The position numbers were made by a program, and so were the translations under genes. From IMG/VR virus record IMGVR_UViG_3300021091_000124, positions 1 through 49,335 of that record: a DNA stretch of 49,335 nt. The stretch is one strand, 5' to 3'. Shown here in pieces: positions 1-49,335 of this stretch. The DNA is from a virus. The first letter of the stretch is position 1. Every line of letters begins with the position of its first letter. The notes below the pieces were generated by a model that saw only the letters and a program-made list of their open reading frames with translations, searched no databases and was not told where the DNA came from.

Positions 1-2
1 AC

Positions 3-407
3 ATGAGAGATAAAGATTTAGAAGTGCATGAGGGTGATTTTTTTCAATATGGGGATTATTTCTTTGAGACTACCACTATCGTTGTGGAAAAAGTGATGTT
101 TGGTCAAACTGAAAGAATTGCAGGATACAAGATGCAAGGCAAACAAGCCCGTATTAATCTTATTCGTAAAAACTTTTTTGGACCAACTAGCGAAATGTAT
201 ACTGACGCTACTTCTGTTCAAAAAGAATTTGAACAACAACGTGGGGCTGCAAAAACTTCAACAGGATTGGAAACTGGTGATATTAGACAACTACAAAAAG
301 ATGGAATACTTGACGCACCAATTACAGGACCTAAACAAGTTAAGCCACAAGCTAGCAAAATTAATTCAAACACAATTAAATCATCATTTTATGGAGACGA
401 CGAATGA
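3..407 (+). CDS. Neck protein, possibly T4 gp14-like (5' end may be cut off)
   Basis: 134 residues are visible from an ATG two bases inside the window, so the true start may lie upstream and the gene may be partial. The segment EGDFFQYGDYFFE followed by FGQTERIAGYKMQGKQARI resembles the beta-rich C-terminal part of T4-like neck proteins, where an EGD...FE stretch is followed by a Y-K-(L/M) strand. The C-terminal third is polar and probably flexible. Its stop overlaps the start of the gp15-like gene by 4 bases (ATGA), which suggests translational coupling. T4 also places gene 14 directly before gene 15. The reading as a neck or head-completion protein rests on this weak similarity plus position. 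It could be another connector protein. Confidence 0.5.
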   Translation: MRDKDLEVHEGDFFQYGDYFFETTTIVVEKVMFGQTERIAGYKMQGKQARINLIRKNFFGPTSEMYTDATSVQKEFEQQRGAAKTSTGLETGDIRQLQKDGILDAPITGPKQVKPQASKINSNTIKSSFYGDDE

Positions 408-1615
408 CAACACGATTTACCCGAGATAATATTGATTTTAATGCAGTTGCAACAGGTTATGAAGGTGTTAATTTTACAGGTTTGCAAGTTCCCTCATGTG
501 GTATTGAAGACTTAGATAAAGCTGTCTTCAGTTTATTTAATGATGAAATACCTTTATTTTATGAATTAGAAGGTGAAAGAAAAAGAATACCTGTGATTTT
601 TGCCACGGGTGAACGTTTTGCGATTTTACGTAAAAAGAAACCTTTACGGGATCGCAGCGGGGCTTTAATTTTACCTTTAATTTCAATTTCAAGAAGTGGT
701 ATTGAACAAAGTCCCCCAAAAGGTGTTGCTGATAATGCCATGTTACCGCATGTTATTAAAAGACGTCTTTCTGGAAATGATTTACATGAGCAACAATTAC
801 AAAACAAAGAGAATTTGGAAAATGTTAAAAACACCTTAGCACAAGAAGAAGGTTTAACAAAAGTAGATTCAACCAAGAAAAATTTAAGTTTAATTCCTAT
901 AGTTTCATCACAAAATATTTATGAAATTATTGAAATGCCACCCATTAACTACATCGGTGCAACATATGAAATTGCAATTTGGACAAATTTTCAGCAAGAA
1001 GCCAATCGAATTTTTGAAACAATTATTAAATCATATACAATTAATGTTAGTAATCAATTTCGGCTTGATTCACCTGATAAGCCTTATTGGTTTTCAGGTT
1101 TTATTAATAGTCAAATCAACACCGATACATCATTTACAGACATGACTGAGAATGAAAGATATGTAAAAATGACATTAACCATGACTGCCAACGGTTATGT
1201 TATTTTACCAAATATGATGGGTGGTAAAACAGCCCTAAGATCATTTATCTCAGCCCCCAATATTTCATTTGACGTGACACAAGATCAATCAGCTGTTTTG
1301 CCATTGCATGGTGTAGGTGGACCTATTGATAATACATTTGATTCACATATTTTTGATGATTTGCAAGCTGAAGATGATCCTTTTCCTTCTTTAAATGTAG
1401 GTGTAAATTCATTAAATAATCAAATTAACTTATTAACAAATCGACCGGGTTATATTGCGCAAAATGACACAAGGGATCCTAACAATACAGACGCGACACG
1501 TCAAGGTATATATAATGTTAGTCGAATAAAGGGCGAAACTGCATATAGAGGAACAGCAGCACAAAACATCCTATTAAATATCAACAATAAGAAAACAGTC
1601 ACAATAAATATTTAA
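404..1615 (+). CDS. Tail terminator / sheath stabiliser, T4 gp15-like
   Basis: 403 residues, longer than T4 gp15 (272). Three family signatures appear in order: RIPVIFATGERFAILRK near residues 61-77 (compare RVPITYAS in T4 gp15), YEIAIWTNFQQEANRIFETI near 188-207 (compare YELSIFTRYEDDMFQIVE), and a late MTLTMTANGYVILPN strand near 258-272 (compare LTFEVNGWMYPP). In T4 this protein forms a hexameric ring that closes the tail tube and sheath and joins the tail to the neck. An extra polar insert (about residues 120-155) and a long C-terminal extension account for the added length. The T4 terminase genes 16 and 17 do not follow; the sheath gene comes next. Confidence 0.75.
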   Translation: MTTRFTRDNIDFNAVATGYEGVNFTGLQVPSCGIEDLDKAVFSLFNDEIPLFYELEGERKRIPVIFATGERFAILRKKKPLRDRSGALILPLISISRSGIEQSPPKGVADNAMLPHVIKRRLSGNDLHEQQLQNKENLENVKNTLAQEEGLTKVDSTKKNLSLIPIVSSQNIYEIIEMPPINYIGATYEIAIWTNFQQEANRIFETIIKSYTINVSNQFRLDSPDKPYWFSGFINSQINTDTSFTDMTENERYVKMTLTMTANGYVILPNMMGGKTALRSFISAPNISFDVTQDQSAVLPLHGVGGPIDNTFDSHIFDDLQAEDDPFPSLNVGVNSLNNQINLLTNRPGYIAQNDTRDPNNTDATRQGIYNVSRIKGETAYRGTAAQNILLNINNKKTVTINI

Positions 1616-1704
1616 AATCCAAATAAATCTGATTCCTCACGTAATAATTATCATTATAAATTAACATCGTTCTTAGGAATAAAAAAAGAAAAAGGAGAAA
1701 AATA

Positions 1705-4635
1705 ATGAGTGAGCAAGTATTTAAATCACCAGGGTTTTTTGAAAGAGAAATAGAAATTCAATCAAAACCACCCAAAAAAGAGCCCAATTCGTCTCCAGTC
1801 GGTATTATCGGTTCAGCAGAAAAAGGTCCAGCTTTTGTACCCATAACTTTAAACTCAATTAACGACTACACCCAAATTTTCGGCAACATTCACCGTGACA
1901 AAATCGCAGGTCACGCTGTCGCAGAATTTTTTAACTCAAAAACAGCCCAAGGCGAAGGCTCAATTCAATTCATCAGAACACTAGGCGCCGAAGATGATAC
2001 TGCAGGCTTTAAATTAACTGAAAGTTCTTCAAAAGGTGGCGTTCAATTTTTATGTGCTGATCATAATCAATCAACTGACGATAAATTTATTAACGGTATG
2101 TTTGCATTCAATTTAGATATTCCTAGTACAGGAAATATTAAATTGGTGCGTGCTGTTTTCTTTTTACATAAAAACTGTGCATTAAGTATCACATCAGGCG
2201 ATAATGCTACAGCTGCTGGTGAGTTTACAATTAATCTTACAACAACTGATATATCAATTTCACAACGAAGTGTAACTGCATCATTAGATCCTGCTGCTAA
2301 TAATTATATTGCAAAAGTGATGAATACAGATCCTTATTCTTTTGAAGAATATGGTTATTTACTATATTTACATTTCCCAATTGATATTGATTTATTAAAT
2401 AATATAAAAGCTGGAGGATTACCTATTTCAATTGTTAGACCGTTGGGTGCAGATAATAAATTGGCGTATGGTGATTTTCAGACATCTTTTAAAACACCTA
2501 GAACTTCAAAGTTTATTAGTCAACCTTTTGGTTCAAAAGAATATGATTTGTTTCATTTTGAAGCAATTGATGATGGTTCATATGCTGCGGGTAAATATAA
2601 AATTAGTATTAGCAATTTGAGAGCATCAACTGATGTTAATTATAAATTTGGGACATTTAATGTTGAATTACGTGATTTAAATGATACAGATGAAGATGCA
2701 AACGTTTTAGAATCATATGCAAATTGTTCTTTAGATCCATCATCCCCCAATTATATTGGTAAATTAATCGGCGATCATAAAACATATTATAATTTTAAAG
2801 CTGTGTCTGATGAAAGAAGACTGTATACTGACGGTGAAAACCCTAATCAATCATCTCGCATTCGTATTGTAATGTCAGATGATGTTAAAAACGGCGAAAT
2901 CCCTGAAGAATCATTGCCTTTCGGCTTTAGAGGTTTACCTTCACTTAAAACAAAAACAGATTTATTAACAAAAGACAATTCAAATGCATTCAATGATTAT
3001 ATTATTCCTCCTTTACCTTATCGTTTCAAGTTAACAACTGGCGAATTGATTAAAGGTGAAGAACATAAAGTGTATATCGGTAAAAAAACATCATCACAAA
3101 TTGTTTCAACAAGTTTATATTGGGGTTTAATGAACTTTAATATCGACAAGAAAGAAACAGCAAATAATCGAGCAACATCAGGTGAGAAGATTAATAAAAT
3201 TGTAGAAAATTATACAAAATTGATGGCTGTTAATTCTGATGTTTTAAATGCTGTTGATTCAAAAGAAGCTGATGATTTTAATAATCATAAGTTTAGTTTA
3301 GCTCGTGTTGCTTTTCCTGTTTCATATACAACAACAGCTGTTGAAAATTTGAACAATTCAGTAATAAAAGCTTTTGAAGAAGTTGTATATATTAGAAATG
3401 CAGATTATTTTAAAGCTAATTATGAAATTAATCAAACAAATCTAGGAAGCAAACAAAATAGAATTACATTAGCGACAGTGTTATCAGAGAATAAAGAAAA
3501 GTTTAATAAGTATTCAGTTATGGCCAAGTTTACAGCCCCGATGTTTGGTGGGTTTGATGGTTTAAATATTTTTGATAAAGATAGTATGAACATGAATGAT
3601 CGATCATCGAGTACTGAAGATTTTACAGAAGACGGTGGTGTTGCGGGTAAGGCTGGTGAATCAGGTTATTTAAGTGGTTTGAGTGATACGAGTGTTTCGC
3701 CATATATGCAGGGGACAAATGAGACCAATAATATTATTTCATCTTATTTAACAGCGACAGATATTATGCTTGAGCCTGCGACTGCCAATGTGCATGTTGT
3801 GGTGGTGCCTGGTATTCGTGATCGTATAATTACAAGTTATGTTGCTTCTAAGGTTGAAACATATGGTAAGGCGATTTATTTGATGGATATTCCTAGTTAT
3901 GACAGGAATGGTATTAGATTATATGATGATGTATCTGATGCAGGTAAAAAGCCTGATGTTTCAATGACAATTTCCAAGTTATCATCTCGTAATTTTGATA
4001 ATAGTTATGTTGCGACATATTTCCCAGATGTCTTATTTGATGATGTGTCTGATCCTGTGGCAGGTGTTGCAAAACGTGTTATAAAGTGTCCTTCTTCAAT
4101 TGTTGCATTGGGTGCTTTAGCTAAAAGCGAGGGAACACGTGCAATTCAACCATGGTTTGCCCCAGCGGGTTTTGCTAATGGTGCAAATCAACGTGTTAAA
4201 GGTGTTACAGTTCGTTTAAGGGCTGATGATCGTGATGATTTATATGAAGCTCGTATTAATCCTATTGCAACATTCCCATCAAATCAATATGTGATTTTTG
4301 GTCAAAAGACATTACAAGTAGCAAATACAGCTTTAACACGTGTTAATGTTAGACGTTTAATGATTGCAATTAAACGCGGCGTGGAAAGATCAGCGCAAGC
4401 TTTATTATTTCAACAAAATACAGCAGCAACTCGTGACAGTTTCGTCGCATTTGTTAATGCATTTTTATCAAATATTCAAACCAACAGCGGCATTGAAAAT
4501 TATCGAGTAATCGTGACACCTGATCCTGAAGACGGTAATGTTTTAAACGGCAGAATTATTATTGTTCCAACTCGAGTTGTTGAATTCATTGCAATGGACT
4601 TTATTGTAACAAACAGCGGCGTATCATTTACTTAA
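1705..4635 (+). CDS. Tail sheath protein A (gp18-like)
   Basis: 976 residues against 659 in T4 gp18. The N-terminus (SPGFFEREIEI, then VGIIGSAEKGPAFVPITLNS) is the classic sheath start with the N-terminal linker arm. The C-terminal sheath domain is clear: GGFDGLNIFDKD, VVVVPGIRDRIITSYV, NSYVATYFPDV, QPWFAPAGFANG, YVIFGQKTLQ and NVRRLMIAIKRGVE. The middle of the protein is expanded with surface-type beta domains. A strong Shine-Dalgarno (AAAGGAG) precedes the ATG. It is the first of three paralogs here; sheath subunits polymerise around the tube and contract on infection. The first ~350 bases use C-rich codons and the rest G/T-rich codons. Confidence 0.95.
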   Translation: MSEQVFKSPGFFEREIEIQSKPPKKEPNSSPVGIIGSAEKGPAFVPITLNSINDYTQIFGNIHRDKIAGHAVAEFFNSKTAQGEGSIQFIRTLGAEDDTAGFKLTESSSKGGVQFLCADHNQSTDDKFINGMFAFNLDIPSTGNIKLVRAVFFLHKNCALSITSGDNATAAGEFTINLTTTDISISQRSVTASLDPAANNYIAKVMNTDPYSFEEYGYLLYLHFPIDIDLLNNIKAGGLPISIVRPLGADNKLAYGDFQTSFKTPRTSKFISQPFGSKEYDLFHFEAIDDGSYAAGKYKISISNLRASTDVNYKFGTFNVELRDLNDTDEDANVLESYANCSLDPSSPNYIGKLIGDHKTYYNFKAVSDERRLYTDGENPNQSSRIRIVMSDDVKNGEIPEESLPFGFRGLPSLKTKTDLLTKDNSNAFNDYIIPPLPYRFKLTTGELIKGEEHKVYIGKKTSSQIVSTSLYWGLMNFNIDKKETANNRATSGEKINKIVENYTKLMAVNSDVLNAVDSKEADDFNNHKFSLARVAFPVSYTTTAVENLNNSVIKAFEEVVYIRNADYFKANYEINQTNLGSKQNRITLATVLSENKEKFNKYSVMAKFTAPMFGGFDGLNIFDKDSMNMNDRSSSTEDFTEDGGVAGKAGESGYLSGLSDTSVSPYMQGTNETNNIISSYLTATDIMLEPATANVHVVVVPGIRDRIITSYVASKVETYGKAIYLMDIPSYDRNGIRLYDDVSDAGKKPDVSMTISKLSSRNFDNSYVATYFPDVLFDDVSDPVAGVAKRVIKCPSSIVALGALAKSEGTRAIQPWFAPAGFANGANQRVKGVTVRLRADDRDDLYEARINPIATFPSNQYVIFGQKTLQVANTALTRVNVRRLMIAIKRGVERSAQALLFQQNTAATRDSFVAFVNAFLSNIQTNSGIENYRVIVTPDPEDGNVLNGRIIIVPTRVVEFIAMDFIVTNSGVSFT

Positions 4636-4710
4636 TAATTTCATAATTTTTATAAAATCTTCTGTTACTTAAATAATTAAAATTAAATAAATAAAACAGG
4701 AGAATTAATT

Positions 4711-7700
4711 ATGGCCGAACGAGGTTCAGCTAAAGTTTCCATTAGGGAAATTGATAATTCAGCGTTCACACCAGTTAATCGAGTGCTAACTGGGACACCA
4801 GCCGGTGTAGTGGGACGTGCCAAGCGTGGTCCTGCATTCGTACCAACAGTTTTTGCAGACATTCAAGAATTTCAAGACATTTTCGGCTCTTTCAGCGATA
4901 AAGGTCTTGATTCAAACTCTAACTTATTTGGACCTCTAGCCGTCAACGAATGGATGAGCGGTAATCCTGGGCAAGGCGCTTTTGTTAAAATTTTAGGCAC
5001 GGGCACAGCCCCCAATTTCACAGACGCAGGCTTCACGGTCGGTACAAAAAAGTTAGGTGATTCAGGTCTTCCCGCCGAAAATCTTTATGCAAATACATCA
5101 GCAGTTCTAGGCAAAACCTTTATGCTAGGTCACTTTGCAAAAAACAATACCGATTCAAAATATTTGTCAGAATCAGGTATTCCATCAATTAAGTTACGAG
5201 AAGTGACAACAATTACAGTTAATGATACAACAGGTATTACGCTAAATAAAAACTTGGAAATAACCGCATCAGGTTCAACAACTGCTCACACTTTTACATT
5301 TGATAGTACAGCAACGGCTACAACTGCCACTGTAATTAAATATGATGTCGATGACGAAACAGTAACAGCAACACAAATTAAAAATGCAATTAATTTAGCT
5401 TTTCCAAATAAAATTATTGCAACTTCAAGCGGAGCAGTTGTTACACTTTCACAGTTTGTAGATTCTTTAGCAGATGATATTGATGTTACAACAACAGCAA
5501 CTGGTCTGACAATTGTCAAAAATGTTAATGACGCAAATACAAAAAAGTTATATAGTTTATTACGTGGTGTTTTAATGACACCTCATAGCGTAAAAGCAAC
5601 ATTAGCAAACAGCGTAGCAGTACCAACGGGCGAAAATAATGCAACTATTGATGTAGGCGCGAATATTGGTGATATTTCAACAACGAATCTGGATTTTACT
5701 TTATATTTGGTTGGGCATAAAGCAGACAATAGAGTTATTACATGTTCATTTGATCCAAGTAAATCAAATTATTTTGCAAAAGTTTTAAATACAGACCCTC
5801 ATAAAATTGAAGAATATGGTCATTATTTACATTCTTATTATGATATTGATGTAAAGAATATTGCATTACCTACAAATGATGACGGTTTAAAAAAAGCAGA
5901 TGGTTTAGACGTTACAATTGCCCAATGTGGTGCTTTTTGTGTAAGTGTTGACATTGCTGGTGCAAGTAATTTTGAGGAGTTTAATAAGCGTTTTCAGACT
6001 GCTGTTTCTCCTTGGGTTGTTAGTCAAGATTTTGGTTTGATTGCTGATGGGTCTAATAATAATAATATTGGTAATGGTATTGTGAAGTTATTTAGATTGC
6101 ATGCTTTGGATGATGGTGAGATTGGAAATAATCAGATTAAAGTAAATGTTTCAAATTTAATACCTGGTGAGTTTGGTGCATTTGGTACATTTGATTTAAG
6201 TGTGCAAAGATTGGATTCTAATCCTTTAAAAAATGATATATTGGTTAGTTGGAAGCGTTTAAGTTTGGATAGTACATCTCCTAATTATATTGCTCGAGTG
6301 ATAGGTGACAAGAGAGTATATTGGGATTTTGATGCTTCAAAGCCTGGTTTGCAAGAAGAGGGTTCATATCCTGTTAAGAATAGATATGTTAGAGTTGAAG
6401 TATCACCAGTTGTAACAAATCGTGATATTGATGCTTCAACCATGCCTAGCGGTTTTGCAGGATTAAAAAGTTTGAAGTTAGCGAATAGATTTGCTGCGAA
6501 ATCTGGTGTCTTTTTGTATAATTATTTGTCTGGTTTGATACAACCTCCTGTGCCTATGATTAGGTCAATTGGTAAAATAGTACTTGATGATATTAGTCGA
6601 AAAGAAGCTAAGATTTTACCCTGGGGTGTAAAATTTGCAGTTAAAGAAAATGTTGATATTGGTTCTACTGGGTATAAAGAGTATATTGAACAAACTTATA
6701 ATCGATCTTTACAGTCATATTCCAAATTTTTTAATGAAAATATTTGGGATGCTGTTGTAAATGAAAATACGGGTGATTTTGATTATGCTAATGATCCTAA
6801 TTTTTTCCATTTTGAGAAGATTCGAATTACGCATAAGGGTGGTACTGAAAAGAAGATAAATAATAAGTTGTGGGGTGATGCGATCTTTTTAAGAAATTCA
6901 GATGCTTCTAGTGATACACCACCAACAGCAGATGCTTCAAACCGTCGATTTTTTAGAGTTTCAAAAGATTTAAGTACTGTGAATAGTAGATATTTGTCAT
7001 TTTCGTTCTTTTTGCAGGGTGGGTTTGATGGTTTGGACATTTTTGATGAAGACAAGCATTTGTTGAAGGATTCTGCGTGTTGGAGAGAAGGACAGACAGT
7101 TGTGAAGATAGGGCCTGTGATAAGTGCGTATCAGAATGGAATTGATGTGTATACTGATAAGGCTGCGGCAGAGATTCAGTTGTTGATTGTGCCTGGGATA
7201 CGTGAGAAAATTGTGACAAATTATGGCATTCAGAGTGCTGAGAGACGTTTTGATACAATGTATTTGATGGATATTGAGCAGTTGAATGAAGAAGCGGCTG
7301 TGATTATTAATGGTGTTGATAAGGTGTCTGTGGGGCAGTCTATTGATAATTTTAGTGGTCGTTCTTTGGATACGTCATTTGCGGCTTGTTTTTTCCCAGA
7401 TGTGATGTTGAATAAGCCAAATGGTGGATCGATTAAGGTGCCGCCTAGTGTTGCTGTGTTGGGTGTGATGAGTCGTGCTGATGGTGGTGGTACAGCTCCT
7501 TGGTATGCGCCTGCGGGTATTAGTCGTGGGTTGGTGAATGCTAGTGGTCCTGAGTTTGCTATTAATCAGGAGCAGTTGGATGAGTTGTATAATAATGATA
7601 TTAATCCTTTGTATATTCCGTCGGGTCGAAATCAGTTGTATGTTTTTGGGCAGAAGACTTTGTTGAAGAATCCGTCGGCATTGGATAGGATAAATGTTAG

Positions 7701-7989
7701 AAGATTATTGATTTATGTTAGAAGACAGGTTAAGGCGATTGCGAATACATTTTTATTTCAGTCTAATCGAGCTGATACTTTGAGTGCATTTTCAAAAGCT
7801 GTTGAGCCTATTTTAGCTAATATTCAGGCTCAGCAAGGTATTGAGAGATATAAAGTGCAGATTGATACAACAACAACAACTCAGACTGATGTTGAGAATA
7901 ATACCATTCGTGGTAAAATATATTTGCAGCCTACAAAGTCAATTGAGTTTATTTCTCTTGACTTTGAAGTAAGAAATTCAATTGATTAA
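4711..7989 (+). CDS. Tail sheath protein B (gp18-like), with inserted beta domain
   Basis: 1092 residues. N-terminal sheath arm followed by GVVGRAKRGPAFVPTVF. C-terminal core: GGFDGLDIFDEDKH, LLIVPGIREKIVTNYG, TSFAACFFPDVML, APWYAPAGISRG, LYVFGQKTLL and NVRRLLIYVRRQVK. It therefore has the same architecture as the preceding gene. A Thr/Ala-rich insert at about residues 168-270 reads like a small beta-sandwich of the kind found on phage surface proteins and is absent from sheath A. AGGAGAA lies upstream of the ATG. Base composition changes from C-containing codons in the first third to strongly G/T-rich codons after about 5,930. Whether A and B co-assemble or are used alternately cannot be told from sequence. 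Confidence 0.95.
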   Translation: MAERGSAKVSIREIDNSAFTPVNRVLTGTPAGVVGRAKRGPAFVPTVFADIQEFQDIFGSFSDKGLDSNSNLFGPLAVNEWMSGNPGQGAFVKILGTGTAPNFTDAGFTVGTKKLGDSGLPAENLYANTSAVLGKTFMLGHFAKNNTDSKYLSESGIPSIKLREVTTITVNDTTGITLNKNLEITASGSTTAHTFTFDSTATATTATVIKYDVDDETVTATQIKNAINLAFPNKIIATSSGAVVTLSQFVDSLADDIDVTTTATGLTIVKNVNDANTKKLYSLLRGVLMTPHSVKATLANSVAVPTGENNATIDVGANIGDISTTNLDFTLYLVGHKADNRVITCSFDPSKSNYFAKVLNTDPHKIEEYGHYLHSYYDIDVKNIALPTNDDGLKKADGLDVTIAQCGAFCVSVDIAGASNFEEFNKRFQTAVSPWVVSQDFGLIADGSNNNNIGNGIVKLFRLHALDDGEIGNNQIKVNVSNLIPGEFGAFGTFDLSVQRLDSNPLKNDILVSWKRLSLDSTSPNYIARVIGDKRVYWDFDASKPGLQEEGSYPVKNRYVRVEVSPVVTNRDIDASTMPSGFAGLKSLKLANRFAAKSGVFLYNYLSGLIQPPVPMIRSIGKIVLDDISRKEAKILPWGVKFAVKENVDIGSTGYKEYIEQTYNRSLQSYSKFFNENIWDAVVNENTGDFDYANDPNFFHFEKIRITHKGGTEKKINNKLWGDAIFLRNSDASSDTPPTADASNRRFFRVSKDLSTVNSRYLSFSFFLQGGFDGLDIFDEDKHLLKDSACWREGQTVVKIGPVISAYQNGIDVYTDKAAAEIQLLIVPGIREKIVTNYGIQSAERRFDTMYLMDIEQLNEEAAVIINGVDKVSVGQSIDNFSGRSLDTSFAACFFPDVMLNKPNGGSIKVPPSVAVLGVMSRADGGGTAPWYAPAGISRGLVNASGPEFAINQEQLDELYNNDINPLYIPSGRNQLYVFGQKTLLKNPSALDRINVRRLLIYVRRQVKAIANTFLFQSNRADTLSAFSKAVEPILANIQAQQGIERYKVQIDTTTTTQTDVENNTIRGKIYLQPTKSIEFISLDFEVRNSID

Positions 7990-8035
7990 CCTAGTTAATC
8001 TATATATAGAAAAAACATTAGGAGAAAAATAAAAA

Positions 8036-8530
8036 ATGGCGATTGAAACATTAAGCGTCGCGGAGATGATCCCAAATAAATTTGAACCCAAAAGACAGAA
8101 TCGTTGGGTTTTTGCAATTGAAGGTATTGATTCATTTTTAATGAAGACTGCCAAAAGACCAAGTATTACAATTGCATCAAAAACTTTACCATTTATTAAT
8201 TCTGAACGTCATATTGCTGGTAAATTGACATTTGGTGATATGAATATTGATTTATATGATCCAATTGCACCATCAGGCGCTCAACAAGTAATGGAATGGA
8301 TTAGAACACATTATGAATCAGTGTCTGGTCGTGCTGGTTATGCTGATTTTTATAAGCGTGATTGTCAAATTAAGATGTTAGATCCAGTAGGAACAGTAAT
8401 TGAGTTGTGGGATATTAAAGGTTGTCAATTAACTAGTGCAGATTTTGGTGGTTTGGACTACGGTAATGATGGCGAACCTACATCAATTAGTTTAGGTATA
8501 AAATTTGACAACTGCGTCTTACAATATTAA
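8036..8530 (+). CDS. Tail tube protein, T4 gp19-like
   Basis: 164 residues, almost the T4 gp19 length (163). Typical features are the early FEPKRQNRWVFAIEGI stretch, the tube-fold strands ASKTLPFINSERHIAGKLTF and MNIDLYDPIAPSGAQQVMEW, the YKRDCQIKMLDP strand, and the C-terminal region from VIELWDIKGC to the end. The protein forms the hexameric rings of the inner tail tube through which DNA passes. AGGAG is present 12 bases before the ATG. It is the only tube gene in the window, placed between sheath B and sheath C. Confidence 0.9.
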   Translation: MAIETLSVAEMIPNKFEPKRQNRWVFAIEGIDSFLMKTAKRPSITIASKTLPFINSERHIAGKLTFGDMNIDLYDPIAPSGAQQVMEWIRTHYESVSGRAGYADFYKRDCQIKMLDPVGTVIELWDIKGCQLTSADFGGLDYGNDGEPTSISLGIKFDNCVLQY

Positions 8531-8580
8531 TTTTAATTTGAGATTCACTATAATTAAATAATAAAATTATGGTGAAAAAT

Positions 8581-11500
8581 ATGGCAGAAATAAATTCACA
8601 AACTATTAGTGTTGGTAATCCGATTTTGAATCGGGAATTTTTTATAAAAAATAATTCAAATATTGGCAAACAAGCAACCGCTATCTTAGGTAATGCCGTA
8701 TTGGGGCAACCTTTTGTGCCTGATTTTTCATCTAATTTTAATAGCACTGTCAATTTACAAAATGAATATTTTAACGCGTTCAGTACAAAAAACGGAAGTT
8801 ACATAGAAAACGCATTACAATTTGATCGAAATATAATTCCTTATTTGTCAGCCTATTCAGTTTTAAGCAACGGAGGCCAATTAAATTTTACAAGATTAGC
8901 AGGTTTAGATTTAGCGCAAAAAGATCCTGGAAATCCTAATTACGCAGGTCTTAAACCCGGTTTTTTAATAGATCCTACACAAAAAATTTATGCATGTTAT
9001 CTTGAATTACAAAGAGCTCCAGCTAGAGTGAATCAATTTAATTATAATCTTTTGTCTACAAATAATGTAGAAAGAGTTTTAGTTGGTTATATTTTAACAG
9101 CCAAAAATGTAACTTTGAGTGTGTCTTTAGGTGAAACGATAAATGATGAAAAAATATTTAAGTTAATAATAACTGGCGCAACAAATCTTTCAACTGAAAC
9201 GAATACATTTTCTCAATTTACTGTACAAGAAAATATTAAAAGTGCTGCATATGATAATGTCATTTTTTCTTTTAATAAAAGAAATCATGATAATTTTTTT
9301 TGGAAAAATGTTTTAAATTTAAATGAACTACGTTTGGATGAGTTTGGATATACATTTATTTATTACAAAGATGTGATGAATGATATTTTGGATTCATACA
9401 CTATAAATGATTGCAAATTGGTTAATATTTCAAACGTTCCAAATATAAAAAATTTTCAGCAAGAATTTAAATATGCAAATACTCCGTGGATTGTAAGTCA
9501 AGGTTTTTATTCTTTAAACGAGTTATCAGACAGACGTGATCTTAGACATCGTGTTAAAAAATTATTTAGAATACATGCAATAAATCCAGGAAAATATTCA
9601 AATCAGTTAGGTATTAAAATTACACCCAGAACATTAAATAATCATCTTGAATATGCATCGTTTGATTTACATTTAATTAATACAAGAACTGATACAACTA
9701 TTTTTGAATTTAATAATTTGGATTTAAATCAAGATAGCGTCAATTTTATTGGTCGTGTTATTGGTACACAATTTACTTATTTTGATTTAGCTACACGACG
9801 AATTGTAACGCAAGGTGAATATTTGCAACAAAATCCCTGGATTCGAGTTGAATTGTCAAATGAAGTATTATCAGGAAATTTAAAATTAAATACAATACCT
9901 GCGGGCTTTTTAGGATATAATCGATTAAACGACATTACTGATGGATCGAATACTGTAAAAAGTAATTATTTAAATTATGTTGCTTGCACTCAAATGGATC
10001 TAGATTCAGATACTTTATTTGAAAAACATACATGGGGTAAAAATTTTAAAAATATTGAAGTTATTCGAATTAATCGAGACAATCGAAAAAAGAAATTTAA
10101 TGCAGCTTTTAAAAAGAAAATAGATAATCAAAACTTTTCTGAAACAATTGTTCAGTCAATAGATTATTATAATCGAATTCATTATTCTTATTACAATCAA
10201 GATTTGGTGCAAGATAGAGCAACATATAATGAAGAATATTTAAATCAATATTTCTTTGAAAGTAACAGTAGCAATATTTTAACACACCAGTATGATGATA
10301 TGTTTCATTTAGAAAAAATATATTTATTAAATGAAAAAAAAGAGAATAATTATTTGCAAAGATGGGATCTTGCCAAATACCAACATGACGGAAATAGTAT
10401 AAAAAATCTAATTTTTCCGGCATCTATTGTTAAAAATTCTTTATTCCCGATTCAAGCATCTGTTGATACGATTAAAGAAATTTTTTATTATTTCACGATT
10501 AATCAAAAAAGTATAACTAAATCATTTGATGAAAATTATAATAGTGAATATGCCCGAGTTGATTCAATTGAAGAAGTTAATTTTTTTGATGATCAAACAA
10601 GTGTATTAAGTTTTTCATTAAATTTAACAGGGGGTTTTGATGGTTTAAATATGTTTGATGAAAATGAATTTGCAATAACAGATATTGGTTTAAATAATAG
10701 TAAATATTTACGAGAGTTGTATAAAATAGGATTGGATATTATTAATCAAGAGACGAATGGACAAAATGAAATAATTTATTTACCTGAAATATATCAACCT
10801 GAAATTGTTGAATATGCAACACAACTTATTTCGCAAAATGGTTATTCAATGCTTCTATTGGATAAACCGCTGATGAATAACGCAGATGAAATTATCTATT
10901 GTAAAAATTTATTATCATTACCTGATTCTTCACCAGAATCTGATTTTTCTGGTTATTTAAAGTGGGCATTTAAAAAATATGTGTATAAATATTCAACAGC
11001 AAATATCAACGTAGAAGAACAAGATAAAATTAATATAGTAAATACATTACAAAGTGCCAAGTATAATCAGACGTTGTCGCAGGTATCATCCTATATGAAT
11101 TATTGTTTGTGCGAAATTAATAATACGGTAGATACAACTTTAATTAATGATGGAATTACTCGAAATATTGTTTTACCTGCGGGTGTTATGGCTGTTAGTA
11201 TTTTAAGTAATTACAGCAACAATATAAATAATATGCGTAATCCTATTTCAAACGTTTTTGTTACCAATATTGGTAGCATAATGTTAAAAAATGTTTATTG
11301 CAATTTAATTAATTATGATAATCCAGCAATGCAGTCAAATATACAATTAATTAATTTATTACAAAATAATTTCTTTTACATTGATTTAAAAAATAGATTA
11401 AATACATATACTTTCTTTTCAAATAAAACGCATGCATTTACTAGTAATAATCCACCTGTATTGTCTCGTTTAAATATACGAAACATCTTATGCAATTTAA

Positions 11501-11760
11501 AAAGAACTATTAAATTAGCGAGTTTACTTTTATTATTTGAACAAATTAAATCACAAAAAGAAGTTTTAAAAAGATTAAATTTATTATATACATCAATTTT
11601 AATTTCTTTTCAAAATAGGGGTGAAATAGCTGAATTTAAAATCAAGTTGGATGAGGAATCAACAACAACTGAGGATTTACTTAATAATTTATTGCGTGGT
11701 GCAATTTTTGTTAAGTTTCGAGGCCAGTCCAATATTGAAATTGTAAAATTTGAAATATAA
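8581..11760 (+). CDS. Divergent tail sheath-like protein C
   Basis: 1059 residues from the ATG at 8581; an in-frame ATG at 8569 adds four residues but has no ribosome site, whereas GGTGAAA stands just before 8581. It aligns by eye with sheaths A and B along its length: NAVLGQPFVPDF near the start, TPWIVSQGF and KLFRIHAINPGKYSNQLGI in the middle, LTGGFDGLNMFDENEF, then RNIVLPAGVMAVSIL and LSRLNIRNILCNLKRTIK at the end. The FGQKTL motif of A and B is eroded and the usual W-(F/Y)-AP-AG segment is missing, so this copy has diverged strongly. It may be a specialised sheath ring, for example near the neck or baseplate, or a sheath-like decoration. Third paralog, downstream of the tube gene. Confidence 0.8.
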   Translation: MAEINSQTISVGNPILNREFFIKNNSNIGKQATAILGNAVLGQPFVPDFSSNFNSTVNLQNEYFNAFSTKNGSYIENALQFDRNIIPYLSAYSVLSNGGQLNFTRLAGLDLAQKDPGNPNYAGLKPGFLIDPTQKIYACYLELQRAPARVNQFNYNLLSTNNVERVLVGYILTAKNVTLSVSLGETINDEKIFKLIITGATNLSTETNTFSQFTVQENIKSAAYDNVIFSFNKRNHDNFFWKNVLNLNELRLDEFGYTFIYYKDVMNDILDSYTINDCKLVNISNVPNIKNFQQEFKYANTPWIVSQGFYSLNELSDRRDLRHRVKKLFRIHAINPGKYSNQLGIKITPRTLNNHLEYASFDLHLINTRTDTTIFEFNNLDLNQDSVNFIGRVIGTQFTYFDLATRRIVTQGEYLQQNPWIRVELSNEVLSGNLKLNTIPAGFLGYNRLNDITDGSNTVKSNYLNYVACTQMDLDSDTLFEKHTWGKNFKNIEVIRINRDNRKKKFNAAFKKKIDNQNFSETIVQSIDYYNRIHYSYYNQDLVQDRATYNEEYLNQYFFESNSSNILTHQYDDMFHLEKIYLLNEKKENNYLQRWDLAKYQHDGNSIKNLIFPASIVKNSLFPIQASVDTIKEIFYYFTINQKSITKSFDENYNSEYARVDSIEEVNFFDDQTSVLSFSLNLTGGFDGLNMFDENEFAITDIGLNNSKYLRELYKIGLDIINQETNGQNEIIYLPEIYQPEIVEYATQLISQNGYSMLLLDKPLMNNADEIIYCKNLLSLPDSSPESDFSGYLKWAFKKYVYKYSTANINVEEQDKINIVNTLQSAKYNQTLSQVSSYMNYCLCEINNTVDTTLINDGITRNIVLPAGVMAVSILSNYSNNINNMRNPISNVFVTNIGSIMLKNVYCNLINYDNPAMQSNIQLINLLQNNFFYIDLKNRLNTYTFFSNKTHAFTSNNPPVLSRLNIRNILCNLKRTIKLASLLLLFEQIKSQKEVLKRLNLLYTSILISFQNRGEIAEFKIKLDEESTTTEDLLNNLLRGAIFVKFRGQSNIEIVKFEI

Positions 11761-11821
11761 AATTTTATAAGTGTGATATTTTATATAAAATAATCAAATA
11801 TTAAAATAAAACGGAATTTAA

Positions 11822-12712
11822 ATGTCAAGAAAAAATCCATTAAATAATGAAATGATTTCACAAAATGATCAACAAGTTGATATTCAACAAATGTCTCAAA
11901 CAGCAGCAATGTCACAAGGCAAATTTCAAGTTCAAAATGTCGTAAAAGATATTTTTGGAATTGAAGTTCCTGTTGAATCTGTTCCACTTCCTTCAAGAGG
12001 TGTTATTTATTCACCTGATTCACCTTTGTACGGTCAAGAAAGAATTTCAATTAGGGCAATGACAGCTCGTGATGAAGATATTTTAATGAGTCGAGCATAT
12101 ATTAAAAATGGAACAGTTATTACTGAATTACTTAAATCATGTTTAATCAATAAAAATATCGATCCTGATGAAATGATCGCGGGGGATCGTACAGCTATCA
12201 TGATCGCCTTACGTATTACTGGTTATGGCGCTGAATATAATGTTGAGTGTAGTTGTCCAAAATGCAATAAAACTTCTGAACAAACTTTTAATTTAGGTGA
12301 TTTAGGCATTAAAAGATTACAAATTGAACCAATGGCTGATGGTTCTAATTTATTTGAAATTCAGTTACCTATTTGTAAAAAAGTTGTAAAAGTTAAGTTC
12401 GCGAACGGTTATGACGAAAAAGAATTATCAACAATTCAAGAACGAAAAAAGAAAATGGGCATTCAACAAGATACATTGGTAACAGATAAATTACAAACAT
12501 CAATTGTTTCAGTGCAAGGTATCACTGACAAGACCAAAATAGGAATGTTTATTAAAGATATGCCAGCACGCGACAGTTTGGCATTAAGAAAGTTTCTTGA
12601 AGATAATGAACCTAGTGTAAACATGGATGTGACAATGAAATGTAAACATTGTTTTGAAGAAAGCGAGGTTAAATTGCCTATTGAGGCCTCATTTTTTTGG
12701 CCTGACAGATGA
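11822..12712 (+). CDS. Baseplate hub assembly protein of the T4 gp26/gp51 family, zinc-ribbon-like
   Basis: 296 residues. The core segment ISIRAMTARDEDILMSRAYI (residues 76-95) followed by a helical stretch ending in SCLIN matches the T4 baseplate family (Pfam T4_baseplate, PF12322), whose members help assemble the baseplate hub. Two CxxC pairs, C145/C148 and C274/C277, are placed to form one zinc knuckle. The C-terminus ends in SFFWPD, common in this family. The N-terminal 50 residues are polar, Q-rich and probably flexible. The next gene overlaps the end of this one by 59 bases in the +1 frame, across a run of seven T (12692-12698). Confidence 0.7.
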   Translation: MSRKNPLNNEMISQNDQQVDIQQMSQTAAMSQGKFQVQNVVKDIFGIEVPVESVPLPSRGVIYSPDSPLYGQERISIRAMTARDEDILMSRAYIKNGTVITELLKSCLINKNIDPDEMIAGDRTAIMIALRITGYGAEYNVECSCPKCNKTSEQTFNLGDLGIKRLQIEPMADGSNLFEIQLPICKKVVKVKFANGYDEKELSTIQERKKKMGIQQDTLVTDKLQTSIVSVQGITDKTKIGMFIKDMPARDSLALRKFLEDNEPSVNMDVTMKCKHCFEESEVKLPIEASFFWPDR

Positions 12713-12971
12713 TTATAGAACTGTTGTATGGGATGAAATCTTTCATTTAATATATTATATGGGATTCACATACTCAGACGCCTATACAATACCCGTACAA
12801 CAACGTCGTTGGTTTTTTCAAAGATTTGTAAAAGAAATCACAAAATCAAATGAAAATAATTCACCACCACCAACTAGGGCAATGCATACCCAAACACCTG
12901 AAACACGACTTTTTCAAAACAATTCAACACATCGATCAATCTCACCAAATCGTTTAAATCGACCTGTTTAA
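12654..12971 (+). CDS. Small baseplate-hub-associated protein, start unclear or made by +1 frameshift
   Basis: The conserved-looking part is DDYRTVVWDEIFHLIYYMGF followed by TYSDAYTIPVQQRRWFFQRF, a helical pattern that commonly follows gp26-like genes in T4-like phages. The last 40 residues are low-complexity. No ATG lies upstream of this block in frame: only TTG at 12654 and 12681 are available, and neither has a well-spaced Shine-Dalgarno (GAGG at 12665 is 12 bases from the second). The frame is +1 relative to the upstream gene, with TTTTTTT at 12692-12698 just before that gene's stop. It could be a TTG-started protein or the C-terminal part of a frameshift fusion. The real coding portion probably begins near 12700. 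Confidence 0.6.
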   Translation: MKKARLNCLLRPHFFGLTDDYRTVVWDEIFHLIYYMGFTYSDAYTIPVQQRRWFFQRFVKEITKSNENNSPPPTRAMHTQTPETRLFQNNSTHRSISPNRLNRPV

Positions 12972-13018
12972 ATACTACAATTATGATATTTAATTTAATA
13001 AACAAAAGGATTATTCTC

Positions 13019-13279
13019 ATGTCACTATCTTCAAAACAAGATTTACTTATTCATAAAGCCGCTTCTAAATACATTTTAGGCGAAAATATCAATATTGACA
13101 TCAAAGGTAAAAAAGAACAACTCGTCTGCTTAAATCAACTACTCGATGTCTCAAAAAACCTATACGAATCTTTAAATGATAATACCACATCATTAAAAGA
13201 AATTATGTCAATAGTTGAAAACAAAAAACAATTGTCTGATCGATTTGAAAAAATCACAGGTATCAAGTGGAAACTATAA
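13019..13279 (+). CDS. Small protein of unknown function
   Basis: 86 residues from the ATG at 13019, chosen because AAAGGA lies about 10 bases upstream; an in-frame ATG at 12983 lacks a ribosome site. Almost entirely helical by appearance, with heptad-like spacing in the C-terminal half (residues about 45-80). No signal peptide, membrane segment or catalytic motif is visible. It sits between the hub-assembly genes and the tape measure gene on the same strand, so a role in tail assembly, for instance as a tape-measure chaperone, is plausible. That is position-based inference only. Confidence 0.6.
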   Translation: MSLSSKQDLLIHKAASKYILGENINIDIKGKKEQLVCLNQLLDVSKNLYESLNDNTTSLKEIMSIVENKKQLSDRFEKITGIKWKL

Positions 13280-13314
13280 AATAACAACAAATCTTAAAAG
13301 AAAGGAGATATCAA

Positions 13315-16300
13315 ATGGCAGATGATCCATTTAAAAAATTATCGGAAAATCTTAAGGACTCTGATTCAAACGTTGCTAAAGCGATTGTTGATAAATACGA
13401 AAAGTTAAATAAACAAATCGAAAAAGAATTTATCGATAAATTAAATGCAGCTGAAAGCAAAGGGAATGTCGGCGACAAATTGAAAGATTTTAGCGATGGC
13501 ATTAATGACATGTTAAGTGATAATATTGACGACCAAGTAAATAACATTAAAAACGAGTTATTAAAATCAGCAGGCGGTCAAAAATTAAAAGCCCTTAATA
13601 ACAAAATGTATAATAGCTTTGAAAAACAATTAAATGATCTAAGCGCAGGTCAAATCAATGCTTATACTACTCAATTGACAGATATCAAAAAAGAAATTGA
13701 TGCATTACAAAAAGATCCAGGGAAAACAAACGTCCAGAAAGAAAAAGAATTAGGTGATTTAAATACAAAATTAAGGAAAGTGCATAGTGAATTTAAATCA
13801 AATACTTATAATACATTAAATACGTCTCTTGAAAGATTTTCAAAGATGTCCGTTTCTGCAACAAAGTTAATAAACGAAAAGAGCTCATTAATTGATCCTA
13901 ACAAAACAGATGAATTAACGATGACATTATCTTTGTTAAGTGATGAATTTAAAAAAACTGCAAAAACAAATCTAGTTCAGGCATATGGGGGTATTGTCGC
14001 TGGGGCTTCATTGCATTTAAAAAGTATTTTAGGTTTAGGTAAAGATGATAGTATATTTTCGTCAAAAGCTGTATTAGGTTTAGTATCAGGCGGTTTAACA
14101 CCGTTATTAAGTACATTTAAAAATTTACCGACATTAATTAATAGTTTTGTTACACAACTTGACGCGTTTACAACAGCAATTGTCGGTGTTACGCAGGCTT
14201 TAATTGCGGCGCCAATGGAATTAATTAGATTTTCAGCTGATATGGGTAATAAATTACGTAATACAAATATCAAAATTAATAATATGTTGGAAGAATTGCA
14301 AACTTCATATGATATTACGTCTAATGTGGGTGTGTTATTTCAAAATATGCATGGGACTTTAAAGGAGAGAAGACGTCAATTTATGATCGATGCATCGTCT
14401 GATGATCCTGAAAAAGGTCAGTTGGCCAAATTATTTGGCGCCACAGGTGATGATTTATATGAAAAGATTATGAAAGAATCTGACACAATTATCCAAGCGA
14501 TGGGTGTACATGGTGCTAGAATGTCAAAAATCGTGATTGAAAATGCAACATCATCAGACGCAAAAATTTCTAATTATTTCTTCAAAGCAAAAAAGTTAAT
14601 GAATTTAGCTGAAGATGATATTGAATATTTTACAAATGTTGCAATTGCGACAGGACAATCATTTCCAGCTGTTTTTACTGATTTAGTGACAGCTACAAAA
14701 AATGCTGCTAACAAATTTGGCATTGATTTTAAAATGATGTCCAAAGACGTTTTAAGTTTACGTAAAGATATTACAAATTTTGCGCATAAATCCTCAGAAG
14801 ATTTGGCCAATGTTGTAGGTAAATTAACACAATTAGGTGTTAGTACACAATCAGCCATGGCTGTTTTTAAGAAATTTCAAACATTTGAAGATGCTGCTAC
14901 AACTGCAGCACAATTAAGTCAATCTTTCGGTATGATGATTGATTCAATGTCATTATTAAAAGCCCAAGATCCATCTGAAATTATTGAAATGTATAAACAA
15001 GCGTTTGAAGCAACAGGTAAATCTTTTAATGAAATGGATCGTTTCAGCAGGGATTTATTAATTCAACAAACAGGTTTAGATGAAAAAGCTGCGCAAGCGT
15101 TATTTAGTGCAGAAAATGCAGGTAAATCATACGAAGAGGTGATGGACGATATTAAAGATCAAGACCCAACTGAACGTCAAATACAAGTTATGGAAGATAT
15201 GCGCGGTGCAATTGTTGAATTACAACAATCTTTATCAAATACTTTTACCAGCGTTTTTGATGCAATTGAAAAAGGTATTGGTGAAAATCTTGCTGCAAAT
15301 CCTGATTCTTCTTTAAATAAAGCTTTTAGAGGTATGAGTACAGCATTGGAAGGTGTTTATCAAACATTTTTAAACATGGATCTATCTGCATTAGAACCTG
15401 TCTTTAGTCGTATCGCAGGTTTTATTGATGAGATCTCAAAGTATTTATCATCTCCTGGCTTCATTAATGGTATTACAACAATGGCAAATTCTATTATGAA
15501 TATGGCTGATGCTTTATTAAAGGGCGATAGTGATGCATTTAGTAAAAGATTTAAAGAATTTATTAAGCCCGCGCAAGAGATATTTTTTACTTTTTTAGGT
15601 TTCGGTAAAGAAATTTTTACACAGGTTTTAGGTATTTTTATTGAAGGTTTACCTATGATATTAGATGTTGTAAATACAACATTACAAAGTATTCTAGATT
15701 TCATTGATGGTAAAGCTGGTGGTTCTACTTCATTAATTGAAAAGCTAGCCACATTTTTAGGTTTTGATCAAGGCGCAGCAAATGGGAAATTTCAAAACTT
15801 TATGAGAAATATTGAAATTTCTATTGAGAAAATATTTGGAACAAGTGGCACTGGACCTGGATCTAAAGATAGTGGCATTGTGGGTAAATTAGGTAAAATT
15901 TTAAAAAAGTTAACAAAGTTTTTGCAAGATGATTTAACTGCTGCTTTTAATGACTTTTTAGCAAACCCTGAAATCAAAAAGAGAATTGCAGCTTTTGGTG
16001 TTAGTATTGCAGGGAATGTAGCATCTGGTGTCGCAAATTCTTTGAAGTTTTGGAAAGATGATGATGAACCGACAAGCGAGATTAAAGATGGCGTGGTAAC
16101 GCAAAATGGTAGTGTTGTAAAAATTGATAATAAAGACAATATTTTGGCCATGAAAGAAGGTGGACCTATTTCTAAGTTATTAAATAATTCAATGGGTGGG
16201 CAGTTAACTGCTCGAGATGTATATGAAGCTTCAAGACAAGGTATGATTGATGCTTTAACAGCTGTTAAAACAGATCGTCCAATTGTGATTGAAATGAATG

Positions 16301-16446
16301 GAAAAATATTAGGTGAAGTTTTGGTTGAAAATGGAATTACTGCGGCAATGGCAAAGCCGAACTTAACGAGACAATATCCCACTTTAAATAGTGATGCTTT
16401 ACAATATCCAGATTCTCAAGTTCCTTTAAATAGATTTAGAACGTAA
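13315..16446 (+). CDS. Tail tape measure protein (role of T4 gp29)
   Basis: 1043 residues. Residues 1-200 are charged and coiled-coil-like. A hydrophobic Gly/Ala-rich zone follows at about 220-310, then a long helical core with repeated phage-tail motifs, more hydrophobic helices at about 680-830, and a compact end domain with VIEMNGKILGEVLVENG. This is the usual build of a tape measure protein, which sets tail length and is ejected with DNA. By the rule of roughly 1.5 angstroms per helical residue, the tail would be near 150 nm. AAAGGAG precedes the ATG. Minus-strand open frames across this gene (such as 15792-16382) are shadows. Confidence 0.8.
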   Translation: MADDPFKKLSENLKDSDSNVAKAIVDKYEKLNKQIEKEFIDKLNAAESKGNVGDKLKDFSDGINDMLSDNIDDQVNNIKNELLKSAGGQKLKALNNKMYNSFEKQLNDLSAGQINAYTTQLTDIKKEIDALQKDPGKTNVQKEKELGDLNTKLRKVHSEFKSNTYNTLNTSLERFSKMSVSATKLINEKSSLIDPNKTDELTMTLSLLSDEFKKTAKTNLVQAYGGIVAGASLHLKSILGLGKDDSIFSSKAVLGLVSGGLTPLLSTFKNLPTLINSFVTQLDAFTTAIVGVTQALIAAPMELIRFSADMGNKLRNTNIKINNMLEELQTSYDITSNVGVLFQNMHGTLKERRRQFMIDASSDDPEKGQLAKLFGATGDDLYEKIMKESDTIIQAMGVHGARMSKIVIENATSSDAKISNYFFKAKKLMNLAEDDIEYFTNVAIATGQSFPAVFTDLVTATKNAANKFGIDFKMMSKDVLSLRKDITNFAHKSSEDLANVVGKLTQLGVSTQSAMAVFKKFQTFEDAATTAAQLSQSFGMMIDSMSLLKAQDPSEIIEMYKQAFEATGKSFNEMDRFSRDLLIQQTGLDEKAAQALFSAENAGKSYEEVMDDIKDQDPTERQIQVMEDMRGAIVELQQSLSNTFTSVFDAIEKGIGENLAANPDSSLNKAFRGMSTALEGVYQTFLNMDLSALEPVFSRIAGFIDEISKYLSSPGFINGITTMANSIMNMADALLKGDSDAFSKRFKEFIKPAQEIFFTFLGFGKEIFTQVLGIFIEGLPMILDVVNTTLQSILDFIDGKAGGSTSLIEKLATFLGFDQGAANGKFQNFMRNIEISIEKIFGTSGTGPGSKDSGIVGKLGKILKKLTKFLQDDLTAAFNDFLANPEIKKRIAAFGVSIAGNVASGVANSLKFWKDDDEPTSEIKDGVVTQNGSVVKIDNKDNILAMKEGGPISKLLNNSMGGQLTARDVYEASRQGMIDALTAVKTDRPIVIEMNGKILGEVLVENGITAAMAKPNLTRQYPTLNSDALQYPDSQVPLNRFRT

Positions 16447-16505
16447 TTTTAATAAGAATAATTAAAATAATATAATACTTCATAAAGATATTAGAAAGAA
16501 ACAAA

Positions 16506-16790
16506 ATGTTTGAAATTGATTATTTAAAATTATTCACTGATCAGAAAATATATGATGCGCTATTTGCAGCTTTTAAAAAAAATACTTCGTTATCTGATGT
16601 TGAGATTGAAGAACATTTAAAGAAAAGTATTAATAAGCATGGTGATAATATGAATATATTTCTTAAGGAGCATATAAATACATATCAAAAAATGAAAAAT
16701 GATAATTTGACAAATAAAGAAATTGATAGAAAATTAGATGAAATGGTAAATAATATAAAAAGTAAATCTAAAAGTTTTAATAAGGAATAA
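16506..16790 (+). CDS. Small helical protein of unknown function
   Basis: 94 residues, Lys/Asn-rich, likely all-helical, with no membrane segment or known motif. It ends three bases before the next start and is in the same apparent operon between the tape measure gene and a large baseplate gene. The ribosome site is weak (AGAAAG). A tail assembly role is possible from position only. I do not recognise a family. Confidence 0.55.
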   Translation: MFEIDYLKLFTDQKIYDALFAAFKKNTSLSDVEIEEHLKKSINKHGDNMNIFLKEHINTYQKMKNDNLTNKEIDRKLDEMVNNIKSKSKSFNKE

Positions 16791-16792
16791 TC

Positions 16793-19700
16793 ATGTCAAC
16801 TTACGTTTTATCAACAGATGGTAAAGTTTTAAATAATAGCAGTGAAGAAATCAAAGTTGAAAGATTATTAGATGATGTATTATTAGCAGCACATAAAGAT
16901 TTAATAAATAACTTTATACCAAGTATCGTAAGTGACAAAGTATCTAATTTAACGTTTTCAGATTCAACATTATATGATAATAATATCACCAGCGTATCAA
17001 ATCAGTTTAAATATGAAACATATAAAGGCACAGTGATTGGAAAAGATGAAAAATTATATCCTACAGCCTTCGGTGAAAATATGGTTGCAACTGAAGGTGG
17101 TGCACAAAAAAAACAACTGAACTTTTATAAACCGTATAATTCTGTTTTTGATTTAAATTTAAATGAATTAAAGAATTTAGACGGTAAAAATGTTGAGGGT
17201 ATTCAAATTTTTGCTGATGAAATGCAATTAAACCATCTTGGCGCACCTCAAATATATATTGAACCTGATCTTTTAGATGATAATATTTCAAACGTTTTTT
17301 TATCATATGCTGATATTTTTATCGCGTCTTTAATCCCTATTACTGCAATTAGTTTAATACAATCATTGTTACAAGCCGCGCAAGATGGGCCTAGTGATCC
17401 ATTTGGAATAATGCCAAAAATGGGAAAAGACAGTGTATTACCTGATCGTTTAGGTAAATATATTACATATATTCGTTTTGACGAACGAAACAGTCCTGTT
17501 TTAGCACCCTTAGGTAATATTATTATTGACGCACTCGTCTCTTTTTTAAATATAATTGAAAAATTAACAGGCTTTCCTAAAATGAAAGTTGGAAAACACG
17601 TTTTAGGTGTTGCACAAAAATTAATCGGTAACGTTATTTCTTTTTTGTTAGGGTATGTCTTTTATTTATTACCTGGTTTTAAACTCAATTCATTTGATTT
17701 AGGTTTCAGTTGGCAACAAGCGGGAATTTTTTTAACAACATTATTACAAGATGTTTTAGGGGCTGTTACACGAGTTGATTCTTCACGACATATTTTAAAC
17801 ATGTTGAATCGAAAAATTATTATGAACAAATATTTTCATGAAGAAATTTTGCCTAAAGCTAAAACAACAACAGGGGCAAACGGAAATGAATATGATTATC
17901 TTGGTAAAAGCTTAATTAAATTTTCACAATTCTTCTATAAATTTGTGTCTGAACGTGTGGCTGCTGGCGATAAAATTTTTGGAACTTTATTAAACGATAT
18001 GCAAAAAAAACGCAAATTCAGCTTTGCAGTTCAAAAAGTTAGAGAAATCCCATTGGTTTCAGCTGATGAAGGTAATCAAATCGGCCCGATACCAATTGGG
18101 TCATCAATTTTAACAGGTTCAAACTCAACTAATGACGCAAGTCAAAAACAACTTAATAATTTAGATAGGTCTATTTATTCATTAACAACTTTAATTAAAT
18201 CGTCACACCCAAATGCAAATTCTTTTTTTGACTATCACAACGCTTTAATCGAACAAAATGAAAAAATGATGGGCGTGCATAAGGATTCCAATGGTAAATA
18301 TGCAAAAAGATTAAATCAAGAACACGTTAAAAAACTAGAAAGAATCATCGATTCAGATTATATGCCTTTTAGTATTCAAGATTTAAGAACCAACGAATTG
18401 TTTAGATTTCACGCCTTTTTAGAAAGTTTTAGTGATACATTCAACGTAAACTGGGATGATGCAGGGGCAGGTTTTGGTCGAATGGATCCTATTAAAATAT
18501 ATAAAAGCACAACACGCTCAATTTCAGTCGATTTTTGGTTAATATCCATGAACGAAGAAGATTTTCACAACATGTGGTGGATGTTAAATAGAATTATCGC
18601 CTTAATTTATCCACAATGGTCAAAACCAGTTCCAGGCAATATCAACAATCAATTACACGCGGGTATGGACGCAGTACCAGATAGCGACGGTTCAAACACA
18701 GGTAAAAAAGGTTTAAAGTTTTCTCAACCTTTCACACAAATTCCTACCGCTTCACCTGTAATTAGATTAAAATTAGGTGATTTATTTACATCAAATTATT
18801 CTAAAAACAATTTAGCAAAAATTTTTGGATTTGAAACTGATCCAAATATAAATTCTGACAACTTAGCTAAAAAAGAAAATATAACAATTCAAAAAATAAT
18901 TGCAGCTATTCAATCATCACCTGATATTAGTACAAATGATACCAGCACTACTACATTTCGAAAAAGTGCTACATATTTTGGACATGGTATTACATCAAGA
19001 GATAAAATAAAATCTGAAATTGATTGGTTTGAAAAGGATTCTGATATCTATAATTTAATTACACAAAACAGCGACGCTGAATCAGTAAACTTAACTGCTG
19101 ATAATACAACAAATGAAACAGATAATTTTGAATTATCACAACAAATTTCAAATGAAAATAATAACGCTATATATTGGGAAAGTGTCCCTGCATTTAACAA
19201 TAACAATCAAGCTGATAACAGGAAAACTGGTTGGGTGCCGTCAGACATTAAAAAAGGCGATAAATTTTATAAAATGGTGTATTATATTTTTGATATCAAA
19301 GGGGATAAAAACAATAATAAATTAATTATTGCGATGTCGATTGAGATAAAAGCAACGTCTGAAGTTAAACCGCAACTTCCTGCTTTGACATTGGATCAAA
19401 TAATGTTAAATTCTTATAAGGGCGTGTTGAGAAAAGTGTTTAATTATCCCGATCAGTTTGAATCAATTCGAAATATTGAGACATTTATGCAGTCAACAAC
19501 GATTGATGGTAAGATAAATAATCCTGTTGTGAAAGCGTTTGAGAGTACGATGGGTGAGGGTTTGGCAGGGACGATTCAGACATTTGGTGTTAATTTTGAT
19601 CAATCAATTCCTTGGGAGATTACAAAGGGTAATCGTGCCCCTATGGGTGTGAAGATTACCTTTACGATGAGTGTAATACATGATATTTTGCCAGGTTTGG

Positions 19701-19939
19701 ATCATAATGGTTTAATGCGTGCACCTACATATCGTGTGGGAAGTGTGAATCGTAATTTATTTGGTGATTCAGTGTATAACGATAAAATCGATATATTGCC
19801 AGGCAAAAATTATGAATTTACCCTCGAGGAAAGAAATGTAAATGGTGCAACTTCTACTGCACAAGCAAATGAAGTTAAAGTTAACACACAAAATACACCT
19901 GGAGATACAGCTGCAACAACACAATCACCAACAATATAA
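16793..19939 (+). CDS. Large baseplate / tail-tube-junction structural protein
   Basis: 1048 residues, TAAGGAATA upstream. A hydrophobic segment near residues 175-195 and another near 275-300 are followed by a recognisable module at about 535-620: FRFHAFLESFSDTFNVNW, GRMDPIKIYKSTTRSISVDF, then HNMWWMLNRIIALIYPQW. That module occurs in baseplate or tube-initiator proteins of T4-like phages, where it builds the tube-like rings joining baseplate and tail tube. A second part appears near the C-terminus: TFGVNFDQSIPWEITKGN and GVKITFTMSVIHDILPG. It is probably equivalent to one of T4 gp48/gp54, but the assignment to a single T4 gene is not secure. From about 19,320 base composition becomes G/T-rich. 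Confidence 0.55.
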   Translation: MSTYVLSTDGKVLNNSSEEIKVERLLDDVLLAAHKDLINNFIPSIVSDKVSNLTFSDSTLYDNNITSVSNQFKYETYKGTVIGKDEKLYPTAFGENMVATEGGAQKKQLNFYKPYNSVFDLNLNELKNLDGKNVEGIQIFADEMQLNHLGAPQIYIEPDLLDDNISNVFLSYADIFIASLIPITAISLIQSLLQAAQDGPSDPFGIMPKMGKDSVLPDRLGKYITYIRFDERNSPVLAPLGNIIIDALVSFLNIIEKLTGFPKMKVGKHVLGVAQKLIGNVISFLLGYVFYLLPGFKLNSFDLGFSWQQAGIFLTTLLQDVLGAVTRVDSSRHILNMLNRKIIMNKYFHEEILPKAKTTTGANGNEYDYLGKSLIKFSQFFYKFVSERVAAGDKIFGTLLNDMQKKRKFSFAVQKVREIPLVSADEGNQIGPIPIGSSILTGSNSTNDASQKQLNNLDRSIYSLTTLIKSSHPNANSFFDYHNALIEQNEKMMGVHKDSNGKYAKRLNQEHVKKLERIIDSDYMPFSIQDLRTNELFRFHAFLESFSDTFNVNWDDAGAGFGRMDPIKIYKSTTRSISVDFWLISMNEEDFHNMWWMLNRIIALIYPQWSKPVPGNINNQLHAGMDAVPDSDGSNTGKKGLKFSQPFTQIPTASPVIRLKLGDLFTSNYSKNNLAKIFGFETDPNINSDNLAKKENITIQKIIAAIQSSPDISTNDTSTTTFRKSATYFGHGITSRDKIKSEIDWFEKDSDIYNLITQNSDAESVNLTADNTTNETDNFELSQQISNENNNAIYWESVPAFNNNNQADNRKTGWVPSDIKKGDKFYKMVYYIFDIKGDKNNNKLIIAMSIEIKATSEVKPQLPALTLDQIMLNSYKGVLRKVFNYPDQFESIRNIETFMQSTTIDGKINNPVVKAFESTMGEGLAGTIQTFGVNFDQSIPWEITKGNRAPMGVKITFTMSVIHDILPGLDHNGLMRAPTYRVGSVNRNLFGDSVYNDKIDILPGKNYEFTLEERNVNGATSTAQANEVKVNTQNTPGDTAATTQSPTI

Positions 19940-19968
19940 TAATCAAAAGAAAGAAAAGGGGTATGTAA

Positions 19969-20274
19969 ATGGATAGATATAAGAATGTGGGGGTATTGAG
20001 TAATATGGATTTGATGATGTCGAATAAGTATATGACATCGGATTTAACAAGTCGAATCTATCGGGCTTGTGATAGTGGGGCAATTGGGTCGAAGATTATA
20101 ACCTTTAAAAGGGGGGATCGTTTGGATTTGATATCTCAGGTTGAATATGGGAATGGGATGGATTGGTGGTTGATTGCGGCGGCGAGTGGTCTTGGGTGGT
20201 GGTTGCAAATAAATGATGATACGATTATTCGGATACCAAATCGTGATCAAATTAGGGAGATGTTTAATTTATAA
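19969..20274 (+). CDS. LysM-like baseplate wedge protein (gp53-type)
   Basis: 101 residues behind a strong AAAAGGGG ribosome site. The sequence FKRGDRLDLISQVEYGNGM, WWLIAAASGL, then DTIIRIPNRDQI follows the LysM-like pattern of tail protein X and T4 gp53 (hydrophobic strand, G-D, helix with Y-G, W-W, a second helix, then an I-x-(I/V)-P strand). In T4, gp53 clips wedge subunits together in the baseplate. The small size means it is essentially the LysM-like domain alone. It is notably G-rich on the coding strand compared with genes on either side. Confidence 0.6.
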   Translation: MDRYKNVGVLSNMDLMMSNKYMTSDLTSRIYRACDSGAIGSKIITFKRGDRLDLISQVEYGNGMDWWLIAAASGLGWWLQINDDTIIRIPNRDQIREMFNL

Positions 20275-20339
20275 ATTTATTTTTATATAAAATATTTAAT
20301 AATTATATAAAATCAAGTCATGATATGTGTGAATATTAA

Positions 20340-23300
20340 ATGAGTAGTGCAAATATAAAGGTATCTAATACTAGTCGGATTTTTGATGATAATAATTTTT
20401 CAAAATTTTTGCCTGTTGTAAGTAGTGTTGAATTATTACAAAAATTATCTGGTAAAGCAGGTAGCAATTATGAAGAAAAGTCGTATCTGGGTGAAAAATT
20501 AGGTAAAATGAATCGATCGTTATTTGGCTCAAATAAAAATAATCAATATATTGAGATACAAAAAATATCTGAGTTATTACAATCTGTCGCAAAATATGGT
20601 TTATATACTAGCGAAATTTTATCTGATGTTATTTCAATTGATGGAATTGGTGATTCTGTTAAAATTTCTTATCTTGAACCCAAAGTTTTTGATGAAATTT
20701 ATAAAAATGATTCAACGAATCTGAATTCATATTCATATATCAATAAAAATACGTCTAAAGTGTTAAATGATATTCATATTACAAAAGTATTTAAAGAGAA
20801 ACAAACAGATATTAATTCATTGGAACTGGATCAAAATAAGGCACAAAATCTTGATAATATTCGACCGAATAAAGGGTTTTTTCATAATAAATCTGCTCCT
20901 GGTTTAAGTGTGATACAGGTTTTAAATCCTGATTTGCGAGCATGTTTTAAGCAGAGTCAGGAAATTGATGCTTTTTTTAATTTGATTAGCACTTTGGATA
21001 TAACAATGGCGATGCCTTATGTGAATGTTGATTTTATTATTCCAGCATCGTATAAAAAGTTATCAGGCGATGTGGGAAATCAAGTTGCAACAAAGCCGAA
21101 AAAATATATAACGGCGTCCTTAAATAATTTATTGTTTGGCGCAGATTATGCGTCAGATCAAAACAATTTTACAAAAAATGATTTTGCCATAAATGGAAGT
21201 TATGATATCAATATTGCGAATAATCAGTTTATTAGAGGAGAGCAGGGGACGATTAAAAAGTCAGAATATGAGCGTCAGCATATGACAAATGCGATATTTA
21301 TGGCACCTCAAACAATGATTAATGCTGATATTGAGCAATTTACAAATACTGAATTTGGTGATCGATCTAAAAATAGTTTAATTGATAAATTTAGACCTTT
21401 TATGTCTATTTTGGATTTATCTTTCGATGTTAGACCTCAAAAAGGTTTTTTATTTTATAAAACAGCATCGCTTAATTTAATTCTCTACGATAAAGCCAGA
21501 ATGCCCGAAATCGCGCCTTTTATAAAACCTGAATTACTTAACTCCCATTCATCTGAGTTGGCTCTAGAGTATGGCTGGCAACATAATTTAGGTGATAATA
21601 ATATTATTGCAAACGAAGATATTGCCAATCGAAATCCAATTGCACAATTTATTAATAGTTTAAAGGTTGTTGAGAAATATGTGATTACTAACAGCTCATA
21701 TACTATTAATGAAAATGGAACTGTTAGTATTTCATTAAGTCTAGCCATGAAAGGACCTGTTGAATTACGTAACACAGCGATGCCGACAGATGATAATTTA
21801 AGCAAACTTGACGCCGAATTATTATCTTTAACAAAAATTTTATTAAATGACACCTTAAATCAAACAATTGAAGGAACATCGAAGCAATCTTTTCCTGAAT
21901 ATAATCAGGCTAAAAATAAAATTAGTAAAACCAATTTAGATAAAGTTACACTACAAAAATTAAAAGACGCAATTGAAAAAGAAAGAAAAGAAAACGCTGA
22001 TGTTAGTGATGCTGAAAAGAAATTGATTTTAGATAATGCTTTAGAGACAATTAAAAGTGTTGAAAAGACACTTGGTGACAAGGAAGACAAAGTTGATGAT
22101 TTTTTACAAAATAACTTTGATTTTTTAGAACAAAAAAATGGCAAATATGTGCATGATGCCAAATGGGATGATCCAGTTTTATGTAATGATCCTTTTATCG
22201 ATAAATCATGGTGGGAAAAATATTTAGGAAAAGACTGGATTAATGATACGTCGACGGCGCATAAGTGGATTAGTTTGGGTAAAATTATTACATGCGTTTT
22301 AGGAAAAATGTTATCTAAAACAAAAAAATATAATGAAATACAATTTGTTTTTTACAACATTAATGGTAAAAGTATTAGAGCTAGTTATTTAAATATTGCA
22401 TCAGTACCTGTAGAACTTGAAAAATTTAAAGATTTTTTAAAACAAATAGGTAATCGTTTGCAAAAGATGTCTGTTGAGACATTTATTTCTGCTATTTTAA
22501 ATCGTTGCGTTAATCAAAAAGCTGCTGCTGTGTATGGTTTAGATAAATTTTTTACATTTAATGATGAAAATAAAACAGTTTATAATACATCTGACAAACA
22601 AAACACAGACGATGATGATAAAAAGAAAGTTCTTGATGCAGAATCAAAGAAAAACGAACAAAAACAAATAAATATGTCTGTTAAGGCTGAAATATTAAAT
22701 CAATATTATGGTCAAAGTGTGGCTGCGGCTATTGAAGAACAAAGCAAAACAAATACAGAAGCGAATGTATTACAGGATGTATCAAGTTTAATTGATTTAA
22801 CATTTAAGCCAGCTAATGTTGTTATGAATTTTGATTCAACATTTCACGAAGTTGATAAAGAATCATCAATTATGCGTGTTAGTTTTTATGATGAAAACGA
22901 TAATCCGTATGAAGCGTTAACAGATGTGATTTCATCAATTCAGTCTCGAAATGTATCAAATGCTTTATCAACTATTAGTATTTTTCGTTCAAGACGGAAA
23001 GAACGATTAAATAAAAACAAAGAGCAATCAAATCAAAAAAACACAGATCAAGCACCTGGAAATACTACCCCTACAACACCAACTCCAAATCAGACAACAA
23101 ATCAAACAAACGGCAAAACAAACGACGATGAAATGATTCCTACTGATGAGAGATTAAATGCTGACGCTATTAGTATTGTTCGCGACCTGATTGCAAAAAA
23201 AATAGTATCATTAATTATTAAACAAGATAATACAGAAATTGAAACAACTGATCCTACACATTTAACAAATGATAATCTTGTACGTATAAAAATTAATGTA

Positions 23301-24782
23301 TCAGATGAATCTCTTTCGAAAAAATTCATAAATTTAAAACAAATGTTTAAATCGTATATGCCTTCATTGACATTAGGGCAAACAAATAGCGCTTTACTAA
23401 GTGGAAATGTTACAACGAATCAAGATGCAAAATACGCAACAGCATTATTAGTAAAGCAAAACGGGGAAATAGTTAGCGATGAGCCAAATGGCGTTGAAGT
23501 TGAGTTGTTTGATGAATTGGATTCTTCACCAATGTTTGTAATGCCTAGTCAGGCTACTGCTTCTATTATCGGTTGTCCACTTATTAATTTTTCTCAATTA
23601 ATTTTTATGGATTTTAATACAGGCACAACCGTCGATAACATCTATTTTGTAAATGGTATAAAACACAGTATTTCACCTGGCAAATTTTCAACAGAATTAA
23701 CATTGGTACAAAACGATTTATTTACACGATATGAAGCACAATCAACAACAATCGCAAATTTTTTAAAATCTTTAACAGAGTTTAAAGCAACGCAAGAAGC
23801 TGTTAAAAAACAAGCTGAATCCAAATCTGCTTCAATACCTAAAACAACAAAAAAGGTTGTACCTCCTCCAAAAGTTGAATCTGTTACAATTCCTGCGTCT
23901 GATAAACAATTTACACTTGAAACATTAATTAATTTTTCTAACGGTCAAAGTTCAAAAATCACAAAGTATATAGGTAATGCTTTTAATTTAGATGTTGTAA
24001 TAAAAATTCCTTCTATTACAACACAACAAGCAACTTATGATGATAATGGACAAAATGAATGGACATTTACACGCTCAATTGACAGTAGAACATTAAAAAC
24101 ACGACTTGATGATTATATTGGAAAAGTTGATCAAGAAGATTTGACAGAAGCTATTCTGCAAAATGCCAGAAAATTATTAACTGAATTCTTTAAGATTATA
24201 GGAAAAATTGATGAAACATTAAAAGAAAATAATGACTATACAGGTGCATATAAATTCCATAGTTATATTATCAATTCAGGTTTTAGAAATCCTAAAAAAA
24301 ATGCAGCAGTTGGTGGTAAACTAAAATCAAGACATTTAACAGCCGAAGCGCTTGATTTTAAAATACAAGTATCAAACGGAGCAGGATCACCAAAACTTTT
24401 AGATTCAAGAATTGTTGCTTTAATTCTTTTCGAAAAAGTTTTTAGTTTTACAGATGTTACAGGCGCTGATAAACTTTTTCAAACAACACCAAAAGCTGGC
24501 GAGATTATGACAATTACCGATCGATTTGGAGAAAGTCCATTCTCGGCAGCTTGGTTAGAAAAGCACGGAGGAAAAGGATCTATACAATATGGCACAAAAT
24601 CGGGTTCTAATTCTGCCCATATTGGCGGTTTAGGGATATATCCTGATAGTTCTTTTTGTCACTATGACATTCGTGCAAATTCAGCCCAAGCGCAGTTGAC
24701 ATTATGGTTTTCTTCAGATCGTCATACAACAAATAGTGCAAGTCAACCAAAAGCTGATGGTGTTGAAAATGACGAAGAATAA
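20340..24782 (+). CDS. Giant baseplate hub protein with C-terminal M15-type peptidoglycan peptidase
   Basis: 1480 residues. The central part has structural motifs such as ILDLSFDVRPQKGFLFYKT, NENGTVSISLSLAMKGPVE and GIKHSISPGKFSTELTLVQN, the last typical of hub/tail protein D-like folds. A Pro/Thr/Gln-rich linker lies near residue 905-935. The C-terminal ~170 residues are an M15-type domain: SGFRNPKKNAAVGG, then SRHLTAEALDF with H1332 and D1339, and FCHYDIR with H1441 as the third zinc ligand. Such enzymes cut peptide cross-links in peptidoglycan, so this hub probably carries the tail's cell-wall-digesting activity in place of the gp5 lysozyme of T4. No clear ribosome site precedes the ATG. 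Confidence 0.7.
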   Translation: MSSANIKVSNTSRIFDDNNFSKFLPVVSSVELLQKLSGKAGSNYEEKSYLGEKLGKMNRSLFGSNKNNQYIEIQKISELLQSVAKYGLYTSEILSDVISIDGIGDSVKISYLEPKVFDEIYKNDSTNLNSYSYINKNTSKVLNDIHITKVFKEKQTDINSLELDQNKAQNLDNIRPNKGFFHNKSAPGLSVIQVLNPDLRACFKQSQEIDAFFNLISTLDITMAMPYVNVDFIIPASYKKLSGDVGNQVATKPKKYITASLNNLLFGADYASDQNNFTKNDFAINGSYDINIANNQFIRGEQGTIKKSEYERQHMTNAIFMAPQTMINADIEQFTNTEFGDRSKNSLIDKFRPFMSILDLSFDVRPQKGFLFYKTASLNLILYDKARMPEIAPFIKPELLNSHSSELALEYGWQHNLGDNNIIANEDIANRNPIAQFINSLKVVEKYVITNSSYTINENGTVSISLSLAMKGPVELRNTAMPTDDNLSKLDAELLSLTKILLNDTLNQTIEGTSKQSFPEYNQAKNKISKTNLDKVTLQKLKDAIEKERKENADVSDAEKKLILDNALETIKSVEKTLGDKEDKVDDFLQNNFDFLEQKNGKYVHDAKWDDPVLCNDPFIDKSWWEKYLGKDWINDTSTAHKWISLGKIITCVLGKMLSKTKKYNEIQFVFYNINGKSIRASYLNIASVPVELEKFKDFLKQIGNRLQKMSVETFISAILNRCVNQKAAAVYGLDKFFTFNDENKTVYNTSDKQNTDDDDKKKVLDAESKKNEQKQINMSVKAEILNQYYGQSVAAAIEEQSKTNTEANVLQDVSSLIDLTFKPANVVMNFDSTFHEVDKESSIMRVSFYDENDNPYEALTDVISSIQSRNVSNALSTISIFRSRRKERLNKNKEQSNQKNTDQAPGNTTPTTPTPNQTTNQTNGKTNDDEMIPTDERLNADAISIVRDLIAKKIVSLIIKQDNTEIETTDPTHLTNDNLVRIKINVSDESLSKKFINLKQMFKSYMPSLTLGQTNSALLSGNVTTNQDAKYATALLVKQNGEIVSDEPNGVEVELFDELDSSPMFVMPSQATASIIGCPLINFSQLIFMDFNTGTTVDNIYFVNGIKHSISPGKFSTELTLVQNDLFTRYEAQSTTIANFLKSLTEFKATQEAVKKQAESKSASIPKTTKKVVPPPKVESVTIPASDKQFTLETLINFSNGQSSKITKYIGNAFNLDVVIKIPSITTQQATYDDNGQNEWTFTRSIDSRTLKTRLDDYIGKVDQEDLTEAILQNARKLLTEFFKIIGKIDETLKENNDYTGAYKFHSYIINSGFRNPKKNAAVGGKLKSRHLTAEALDFKIQVSNGAGSPKLLDSRIVALILFEKVFSFTDVTGADKLFQTTPKAGEIMTITDRFGESPFSAAWLEKHGGKGSIQYGTKSGSNSAHIGGLGIYPDSSFCHYDIRANSAQAQLTLWFSSDRHTTNSASQPKADGVENDEE

Positions 24783-24806
24783 AAATAGAAAAGTGGAGTT
24801 AAAAAA

Positions 24807-26429
24807 ATGTCTTTAAATATAAAAAATATTAATAACGCGGATAGTAGTGTAATTGATTTCTTTGAATCAACTGTTAATAGATTAACATTAAAAAAAGATA
24901 CTAATATTGTTGATTTAACGAGGGCAACGAATGCAGAAAATGATATTGATTTAATTTCAAAAATGCCTAAATTTGGATTATATATAAGTCCTCAATATGA
25001 TATAGCTGAATATATTTATAGACGTGACCTTAATGACTCATCTAAATCTGAATCAGGTAATAATTTTGAGATGTTATGTAAAAATTATTGTGTAGATACT
25101 CGAAGTATCAGTTTAGATACTAGCAGTGCGAATGTCACAAAGATTCTTGAGAATATTATACTAGATGATAAGTTAATAAAAGAAGATTATAATACAAAAG
25201 TTGAAAAAAATGTTGATCAAGATATTCCATATTTTGAATTTTTATTTCCTTTAAAAATAATTTTTAACAATCAAACAGCTTCAAATTTAGGCACAGGTGT
25301 CGGTCTTGAAAAGATTTTATATAATTCTTTCACAAAATATCCATTTTTGCATTTTAGAATTTATAAATTAAAAAAAATAAAAATGGAAATAATGACTGGG
25401 AATAGCGGCGATCCTACAGCAGGTGATCTTAATGTTACAGTTGACGCCTTTTCAGAAGCAAATAACGAAGATAATTTAAAGTATGACTGTAATTTAATTT
25501 TTCCTTTATCGACAAAACCTAACGAGATTCCATTTACATTTTATTCACAACTAATCTCAGGTTGTATGGCTCAAACTGAAAGTGATACAACACTTGATGA
25601 GCAAAGCATTATGTTTGATGACATAGACACAGTAAACACAGCATCCAGAAAATCAAAAAAGAAATATTCATCAGCTATTATAAATGCACGGAGAGTTGAT
25701 TATGCAAACGATTCGAACGGTTTTTCATTTTTGTTTTCAATTAATGAAAATCAATTAAAAATTGAAAATAAAAAGATGCAAAACGATTCATTTAAAGAAA
25801 AAGACTTTTCATTTAAAGTAACTAATATAACGCCTACTACTGAAGCGGAGTTAAAAGGCTATTCTCCTCGATTTCTAAATGTCGTTAGAAAAAATTTAGG
25901 TTTCACAAATTTTATTAGGGGTTATGATTATGGTATGAATGAAGATTTAGGGGCCATTAATTTAAACGTTGAGAATACAGGTATAGTTGATGGTAAAATT
26001 GATTCAATTAGAGACTCAATAAACAAAATTAAACTTGGGAATGACAAGAAAGCGCAAATAAATTCAATTGAAAGAGAGAATCAAGATGCTTCAATTCAAT
26101 GGGATTTATTAAGATGGTTTCATTATGTATATAAAAATCGTAAAATTATAGGCGAGGAGGGTGAAATGACATATAAATATGAGGATATTAATTCGGAGTT
26201 GAGTGATTATTTCGAACAAACTAACTTGTCAATGGTAACATCTGCAGTTTGTTTTTCTAGAAATACCTTGGGGTATTATTTAATAAATGTAAATTCAATG
26301 AATAATTTATATAAAACGATTTATAAAGAATCAGTAGAAAATGGTGAATATTCACAGATTTATACATTAGATTTAGAGGAATTGTATAATGCTGTGTTGC
26401 AAAATATAATATCTATAGAAGTTTCTTAA
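24807..26429 (+). CDS. Structural protein of unknown function, probably baseplate
   Basis: 540 residues, ribosome site GTGGAG. Mixed alpha/beta composition, polar, with no signal peptide, membrane helix or catalytic motif that I recognise. A segment near residues 145-165 (DIPYFEFLFPLKIIFNNQ) resembles strands in structural tail proteins. It follows the hub gene at 24 bases and closes the run of tail genes before the polymerase, so a baseplate or tail role is likely. This is inference from context. Confidence 0.6.
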   Translation: MSLNIKNINNADSSVIDFFESTVNRLTLKKDTNIVDLTRATNAENDIDLISKMPKFGLYISPQYDIAEYIYRRDLNDSSKSESGNNFEMLCKNYCVDTRSISLDTSSANVTKILENIILDDKLIKEDYNTKVEKNVDQDIPYFEFLFPLKIIFNNQTASNLGTGVGLEKILYNSFTKYPFLHFRIYKLKKIKMEIMTGNSGDPTAGDLNVTVDAFSEANNEDNLKYDCNLIFPLSTKPNEIPFTFYSQLISGCMAQTESDTTLDEQSIMFDDIDTVNTASRKSKKKYSSAIINARRVDYANDSNGFSFLFSINENQLKIENKKMQNDSFKEKDFSFKVTNITPTTEAELKGYSPRFLNVVRKNLGFTNFIRGYDYGMNEDLGAINLNVENTGIVDGKIDSIRDSINKIKLGNDKKAQINSIERENQDASIQWDLLRWFHYVYKNRKIIGEEGEMTYKYEDINSELSDYFEQTNLSMVTSAVCFSRNTLGYYLINVNSMNNLYKTIYKESVENGEYSQIYTLDLEELYNAVLQNIISIEVS

Positions 26430-26456
26430 TTATTTTTTTCTAAAACAGGATTTTCT

Positions 26457-27509
26457 ATGAATATAATTCAAAATGTAGAGTTATTTTCTTTATTTAAAGA
26501 GATTGAGCCTTTTATAAAATTTAAAAAGTTTTTTGGCGATTTAAAAGTATCATTTACCGAGAATTCTTTACCTGATCACTTTTTGGATCTTTGGCAACGT
26601 GATAATGCTGAAGTTTTTCAAAGAATTAAATTGAAAGACGAGAAGAATTATTGCGATTTATTTCTGAAAAATAATCAATTATTTGAAAGAATTGATGAGA
26701 TTAATATTGACAGATTGGCTTTATCAATGTATAAAAAATTTGAAAAGCACGAAGGAAATATTTCATTATTAAATACTTTTAAAAGTGGCGACAGAATTGA
26801 ATACACTCGAAATGAAACAGTCTCAGGTCGTTTAACTGTTAAGAGTGGACCTAAATTATTGAATTTACCCAAAAAATATCGAAATATTTTAAAAAGTAGA
26901 TTTGCTGAGGGTGAAATTGTAATGGTTGATTTTAAATCATTGGAACCTAGAGTTGCTAAATATATTTTATCAAAAAACGAAATCTTAAATGACGATATAT
27001 ATCAGGATCTAATTAGTCAATTAAGTTTTAATATTGATAGAGTTGTAATGAAGAGAGCTGTTATTTCAATTTTGTATGGAATGTCTGAAGAAACTATGCA
27101 AATTGGTGAATTAGCGATTGATAAAATACGAGAAATACGTCAATGTGTTTTAAAATATTTTAAAATTGCTGATCTATTAGAACTCTCTCTGCAGAAAAAT
27201 AAGTCAGGAAGTTATCAGACTTACTTTGGCAGACCCATATATTGGGATAATGATGTACAATTGCATCAAGTCTTAAATGGTTATATACAGGGTACTGCAG
27301 TCGATGTTGCGTTATCTGGTTTTCTAGAATTAACAAATCATTTCAACAACGAAATGATTCCAATTGGTTTAATTCATGATGCAATACTGATCGATGTTGA
27401 AAAAAATAGTAAAAATAAGTTTGTAAAGTTAATAGAAAACGGTTATAATTTTAAAGACTTAGGTCAATTTACTTTTAGCATCGAAACAATCTCACAACGA
27501 AAGATTTAG
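26457..27509 (+). CDS. Minimal family A DNA polymerase (palm and fingers only)
   Basis: 350 residues, far shorter than E. coli Pol I (928) or T7 polymerase (704). Family A motifs appear in order: SGRLTVKSGPKLLNLP (residues 123-138; compare GRLSS...LQNIP), motif A VDFKSLEPRVA with D158 and E163, motif B R195...K199...Y207-G, NGYIQGTA (274-281), and motif C LIHDAIL with H307-D308. There is no 3'-5' or 5'-3' exonuclease domain. Two positions deviate: Pol I Phe762 corresponds to Ile203 and Glu883 to Ala309. Key aspartates and the Arg/Lys of motif B are kept, so it could be active. It could be the replicative enzyme working with a separate exonuclease, or a repair polymerase. Confidence 0.75.
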   Translation: MNIIQNVELFSLFKEIEPFIKFKKFFGDLKVSFTENSLPDHFLDLWQRDNAEVFQRIKLKDEKNYCDLFLKNNQLFERIDEINIDRLALSMYKKFEKHEGNISLLNTFKSGDRIEYTRNETVSGRLTVKSGPKLLNLPKKYRNILKSRFAEGEIVMVDFKSLEPRVAKYILSKNEILNDDIYQDLISQLSFNIDRVVMKRAVISILYGMSEETMQIGELAIDKIREIRQCVLKYFKIADLLELSLQKNKSGSYQTYFGRPIYWDNDVQLHQVLNGYIQGTAVDVALSGFLELTNHFNNEMIPIGLIHDAILIDVEKNSKNKFVKLIENGYNFKDLGQFTFSIETISQRKI

Positions 27510-27513
27510 TTTT

Positions 27514-28128
27514 ATGTATATCATGAATGAAAATGAATTAGCTGATCTCTATCAGCGATATACTGATTATTTAGCACGTTTTCAAGACCCAAATATCGAA
27601 AACATGATGAATGTCATTGGTGAAAGACTCCTATTATCATCTTATACTCTTAAAAAAGATGAACCTTATTGCGGTCCAGGTGGTATCATTAAATTAGCAC
27701 TTGATTCTTTTCATTTTGCTAATAAAATTGCAAAGGGTTTAGAAATGGACACATTGGGTTTATCAAAAAAATCCTTGGCTTTAATCACGTTACTCTACCC
27801 AATTGGTCGACTTGGCGATTTGGAAAACAATTTGTTAATTGAACAAACAAGTCAATGGCACCGAGATAAATTAGGCCAAATGTATGACTGGAATGAAAAG
27901 TGCCAAAAAATGACAGTTCAACATCGAACATTATATTTTTTACAACACTTTGGCATTAAAGTCACCTATGAAGAAATGTTAGGTATTTTATGTTCAGGTG
28001 GTATGCATCTGGAAGAAAACAAATTTTATCTACATAATTTACCACAAATTGCACGTTTATGCGTTCATGCAATTGATTTAGCCTATGAAAACGAAAAAGA
28101 GAAAACAAAACAATTGCTAAGCACATAA
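27514..28128 (+). CDS. HD-like domain protein with lost HD residues
   Basis: 204 residues, 4 bases after the polymerase gene. The pattern of a helix with GPGGIIKLALDSFHFANKI, then ITLLYPIGRLGDLENN, then QWHRDKLGQMYDWNEKC and VQHRTLYFLQHFGIKVTYEE, resembles phage HD-superfamily phosphohydrolases. The diagnostic His-Asp pair, expected where ALLHDLGKLG would be, is Tyr95-Pro96 here. If the family assignment is right, metal-dependent catalysis is probably lost and the protein may bind nucleotides or act as a scaffold. No clear ribosome site is seen before ATG 27514; an in-frame ATG at 27523 is an alternative. Moderate certainty. Confidence 0.5.
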   Translation: MYIMNENELADLYQRYTDYLARFQDPNIENMMNVIGERLLLSSYTLKKDEPYCGPGGIIKLALDSFHFANKIAKGLEMDTLGLSKKSLALITLLYPIGRLGDLENNLLIEQTSQWHRDKLGQMYDWNEKCQKMTVQHRTLYFLQHFGIKVTYEEMLGILCSGGMHLEENKFYLHNLPQIARLCVHAIDLAYENEKEKTKQLLST

Positions 28129-28156
28129 TATTTATTCAATAAACAGGATTTATTGA

Positions 28157-28360
28157 ATGATCGATCAACAACAATTTTTATATAATGTATATAATCAAAT
28201 TTTACAAGAAATGTCAGTCTTAGGCAGCGGTGCCATCGGTGGATTTTCAGCACCGCAACCAACAATTCTTAAAAAAAGACGACGAAAAAAAAGAAAAGTA
28301 CAAGAAAACGCATCTGAACAGTTTAATCTTTCTCTTTTATTGTCACAATTACACAAATAA
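28157..28360 (+). CDS. Small basic protein with putative capsid-targeting N-terminus
   Basis: 67 residues behind ACAGGA. The N-terminal helix (FLYNVYNQILQE, then MS) ends in the I-x-E pattern cut by T4-type prohead proteases, followed by a Gly/Ser/Ala-rich hinge and a very basic cluster (KKRRRKKRKV, residues about 39-48). This suggests a small DNA- or core-binding internal virion protein. It lies between the HD-like gene and DUF3310. There is no database family I can name. The basic cluster looks like a eukaryotic nuclear signal, but polycation binding to DNA or RNA is the simpler reading. Confidence 0.55.
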   Translation: MIDQQQFLYNVYNQILQEMSVLGSGAIGGFSAPQPTILKKRRRKKRKVQENASEQFNLSLLLSQLHK

Positions 28361-28398
28361 ATCACTTTCTACACTTATTTCATAAAAGGAATAAACAC

Positions 28399-28617
28399 AT
28401 GTCAAACGATAAATCAAATCCTCAACATTATCAAAATCAAGTCACACCCATTGACATTATTGAAATGTATCAACTCAACTTCAGCCTAGGCAACACCATC
28501 AAATATATCCTAAGGGCAGGTAAAAAAGACGGCGAGAGCGATCTTGATGATCTCAACAAAGCCCTCTGGTACTTAAACCGTGAAATTCAAACACGTACAA
28601 AAACAAAAACACCATAA
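28399..28617 (+). CDS. DUF3310 protein (SaV-like; related to a domain of T7 gp1.7)
   Basis: 72 residues, strong ribosome site AAAAGGAA. The whole protein is the DUF3310 domain: NPQHYQNQVTPIDIIEMYQL, then FSLGNTIKYILRAGKK and LDDLNKALWYLNREI. The domain is common in phages and is part of T7 gp1.7, which has nucleotide kinase activity on dTMP and dGMP. That activity is not established for stand-alone DUF3310 proteins. Here it fits with the thyX/dut/nrd nucleotide genes. Codons are C-rich compared with the preceding tail genes. Confidence 0.85.
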   Translation: MSNDKSNPQHYQNQVTPIDIIEMYQLNFSLGNTIKYILRAGKKDGESDLDDLNKALWYLNREIQTRTKTKTP

Positions 28618-29062
28618 TTTTTGACGTAAATTCTTTCTATTAATCATCACAACATCTCAGATCAATTCTTTATCATACAATAATAAAATTATAACTAAAT
28701 AACTTAAAATACAACAGAGATGACAGAAATACAGTATCAGATATCGTAAGATATATAAAAACAGTAATATATATTATCATCTATTACGTAGACAAAGATG
28801 ATTAGAAAAAATGAAAGTTTAATACTGTCATGATATTGGTAAAAAAAGCTGTAAATCAAAAGAAAAGAAATAAAGTCACACAAATACTTCATTTAATATT
28901 CTTTTAAACCAAAACTAGACTGAATAAACTTATTTTTAAAAATATTAAAATATTACTGTAAAGTTACTAATTATATAGTATAATATAAACATATATTTTA
29001 ATTTAATTATTAAATTCGAATATTAAACATTTAACAATTTAAACAAAACCAAAGGATTTACC
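28618..29062 (+). other. 445-base non-coding region before the SSB gene
   Basis: No start-to-stop frame of useful length or protein-like composition is seen on either strand. It is extremely AT-rich. It contains a perfect TATAAT at 28979-28984, about 78 bases before the SSB start, and an AAAGGA ribosome site at its end. It is the longest gene-free stretch in the window and precedes a gene whose codon use suggests high expression, so it is the best place for a promoter or replication signal. I see no tRNA cloverleaf and no long repeat. Confidence 0.7.
28979..28984 (+). promoter_or_regulatory. Candidate -10 element TATAAT upstream of SSB gene
   Basis: Perfect sigma70-type -10 hexamer. At the expected distance upstream only a poor -35 match (CTGTAA, 28956-28961) is present, so it may need a phage activator, as T4 middle promoters do, or it may be chance in AT-rich DNA. 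Confidence 0.3.
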
Positions 29063-29872
29063 ATGGCAATCGATCTTAATGCTATTCGTAAAAAACTCAA
29101 CCAGCTTTCCGGCGTTTCTTCTAAACGCAACATCACATGGCGTCCAGAAGAAGGTCAAGAATATCAAATTCGTCTCCTCTCTTTCCCAAACAACGACGGT
29201 CAACCTTTCAAAGAAGTTATGTTCTATTACAATATCGGCACCAACGCAGGTCTTGTAGCTCCTTTCCAATTCGGCAAACCAGATCCAATCCAAGAACTCA
29301 TCACCAAGTTACGCGATGAAGGCTCCAAAGAATCTTACGAACTTGCTAAAAAACTCTACCCAAAAATGCGTTGCTATGCACCAGTTCTTGTCCGCGGTGA
29401 AGAAGATAAAGGCGTTCGCATCTGGTCTTTCGGCAAAACTCTCTATCAAAATCTTCTCAACATCATGCTCGATGAAGACTTCGGCGATATCACCGATACA
29501 GACACAGGCCGCGACCTCAAACTCACCTGCACCAAAGCACCTGGCAAACAATTCGCCGATACCGACATCCGCCCAAGAGCTAAAGTCACACCACTCGCCG
29601 AATCAGCAGACGCCACCAAAAAACTTCTCGCAAATATCCCAGATACCAGCGAACTCTTTGAAACAAAATCCTACGAAGAACTTGAAAAAATCGTCAACGA
29701 CTGGCTCAACAACGACTCTTCCGACGGCCTCACCAAAGGCGGACAATCCAAAACTGATGACGATGACGATATCATCACAGCACCTAAATCATCACCTAAA
29801 CCTGCCCAAACCAAATCACCCAAAGATGCAAAATATGCCAATCTAGATGATGCTTTTGCAGATCTTGAATAA
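29063..29872 (+). CDS. Single-stranded DNA-binding protein, T4 gp32-like
   Basis: 269 residues. The N-terminus (LNAIRKKLNQLSG) matches the basic LAST-type cooperativity region of gp32. The OB-type core starts with WRPEEGQEYQIRLLSFPNN, and the C-terminus is acidic with a DDDDD stretch and a final DAFADLE tail that would contact replication partners. T4 gp32 has a structural zinc bound by His and Cys residues; this protein has only two cysteines (in MRCYAP and LTCTKAP), so the zinc site is absent. Codon use is strikingly C-ending and less AT-rich than all neighbours, as expected for a very abundant protein. It coats ssDNA during replication and recombination with UvsX and the helicase. Confidence 0.85.
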   Translation: MAIDLNAIRKKLNQLSGVSSKRNITWRPEEGQEYQIRLLSFPNNDGQPFKEVMFYYNIGTNAGLVAPFQFGKPDPIQELITKLRDEGSKESYELAKKLYPKMRCYAPVLVRGEEDKGVRIWSFGKTLYQNLLNIMLDEDFGDITDTDTGRDLKLTCTKAPGKQFADTDIRPRAKVTPLAESADATKKLLANIPDTSELFETKSYEELEKIVNDWLNNDSSDGLTKGGQSKTDDDDDIITAPKSSPKPAQTKSPKDAKYANLDDAFADLE

Positions 29873-29954
29873 AATTACTCTTTATTTCTTTTAATTCTTT
29901 ACTTTTAAACTAAAATATATTAAAACTACTTTTAAACAAAAGGACTTTTTTTTT

Positions 29955-31172
29955 ATGGCCGCACCCAAAAAGAAAATAAGCCAGGATTTACAGCCTGATC
30001 TAATCACTGATGACTTTACTAGTGATCTCATTAAATCTCTAAATAAAGAACGTGGTATGCGTATTGCATACAATCTCTCATCAGATGAATCACCTACACA
30101 CGTCAAACGTTGGATTAGCACAGGCTCAATTCAACTTGACTATATTATTTCAAATCGTAAAAATGGCGGTCTTCCAGAAGGTCGTATTATCGAAATCTTC
30201 GGTCCACCATCAATTGGTAAATCACATATCGCCTCTCAGATTGCTAAATCAACTCAAAGGGCAGGTGGTATTGTTGTTTATATTGATACAGAAAACGCTG
30301 TTAGTATTGAAAATCTTAAAACTTTAGGTGTCGATATCTCAAAGCGCTTTGTCTATGTCGATACACACTGCACAGAAGAAGTCTTTAGCATCGCTGAAAG
30401 CACGATCATGAAATCTAAAGCTATGCAAAAAGATGTACCTGTAACAATTATCTGGGACTCAGTTGCAGCAACATCACCTAAAGCTGAATTGGCAGGTGAA
30501 TACGATAAAGATAGTATCGGTCTTCAAGCTCGAGCCATTTCAAAAGGTATGAGAAAAATTACAGGTGTCATCGCTAATCAGAATATTCTCTTTGTGTGTC
30601 TTAATCAAGTAAGAACAAAGATGGGTGTAATGTATGGCGATCCTTCAACAACACCGGGCGGAGTCGCAATTCCTTTCCATTCTAGTGTTAGAATTAAATT
30701 AGGCGCAGGTAGCCCGATTGAGGGTGCTGATAAGGAGCCAATTGGTATAAATGTATCAGCTAAAATAATCAAAAATAAGGTTTCAGCGCCATTCAGAAAA
30801 GCTGATTTTCAGATTTTGTTTGGCAAAGGTATTTTTGAGCATGAGGAGATTTTTGATAATTTACGTAAGTTAGGTGAGTTTGAGTACAATGGTAAGAAGG
30901 TGTGTATTGATGGGGCAGGAGCGTGGAAGAGTTTGGTGGTGACGACGATGAGTGGTGCTATGGAGATTGAGAAGAAGTTTTATAAGGCGGATTTTGACAA
31001 GATTATGGTAGATCCTTTGTATAAAGAGTATGTTGACGCAGCTATTGATCGTGCTTATACAAAGAGTTCGACTGATGTGATGGTTGAAGATATTGATCCT
31101 GATTCATATATAGAGAATGAGGCAGCAGCGATGTCTTTGGTGGAGAATGAGTATGGAATAGGGGAAGATTGA
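29955..31172 (+). CDS. uvsX: RecA-like recombinase UvsX
   Basis: 405 residues. Walker A GPPSIGKSH (about residues 83-91), the catalytic-Glu strand IVVYIDTENAVS, Walker B VTIIWDSVAATSP, and the RecA signature ILFVCLNQVRTKMGVMYGDP with the following TPGGVAIPFHSS loop are all present. T4 UvsX is 391 residues. It forms filaments on ssDNA for strand exchange and recombination-dependent replication. UvsY is not seen in the window. The stop TGA overlaps the next ATG by one base (TGATG). The last third, from about 30,820, changes abruptly to G-rich, C-poor codons. Confidence 0.9.
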   Translation: MAAPKKKISQDLQPDLITDDFTSDLIKSLNKERGMRIAYNLSSDESPTHVKRWISTGSIQLDYIISNRKNGGLPEGRIIEIFGPPSIGKSHIASQIAKSTQRAGGIVVYIDTENAVSIENLKTLGVDISKRFVYVDTHCTEEVFSIAESTIMKSKAMQKDVPVTIIWDSVAATSPKAELAGEYDKDSIGLQARAISKGMRKITGVIANQNILFVCLNQVRTKMGVMYGDPSTTPGGVAIPFHSSVRIKLGAGSPIEGADKEPIGINVSAKIIKNKVSAPFRKADFQILFGKGIFEHEEIFDNLRKLGEFEYNGKKVCIDGAGAWKSLVVTTMSGAMEIEKKFYKADFDKIMVDPLYKEYVDAAIDRAYTKSSTDVMVEDIDPDSYIENEAAAMSLVENEYGIGED

Positions 31173-32155
31173 TGCATACAGAGTTATTAATTGATGGATT
31201 GAATAATTTTATTAGACATTTTTCGACAAATCCGAAGATGTCTTTGTATAATGAACCGTGTGGGGCGATATCTGGATTTTTGGGGACGATATATCGTGGT
31301 GTTGAGAAGTATAAGCCTGATCGTGTGACTGTGGTGTGGGAAGGTGGAGGTAGTTTAAGACGTCGGGCGTTATATCCTGAGTATAAGTCAGGTAGAAAGC
31401 CTTTGAGTTTGAATAGACCTTATTCAGAATATGAGAGTCAGGCACCAAATGAGCGTGATAATTGGGATTGGCAGTTAAAGACATTGGTGGAGTTGTTGCC
31501 AATGTTGAAGATTGGGCAGATATATGTGGAGGATTGTGAGGCCGATGATGTGATAGGGTATTTGTGTCGTTGGAAAGAGAAGGATAATGTTAAGATAATT
31601 GTGAGTACAGATCATGATTATTTTCAGTTGGTGGATGATAAGACAAGAGTGTGGGCGCCGCGGAAGCATCATAATCTGTATGACGCAGCTGAGGTTAAGT
31701 TGATGTTTGGGGTGCCTCCGCATAACATGTGTGTAGCTAGAAGTTTTATCGGTGATACATCTGATAATATTAGAGGTATTCCGGGTATTAGTTATAAGTA
31801 TCTAGTTAAATATGTGCCCAAGTTGTCTGGTGATGATCCTGTGACATTGGAAGAAGTTGTGGAGGAAGCTAAGGAATCACGTGAGATTTGTCGAAAGTTG
31901 TATAAGAATTCAAAGAGATGTGGCATGATTGCAGATTATCCTTTGGATGAGGCTCGTTTAAATTGGCAATTGATGACTTTGGAGTTCCCACAATTATCGG
32001 CGACGCAGATTCAGCAGTTAACATATCAACATAATATGGTTAGGAAGATGTCACCTAAGTTAGAGGTGAAGAAGTTCTTGAGCAATCAAGGATTGAATAA
32101 TATTGATGTGGATTATTTTGGGATGATGGTACAAAACACTTTATTAATGTCTTAA
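31172..32155 (+). CDS. 5'-3' exonuclease of the T4 RNase H / FEN family
   Basis: 327 residues from ATG 31172, coupled to the uvsX stop; a TTG one codon upstream is less likely. FEN-family acidic clusters are visible: LLIDGLNNF (D8), YVEDCEADDVIGYL, IIVSTDHDYFQLV, and FIGDTSDNIRGIPGIS, the last being the helix-hairpin-helix entry. T4 RNase H (305 residues) removes RNA primers from lagging-strand fragments. The polymerase in this window has no 5' nuclease domain, so this enzyme could supply that activity. The coding strand is extremely G-rich and C-poor throughout. Confidence 0.85.
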   Translation: MHTELLIDGLNNFIRHFSTNPKMSLYNEPCGAISGFLGTIYRGVEKYKPDRVTVVWEGGGSLRRRALYPEYKSGRKPLSLNRPYSEYESQAPNERDNWDWQLKTLVELLPMLKIGQIYVEDCEADDVIGYLCRWKEKDNVKIIVSTDHDYFQLVDDKTRVWAPRKHHNLYDAAEVKLMFGVPPHNMCVARSFIGDTSDNIRGIPGISYKYLVKYVPKLSGDDPVTLEEVVEEAKESREICRKLYKNSKRCGMIADYPLDEARLNWQLMTLEFPQLSATQIQQLTYQHNMVRKMSPKLEVKKFLSNQGLNNIDVDYFGMMVQNTLLMS

Positions 32156-32185
32156 AATTTTATTTTAAGGTTTGTAAAGGTTTTT
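32151..32185 (+). terminator. Candidate intrinsic terminator after the exonuclease gene
   Basis: Perfect 8-bp inverted repeat CTTAAAAT / ATTTTAAG (32151-32158 and 32162-32169) with a 3-base loop, followed after about 10 bases by T-rich TTTTTCTTTTTT. It includes the stop codon of the exonuclease gene. The stem is almost all A-T, so stability is low. Confidence 0.35.
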
Positions 32186-32273
32186 CTTTTTTAATATTAT
32201 TTAGCTATTACTACAAACTAAATAATACCAACACTCTTTTCTTTTGTTGTGACAAATAAAGCAAGGATATTTT

Positions 32274-33656
32274 ATGAATAATTTTGAAAAGACTTTTTCA
32301 AAGTACGGAAAATCATTTCAGGAAAAAGTTTTTCAGAGCATGTTAAGTGATCGAACTTGGGCAGCTCAAATGATTGAAGTTATGGATCCGTCTTATTTCG
32401 ATGTCAAGTATTTGGCCTTTTTATGTGAATCATATTTCAAATATTTCGGCAAATATAAATCATTTCCTACATTACAATTGTTAATTACCATTGTAAAAGA
32501 ACAATTTCAAACAAATTCAGACACTGTTTTACGTGATCAAATTATTGAATATCTAACACGTATGAAAACCAATCCTGATTTGGGTGATATTGAATATGTC
32601 AAAGAAAAATCATTGGAATTCTGTAAAAGACAAGTCTTTAAAGAAGCCCTTGAAAAGTCAGTGCAACTCATTCAAACAGAAAATTATGATAGTGTCTTAT
32701 CAATTATGAAAGATGCCATCGCCTCAGGCTTACCCTCATCTCAAGGTCATGATTTCTTTGAAGATATGGAAGCCCGTTTTATCAAAGTTAATCGTCAGGC
32801 TATTCCAACAGGTTTAAAACGTCTAGATGATAAAGATTTATTGCGTGGCGGTTTAGGTCGTGGTGAAATTGGTGTTTTGGCTGCACCTACTGGCGTTGGT
32901 AAATCACATTTTCTTGTTGCAATGGGTGCCAATGCAATGAGATTTGGCAAAAATGTCATTCATTATACTTTTGAATTAACTGAAACTGACGTCGGTTTAC
33001 GATATGATTCAAATTTATGTCATATTCCTTCAAACGAAGTCTTGGAACGTAAACAAGAAGTAATTGACAAGTATAAAGAAATGGATTTAGGTCGTTTGGT
33101 TATTAAAGAATATCCAACAGGTACCGCAACTGTTAATACTTTACGATCACATATTGAAAAACTTTCATTAAAAGGGTTTGTACCCAATTTAATTATTGTT
33201 GATTATGCTGACGTGATGCGTTCAAGTCGTAAAATGGAAAGCTTACGTCATGAATTAAAGTTAGTGTATGAAGAATTGCGTAATTTAGCAATGGATTTAG
33301 GCATACCTGTCTGGACAGCATCTCAAGCAAATCGTGATGCATCCAATTCAGATGTTGTTGGTCTTGAGAACATGTCTGAAGCGTATGGTAAAGCTATGGT
33401 TGCTGATATTGTGTTGTCGTTAAGTCGTAAACCAACAGAAAAAGCAACAGGAAAAGCGCGATTATTTGTGGCCAAGAATCGAGCAGGCAAAGACGGTATA
33501 TTATTTCCTATTAATATTGATACAGCCCGATCTAAATTTGAAATTTTAGATGAAACTGAATTAACACTTAATGAAATTATACAACAAGACAAACTTGATC
33601 TAAAAGAACAGTTAAAGAAAAAGTGGAATGAAATTCAGAACAAGGAAGAAGAATAA
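32274..33656 (+). CDS. Replicative DNA helicase, T4 gp41 / DnaB family
   Basis: 460 residues, near T4 gp41 (475). The N-terminal helical domain (1-160) is followed by a RecA-type core: IPTGLKRLDDKDLLRGGLG, Walker A AAPTGVGKSHF (about 202-212), HYTFELTET with the catalytic Glu, Walker B LIIVDYADVM (about 307-316) and the VWTASQANRD motif with its sensing Gln. A hexameric 5'-3' helicase that unwinds the fork for the phage polymerase and recruits primase. No intein interrupts it, although gp41 genes of related phages can carry split inteins. Ribosome site AAGGA. Confidence 0.9.
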   Translation: MNNFEKTFSKYGKSFQEKVFQSMLSDRTWAAQMIEVMDPSYFDVKYLAFLCESYFKYFGKYKSFPTLQLLITIVKEQFQTNSDTVLRDQIIEYLTRMKTNPDLGDIEYVKEKSLEFCKRQVFKEALEKSVQLIQTENYDSVLSIMKDAIASGLPSSQGHDFFEDMEARFIKVNRQAIPTGLKRLDDKDLLRGGLGRGEIGVLAAPTGVGKSHFLVAMGANAMRFGKNVIHYTFELTETDVGLRYDSNLCHIPSNEVLERKQEVIDKYKEMDLGRLVIKEYPTGTATVNTLRSHIEKLSLKGFVPNLIIVDYADVMRSSRKMESLRHELKLVYEELRNLAMDLGIPVWTASQANRDASNSDVVGLENMSEAYGKAMVADIVLSLSRKPTEKATGKARLFVAKNRAGKDGILFPINIDTARSKFEILDETELTLNEIIQQDKLDLKEQLKKKWNEIQNKEEE

Positions 33657-34138
33657 TGATTAAAGTTTACCCAAATTCACATTTGAGAGAAATTTTACAA
33701 CATAAAAATATTGAGAGTTATGTACCTGCATATTCAGGTGAAAGTGTTGGTTTGGATTTATATGCGACACAAATGACGCAAATTGATCCAGCTACAACTC
33801 AACAGGGTCAAAAGGGGGCGACAATTGCAACAGGTTTGCATATTGCTTTACCTCATTCACATGCTGGTTTAATTTTGGAAAGAGGTTCTGTTACAAAAAC
33901 ACCTCTAAAAGTTCGAGCAGGTGTGATTGATCCAGGCTACACAGGAGAAATCTTCGTCAACGCTGTTAACGTTTCAGATCTTTCATATATTATCAGTCAA
34001 GGTGATAAATTACCATTTCAAGTCGTTGTCGTAAAATGTGATAACGATTTTCAGGTTATCACTGAAGACGAATATTTAGAAATTACCAAATCGTCTCGAC
34101 GTCAGAATGGACAAGTAGGAAGTTCTGATTTGAAATAA
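33656..34138 (+). CDS. dut: dUTP diphosphatase (dUTPase)
   Basis: 160 residues. Trimeric dUTPase motifs: GLDLYA (motif 1), LILERGSVTK (motif 2, Arg-Gly-Ser in place of Arg-Ser-Ser), AGVIDPGYTGEI (motif 3, with the catalytic Asp), QGDKLPFQVV (motif 4), and a weak motif 5, RQNGQVGSSD, instead of RGxxGFGST. It hydrolyses dUTP to dUMP and diphosphate, keeping uracil out of DNA and feeding dUMP to ThyX. The start overlaps the helicase stop by one base (TAATG). Confidence 0.9.
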   Translation: MIKVYPNSHLREILQHKNIESYVPAYSGESVGLDLYATQMTQIDPATTQQGQKGATIATGLHIALPHSHAGLILERGSVTKTPLKVRAGVIDPGYTGEIFVNAVNVSDLSYIISQGDKLPFQVVVVKCDNDFQVITEDEYLEITKSSRRQNGQVGSSDLK

Positions 34139-34164
34139 ATTTTTTATAAGGTTTAAAAGTTTTT

Positions 34165-35307
34165 ATGAATTATCAAGGTATAGAAATTGATGCACAATAC
34201 GATAGTAATCTCAATGAACAAGCATATTCATTACTCAAAGATTATTATATGTTAGAAGGTGAAACAACCCCTCAAATGAGCTACGCTCGAGCAGCTTTAG
34301 CTTTTTGTCAAAACGATTTGCAATTAGCTCAAAGAATTTACGAATATGCTGCAAAAAACTGGTTCATGTTTTCTTCACCTATTTTATCTAACGCCAAAAC
34401 AGCTGACGGTCAAAATTCCAAAGGCTTACCCATCAGCTGTTTTTTAAGCTATGTCGATGATAGTCTTGAAGGATTAATGGATCACAGCAACGAATTACGT
34501 TGGATGTCAGTCAAAGGCGGTGGAGTCGGAGGACATTGGTCTGCTGTGAGAGCAAATAGTGAAATTTCACCCGGGCCTATCCCTTTCCTAAAAACTGTTG
34601 ACGCTGATATGACAGCTTATCGTCAAGGGAAAACACGAAAAGGCAGTTACGCTGCATACATTGATATTTCACACCCAGACGTTGTTGAATTTTTAAACAT
34701 TCGTGTTCCAACAGGCGGTGATAGTCATCGTAAATGTTTTAATTTAAATAACGCTATTAATATTACAGATGATTTTATGCAAGCTGTAATTGATGATCGA
34801 GATTGGCAATTAATTGATCCAAAAACAAAAGGTGTACGTGATACAATTGGGGCCAGAGATTTGTGGCAAAGAATTCTAGAAGTTCGTTTTCGTACGGGTG
34901 AACCTTATTTAAATTTTATTGATGAGGCGAATAGAAAATTGCCACAATATCAACAAGAAAAAGGTTTAAAGATACATGGTAGCAATTTGTGTATAACTGG
35001 TGATTCTTTATTAACAGTTATGATTGATAATCAAATCAAAGAAATGAATATTAAAGACGTTATTGCAGAGTTTGAAGAAAACAAAGACATTTATGTATTA
35101 TCATATAATATTGATAAGAAAGTAAATGAATTTCAAAAAGTGTTAGAAGGTCAATTGATGTCAGAAAGTGCTGAATTGTTGGAAATTGAGGATGATGAAA
35201 CAGGATTTAAATTAATTTGTACACCTGAGCATTTGATCTTTACAAAAAACAGAGGCTACGTGATGGCCAAAGACCTTACCGAACAAGATGAATTGTTAAT
35301 AAAATAA
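34165..35307 (+). CDS. nrdA: Ribonucleotide reductase large subunit NrdA, N-terminal part fused to N-half of a split intein
   Basis: 380 residues. Residues 1-275 are NrdA without an ATP-cone: SSPILSNAK, KGLPISCFLSYVDDS (C92, equivalent to E. coli C225), VKGGGVGGHW and GSYAAYIDISHPDVVEF. NrdA sequence stops at GSNL. Residue 276 is Cys1 of an intein N-fragment (105 residues): CITGDSLLTV (block A) and LICTPEHLIFTKNRGYVMAK (block B with the Thr-x-x-His motif), then a stop codon. The rest of the intein and the rest of NrdA come from the gene at 36104. The break falls at SNL-C, where E. coli NrdA has catalytic Cys439. The N-fragment closely resembles the NrdA-2 split intein known from marine metagenomes. 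Confidence 0.92.
   Translation: MNYQGIEIDAQYDSNLNEQAYSLLKDYYMLEGETTPQMSYARAALAFCQNDLQLAQRIYEYAAKNWFMFSSPILSNAKTADGQNSKGLPISCFLSYVDDSLEGLMDHSNELRWMSVKGGGVGGHWSAVRANSEISPGPIPFLKTVDADMTAYRQGKTRKGSYAAYIDISHPDVVEFLNIRVPTGGDSHRKCFNLNNAINITDDFMQAVIDDRDWQLIDPKTKGVRDTIGARDLWQRILEVRFRTGEPYLNFIDEANRKLPQYQQEKGLKIHGSNLCITGDSLLTVMIDNQIKEMNIKDVIAEFEENKDIYVLSYNIDKKVNEFQKVLEGQLMSESAELLEIEDDETGFKLICTPEHLIFTKNRGYVMAKDLTEQDELLIK
34990..35304 (+). other. Split intein N-fragment (IntN), 105 residues
   Basis: Begins at Cys1 (34990-34992) with the block A pattern C-x-T-G-D-S, and contains block B TPEH. It ends at the stop codon of the gene. Pairs with the C-fragment at 36104-36205. Confidence 0.9.
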
Positions 35308-35352
35308 TGAAATTCACTCAGTCATAATCCTATATAAAAAAAAGGAAAACGA

Positions 35353-36114
35353 ATGAGTGAAAAATTTATTATTTATATTCATACTTTTAAATCAACAAAT
35401 AAATCATATATTGGCTATACATCATTAACTATTGAAAAAAGATTGCATAAACATATATTAAATTGTAAAGCAGGTTTTGAATCAAAGTTTTATAGAGCCA
35501 TAAAAAAATATGGAGTATCTGATATTGAAAGTTCTATTTTGCATGAATGTAAAAGTAAAGAAGAAGCGAAAGAAAAAGAAATCGAAATGATAAAAAATTT
35601 TGACACCTTTGAAAATGGTCTAAATGAAACAATAGGGGGTGATGGAGGATGGATTGTTCCTGATGCTAAACTGGAAAGATGGAAGAAAACAAAAAGTGAA
35701 AGAATGTCAGGAGAGAGAAATCCGACATATTCAGGCGTAAAGGATATTGAAATTTTAGAAAAAGCATATGATTATTTTCTCAAGACAAATCATATGCCTG
35801 TTCGAAAATGGCAAATGTTTAGTAGCGAAGAATATGATTTTCCTAAGTCATATTCTAAATTTAGATTTAGAGAATACGGTTCAGGTTTAAAAGGTTTTAA
35901 AAACGCTATGAAAGAAATATATTCTCTAAACGATAATGATTTCAAATATATCATAACTCAAGAACATATATCAAGACTATCCAATTCAACAAAGGGAAAG
36001 CATTGGTATATTAACATACATACACAACAAAGAAGACAATGTTTTGAGAAAGACATTGATAGAAAAGATTGGTTAACAGCCCATGAGATTAAAGGATTAA
36101 AAAATGGCAATTAA
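35353..36114 (+). CDS. GIY-YIG homing endonuclease located in the break of the split nrdA
   Basis: 253 residues behind AAAGGAAAA. The N-terminal nuclease domain has IIYIH...SYIGYT (GIY-YIG pair, residues 6-23), a conserved Arg (R30) in KRLHKH, and a metal-binding Glu candidate near E76, followed by NETIGGDGG. A NUMOD3-like DNA-binding motif MSGERNPTYSG lies at about 119-129, and a further KGKHWYIN-type motif near the C-terminus. Such enzymes cut intein-less alleles and spread the invaded locus by repair. It is free-standing, not fused to the intein. Its last 11 bases overlap the start of the second nrdA gene, so translation of the two is probably coupled. Confidence 0.9.
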   Translation: MSEKFIIYIHTFKSTNKSYIGYTSLTIEKRLHKHILNCKAGFESKFYRAIKKYGVSDIESSILHECKSKEEAKEKEIEMIKNFDTFENGLNETIGGDGGWIVPDAKLERWKKTKSERMSGERNPTYSGVKDIEILEKAYDYFLKTNHMPVRKWQMFSSEEYDFPKSYSKFRFREYGSGLKGFKNAMKEIYSLNDNDFKYIITQEHISRLSNSTKGKHWYINIHTQQRRQCFEKDIDRKDWLTAHEIKGLKNGN

Positions 36115-36205
36115 AATAAAGAAAATTGAAAATACACAAGCTGTATATGATATTAAAGTAGAAAATAATCAAAATTTCTTTGCAAATAATGTGTTAATTC
36201 ATAAT
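36104..36205 (+). other. Split intein C-fragment (IntC), 34 residues
   Basis: Its own ATG followed by intein blocks F and G ending VLIHN, with Cys as first C-extein residue at 36206-36208. Length and sequence match the C-part of NrdA-2-type split inteins. Confidence 0.9.
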
Positions 36206-37165
36206 TGCAACGAGATTCATCTCACAACTAACAAAGATCGAAGCGCAGTTTGCTGTCTCTCTTCTCTCAATCTTGAAAAATTCGAAGAATGGAAAAACAC
36301 AACAATCGTTGAAGATTGCATCACATTTCTGGATAACGTACTTCAATACTTCATTGATCATGCAACTGATCACGGTTTACGTAAAGCACGTTTTAGTGCA
36401 ATTCAAGAACGTTCCTTAGGCTTAGGCGCTATGGGCTTTCATGCATATTTGCAATCTAAAAATATTCCCTGGGAAAGTGCTTTAGCTAAAGCCCAAAACA
36501 TGAAAATATTCAGTCTAATTAAAGAACGAGCAACTAAACAAACACAAGAACTTGCAGTCATAAGAGGTGAAGCACCTGACGCATCAGGTTACGGCGTTAG
36601 AAATGCTCATTTATTGGCAATTGCACCCAATGCTAACAGTTCAATTATCGCAGGTACATCACCCTCAATAGAACCTTATAAAAGCAATGCTTATACACAT
36701 CGAACACGAGCTGGCGCTCATTTAGTAAAGAATCGTTATTTGGAACATTTATTAAATGAAAAAGCTTTACAACAAAATGCTGATGATCGTGAAAGTTGGT
36801 TAAATGACATATGGACTTCAGTTATTACCAATGACGGATCAGTTCAACATTTAGAGTGTTTAAATGCATGGGAAAAGAATGTCTTTAAAACAGCTTTTGA
36901 AATTGATCAGAGATGGTTAATTGATCATGCTGCTGATCGACAGGAATTTATTTGTCAAGGGCAGAGTGTTAATTTATTCTTCCCAGCAGGTACAGACAAA
37001 GCGATTGTGAATGCTGTGCATTTAAGAGCGTGGAAGAATAAATTAAAAGGTCTATATTATCTTCGCACGAATGCAGGGGCAAAAGCTGAAAATGTCAGTG
37101 AAAAAGTCAGGAGTGATAAATTAAAGGATTTTAAAGACACTGAATGTTTAAGTTGTCAAGGTTAA
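36104..37165 (+). CDS. nrdA: C-half of the split intein fused to C-terminal part of NrdA
   Basis: 353 residues. Residues 1-34 are IntC: AVYDIKVENNQNFFANNVLIHN, blocks F and G with penultimate His33 and terminal Asn34. Residue 35, Cys, is the +1 nucleophile and, after splicing, the NrdA thiyl-radical cysteine (SNLC-NEI, compare E. coli SNLC439LE441I), with E37 as the partner Glu. Then come AVCCLSSLNL (redox partner, like E. coli C462), APNANSSIIAGTSPSIEP, GLYYLRT (radical-relay Tyr pair 318-319) and a C-terminal CLSC tail that accepts electrons from thioredoxin or glutaredoxin. Spliced NrdA would be about 594 residues. AAAGGA upstream; the start lies inside the endonuclease gene. Confidence 0.92.
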   Translation: MAIKIKKIENTQAVYDIKVENNQNFFANNVLIHNCNEIHLTTNKDRSAVCCLSSLNLEKFEEWKNTTIVEDCITFLDNVLQYFIDHATDHGLRKARFSAIQERSLGLGAMGFHAYLQSKNIPWESALAKAQNMKIFSLIKERATKQTQELAVIRGEAPDASGYGVRNAHLLAIAPNANSSIIAGTSPSIEPYKSNAYTHRTRAGAHLVKNRYLEHLLNEKALQQNADDRESWLNDIWTSVITNDGSVQHLECLNAWEKNVFKTAFEIDQRWLIDHAADRQEFICQGQSVNLFFPAGTDKAIVNAVHLRAWKNKLKGLYYLRTNAGAKAENVSEKVRSDKLKDFKDTECLSCQG

Positions 37166-37192
37166 TATATATATTTATATATTTATAAAAAA
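37154..37192 (+). repeat. Direct repeat, left copy (overlaps nrdA stop)
   Basis: TGTCAAG then GTTAATATATATATTTATA (37154-37179), followed by TATATTTATAAAAAA (37178-37192). The first 26 bases recur at 38425-38450 with one mismatch. Together the two copies bracket the lipoprotein gene. Confidence 0.7.
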
Positions 37193-37194
37193 CA

Positions 37195-37323
37195 GAACGA
37201 CCACCTTTTCAGGTCTTTAATCCACCTGAACATTTTAGTCATGAAATTAAAAAAAATATTGAATATTCAAACGATTTTGATTATGAAGTTGAATGTCGCA
37301 CAATAAATAAAACAAACATTTAA
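37195..37323 (+). pseudogene. Possible gene remnant without start codon
   Basis: An open stretch of 42 codons has protein-like composition (ERPPFQVFNPPEHFSHEIKK, then a Tyr/Asp/Glu-rich part) and ends at TAA 37321. It has no start codon and is preceded by a stop four codons earlier. It may be the tail end of a gene cut off when the lipoprotein cassette arrived, or chance. I cannot assign a family. Confidence 0.3.
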
Positions 37324-37337
37324 AAAAGGTTTAAACC

Positions 37338-38300
37338 ATGAAAAAAATATTATTAATTTTAAATTTCATCTTTTTTTTAAGTAATTGTTCCGATATTGCT
37401 TATGATGATGTTAATTATACATTTGACGATCCTAATCTAGAAAAATCTAGTATTGAGAATAGATATTTTAAACTATCTTCAAATTTACATTGCAAAAATC
37501 CTTGTCAAATTTATGTTGAGCACTCTTTAACTAATTTAGTAAGCGTGGAATACTTTGCTGACAATTGGAAATTAGGTACTATTTATAACATTGATGAAAA
37601 TTTTGCAATTTCATATCAATTTAATACTTTAGGTCGACGTTTAATTAAGGCAATTGCTTACGATTCTAACGGTCTCGAAATAGCTAGACATTCAAACTGG
37701 TTTCAAATCTACAAAGATGATATTAGTAAAGAAATTGACTATCCTGAAGAAAGCAATTCGACTTTGTCTATTAATAATTCTTTTTTAGACGTACCTTATT
37801 TTTATCAATACAATAATTTATATTATCCTAGTGCAACTTGTCAAAATACCTCAATCGCTATGGTATTAAAAAATTATGGCTGGTCAGGCAAACCTGATAA
37901 TATTACAGCAGTTTATGGTAAAAACTACACTCAAAGTCCAGCAGGTTTAGCTGACGTTTTTAATACGCTTTCCTCTCGAGATGGTCTCAGTAAAAAAATT
38001 ATACCGATTACGAATGGAACGTTATCGGGTTTAAAACAAGAGTTAGATAAAGGTCAACCTGTAATTATTCATGGTTATTTCACTAGGGCTGGACATGTGG
38101 TAGTAGTAGTAGGTTATGATGCTGATGGTTATTGGGTGAATGATCCTGCAGGTGTTTGGGTTCAAACTTTTATGGGAGGATACGGTTATAATTCAGCAGG
38201 AAAAGCAACTTACTATAAAAAACAAACTTTCGAAGCTGCAGTCGCATCAGATGGTTATTCTTATTTACCTTTATGGTATCATGTGATTAGAAATAAGTGA
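37338..38300 (+). CDS. Lipoprotein with papain-like C39-type peptidase domain
   Basis: 320 residues behind AAAAAAGGTTT. Signal peptide MKKILLILNFIFFLSNC with lipobox-like L14-S15-N16-C17 (Asn at -1 is unusual). Residues about 45-130 form a beta-rich domain. Residues 148-300 match the C39_2-like peptidase fold: DVPYFYQYNN, then SATCQNTSIAMVL with candidate catalytic C168, GHVVVVVGYD with H253, and YWVNDP with N268/D269. If exported it would sit in the outer membrane of the infected cell. Possible roles are superinfection exclusion, surface remodelling or wall/protein cleavage; substrate unknown. It is bracketed by direct repeats and is unrelated to the nucleotide genes around it, so it looks like an inserted accessory (moron) gene. 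Confidence 0.75.
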   Translation: MKKILLILNFIFFLSNCSDIAYDDVNYTFDDPNLEKSSIENRYFKLSSNLHCKNPCQIYVEHSLTNLVSVEYFADNWKLGTIYNIDENFAISYQFNTLGRRLIKAIAYDSNGLEIARHSNWFQIYKDDISKEIDYPEESNSTLSINNSFLDVPYFYQYNNLYYPSATCQNTSIAMVLKNYGWSGKPDNITAVYGKNYTQSPAGLADVFNTLSSRDGLSKKIIPITNGTLSGLKQELDKGQPVIIHGYFTRAGHVVVVVGYDADGYWVNDPAGVWVQTFMGGYGYNSAGKATYYKKQTFEAAVASDGYSYLPLWYHVIRNK

Positions 38301-38331
38301 ATATAACATACGTGTATATTTATAAAAAAAG

Positions 38332-38347
38332 AGTTTAAATTTAAACT
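38332..38347. repeat. 16-bp perfect palindrome AGTTTAAATTTAAACT
   Basis: Lies just after TATATTTATAAAAAA (38315-38329), 31 bases after the lipoprotein stop. The left half matches the leader (AAAGAGTTTAAATT) before the paralog at 39553, so it may be a decayed leader, an operator or a weak terminator. Confidence 0.4.
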
Positions 38348-38424
38348 TTGCAAGAGATCAATTAAGATTTTATAATTAATATTATTAATAAAAATGTGAG
38401 AGAATCAAAAAGCGTTTAACAAAC

Positions 38425-38455
38425 TGTCAATGTTAATATATATATTTATAAAAAA
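38425..38455 (+). repeat. Direct repeat, right copy
   Basis: TGTCAAT then GTTAATATATATATTTATA (38425-38450), one mismatch from 37154-37179, continuing TATAAAAAAGG into the leader of the next gene. The left copy covers the last nrdA codons and stop, so this copy looks like a duplicated piece of the nrdA end. Confidence 0.7.
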
Positions 38456-38465
38456 GGTGTTTAAA

Positions 38466-39524
38466 TTGTTAATAAATGAAAATAAATTAAAGGGTTTAAT
38501 TCGACAAGTTATTAATGAAATGGCTTTAAAACATGGTGGTATTCATCCTGTAAGTGGTATTCTGAATCCTGAAATGGATATTACGGCAGCTGAGTCTGGA
38601 AAGATAAGAAGAAATCGTTTTCCATCTAATGCACCTGAAAAGTTTGAGCAGAAGTTAAAGTGGATATTAGGTAATTACCCAGGTTGCACTATTCATTCAT
38701 GCATGTTTCCTTCAAATTTTGATATGCATCGATTTATTCTGAATCATATTGACGCAGGTACAGATCAATCACCGTTAGAATCCAGCACAATTTCAGATAT
38801 TATTACAGCCACAGATCAAGGTATTGATAGAGTAATGGATATTACTGATCGTGTTGATGACATTATTCATGAACTTTCACAAGAATTTGATGTAAATGAC
38901 CCAACAGTTCAAAAACTTTTTAACGTATTGCAAGAATCAAATCAACTAGTTAGTGATGAAAAAAATGGAGTGTTGATATATTTCGGAGCACATACAAATG
39001 ATATGGCTGATCCACCTACACCTTATAACATAATGCATCAACTTGCTGAAACAGGTATATTTAATGAGGATGAGGATTTTTTTCAACTGACTGACATATT
39101 AAGTCAATGTACAGCATTTGATGGAACAAATGGTTTTGATGATTATGGATTTTTTGAAGGTCGTGCTCAGTCTCGATCACGTATGCAGCAATCATCGTAT
39201 AATTTAATCTTTCAATCAGCCGGGTGGTTAAATCCTGATATTCGACTTAATAAATACGGGAAAGAAATAATTGATAAAACAACAGGCGAGTCTAAAAGAG
39301 GTCATATTATGAGTAAAAATGAAACAAATCCTGACTCTTTAGGCTCCAGTAATCCATATGATATTACAAAAAGATGTTTGGCGCCAAAATATAAAAATGA
39401 CAGAAATTTAATTAAAAAGATGGTATCTTTAGGTTTTGTGGAAACATTAATTAGACTTATTGAAAAATTTTGGAATATTTTTAGAGGAAGAGTTATATTG
39501 ACATTTAGTATGGAACCACTATAA
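38466..39524 (+). CDS. Unknown protein, paralog 1, with putative capsid-targeting N-terminus
   Basis: 352 residues from TTG 38466, chosen because AAAAAAGGTG precedes it and because the next gene uses the same TTG arrangement; an ATG at 38430 in frame lies inside the AT-rich leader. The N-terminal helix LLINENKLKGLIRQVINE then MA ends in I-x-E, the T4-type prohead protease pattern. Internal landmarks shared with the next gene: CTIHSCMFPSN, NGVLIYFGAHTND, PPTPYNIMHQL, DGTNGF...FEGRAQ, GWLNPD, SSNPYDITKRCLAPKYKND and FRGRVILTFS. No known fold is recognised. Likely a virion-internal protein, by inference. Confidence 0.65.
   Translation: MLINENKLKGLIRQVINEMALKHGGIHPVSGILNPEMDITAAESGKIRRNRFPSNAPEKFEQKLKWILGNYPGCTIHSCMFPSNFDMHRFILNHIDAGTDQSPLESSTISDIITATDQGIDRVMDITDRVDDIIHELSQEFDVNDPTVQKLFNVLQESNQLVSDEKNGVLIYFGAHTNDMADPPTPYNIMHQLAETGIFNEDEDFFQLTDILSQCTAFDGTNGFDDYGFFEGRAQSRSRMQQSSYNLIFQSAGWLNPDIRLNKYGKEIIDKTTGESKRGHIMSKNETNPDSLGSSNPYDITKRCLAPKYKNDRNLIKKMVSLGFVETLIRLIEKFWNIFRGRVILTFSMEPL
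39369..39403 (+). repeat. 35-base exact repeat inside paralog 1
   Basis: Starts AAAAGATGTTTGGCGCCAAA and continues to GACAG; identical to 40327-40361 in paralog 2. Encodes the RCLAPKYKND motif and contains the palindrome TTTGGCGCCAAA. Shows recent duplication or gene conversion. Confidence 0.8.
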
Positions 39525-39552
39525 TTATATTTAGAATCAAAAAGAGTTTAAA

Positions 39553-40479
39553 TTGTTATTGAATGAAAATAAATTAAAAAATTTAATTAAAAAAGTTATA
39601 CAGGAAATGGCTCATTCATACGGAGGCATTCATTATGTAGGTGGAGATATAAATCAAAAATACGATATTCAACCTCATGAACGCAATCGCACAATGACTA
39701 ATATTCCTAATGAAAAATTTTCAAAGCAACTTGATTGGAGATTAAAAAATTATCAAGGTTGTAATATTCATACATTTATGTTTCCTTCAAATCTTGCAAC
39801 AAAAGCTATTTTGGTTGATAAACAAATAATTAATCGTTTTGATAGATTTATCGATATTACAGATAATATAGAAGAGATTATTTCAATTTTATCCGAAGCA
39901 TTAGATATCTACAACCCATCAGTTCAAAAGTTGTTTAACACTTTACGACAATCAACAGATTTAGCAGCAGATGACGCAAACGGAGTATTAATATATTTAG
40001 GCTCACACACAGAAACAGATACAGATCCACCCACACCTTTTAATATGTTACATCAAATTGTAGATTCTGCTAGTTTTGAAGATATTTCATTTTCATTTGA
40101 CGAAATATATCAAAAAATAAAAAGAATTACGACATCAGATGGCACTAATGCTTTAGCTGCAGGTGTTTTTGAAGGTAAAGCGCAAGCAGTAAGTCAAGCA
40201 ACCGACGTAATTTTTAATCAAATTATAATGGCACTTGGTTGGTTAGATCCTGATACATGCACAATAATAAGTACAAATCCTACCAATTCTGATTTAATCG
40301 GTTCCAGCAATCCATATGATATTGTTAAAAGATGTTTGGCGCCAAAATATAAAAATGACAGTGCATTTATCAATAAATTAATCTCAATAAATTTTGAAAA
40401 ATTATTATGTCAATGTGTAAAAGACTTTTGGGATATATTCAGAGGAAGAGTTATATTAACATTTAGCGGACAAGAATAA
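39553..40479 (+). CDS. Unknown protein, paralog 2, with putative capsid-targeting N-terminus
   Basis: 308 residues from TTG 39553 with AAAAAGAG upstream. The N-terminus LLNENKLKNLIKKVIQE then MA repeats the amphipathic helix and I-x-E site of paralog 1. It shares CNIHTFMFPSN, NGVLIYLGSHTET, PPTPFNMLHQI, DGTNALAAGVFEGKAQ, GWLDPD, SSNPYDIVKRCLAPKYKND and FRGRVILTFS. It is shorter because two loops of paralog 1 (near residues 95-115 and 265-290) are missing. Tandem duplicate of the preceding gene, 28 bases apart. Function unknown; an internal virion protein is inferred from the N-terminus. Confidence 0.65.
   Translation: MLLNENKLKNLIKKVIQEMAHSYGGIHYVGGDINQKYDIQPHERNRTMTNIPNEKFSKQLDWRLKNYQGCNIHTFMFPSNLATKAILVDKQIINRFDRFIDITDNIEEIISILSEALDIYNPSVQKLFNTLRQSTDLAADDANGVLIYLGSHTETDTDPPTPFNMLHQIVDSASFEDISFSFDEIYQKIKRITTSDGTNALAAGVFEGKAQAVSQATDVIFNQIIMALGWLDPDTCTIISTNPTNSDLIGSSNPYDIVKRCLAPKYKNDSAFINKLISINFEKLLCQCVKDFWDIFRGRVILTFSGQE
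40327..40361 (+). repeat. 35-base exact repeat inside paralog 2
   Basis: Second copy of the 39369-39403 sequence, at the same position in the tandem paralog. Confidence 0.8.
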
Positions 40480-40559
40480 TATATATTTTTGTATTGTCGA
40501 CTTATAAATTTTATAATTATTATAATAAGTTCTTTAACATATCGACAAGAGAATAAAAA

Positions 40560-41525
40560 ATGAGTTTAACTGAAAGTAATATTACTTACAAGCCTTTTCA
40601 ATATCCCTGGGCCATGGAAATGGCTGAATCACACGAAAAAATTCATTGGGGTAGTTGGGAAGCCAAATTACAAGAAGATGTCAATCAATGGAAGAGCGGC
40701 AAAATTTCCCAATCTGAAAAAAATCATATCACGCAAATTTTGCGTCTCTTCACCCAATCTGACGTTGCCGTCGGTGGCAATTACTGCGATCTCTTTATCC
40801 CTAAATTCAAGAATAACGAGATACGCTCTATGCTACTTTCTTTCGCAAACCGTGAAGGTACCCATCAACGTAGCTACGCCCTTCTAAATGATACGCTGGG
40901 TTTACCAGAAGAAGAGTATTCAGCTTTTCTATCATATCATCAATTAAAAGAAAAAATTGAATTTATGCAAAAAGCCGATGTCTCAACCAAAAAAGGTCTT
41001 GCCTGCGCCCTGGCCCAATCAGCCTGCAACGAAGGTATGTCACTCTTCAGCGCTTTTGTCATGCTCCTTAATTATCAACGCTACGGTAAAATGCGCGGTA
41101 TGTGTGAGATTGTGGAATGGAGTATTCGTGATGAAACCATGCACGTACAAGGCATGACACAACTCTTCAGGGAATATGTCAAAGAAAACCCACGAGTTGT
41201 CAATGATGAACTAAAATCCGATATCTACAAAATGTTCACCAACGCTGTTGATTTAGAAGATAAAGTTATCGATTTAGCCTACGAAATGGGTGAAACACAA
41301 GGATTGTCCTCGACTGAGGTTAAACAATACATTAGATATATTGCTGATCGTCGTTTAATTCAGTTAGGCTTAAAACCTGTATTTGCAATTAAAAATAATC
41401 CTTTGACATGGCTTGACTGGATTATTAATGGAGATAGCTTTAAAAACTTTTTCGAAGGTGTTGTCACAGATTATAACGCTGACGGTATGTCAGGACAAAA
41501 TTGGGGTTGGGGTGAATTACTGTGA
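40560..41525 (+). CDS. nrdB: Ribonucleotide reductase small subunit NrdB
   Basis: 321 residues, ribosome site AAGAGAA. Diiron ligands and the radical Tyr are in place: D68, E99 and H102 in REGTHQRSY with Y106 as the radical tyrosine (E. coli Y122 pattern ExxHxxxY), E158 in CNEGMSLF, E192 and H195 in RDETMH. It supplies the tyrosyl radical to NrdA, whose gene lies about 3.4 kb upstream, with the lipoprotein gene and two unknown paralogs between. It ends one base from the end of the convergent minus-strand gene, with no obvious terminator between. Confidence 0.93.
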   Translation: MSLTESNITYKPFQYPWAMEMAESHEKIHWGSWEAKLQEDVNQWKSGKISQSEKNHITQILRLFTQSDVAVGGNYCDLFIPKFKNNEIRSMLLSFANREGTHQRSYALLNDTLGLPEEEYSAFLSYHQLKEKIEFMQKADVSTKKGLACALAQSACNEGMSLFSAFVMLLNYQRYGKMRGMCEIVEWSIRDETMHVQGMTQLFREYVKENPRVVNDELKSDIYKMFTNAVDLEDKVIDLAYEMGETQGLSSTEVKQYIRYIADRRLIQLGLKPVFAIKNNPLTWLDWIINGDSFKNFFEGVVTDYNADGMSGQNWGWGELL

Positions 41526-41526
41526 A

Positions 41527-44500
41527 CTAGAGCAGATAATCTAATCTTTGAATGAATTCAGAAATAATATTTAATTTATTCTCGATTTTTTCATCTAGAC
41601 TTTTGAAAAGTATGTATCTTTGTTTTATATTTTGGATTTGTATTAATATACTTTCTATATTCACATGTAGTTTTTCTTTTTCTTGTTCGTCTATTTCTTC
41701 AATAATTTGTGCACAAATTTCTTTTTGTTTTGTTTTTAATTTTTCAACTTCTAGGTTTTGTAGATCTTCGATTTCATTTGAATTAACATCTTTATTTAAT
41801 TCTTTAAATAAAGATTTTATATAATATGACAAAAATTCTTCTTTTAAAAAATTAAAATATTTTATAAAGTTTGGTTTTTTCAATTCGTGTAATTTATCAT
41901 AGTCAATTGATATTAATTTCTTTAATAGTTTTTCTTTGATTTCTTTACTTAATTCGTTAAATTCTTTAAAGCCCAGTAATCTATCAATAAAGAATTTATC
42001 GACAGTTTGTGAATTGACTGAATCATTTGTTTTATCTGTTTTGGTATCATTCATATAACTTTCAAAGATTGCGATAATGGTATCTTGAAATTCAGGTTGG
42101 GATAAAAATTTGCCTCTGAGATTATAAAAGTCAGAGAAGAAATCTGTGAAGATTTTATTTTGTCTATCGTAAATATGTCTATCAAAAAGACCTTTTACAA
42201 TGTTATAAAATATTCTATTGATTTCATCATAAATTTTTCCATAAGTTTCATGATATTTCTTGTAACTTGCTTTTTCTTCTTCAGTAATCGCTCCTCCTCT
42301 GATATCCTGACTTAACATTTGTTGACGATATCGTGTATATTGTTGAAATAAAAACATACCATCATATTCAGGTTGCACATGTTGTTCCCATTTTTTAAAA
42401 AATTCGTCTTTGAATTTAATATCGATATCTGATAAATATTGTCTTTCTGCGGGAATTTCTTTTGACTTTTTACCATATTGTGTAAAAATCCAATTATAAA
42501 AGTTTCCAAAATTGCTTTCATTCGCAACTGCTTTTGAAAAGAAATCGATACCCTCAGCCACAATCACTGTAATATTTTCTTCTTGCTCAACAGCTTTACA
42601 CACCGCATCAGCAGACGTTGGTTTAGATTCTGGTTTAGGTTCTGGTTTAGGTTCTTCGGTGGGTTTGGGTGCCTGTTTAGTTTCAGCGGGTTTAGGTTCT
42701 GGTTTAGGTTCTGGTTTAGGTTCTGGTTTAGGTTCTGATTTAGGTTCTGGTTTAGGTTCTGGTTTAGGCGCTGATTGAGATTCATCTGTATACACTTCAC
42801 CTTGGCCCGAACCATCTGATATTATATCATCTAATTCTTCAGGTGCCTCATTTAAAAGACGTTGAAAATTATTAATATAATTAATAAGATTCGAATTGTT
42901 TTCAAATAACACGTTTTTTAGCTGAAATCTATTATTCTTTAATAAATGATAAAATGCATTATTCTTTTGCAAATTATCAATTCTAATTAAACTTTCATTT
43001 GTTTCTTTTGCTTCTGTATTTGTAAAAATAGGTTGTTCGTTAATCTTAATTGATTTTGAAAGATCACTGAATTGGGGTTGGTCTAATACATATTTAAGAG
43101 CGTTTGCGTATATATAACGAATCAATTTATAATTAATTGTAATACATTCTGTTGTTTTTAACTGATTTGTGTCAGGAAAAAATTTTGATAAATAATACCC
43201 GATTTTATTTGTATCTTTTAATCTTTCTTTAAATGCAGTTAAGGCGTCATCATTATCTTTTAAACCGGGCATTAATCTTTTAATAATCTCATCATCATTA
43301 AATAAACTTTGTACAAATTTACCGACAGCTTCTTCTTGATCACCAGCTTTAAAAAACCCAAATTTAAAATCAACGTCATCAGCATTTTCAGCTGTTCTTT
43401 TTACGTCATTTGCTCTTTTATTCCATATCGCACTTGCATCTGTTAACTTTTCAGTATTATTGTTTATTAATATGTCTGCTAAATCTTTCACGCCACTGGT
43501 TAATTGAGGAATTGCAAACTGGAAGTTGGTATAATTATTAATCTCTGGAGGTGTTAAAAATAATAATTTTTTTTCTTCTTCTGAAGCAGAAAAAGTTTTT
43601 GCTCTTTCTTTTGTCGAAAAAGAATATTTCGTAGTCGTTGTTACTGCCTCTGAATCCCCTTGCTCTTGCTCTTGATCTTGATCTTGATCTTGATCACTAT
43701 CTGATTCTTCATCTTTATTATCTTCTTTATCTTCTTTACCCGAATTATTTGATTGTGTGCTCTCTTCTTCCTCTCCCTCTTCTTCTGTTTCACTACCATC
43801 GTCAGCTGCAATGTCGCCTGTGTCTTCGCCAGATTCTTCTACAGTTTCTGCAACTTCTTCTTGTTTTATAAACGTGTCGTCTTCATATAAAAAAGAAGAG
43901 AAAACGCCATTATTGCCTAAAGATGTAATGATATTTTTGCCTGTTTGTGTTAAATTACCGTCTTGATTTATTAATGTATTTAAGTTTTTATTATCATTAA
44001 ATTTACTTTTTATTGTTTCAAGATCAAAAACTGTTTTATTATTTATTTTTTTTGTAGCTAAAGGTGAGTTTGTTATAATTTCAACACTTAAACTTTGATC
44101 TGCAAATTTTTTTATTTTATCGATAAAATCTTTTTGCTCTTTTATAAAGTTAAAAGTTTTTTGACCATATGCGACACTTTTAAATGATTCGTCATTATCT
44201 CTCCAAGAAAATTTTAACATTGCAGTATAACTTTCTTGAAATAAATACAAAGTTAATAAAATATCTTGCAATGAAGTATTTGCTTTATTTATATCATTAA
44301 TAAATTTACTTATGTCCCGTTTCGCATCGTTTGGGTTGTCTGTTACTCCGTCTTCACCAGTATAATATTTTTTACCTGTAACAACGTCATTATTAGGGTC
44401 GGCGCTATTTTCATATACGTCTGGATCTGTCTCTTGTACTTTTATTTGTTTAATTCTAATATCTAAAATCCGCTGTTGAAAATTATTAATATTACGTGCG

Positions 44501-45387
44501 CTTAATTCAAAAGATATTATTTCTAAAAGTTTATAAAAGTTGTCTGCGCCTTTAATTTTATTTAGATAGCCAGTATATGCGTCCATTTTGTTTGTTATAT
44601 ACATGTATTTAATAAAATATTTAAGATCATTTGCGAGTCGAAATGTAGCTGCTGTTATAAATATTTTAAATCTAAGATCAATATAAAGACATACATTAAA
44701 TTCGGATTGATTGTAGTTACTCAGCTCTTTTCCACTGTTATCTGGATCTATATTTGTTATAGTATTCAAAGTTTTTTTAACGATATCTTTTAAATCACCG
44801 ATATTCTGAAAATCGAAGAGTGCATTTATTTTATTTACTATACTTGCGTCTTCTGTATACTTTTGAAAATCACGAAAATTTAAACTTTTTTTAAATTCAT
44901 CAAATTCTTTTTGAACTGACTTATTATTATGAAATAATGTTATTATTTTGCTTTGATTGTTTTTTAAATAATTATATATACTTGAATCGAAACTTGTTTG
45001 ATCATTTTTATCTAAAATACAAAACAAATCTGACGCTAATTTAATCACTTCATTTCTATTTTTCGTTTCTATTTCTTCAAATTTTGTACTAAGTTCGTCG
45101 GTGTCTATACTACATATTTTTTCATATTCTATATTTAAAAATTCAAAAACATCTTTGAATAAATAATTAAGAGATTCTTCATCGATTGCTTTTTCATCTT
45201 TGCTAATTAAGCTGTTTATTCTAGCTGCTTTTTTTTTAAATTGACTCTTTAAACTAATCATTCTCTTTGTTCTTGTTAGTTTGAAGTCTTGTTCTTGTTC
45301 AAGAAGAATTTTTCGAAAGATGTTTAATTGTATTTTGTTGTTTATTTTTTGATTATATTGATAGGATTTATGATGTGTTATAGTCAT
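41527..45387 (-). CDS. Giant acidic protein of unknown function with repeat linkers; putative internal virion protein
   Basis: 1286 residues, the only minus-strand gene in the window, with AAAGGA about 10 bases before its ATG. The N-terminus contains NIFRKILLE then QE, a helix ending in L-x-E like capsid-targeting peptides. A helical, Lys/Asn/Asp-rich body follows. An acidic low-complexity stretch lies near residues 510-585 (E-rich, then repeated Asp-Gln), and a Pro-Lys-Pro-Glu repeat linker near 870-925 separates the C-terminal helical domain. No membrane segment or enzyme motif is seen. Its length and linkers resemble ejected or internal proteins of large phages, but the role is unknown. 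It converges with nrdB. Confidence 0.7.
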   Translation of the reverse strand: MTITHHKSYQYNQKINNKIQLNIFRKILLEQEQDFKLTRTKRMISLKSQFKKKAARINSLISKDEKAIDEESLNYLFKDVFEFLNIEYEKICSIDTDELSTKFEEIETKNRNEVIKLASDLFCILDKNDQTSFDSSIYNYLKNNQSKIITLFHNNKSVQKEFDEFKKSLNFRDFQKYTEDASIVNKINALFDFQNIGDLKDIVKKTLNTITNIDPDNSGKELSNYNQSEFNVCLYIDLRFKIFITAATFRLANDLKYFIKYMYITNKMDAYTGYLNKIKGADNFYKLLEIISFELSARNINNFQQRILDIRIKQIKVQETDPDVYENSADPNNDVVTGKKYYTGEDGVTDNPNDAKRDISKFINDINKANTSLQDILLTLYLFQESYTAMLKFSWRDNDESFKSVAYGQKTFNFIKEQKDFIDKIKKFADQSLSVEIITNSPLATKKINNKTVFDLETIKSKFNDNKNLNTLINQDGNLTQTGKNIITSLGNNGVFSSFLYEDDTFIKQEEVAETVEESGEDTGDIAADDGSETEEEGEEEESTQSNNSGKEDKEDNKDEESDSDQDQDQDQEQEQGDSEAVTTTTKYSFSTKERAKTFSASEEEKKLLFLTPPEINNYTNFQFAIPQLTSGVKDLADILINNNTEKLTDASAIWNKRANDVKRTAENADDVDFKFGFFKAGDQEEAVGKFVQSLFNDDEIIKRLMPGLKDNDDALTAFKERLKDTNKIGYYLSKFFPDTNQLKTTECITINYKLIRYIYANALKYVLDQPQFSDLSKSIKINEQPIFTNTEAKETNESLIRIDNLQKNNAFYHLLKNNRFQLKNVLFENNSNLINYINNFQRLLNEAPEELDDIISDGSGQGEVYTDESQSAPKPEPKPEPKSEPKPEPKPEPKPEPKPAETKQAPKPTEEPKPEPKPESKPTSADAVCKAVEQEENITVIVAEGIDFFSKAVANESNFGNFYNWIFTQYGKKSKEIPAERQYLSDIDIKFKDEFFKKWEQHVQPEYDGMFLFQQYTRYRQQMLSQDIRGGAITEEEKASYKKYHETYGKIYDEINRIFYNIVKGLFDRHIYDRQNKIFTDFFSDFYNLRGKFLSQPEFQDTIIAIFESYMNDTKTDKTNDSVNSQTVDKFFIDRLLGFKEFNELSKEIKEKLLKKLISIDYDKLHELKKPNFIKYFNFLKEEFLSYYIKSLFKELNKDVNSNEIEDLQNLEVEKLKTKQKEICAQIIEEIDEQEKEKLHVNIESILIQIQNIKQRYILFKSLDEKIENKLNIISEFIQRLDYLL
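42688..42770. repeat. 12-base tandem repeat (GGTTTAGGTTCT)n
   Basis: About seven near-perfect copies, with a partial block at 42620-42655. On the minus strand it encodes the Pro-Lys-Pro-Glu linker. Because its length is a multiple of three, slippage would change linker length without breaking the frame. A plus-strand Gly-Ser-Leu frame over it is an artefact. Confidence 0.85.
43660..43696. repeat. 6-base tandem repeat (CTTGAT)n encoding Asp-Gln
   Basis: Four to six copies of a six-base unit with variants (CTTGCT at one end). On the minus strand it encodes the alternating Asp-Gln and Glu-Gln run in the acidic linker. Confidence 0.75.
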
Positions 45388-45467
45388 ATATGTTATCCTT
45401 TTATTAGTAAGATCTCTGTAATAATTATAAATATTAAAAAGAAAGATAAAAATTGGTGAAGATAAAA

Positions 45468-45890
45468 ATGTTATTGAAAGAGATAAAGTTGAGTCAGTTG
45501 TTATTTGATGGTGTTGATGATAATATTTTATGTGAGACTGTATCTATGTGGTTGGATGAAAAGACGGATGGGAAGATTGACGATGTGGCTGATTTGAATA
45601 ATATGCCGCCAGGATCTTTGGCGGCTGTGTATCGTAAGGAGGTGGCTGAGTGGGTTAATTTGAATCGTTATGGTAAGGGTCGTGAGTTGCATAATTCGGC
45701 GTGGGAGGGTGTTAAAGATTTTATTCGGAATAAGGATAATACACGTGATGAGTTTCCTGTTGAGTGGAATAGAGTTAAGAAGTTTAGAAGGAATGCGTTA
45801 AAGAAGAAGTATCATGATGAGGTAGAAGAGAGGCGCAAGAATATTGCACGTAAGGAGAGGGAGAAAGAGAGAAATCGACAAGGGTCGTAA
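45468..45890 (+). CDS. Small charged protein of unknown function
   Basis: 140 residues from ATG 45468, with GGTGAAG upstream; TTG 45453 and GTG 45456 are in-frame alternatives that would destroy that spacing. The N-terminal two-thirds looks like a small globular helical domain (LAAVYRKEVAEWVNLNRYGK, WEGVKDFIRNKD); the C-terminal third is a very basic and acidic single helix (EERRKNIARKEREKERNR) that could bind nucleic acid or form a coiled coil. The coding strand is strongly G-rich and C-poor. No family recognised. Confidence 0.6.
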   Translation: MLLKEIKLSQLLFDGVDDNILCETVSMWLDEKTDGKIDDVADLNNMPPGSLAAVYRKEVAEWVNLNRYGKGRELHNSAWEGVKDFIRNKDNTRDEFPVEWNRVKKFRRNALKKKYHDEVEERRKNIARKEREKERNRQGS

Positions 45891-45939
45891 ATATGAGAAA
45901 AAAAATAGTAAAATGTTATAAAGTAGATTATAATTTAAG

Positions 45940-45962
45940 TATAAAATAGTTTTTATTTTATA
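45940..45962 (+). terminator. Weak AT-only hairpin between genes
   Basis: TATAAAAT / ATTTTATA perfect 8-bp inverted repeat with a 7-base AGTTTTT loop, in the 79-base gap before the ClpP-like genes. No T-run follows, so it may equally be promoter DNA (a TATAAT overlaps 45929-45934). Confidence 0.25.
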
Positions 45963-45969
45963 ATTTAAC

Positions 45970-46623
45970 ATGAAAGAGAAAGAAATGAATTGTCTTTATA
46001 ACATTTCTCCGAATTTTAGAGTGATGGAATTACGTCAAGAGCCTGTAATAATTAATATTACGACGATTGATGAAGAAACAGCAGCTGAATTTCGTGAGGC
46101 TATGATGATTGCGCATAATTCTGGACAAGGTGTGATCCCTATTATGATTGATAGTTATGGTGGTAATGTGCATTCTTTATTATCTATGATCGATATTATT
46201 CAAAGTGCCAAAATACCTGTTGCAACCATCGTGATTGGTAAAGCTTTAGGTAGCGCAGGTATATTAGCTGGTGTAGGGACAAAAGGATATCGATTTATGT
46301 GTCGAAATTCTTCAATTATGTTGAATAATGTAAGTAAAGAAAGTTGGGGTAAAACTGGTGAGTTTAAGCCTGATAGTCGTGAAGTTGAAAGATTACATAA
46401 GTTGGTGTGTCAGTTATTAGATAGGAGTTGTAATAAAGATGATGGATATTTTGAGTTACTTATTAAAGATAAAGGTGGGTGTGATTGGTATTTTGAAGTT
46501 GATGATGCTATTGATTATGGCTTAATTGATCATGTGGGTATCCCATGGTTTGAAGTTAACATACAACAAGAATATGAATTTGATGGCATTGTCATGAAGG
46601 AGAATATCGATGAAATTGATTAG
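45970..46623 (+). CDS. ClpP-like protein lacking catalytic Ser and His
   Basis: 217 residues; ATG 45985 is an alternative start with a better purine-rich upstream sequence. The ClpP fold is clear: IPIMIDSYGGNVHSLLSMID, IPVATIVIGKALGSAGI, GTKGYRFMCRNSSIMLNN and a final DWYFEVDDAIDYGLIDHVG. Where ClpP has GQAAS-MGA this protein has GKALG-SAG, so Gly94 replaces the nucleophile (a Ser lies one residue later). Where ClpP has VMIH it has IMLN (Asn119). It is therefore probably inactive, comparable with the ClpR subunits of cyanobacteria and plastids. It overlaps the active paralog by 14 bases, suggesting a mixed complex. Confidence 0.8.
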   Translation: MKEKEMNCLYNISPNFRVMELRQEPVIINITTIDEETAAEFREAMMIAHNSGQGVIPIMIDSYGGNVHSLLSMIDIIQSAKIPVATIVIGKALGSAGILAGVGTKGYRFMCRNSSIMLNNVSKESWGKTGEFKPDSREVERLHKLVCQLLDRSCNKDDGYFELLIKDKGGCDWYFEVDDAIDYGLIDHVGIPWFEVNIQQEYEFDGIVMKENIDEID

Positions 46624-47215
46624 AAGTATTTCTAGAAAGATTAAAGAAGTTGAACTCAGGATTAATCCTGTGATTATTTGCGTTAATGATTTTGATGAAG
46701 AAAATGCAAATCAATTTATCAAAGAAATGGGTTTAGCGCATAATACAGGACAACCAATTATCCCAGTGGTAATTGATAGTTATGGTGGTGATGTTTATGC
46801 TTTGAGTAGAATGATTGATGCTATTAAAAATGCAACATTACCTGTGGCTACTATTGTTGAAGGTAAAGCAATGAGCTGCGGTGCAATTTTAATGACATAT
46901 GGTACAAAAGGTTACCGATATTGTAACGAAGATGCAACAGTGATGATGCATGATATCAGTTCAGGGCAGTTTGGTAAAATTGAAGAATTGCGTAGTTCTT
47001 TGCAAGAAACTGATAGATTACAAAATAAGATTTTAGCTGAGGTTGATCGAAATTGTAATCAGGAAAAAGGTTTTTTTGATCGAACAATTCATAGTAAGGG
47101 CCGAGCAGATTGGTTTATGAATCCTGTTGACGCTTTGGCAATTGGTATGTGTGATAAATTGGGTAATCCCAAATTAAAGTTAAACATTTCAGCTAAGATT
47201 GATTTTAAACATTAA
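46610..47215 (+). CDS. ClpP-like serine protease with intact catalytic triad
   Basis: 201 residues, GAAGGAG upstream and overlapping the previous gene. ClpP motifs: IPVVIDSYGGDVYALSRMID, EGKAMSCGAIL with nucleophile S89, ATVMMHDIS with H114, and GRADWFMNPVDALAIGMCD with D167. The length equals that of ClpP. No N-terminal hydrophobic loops for docking a known AAA+ partner can be judged by eye. It could act in degrading host or phage proteins, in modulating host ClpXP, or in head maturation. T4 itself uses gp21 for head maturation, which is not seen here. Confidence 0.85.
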   Translation: MKLIRSISRKIKEVELRINPVIICVNDFDEENANQFIKEMGLAHNTGQPIIPVVIDSYGGDVYALSRMIDAIKNATLPVATIVEGKAMSCGAILMTYGTKGYRYCNEDATVMMHDISSGQFGKIEELRSSLQETDRLQNKILAEVDRNCNQEKGFFDRTIHSKGRADWFMNPVDALAIGMCDKLGNPKLKLNISAKIDFKH

Positions 47216-47225
47216 GAAGGAAAAA

Positions 47226-47930
47226 ATGCAAGATTACAGTAAAAAGATTGAATTATATTCTGATCAAATTGGATTTGTTGAATATATTAAACATGTTGGT
47301 GATGATTTAACAATTGTTAATGCTGCCCGAGTGTCAACAGGTAAAGTCTCCAATGAGTTAAATGAACGTGATAAGAAGTTATTAGATTTCTTGATTAGAT
47401 CAGGCCATACTTCAACTTTAGAACATAACATTTTAACAGTGCGTTGTAAAGTTCCTCTTTTTGTATCAAAGCAACATATGCGACATAGAACTCAGTCTTA
47501 TAATGAAATAAGCAGAAGATATACTGCTGAGCAAATTGAATTTTATATTCCTGATTCATTACGACCACAGGATAAAAAAAATCGTCAAGCAACATTATCT
47601 GAAGAGTATAATCCTGTGTTAGATTTAACAGGTTTAAATGCAATTGATAGTTTAAAAGAACATTGTCAAAAATCATTATCTATTTATAATGAGTTGATTG
47701 ATAAAGGTGTAGGTAGAGAATTAGCTAGAATGTATTTACCACAAAATCTTTATACATCATATTGGGCAACAGCAAATTTACACAATTGGATGAGTTTTAT
47801 TTCAAAAAGAATGCATGAAGATGCGCAATATGAAATTAAAGTTTTGGCGGCAGGTGTCTTTGAAATGATTAAAGATTTATGGCCAGCTGCATATGAATCT
47901 TATTTGAAATTTTATAATATTAAGGATTAG
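47226..47930 (+). CDS. thyX: Flavin-dependent thymidylate synthase ThyX
   Basis: 234 residues from ATG 47226, chosen because AAGAAGG lies 6-7 bases upstream; an upstream in-frame ATG at 47199 overlaps the ClpP-like gene. The ThyX signature RHRTQSYNEISRRY (residues 86-99) is intact. It is preceded by GHTSTLEHNILTVRCKVPLFV and followed by RELARMYLPQNLYTSYWATANLHNWMSFI, which carries FAD- and dUMP-contacting residues. It makes dTMP from dUMP with methylene-tetrahydrofolate and NAD(P)H, downstream of the dUTPase in the same pathway. Confidence 0.95.
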   Translation: MQDYSKKIELYSDQIGFVEYIKHVGDDLTIVNAARVSTGKVSNELNERDKKLLDFLIRSGHTSTLEHNILTVRCKVPLFVSKQHMRHRTQSYNEISRRYTAEQIEFYIPDSLRPQDKKNRQATLSEEYNPVLDLTGLNAIDSLKEHCQKSLSIYNELIDKGVGRELARMYLPQNLYTSYWATANLHNWMSFISKRMHEDAQYEIKVLAAGVFEMIKDLWPAAYESYLKFYNIKD

Positions 47931-47964
47931 TGAATATTTAAAAGATAAAAAGACAAATAAAGAT

Positions 47965-49335
47965 ATGAATAAAATATTAAATCAGTTTATTAAATTAATA
48001 TTATCAGAGGGTCATAAAAATCCTAATCCTTCAATTACATTTTCTGTTACGAAACCGAAAATAGATGAAATATATAAAAATATTTTTGTTGATATTTTAC
48101 CTTTGGTTTTCGAAAAGTTTATTAAAAGTTTAGGCAGTAATGTTTTTATTTTTCGAAATGATACACGTTTAGATTTAAAGAAAGAAGAAATACGTCAGGC
48201 TTTAAATGAAAATTTTAAAAATGATGTAATAAGTGAAATAATAAATAAAACTGTTAATATTGATATTTTAACAATGATCAGTCAAAAGAATATTGGTTAT
48301 ATTAGTGATTATTTAATACCTTTAGGATTAGTAAATCCAGACGAGCCCGTCAAATTGCAAGTAAGATTTTTTATTGATGATATTTGTTATTTTTGGAAAG
48401 ATGATGAGTTAATTCCTGCAGGCGGAGAAACTGAAGGTGGATTTGTATCAAGTCGTTTTGATGAAGTTAATAAGACGATTATTTTAAATTTAACAATTAA
48501 TTTATCTACAGTCTTTATTAATTTTTTCTCGCATTATTATAAAAATAGAAAAAATCCAAGTGATTGGTTGTCTCTTGTAAATTCTGATGATGCAAATAGT
48601 AAAAGAAATAAAATGAGTGTATATTTAGCCATTAGACATGAAACTGAACATACTTATCAAATGTCTAATATGATGATTGATAGTTTACGTCGTGTTACCT
48701 ATAATGATTTATTAACGAAACCTGACAATGTTACAAACGAGTTGGTTTGGTTAAAAAAGTCAGGTAAAATTAATAAATTGAAAAATCGCTTACATAAACA
48801 ATCGACTTTTCAAAAATTAACAGCGAAAAGCTTTTCTGAAAATGGTACATTGGCTTCAGCTGGTGGATATGGGTATTTAAAAAATAGTTCGAATGATTTA
48901 AGAAATATATATAACTCATATGATACTCAAAACAATTTAAAGTTTAATCGACAATACGATTATGAAGATCTTGAATTAACTCCATTTTTAAATGATTTTG
49001 TAATTATATACGTCTCAGTAGCAAAAAATTTCTTTGGTGACGCATATTCAGCTACAAAATTTTTATTACAATTTTTTAAAACAGATTTTTTTAAAAATGA
49101 GTTTATAAATGAAGAGAATAATCAGCAAAAAATAGAAATATTTATGGATTATTTAAATGATGATCCTTCTTTGTTACTTAATAAAAATTTTAACTTTGAA
49201 CCATTAATTCATCAGCACTTGGATTTCTCTTTTTATAATTTCACAGAAGATTTTAAAGATGCTTTATATGAATTTATTGAAGACTTTATTACTTTTACGC
49301 ATCACACAGATTTTTATCGACTTTTCGAAATAATT
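47965..49335 (+). CDS. Unknown protein with HExxH motif and putative capsid-targeting N-terminus (3' end beyond window)
   Basis: 457 codons are open from ATG 47965 to the window end with no stop, so the gene is partial. The N-terminus MNKILNQFIKLILSE then GH is a short amphipathic helix ending in L-x-E-Gly, the best match here to a T4-type prohead protease site. Residues 217-233 read MSVYLAIRHETEHTYQM, with an HExxH zinc-peptidase motif at H225-E226...H229. The region before it (about 125-200) alternates strands and helices as expected upstream of a metallopeptidase active-site helix. The third zinc ligand is not identified. Possibly a packaged peptidase; the ribosome site is weak. Confidence 0.65.
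   Translation, partial: MNKILNQFIKLILSEGHKNPNPSITFSVTKPKIDEIYKNIFVDILPLVFEKFIKSLGSNVFIFRNDTRLDLKKEEIRQALNENFKNDVISEIINKTVNIDILTMISQKNIGYISDYLIPLGLVNPDEPVKLQVRFFIDDICYFWKDDELIPAGGETEGGFVSSRFDEVNKTIILNLTINLSTVFINFFSHYYKNRKNPSDWLSLVNSDDANSKRNKMSVYLAIRHETEHTYQMSNMMIDSLRRVTYNDLLTKPDNVTNELVWLKKSGKINKLKNRLHKQSTFQKLTAKSFSENGTLASAGGYGYLKNSSNDLRNIYNSYDTQNNLKFNRQYDYEDLELTPFLNDFVIIYVSVAKNFFGDAYSATKFLLQFFKTDFFKNEFINEENNQQKIEIFMDYLNDDPSLLLNKNFNFEPLIHQHLDFSFYNFTEDFKDALYEFIEDFITFTHHTDFYRLFEII

What the first reader, a model, noticed from the sequence alone, without database searches (positions are those of the whole stretch)
34165..37165. Fractured nrdA: split intein plus free-standing GIY-YIG endonuclease in the break
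Seen: NrdA sequence ends at SNL, followed by intein blocks A and B and a stop codon. A GIY-YIG gene follows, then a gene starting with intein blocks F and G and continuing NrdA from Cys. Known: split inteins of this NrdA-2 type and 'fractured gene' layouts with homing endonucleases in the gap are described from phage-rich metagenomes. Inference: the +1 Cys used for splicing is also the catalytic thiyl-radical Cys (E. coli C439), so no active reductase exists until the two polypeptides trans-splice. The invader sits where loss by imprecise deletion would be lethal. The endonuclease stop overlaps the IntC start, tying their expression.
Basis: partly seen in the sequence, partly recalled or inferred. 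Interest (0 to 1): 0.85.

Follow-up and report, generated by a model that had tools for sequence, protein, structure and literature searches.

The report
Split intein plus endonuclease fracturing nrdA
In this phage the gene for the DNA-precursor enzyme ribonucleotide reductase is cut in two at its catalytic cysteine by a split intein with a homing-endonuclease gene in the gap, so the two protein halves probably have to be spliced together after translation; the layout is a known kind, but related phages here show the element jumping between alleles and later losing its endonuclease while staying split.

Summary
nrdA (N half 34165-34989) runs into a 105-aa IntN and a stop. A GIY-YIG gene (35353-36114) follows and overlaps by 11 nt the start of a 34-aa IntC, which is fused to the C half of nrdA. 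The break is exactly before the residue equivalent to E. coli C439. Splicing residues and the reductase catalytic residues checked are present, and no other large-subunit gene is on the contig. The same layout occurs in independent assemblies, while dozens of related phages have an uninterrupted site. (1) Mobility is visible: the element is 96% identical between two phages whose nrdA is 83% identical, with a 48+38-nt conserved flanking tract; an occupied/empty pair is 100% identical 3' of the site and 99.5% far 5' of it, but 74% across the junction. (2) Relatives have lost or gutted the endonuclease yet remain split; one keeps about 40 nt of its 3' end, carrying the IntC ribosome-binding site. 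The organisation itself is known ('fractured genes', Dassa 2009; AceL NrdHF, PMC7891396). Trans-splicing and cleavage are inferred, not measured. Verdict: a real new member of a known kind, with unusually good evolutionary evidence.

The parts
34165..34989 (+). nrdA N-terminal half (N-extein, 275 aa, ends ...GSNL)
   Evidence: PF00317 and PF02867; NF006577; continuous with the C half in empty alleles
34990..35307 (+). IntN: N-terminal split-intein fragment, 105 aa (C1, TPEH block B), then stop
   Evidence: PF14890/TIGR01445; NrdJ-1 8ubs E=6e-16; fold match to 8ubs and Npu DnaE; stop conserved in the IntN relatives where it could be read
35353..36114 (+). Free-standing GIY-YIG homing endonuclease, 253 aa
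   Evidence: PF01541 1.2e-9; AF2 model matches I-TevI catalytic domain 1mk0 E=2e-4, TM 0.78; dN/dS ~0.1
36104..36205 (+). IntC: C-terminal split-intein fragment, 34 aa (ends VLIHN); start overlaps the endonuclease stop by 11 nt
   Evidence: TIGR01443 1.5e-5, above cut-off; His-Asn and +1 Cys invariant in 17 relatives
36206..37165 (+). nrdA C-terminal half (C-extein, 319 aa) beginning with the C439-equivalent Cys
   Evidence: PF02867; alignment to E. coli NrdA
34990..36205 (+). Whole inserted element, 1216 bp, absent without scar from empty alleles
34942..34989 (+). Left flank of apparent co-conversion tract (2 differences in 48 nt vs L005, against ~17% outside)
36206..36243 (+). Right flank of apparent co-conversion tract (1 difference in 38 nt vs L005)
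40560..41525 (+). nrdB, small subunit partner of the split NrdA
   Evidence: PF00268 6e-70

Best explanation
A composite mobile element, a split intein (IntN + IntC) with a GIY-YIG homing endonuclease gene between its halves, sits in nrdA of a contractile-tailed phage exactly in front of the catalytic Cys codon. Shown by sequence: the layout, intact intein and reductase residues, scarless empty alleles, element transfer between diverged alleles with short flanking tracts, and purifying selection on the endonuclease. Inferred: the endonuclease cuts intein-less nrdA in mixed infections; break repair copies the whole 1.2-kb element plus tens of bases of flank; the two polypeptides made from one operon associate through IntN/IntC and trans-splice to a 594-aa NrdA, which works with NrdB. 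When the endonuclease is lost the gene stays split, because only exact removal of the whole intein would restore an intact nrdA.
For: Layout and motifs. Catalytic residues N437, C439, E441, C462, Y730, Y731, C754, C759 conserved in the joined exteins. Empty alleles uninterrupted exactly at SNL|C. Element 51/1216 differences vs exteins 303/1782 between window and L005 (p=1e-29); dS 0.19-0.20 in the element vs ~1.0 in the exteins. Conserved flanks -48..+38 only (3/86 vs 300/1696 differences, p=2e-4, boundaries chosen from the data). L009 (occupied) vs L028 (empty): 518/518 nt identical 3' of +31 and 99.5% identical 5' of -400, but 73.8% at -91..+30; an occupied copy with the same junction (L008) is in the same metagenome as the empty L028. 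nrdA tree needs at least 4 occupied/empty changes. GIY dN/dS ~0.1-0.15 in the window's group. No other large subunit on 49-, 117- and 211-kb records. No intron found in the break.
Against: No splicing, cleavage or expression data. Patchy differences at -400..-275 in the L009/L028 pair mean general recombination also acts there. All contigs are fragments, so a second nrdA elsewhere in this phage, or host NrdA rescue, is not excluded. The endonuclease's recognition site is not identified; its linker (residues ~87-125) is modelled poorly and its overall fold only moderately (pTM 0.40).
Confidence: 0.9

Rival explanations
1. The halves do not need to be ligated: IntC is cleaved off, or the fragments simply associate, and NrdA works as a non-covalent two-piece enzyme, as in phage Aeh1.
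For: Aeh1 NrdA split by mobE is functional in two pieces (PMC2988022).
Against: All splicing residues (C1, TxxH, penultimate His, Asn, +1 Cys) are intact and conserved over 17-20 relatives; selection for both intein halves is hard to explain without splicing; the break lies between N437 and C439.
Confidence: 0.05
2. nrdA is a decaying pseudogene interrupted by junk; the phage uses the host's reductase.
For: Campylobacter phage Cpt10 nrdA is described as such a remnant (PMC3653736).
Against: Extein dN/dS <0.1 (N half 0.082/1.08, C half 0.069/0.99), intact catalytic residues, intact nrdB downstream, same open layout in several lineages.
Confidence: 0.03
3. The element spread by ordinary phage recombination; the GIY-YIG enzyme is a passenger that does not home to nrdA.
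For: Patchy differences at -400..-275 between L009 and L028 suggest ordinary recombination; other endonucleases occupy the gap in other lineages.
Against: The transferred tract is centred on the insertion site in two separate comparisons; the endonuclease is under purifying selection and keeps the same gap position in relatives.
Confidence: 0.12
4. Group I intron with an intronic endonuclease, or an assembly error.
For: Phage nrd genes often carry introns (PMC3653736).
Against: No Rfam intron match in the break; both edges are intein blocks in frame with the exteins; independent assemblies agree.
Confidence: 0.01

Closest known systems
Fractured genes with split inteins (Dassa et al. 2009, doi 10.1093/nar/gkp095; paper not held, seen through citing papers and my knowledge), incl. 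NrdA-2
   Same: Enzyme gene broken by a split intein with a free-standing endonuclease gene between the halves; phage-like metagenomes; nrdA among the hosts (PMC3653736 cites 7 intein-interrupted nrdA there).
   Different: Different sequence (~50% IntN identity to the NrdA-2-like L107/L041 group); I could not check which endonuclease, if any, the NrdA-2 locus carries.
AceL NrdHF split class 3 intein (PMC7891396)
   Same: RNR gene, fractured layout, GIY-YIG endonuclease in the gap, phage-like contig; trans-splicing shown in vitro.
   Different: Small-subunit gene nrdHF; class 3 intein with a 98/48 split; here nrdA and a 105/34 split beginning with Cys1 (class 1-like).
NrdJ-1 split intein (PDB 8ubs)
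   Same: Nearest solved intein by sequence (6e-16) and fold.
   Different: Host gene is a different reductase large subunit (nrdJ); ~36% identity over the fold alignment.
Phage Aeh1 mobE insertion in nrdA
   Same: Free-standing homing endonuclease splits nrdA in a phage.
   Different: No intein; the two NrdA polypeptides work without ligation.
LAGLIDADG inteins in phage nrdA (ICP1 gp203, PMC10448857; L067 here)
   Same: Intein in nrdA; in L067 at the identical SNL|C site.
   Different: One continuous reading frame with the endonuclease domain inside the intein; cis-splicing.

Membership tests
Split intein (trans-splicing), class 1-like | Cys/Ser1 at start of IntN and TxxH in block B | tested here: met
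   C1 and CTPEH in window; C1, T78 and H81 invariant in 20 relatives
Split intein (trans-splicing), class 1-like | C-terminal His-Asn followed by Cys/Ser/Thr +1 | tested here: met
   LIHN|C; H33, N34, C35 invariant in 17 relatives
Split intein (trans-splicing), class 1-like | Two separate polypeptides, IntN stop and IntC own start | tested here: met
   Stop 35305-35307, ATG 36104
Split intein (trans-splicing), class 1-like | Ligation of exteins in trans | not testable with these tools
   needs expression
Fractured gene organisation | Conserved enzyme gene broken by a split intein with a free-standing endonuclease ORF between | tested here: met
GIY-YIG homing endonuclease | GIY-YIG catalytic domain with conserved Tyr, Arg, Glu, Asn residues | tested here: met
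   PF01541 1.2e-9; Y8, Y19, G21, R30, H34, E76, N91 invariant; I-TevI fold. The first motif reads YIH, not GIY
GIY-YIG homing endonuclease | Cuts intein-less target and drives copying with co-conversion | tested here: inconclusive
   co-conversion-like tracts seen; cleavage not measured
NrdA-2 intein type | Sequence and insertion-site orthology to published NrdA-2 | tested here: inconclusive
   Published sequence not available in the tools; L107 matches my recollection of it nearly exactly, window IntN 53% identical to L107
Class I RNR large subunit | Active-site and radical-transfer residues | tested here: met
   N437, C439, E441, C462, Y730, Y731, C754, C759 aligned; C225 not aligned automatically, candidate Cys92 in PISCF

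The most novel reading that the evidence does not exclude
Natural split inteins of the NrdA-2 kind are the footprint of endonuclease homing: the whole split intein + endonuclease unit homes as one element, the endonuclease later erodes (L040, L107, possibly L137 and L149), and the gene stays permanently split with translation of IntC still using the endonuclease's relict 3' end, so every endonuclease-free split intein of this family descends from a fractured one.
Probability: 0.5. Interest if true: 0.55.

Novelty: new member of a known kind. Interest (0 to 1): 0.45.

Why it matters
How natural split inteins arise and persist is an open question, and they are valued as protein-ligation tools. 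This family gives occupied, empty, endonuclease-reduced and endonuclease-free alleles at one site, including an empty/occupied pair that is otherwise almost identical, so homing of a whole split intein and the 'stays split after endonuclease loss' idea become directly testable. It also supplies new candidate split inteins that act at an enzyme's active site.

Tried and rejected
Group I intron: no Rfam intron hit in the break (one search also none for L179/L177). T4-type late promoter before the endonuclease: TATAAATA is not enriched in the window (15 vs 10.8 expected) and none lies just upstream on the coding strand; dropped. Cellular origin: the single scan of bacterial and archaeal genomes gave only weak, mostly partial intein matches. 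PDB sequence search for the endonuclease found nothing meaningful, the fold search did. Dassa 2009 full text is not held. The automatic alignment placed E. coli C225 on G87, judged a local misalignment next to Cys92.

Full report
WHAT IS THERE. The window (a 49,335-base virus contig) carries nrdA in two pieces. The N half (34165-34989, 275 aa, ending GSNL) is followed in frame by a 105-aa intein N fragment and a stop; a 253-aa GIY-YIG gene follows (35353-36114); then a gene of 34 aa intein C fragment plus 319 aa of NrdA starting CNEIHL (36104-37165). The endonuclease stop lies 11 nt inside the IntC gene. Pfam and NCBIfam identify all parts. By sequence and fold the IntN is closest to the solved NrdJ-1 split intein, and the endonuclease's N-terminal domain to I-TevI. 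The inserted stretch is 1216 bp, not a multiple of three.

SITE AND CHEMISTRY. Alignment to E. coli NrdA (fetched) puts the +1 Cys on C439, with N437 the second-last residue of the N half and E441 the third residue of the C half; C462, Y730, Y731 and the C-terminal cysteines are also present. The intein residues needed for splicing are intact and invariant in relatives. Trans-splicing is therefore the best reading, but it is inferred.

NOT AN ARTEFACT, NOT A PSEUDOGENE. A contig from another metagenome repeats the locus at 100% protein identity (L006), and diverged contigs repeat the layout (L005, L008, L009, L041 and others). Extein dN/dS is below 0.1 and endonuclease dN/dS about 0.1-0.15 in the window's group. 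No other large-subunit gene is on the window or on the 117-kb and 211-kb relatives, though all are fragments.

MOBILITY. Most related phages retrieved have nrdA uninterrupted exactly at SNL|C. Window and L005 differ at 17% of extein sites but 4.2% of element sites, with the low-divergence tract reaching only ~48 nt left and ~38 nt right of the element. L009 (occupied) and L028 (empty) are identical over 518 nt 3' of +31 and 99.5% identical 5' of -400, but 74% identical at -91..+30, with further patchy differences at -400..-275. An occupied copy (L008) with the same junction as L009 is in the same metagenome as the empty L028. A tree of nrdA without the junction needs at least four changes between occupied and empty. 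This is what double-strand-break repair homing with flank co-conversion predicts (T4 precedent, PMC2988022). Cleavage was not measured, and the direction of transfer in each pair is inferred.

FATE OF THE ENDONUCLEASE. An IntN profile search found 52 viral loci; wherever the reading frame could be followed it stops right after IntN. L109-L119 mostly carry kindred GIY-YIG genes (L116 and L118 belong to another subgroup). L040 (=L120) has an in-frame internal deletion leaving 100 aa. L107 has only 41 nt between IntN stop and IntC start, and these match the 3' end of the lost endonuclease, including the putative IntC ribosome-binding site. L137 has no endonuclease; L149-L151 have a 120-aa remnant-like ORF. 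Other lineages hold other nucleases (GIY-YIG with NUMOD motifs, LEM-3-like GIY-YIG, phage endonuclease I-like). In most, the last gap ORF overlaps or ends close to the IntC start, consistent with translational coupling, which is inferred.

SAME SITE, OTHER TENANTS. L067 has a continuous LAGLIDADG intein at the identical site. A subgroup within L137-L152 carries kindred split inteins one codon further on, after the catalytic Cys.

COMPARISON. The organisation is that of the fractured genes of Dassa et al. 2009 (paper not held; cited in PMC3653736 and PMC7090010). The AceL NrdHF intein is an RNR case with a GIY-YIG endonuclease and demonstrated splicing (PMC7891396). NrdA-2 itself is matched only from memory, nearly exactly by L107. 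So this is a new member of a known kind. What seems less documented is the occupied/empty evidence for whole-element homing and the erosion series; I could not verify that no one has reported it.

Noticed in passing
L177:2029-7559 (Klebsiella phage KP13-7, OP617745.1): nrdA of a cultured jumbo phage appears broken three times: an HNH-like ORF insert after SCSQG, a related split intein with GIY-YIG at SNLC|C, and a second, different-looking split intein further on with another ORF between its halves. The middle pieces are annotated hypothetical.
   Followed up: partly
L178:2208-5855 (Yersinia phage TG1, NC_028820.1): A cultured T4-like phage has a fractured nrdA at the same SNL|C site, with a 'homing endonuclease' without a Pfam match between the halves and a 14-nt overlap with the IntC gene: a cultured relative.
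   Followed up: partly
L179:1199-3508 (sister contig of L005); window 29955-31172 is intact: uvsX/recA of the sister phage is split after ...TTPGG; the C half is fused in frame behind a Vsr/DUF559-type endonuclease ORF. No Rfam intron match.
   Followed up: partly
L137, L138, L141, L143-L152: Related split inteins inserted one codon downstream (after the C439-equivalent), so two adjacent insertion sites are used by one intein family.
   Followed up: partly
L067:3857-6871: Continuous LAGLIDADG intein at the identical nrdA site in a related phage.
   Followed up: yes
window 37186-40479: Between nrdA and nrdB a 214-aa gene of sister phages (L005:7215-7859) is reduced to a C-terminal relic and replaced by a C39-peptidase-like gene and two paralogous unknown genes.
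   Followed up: partly
window 45970-47215: Two tandem Clp-protease-family genes, followed by thyX.
   Followed up: no
window 1705-4635: Unusually long tail sheath protein (976 aa; the sheath-like region is in its C-terminal part).
   Followed up: no
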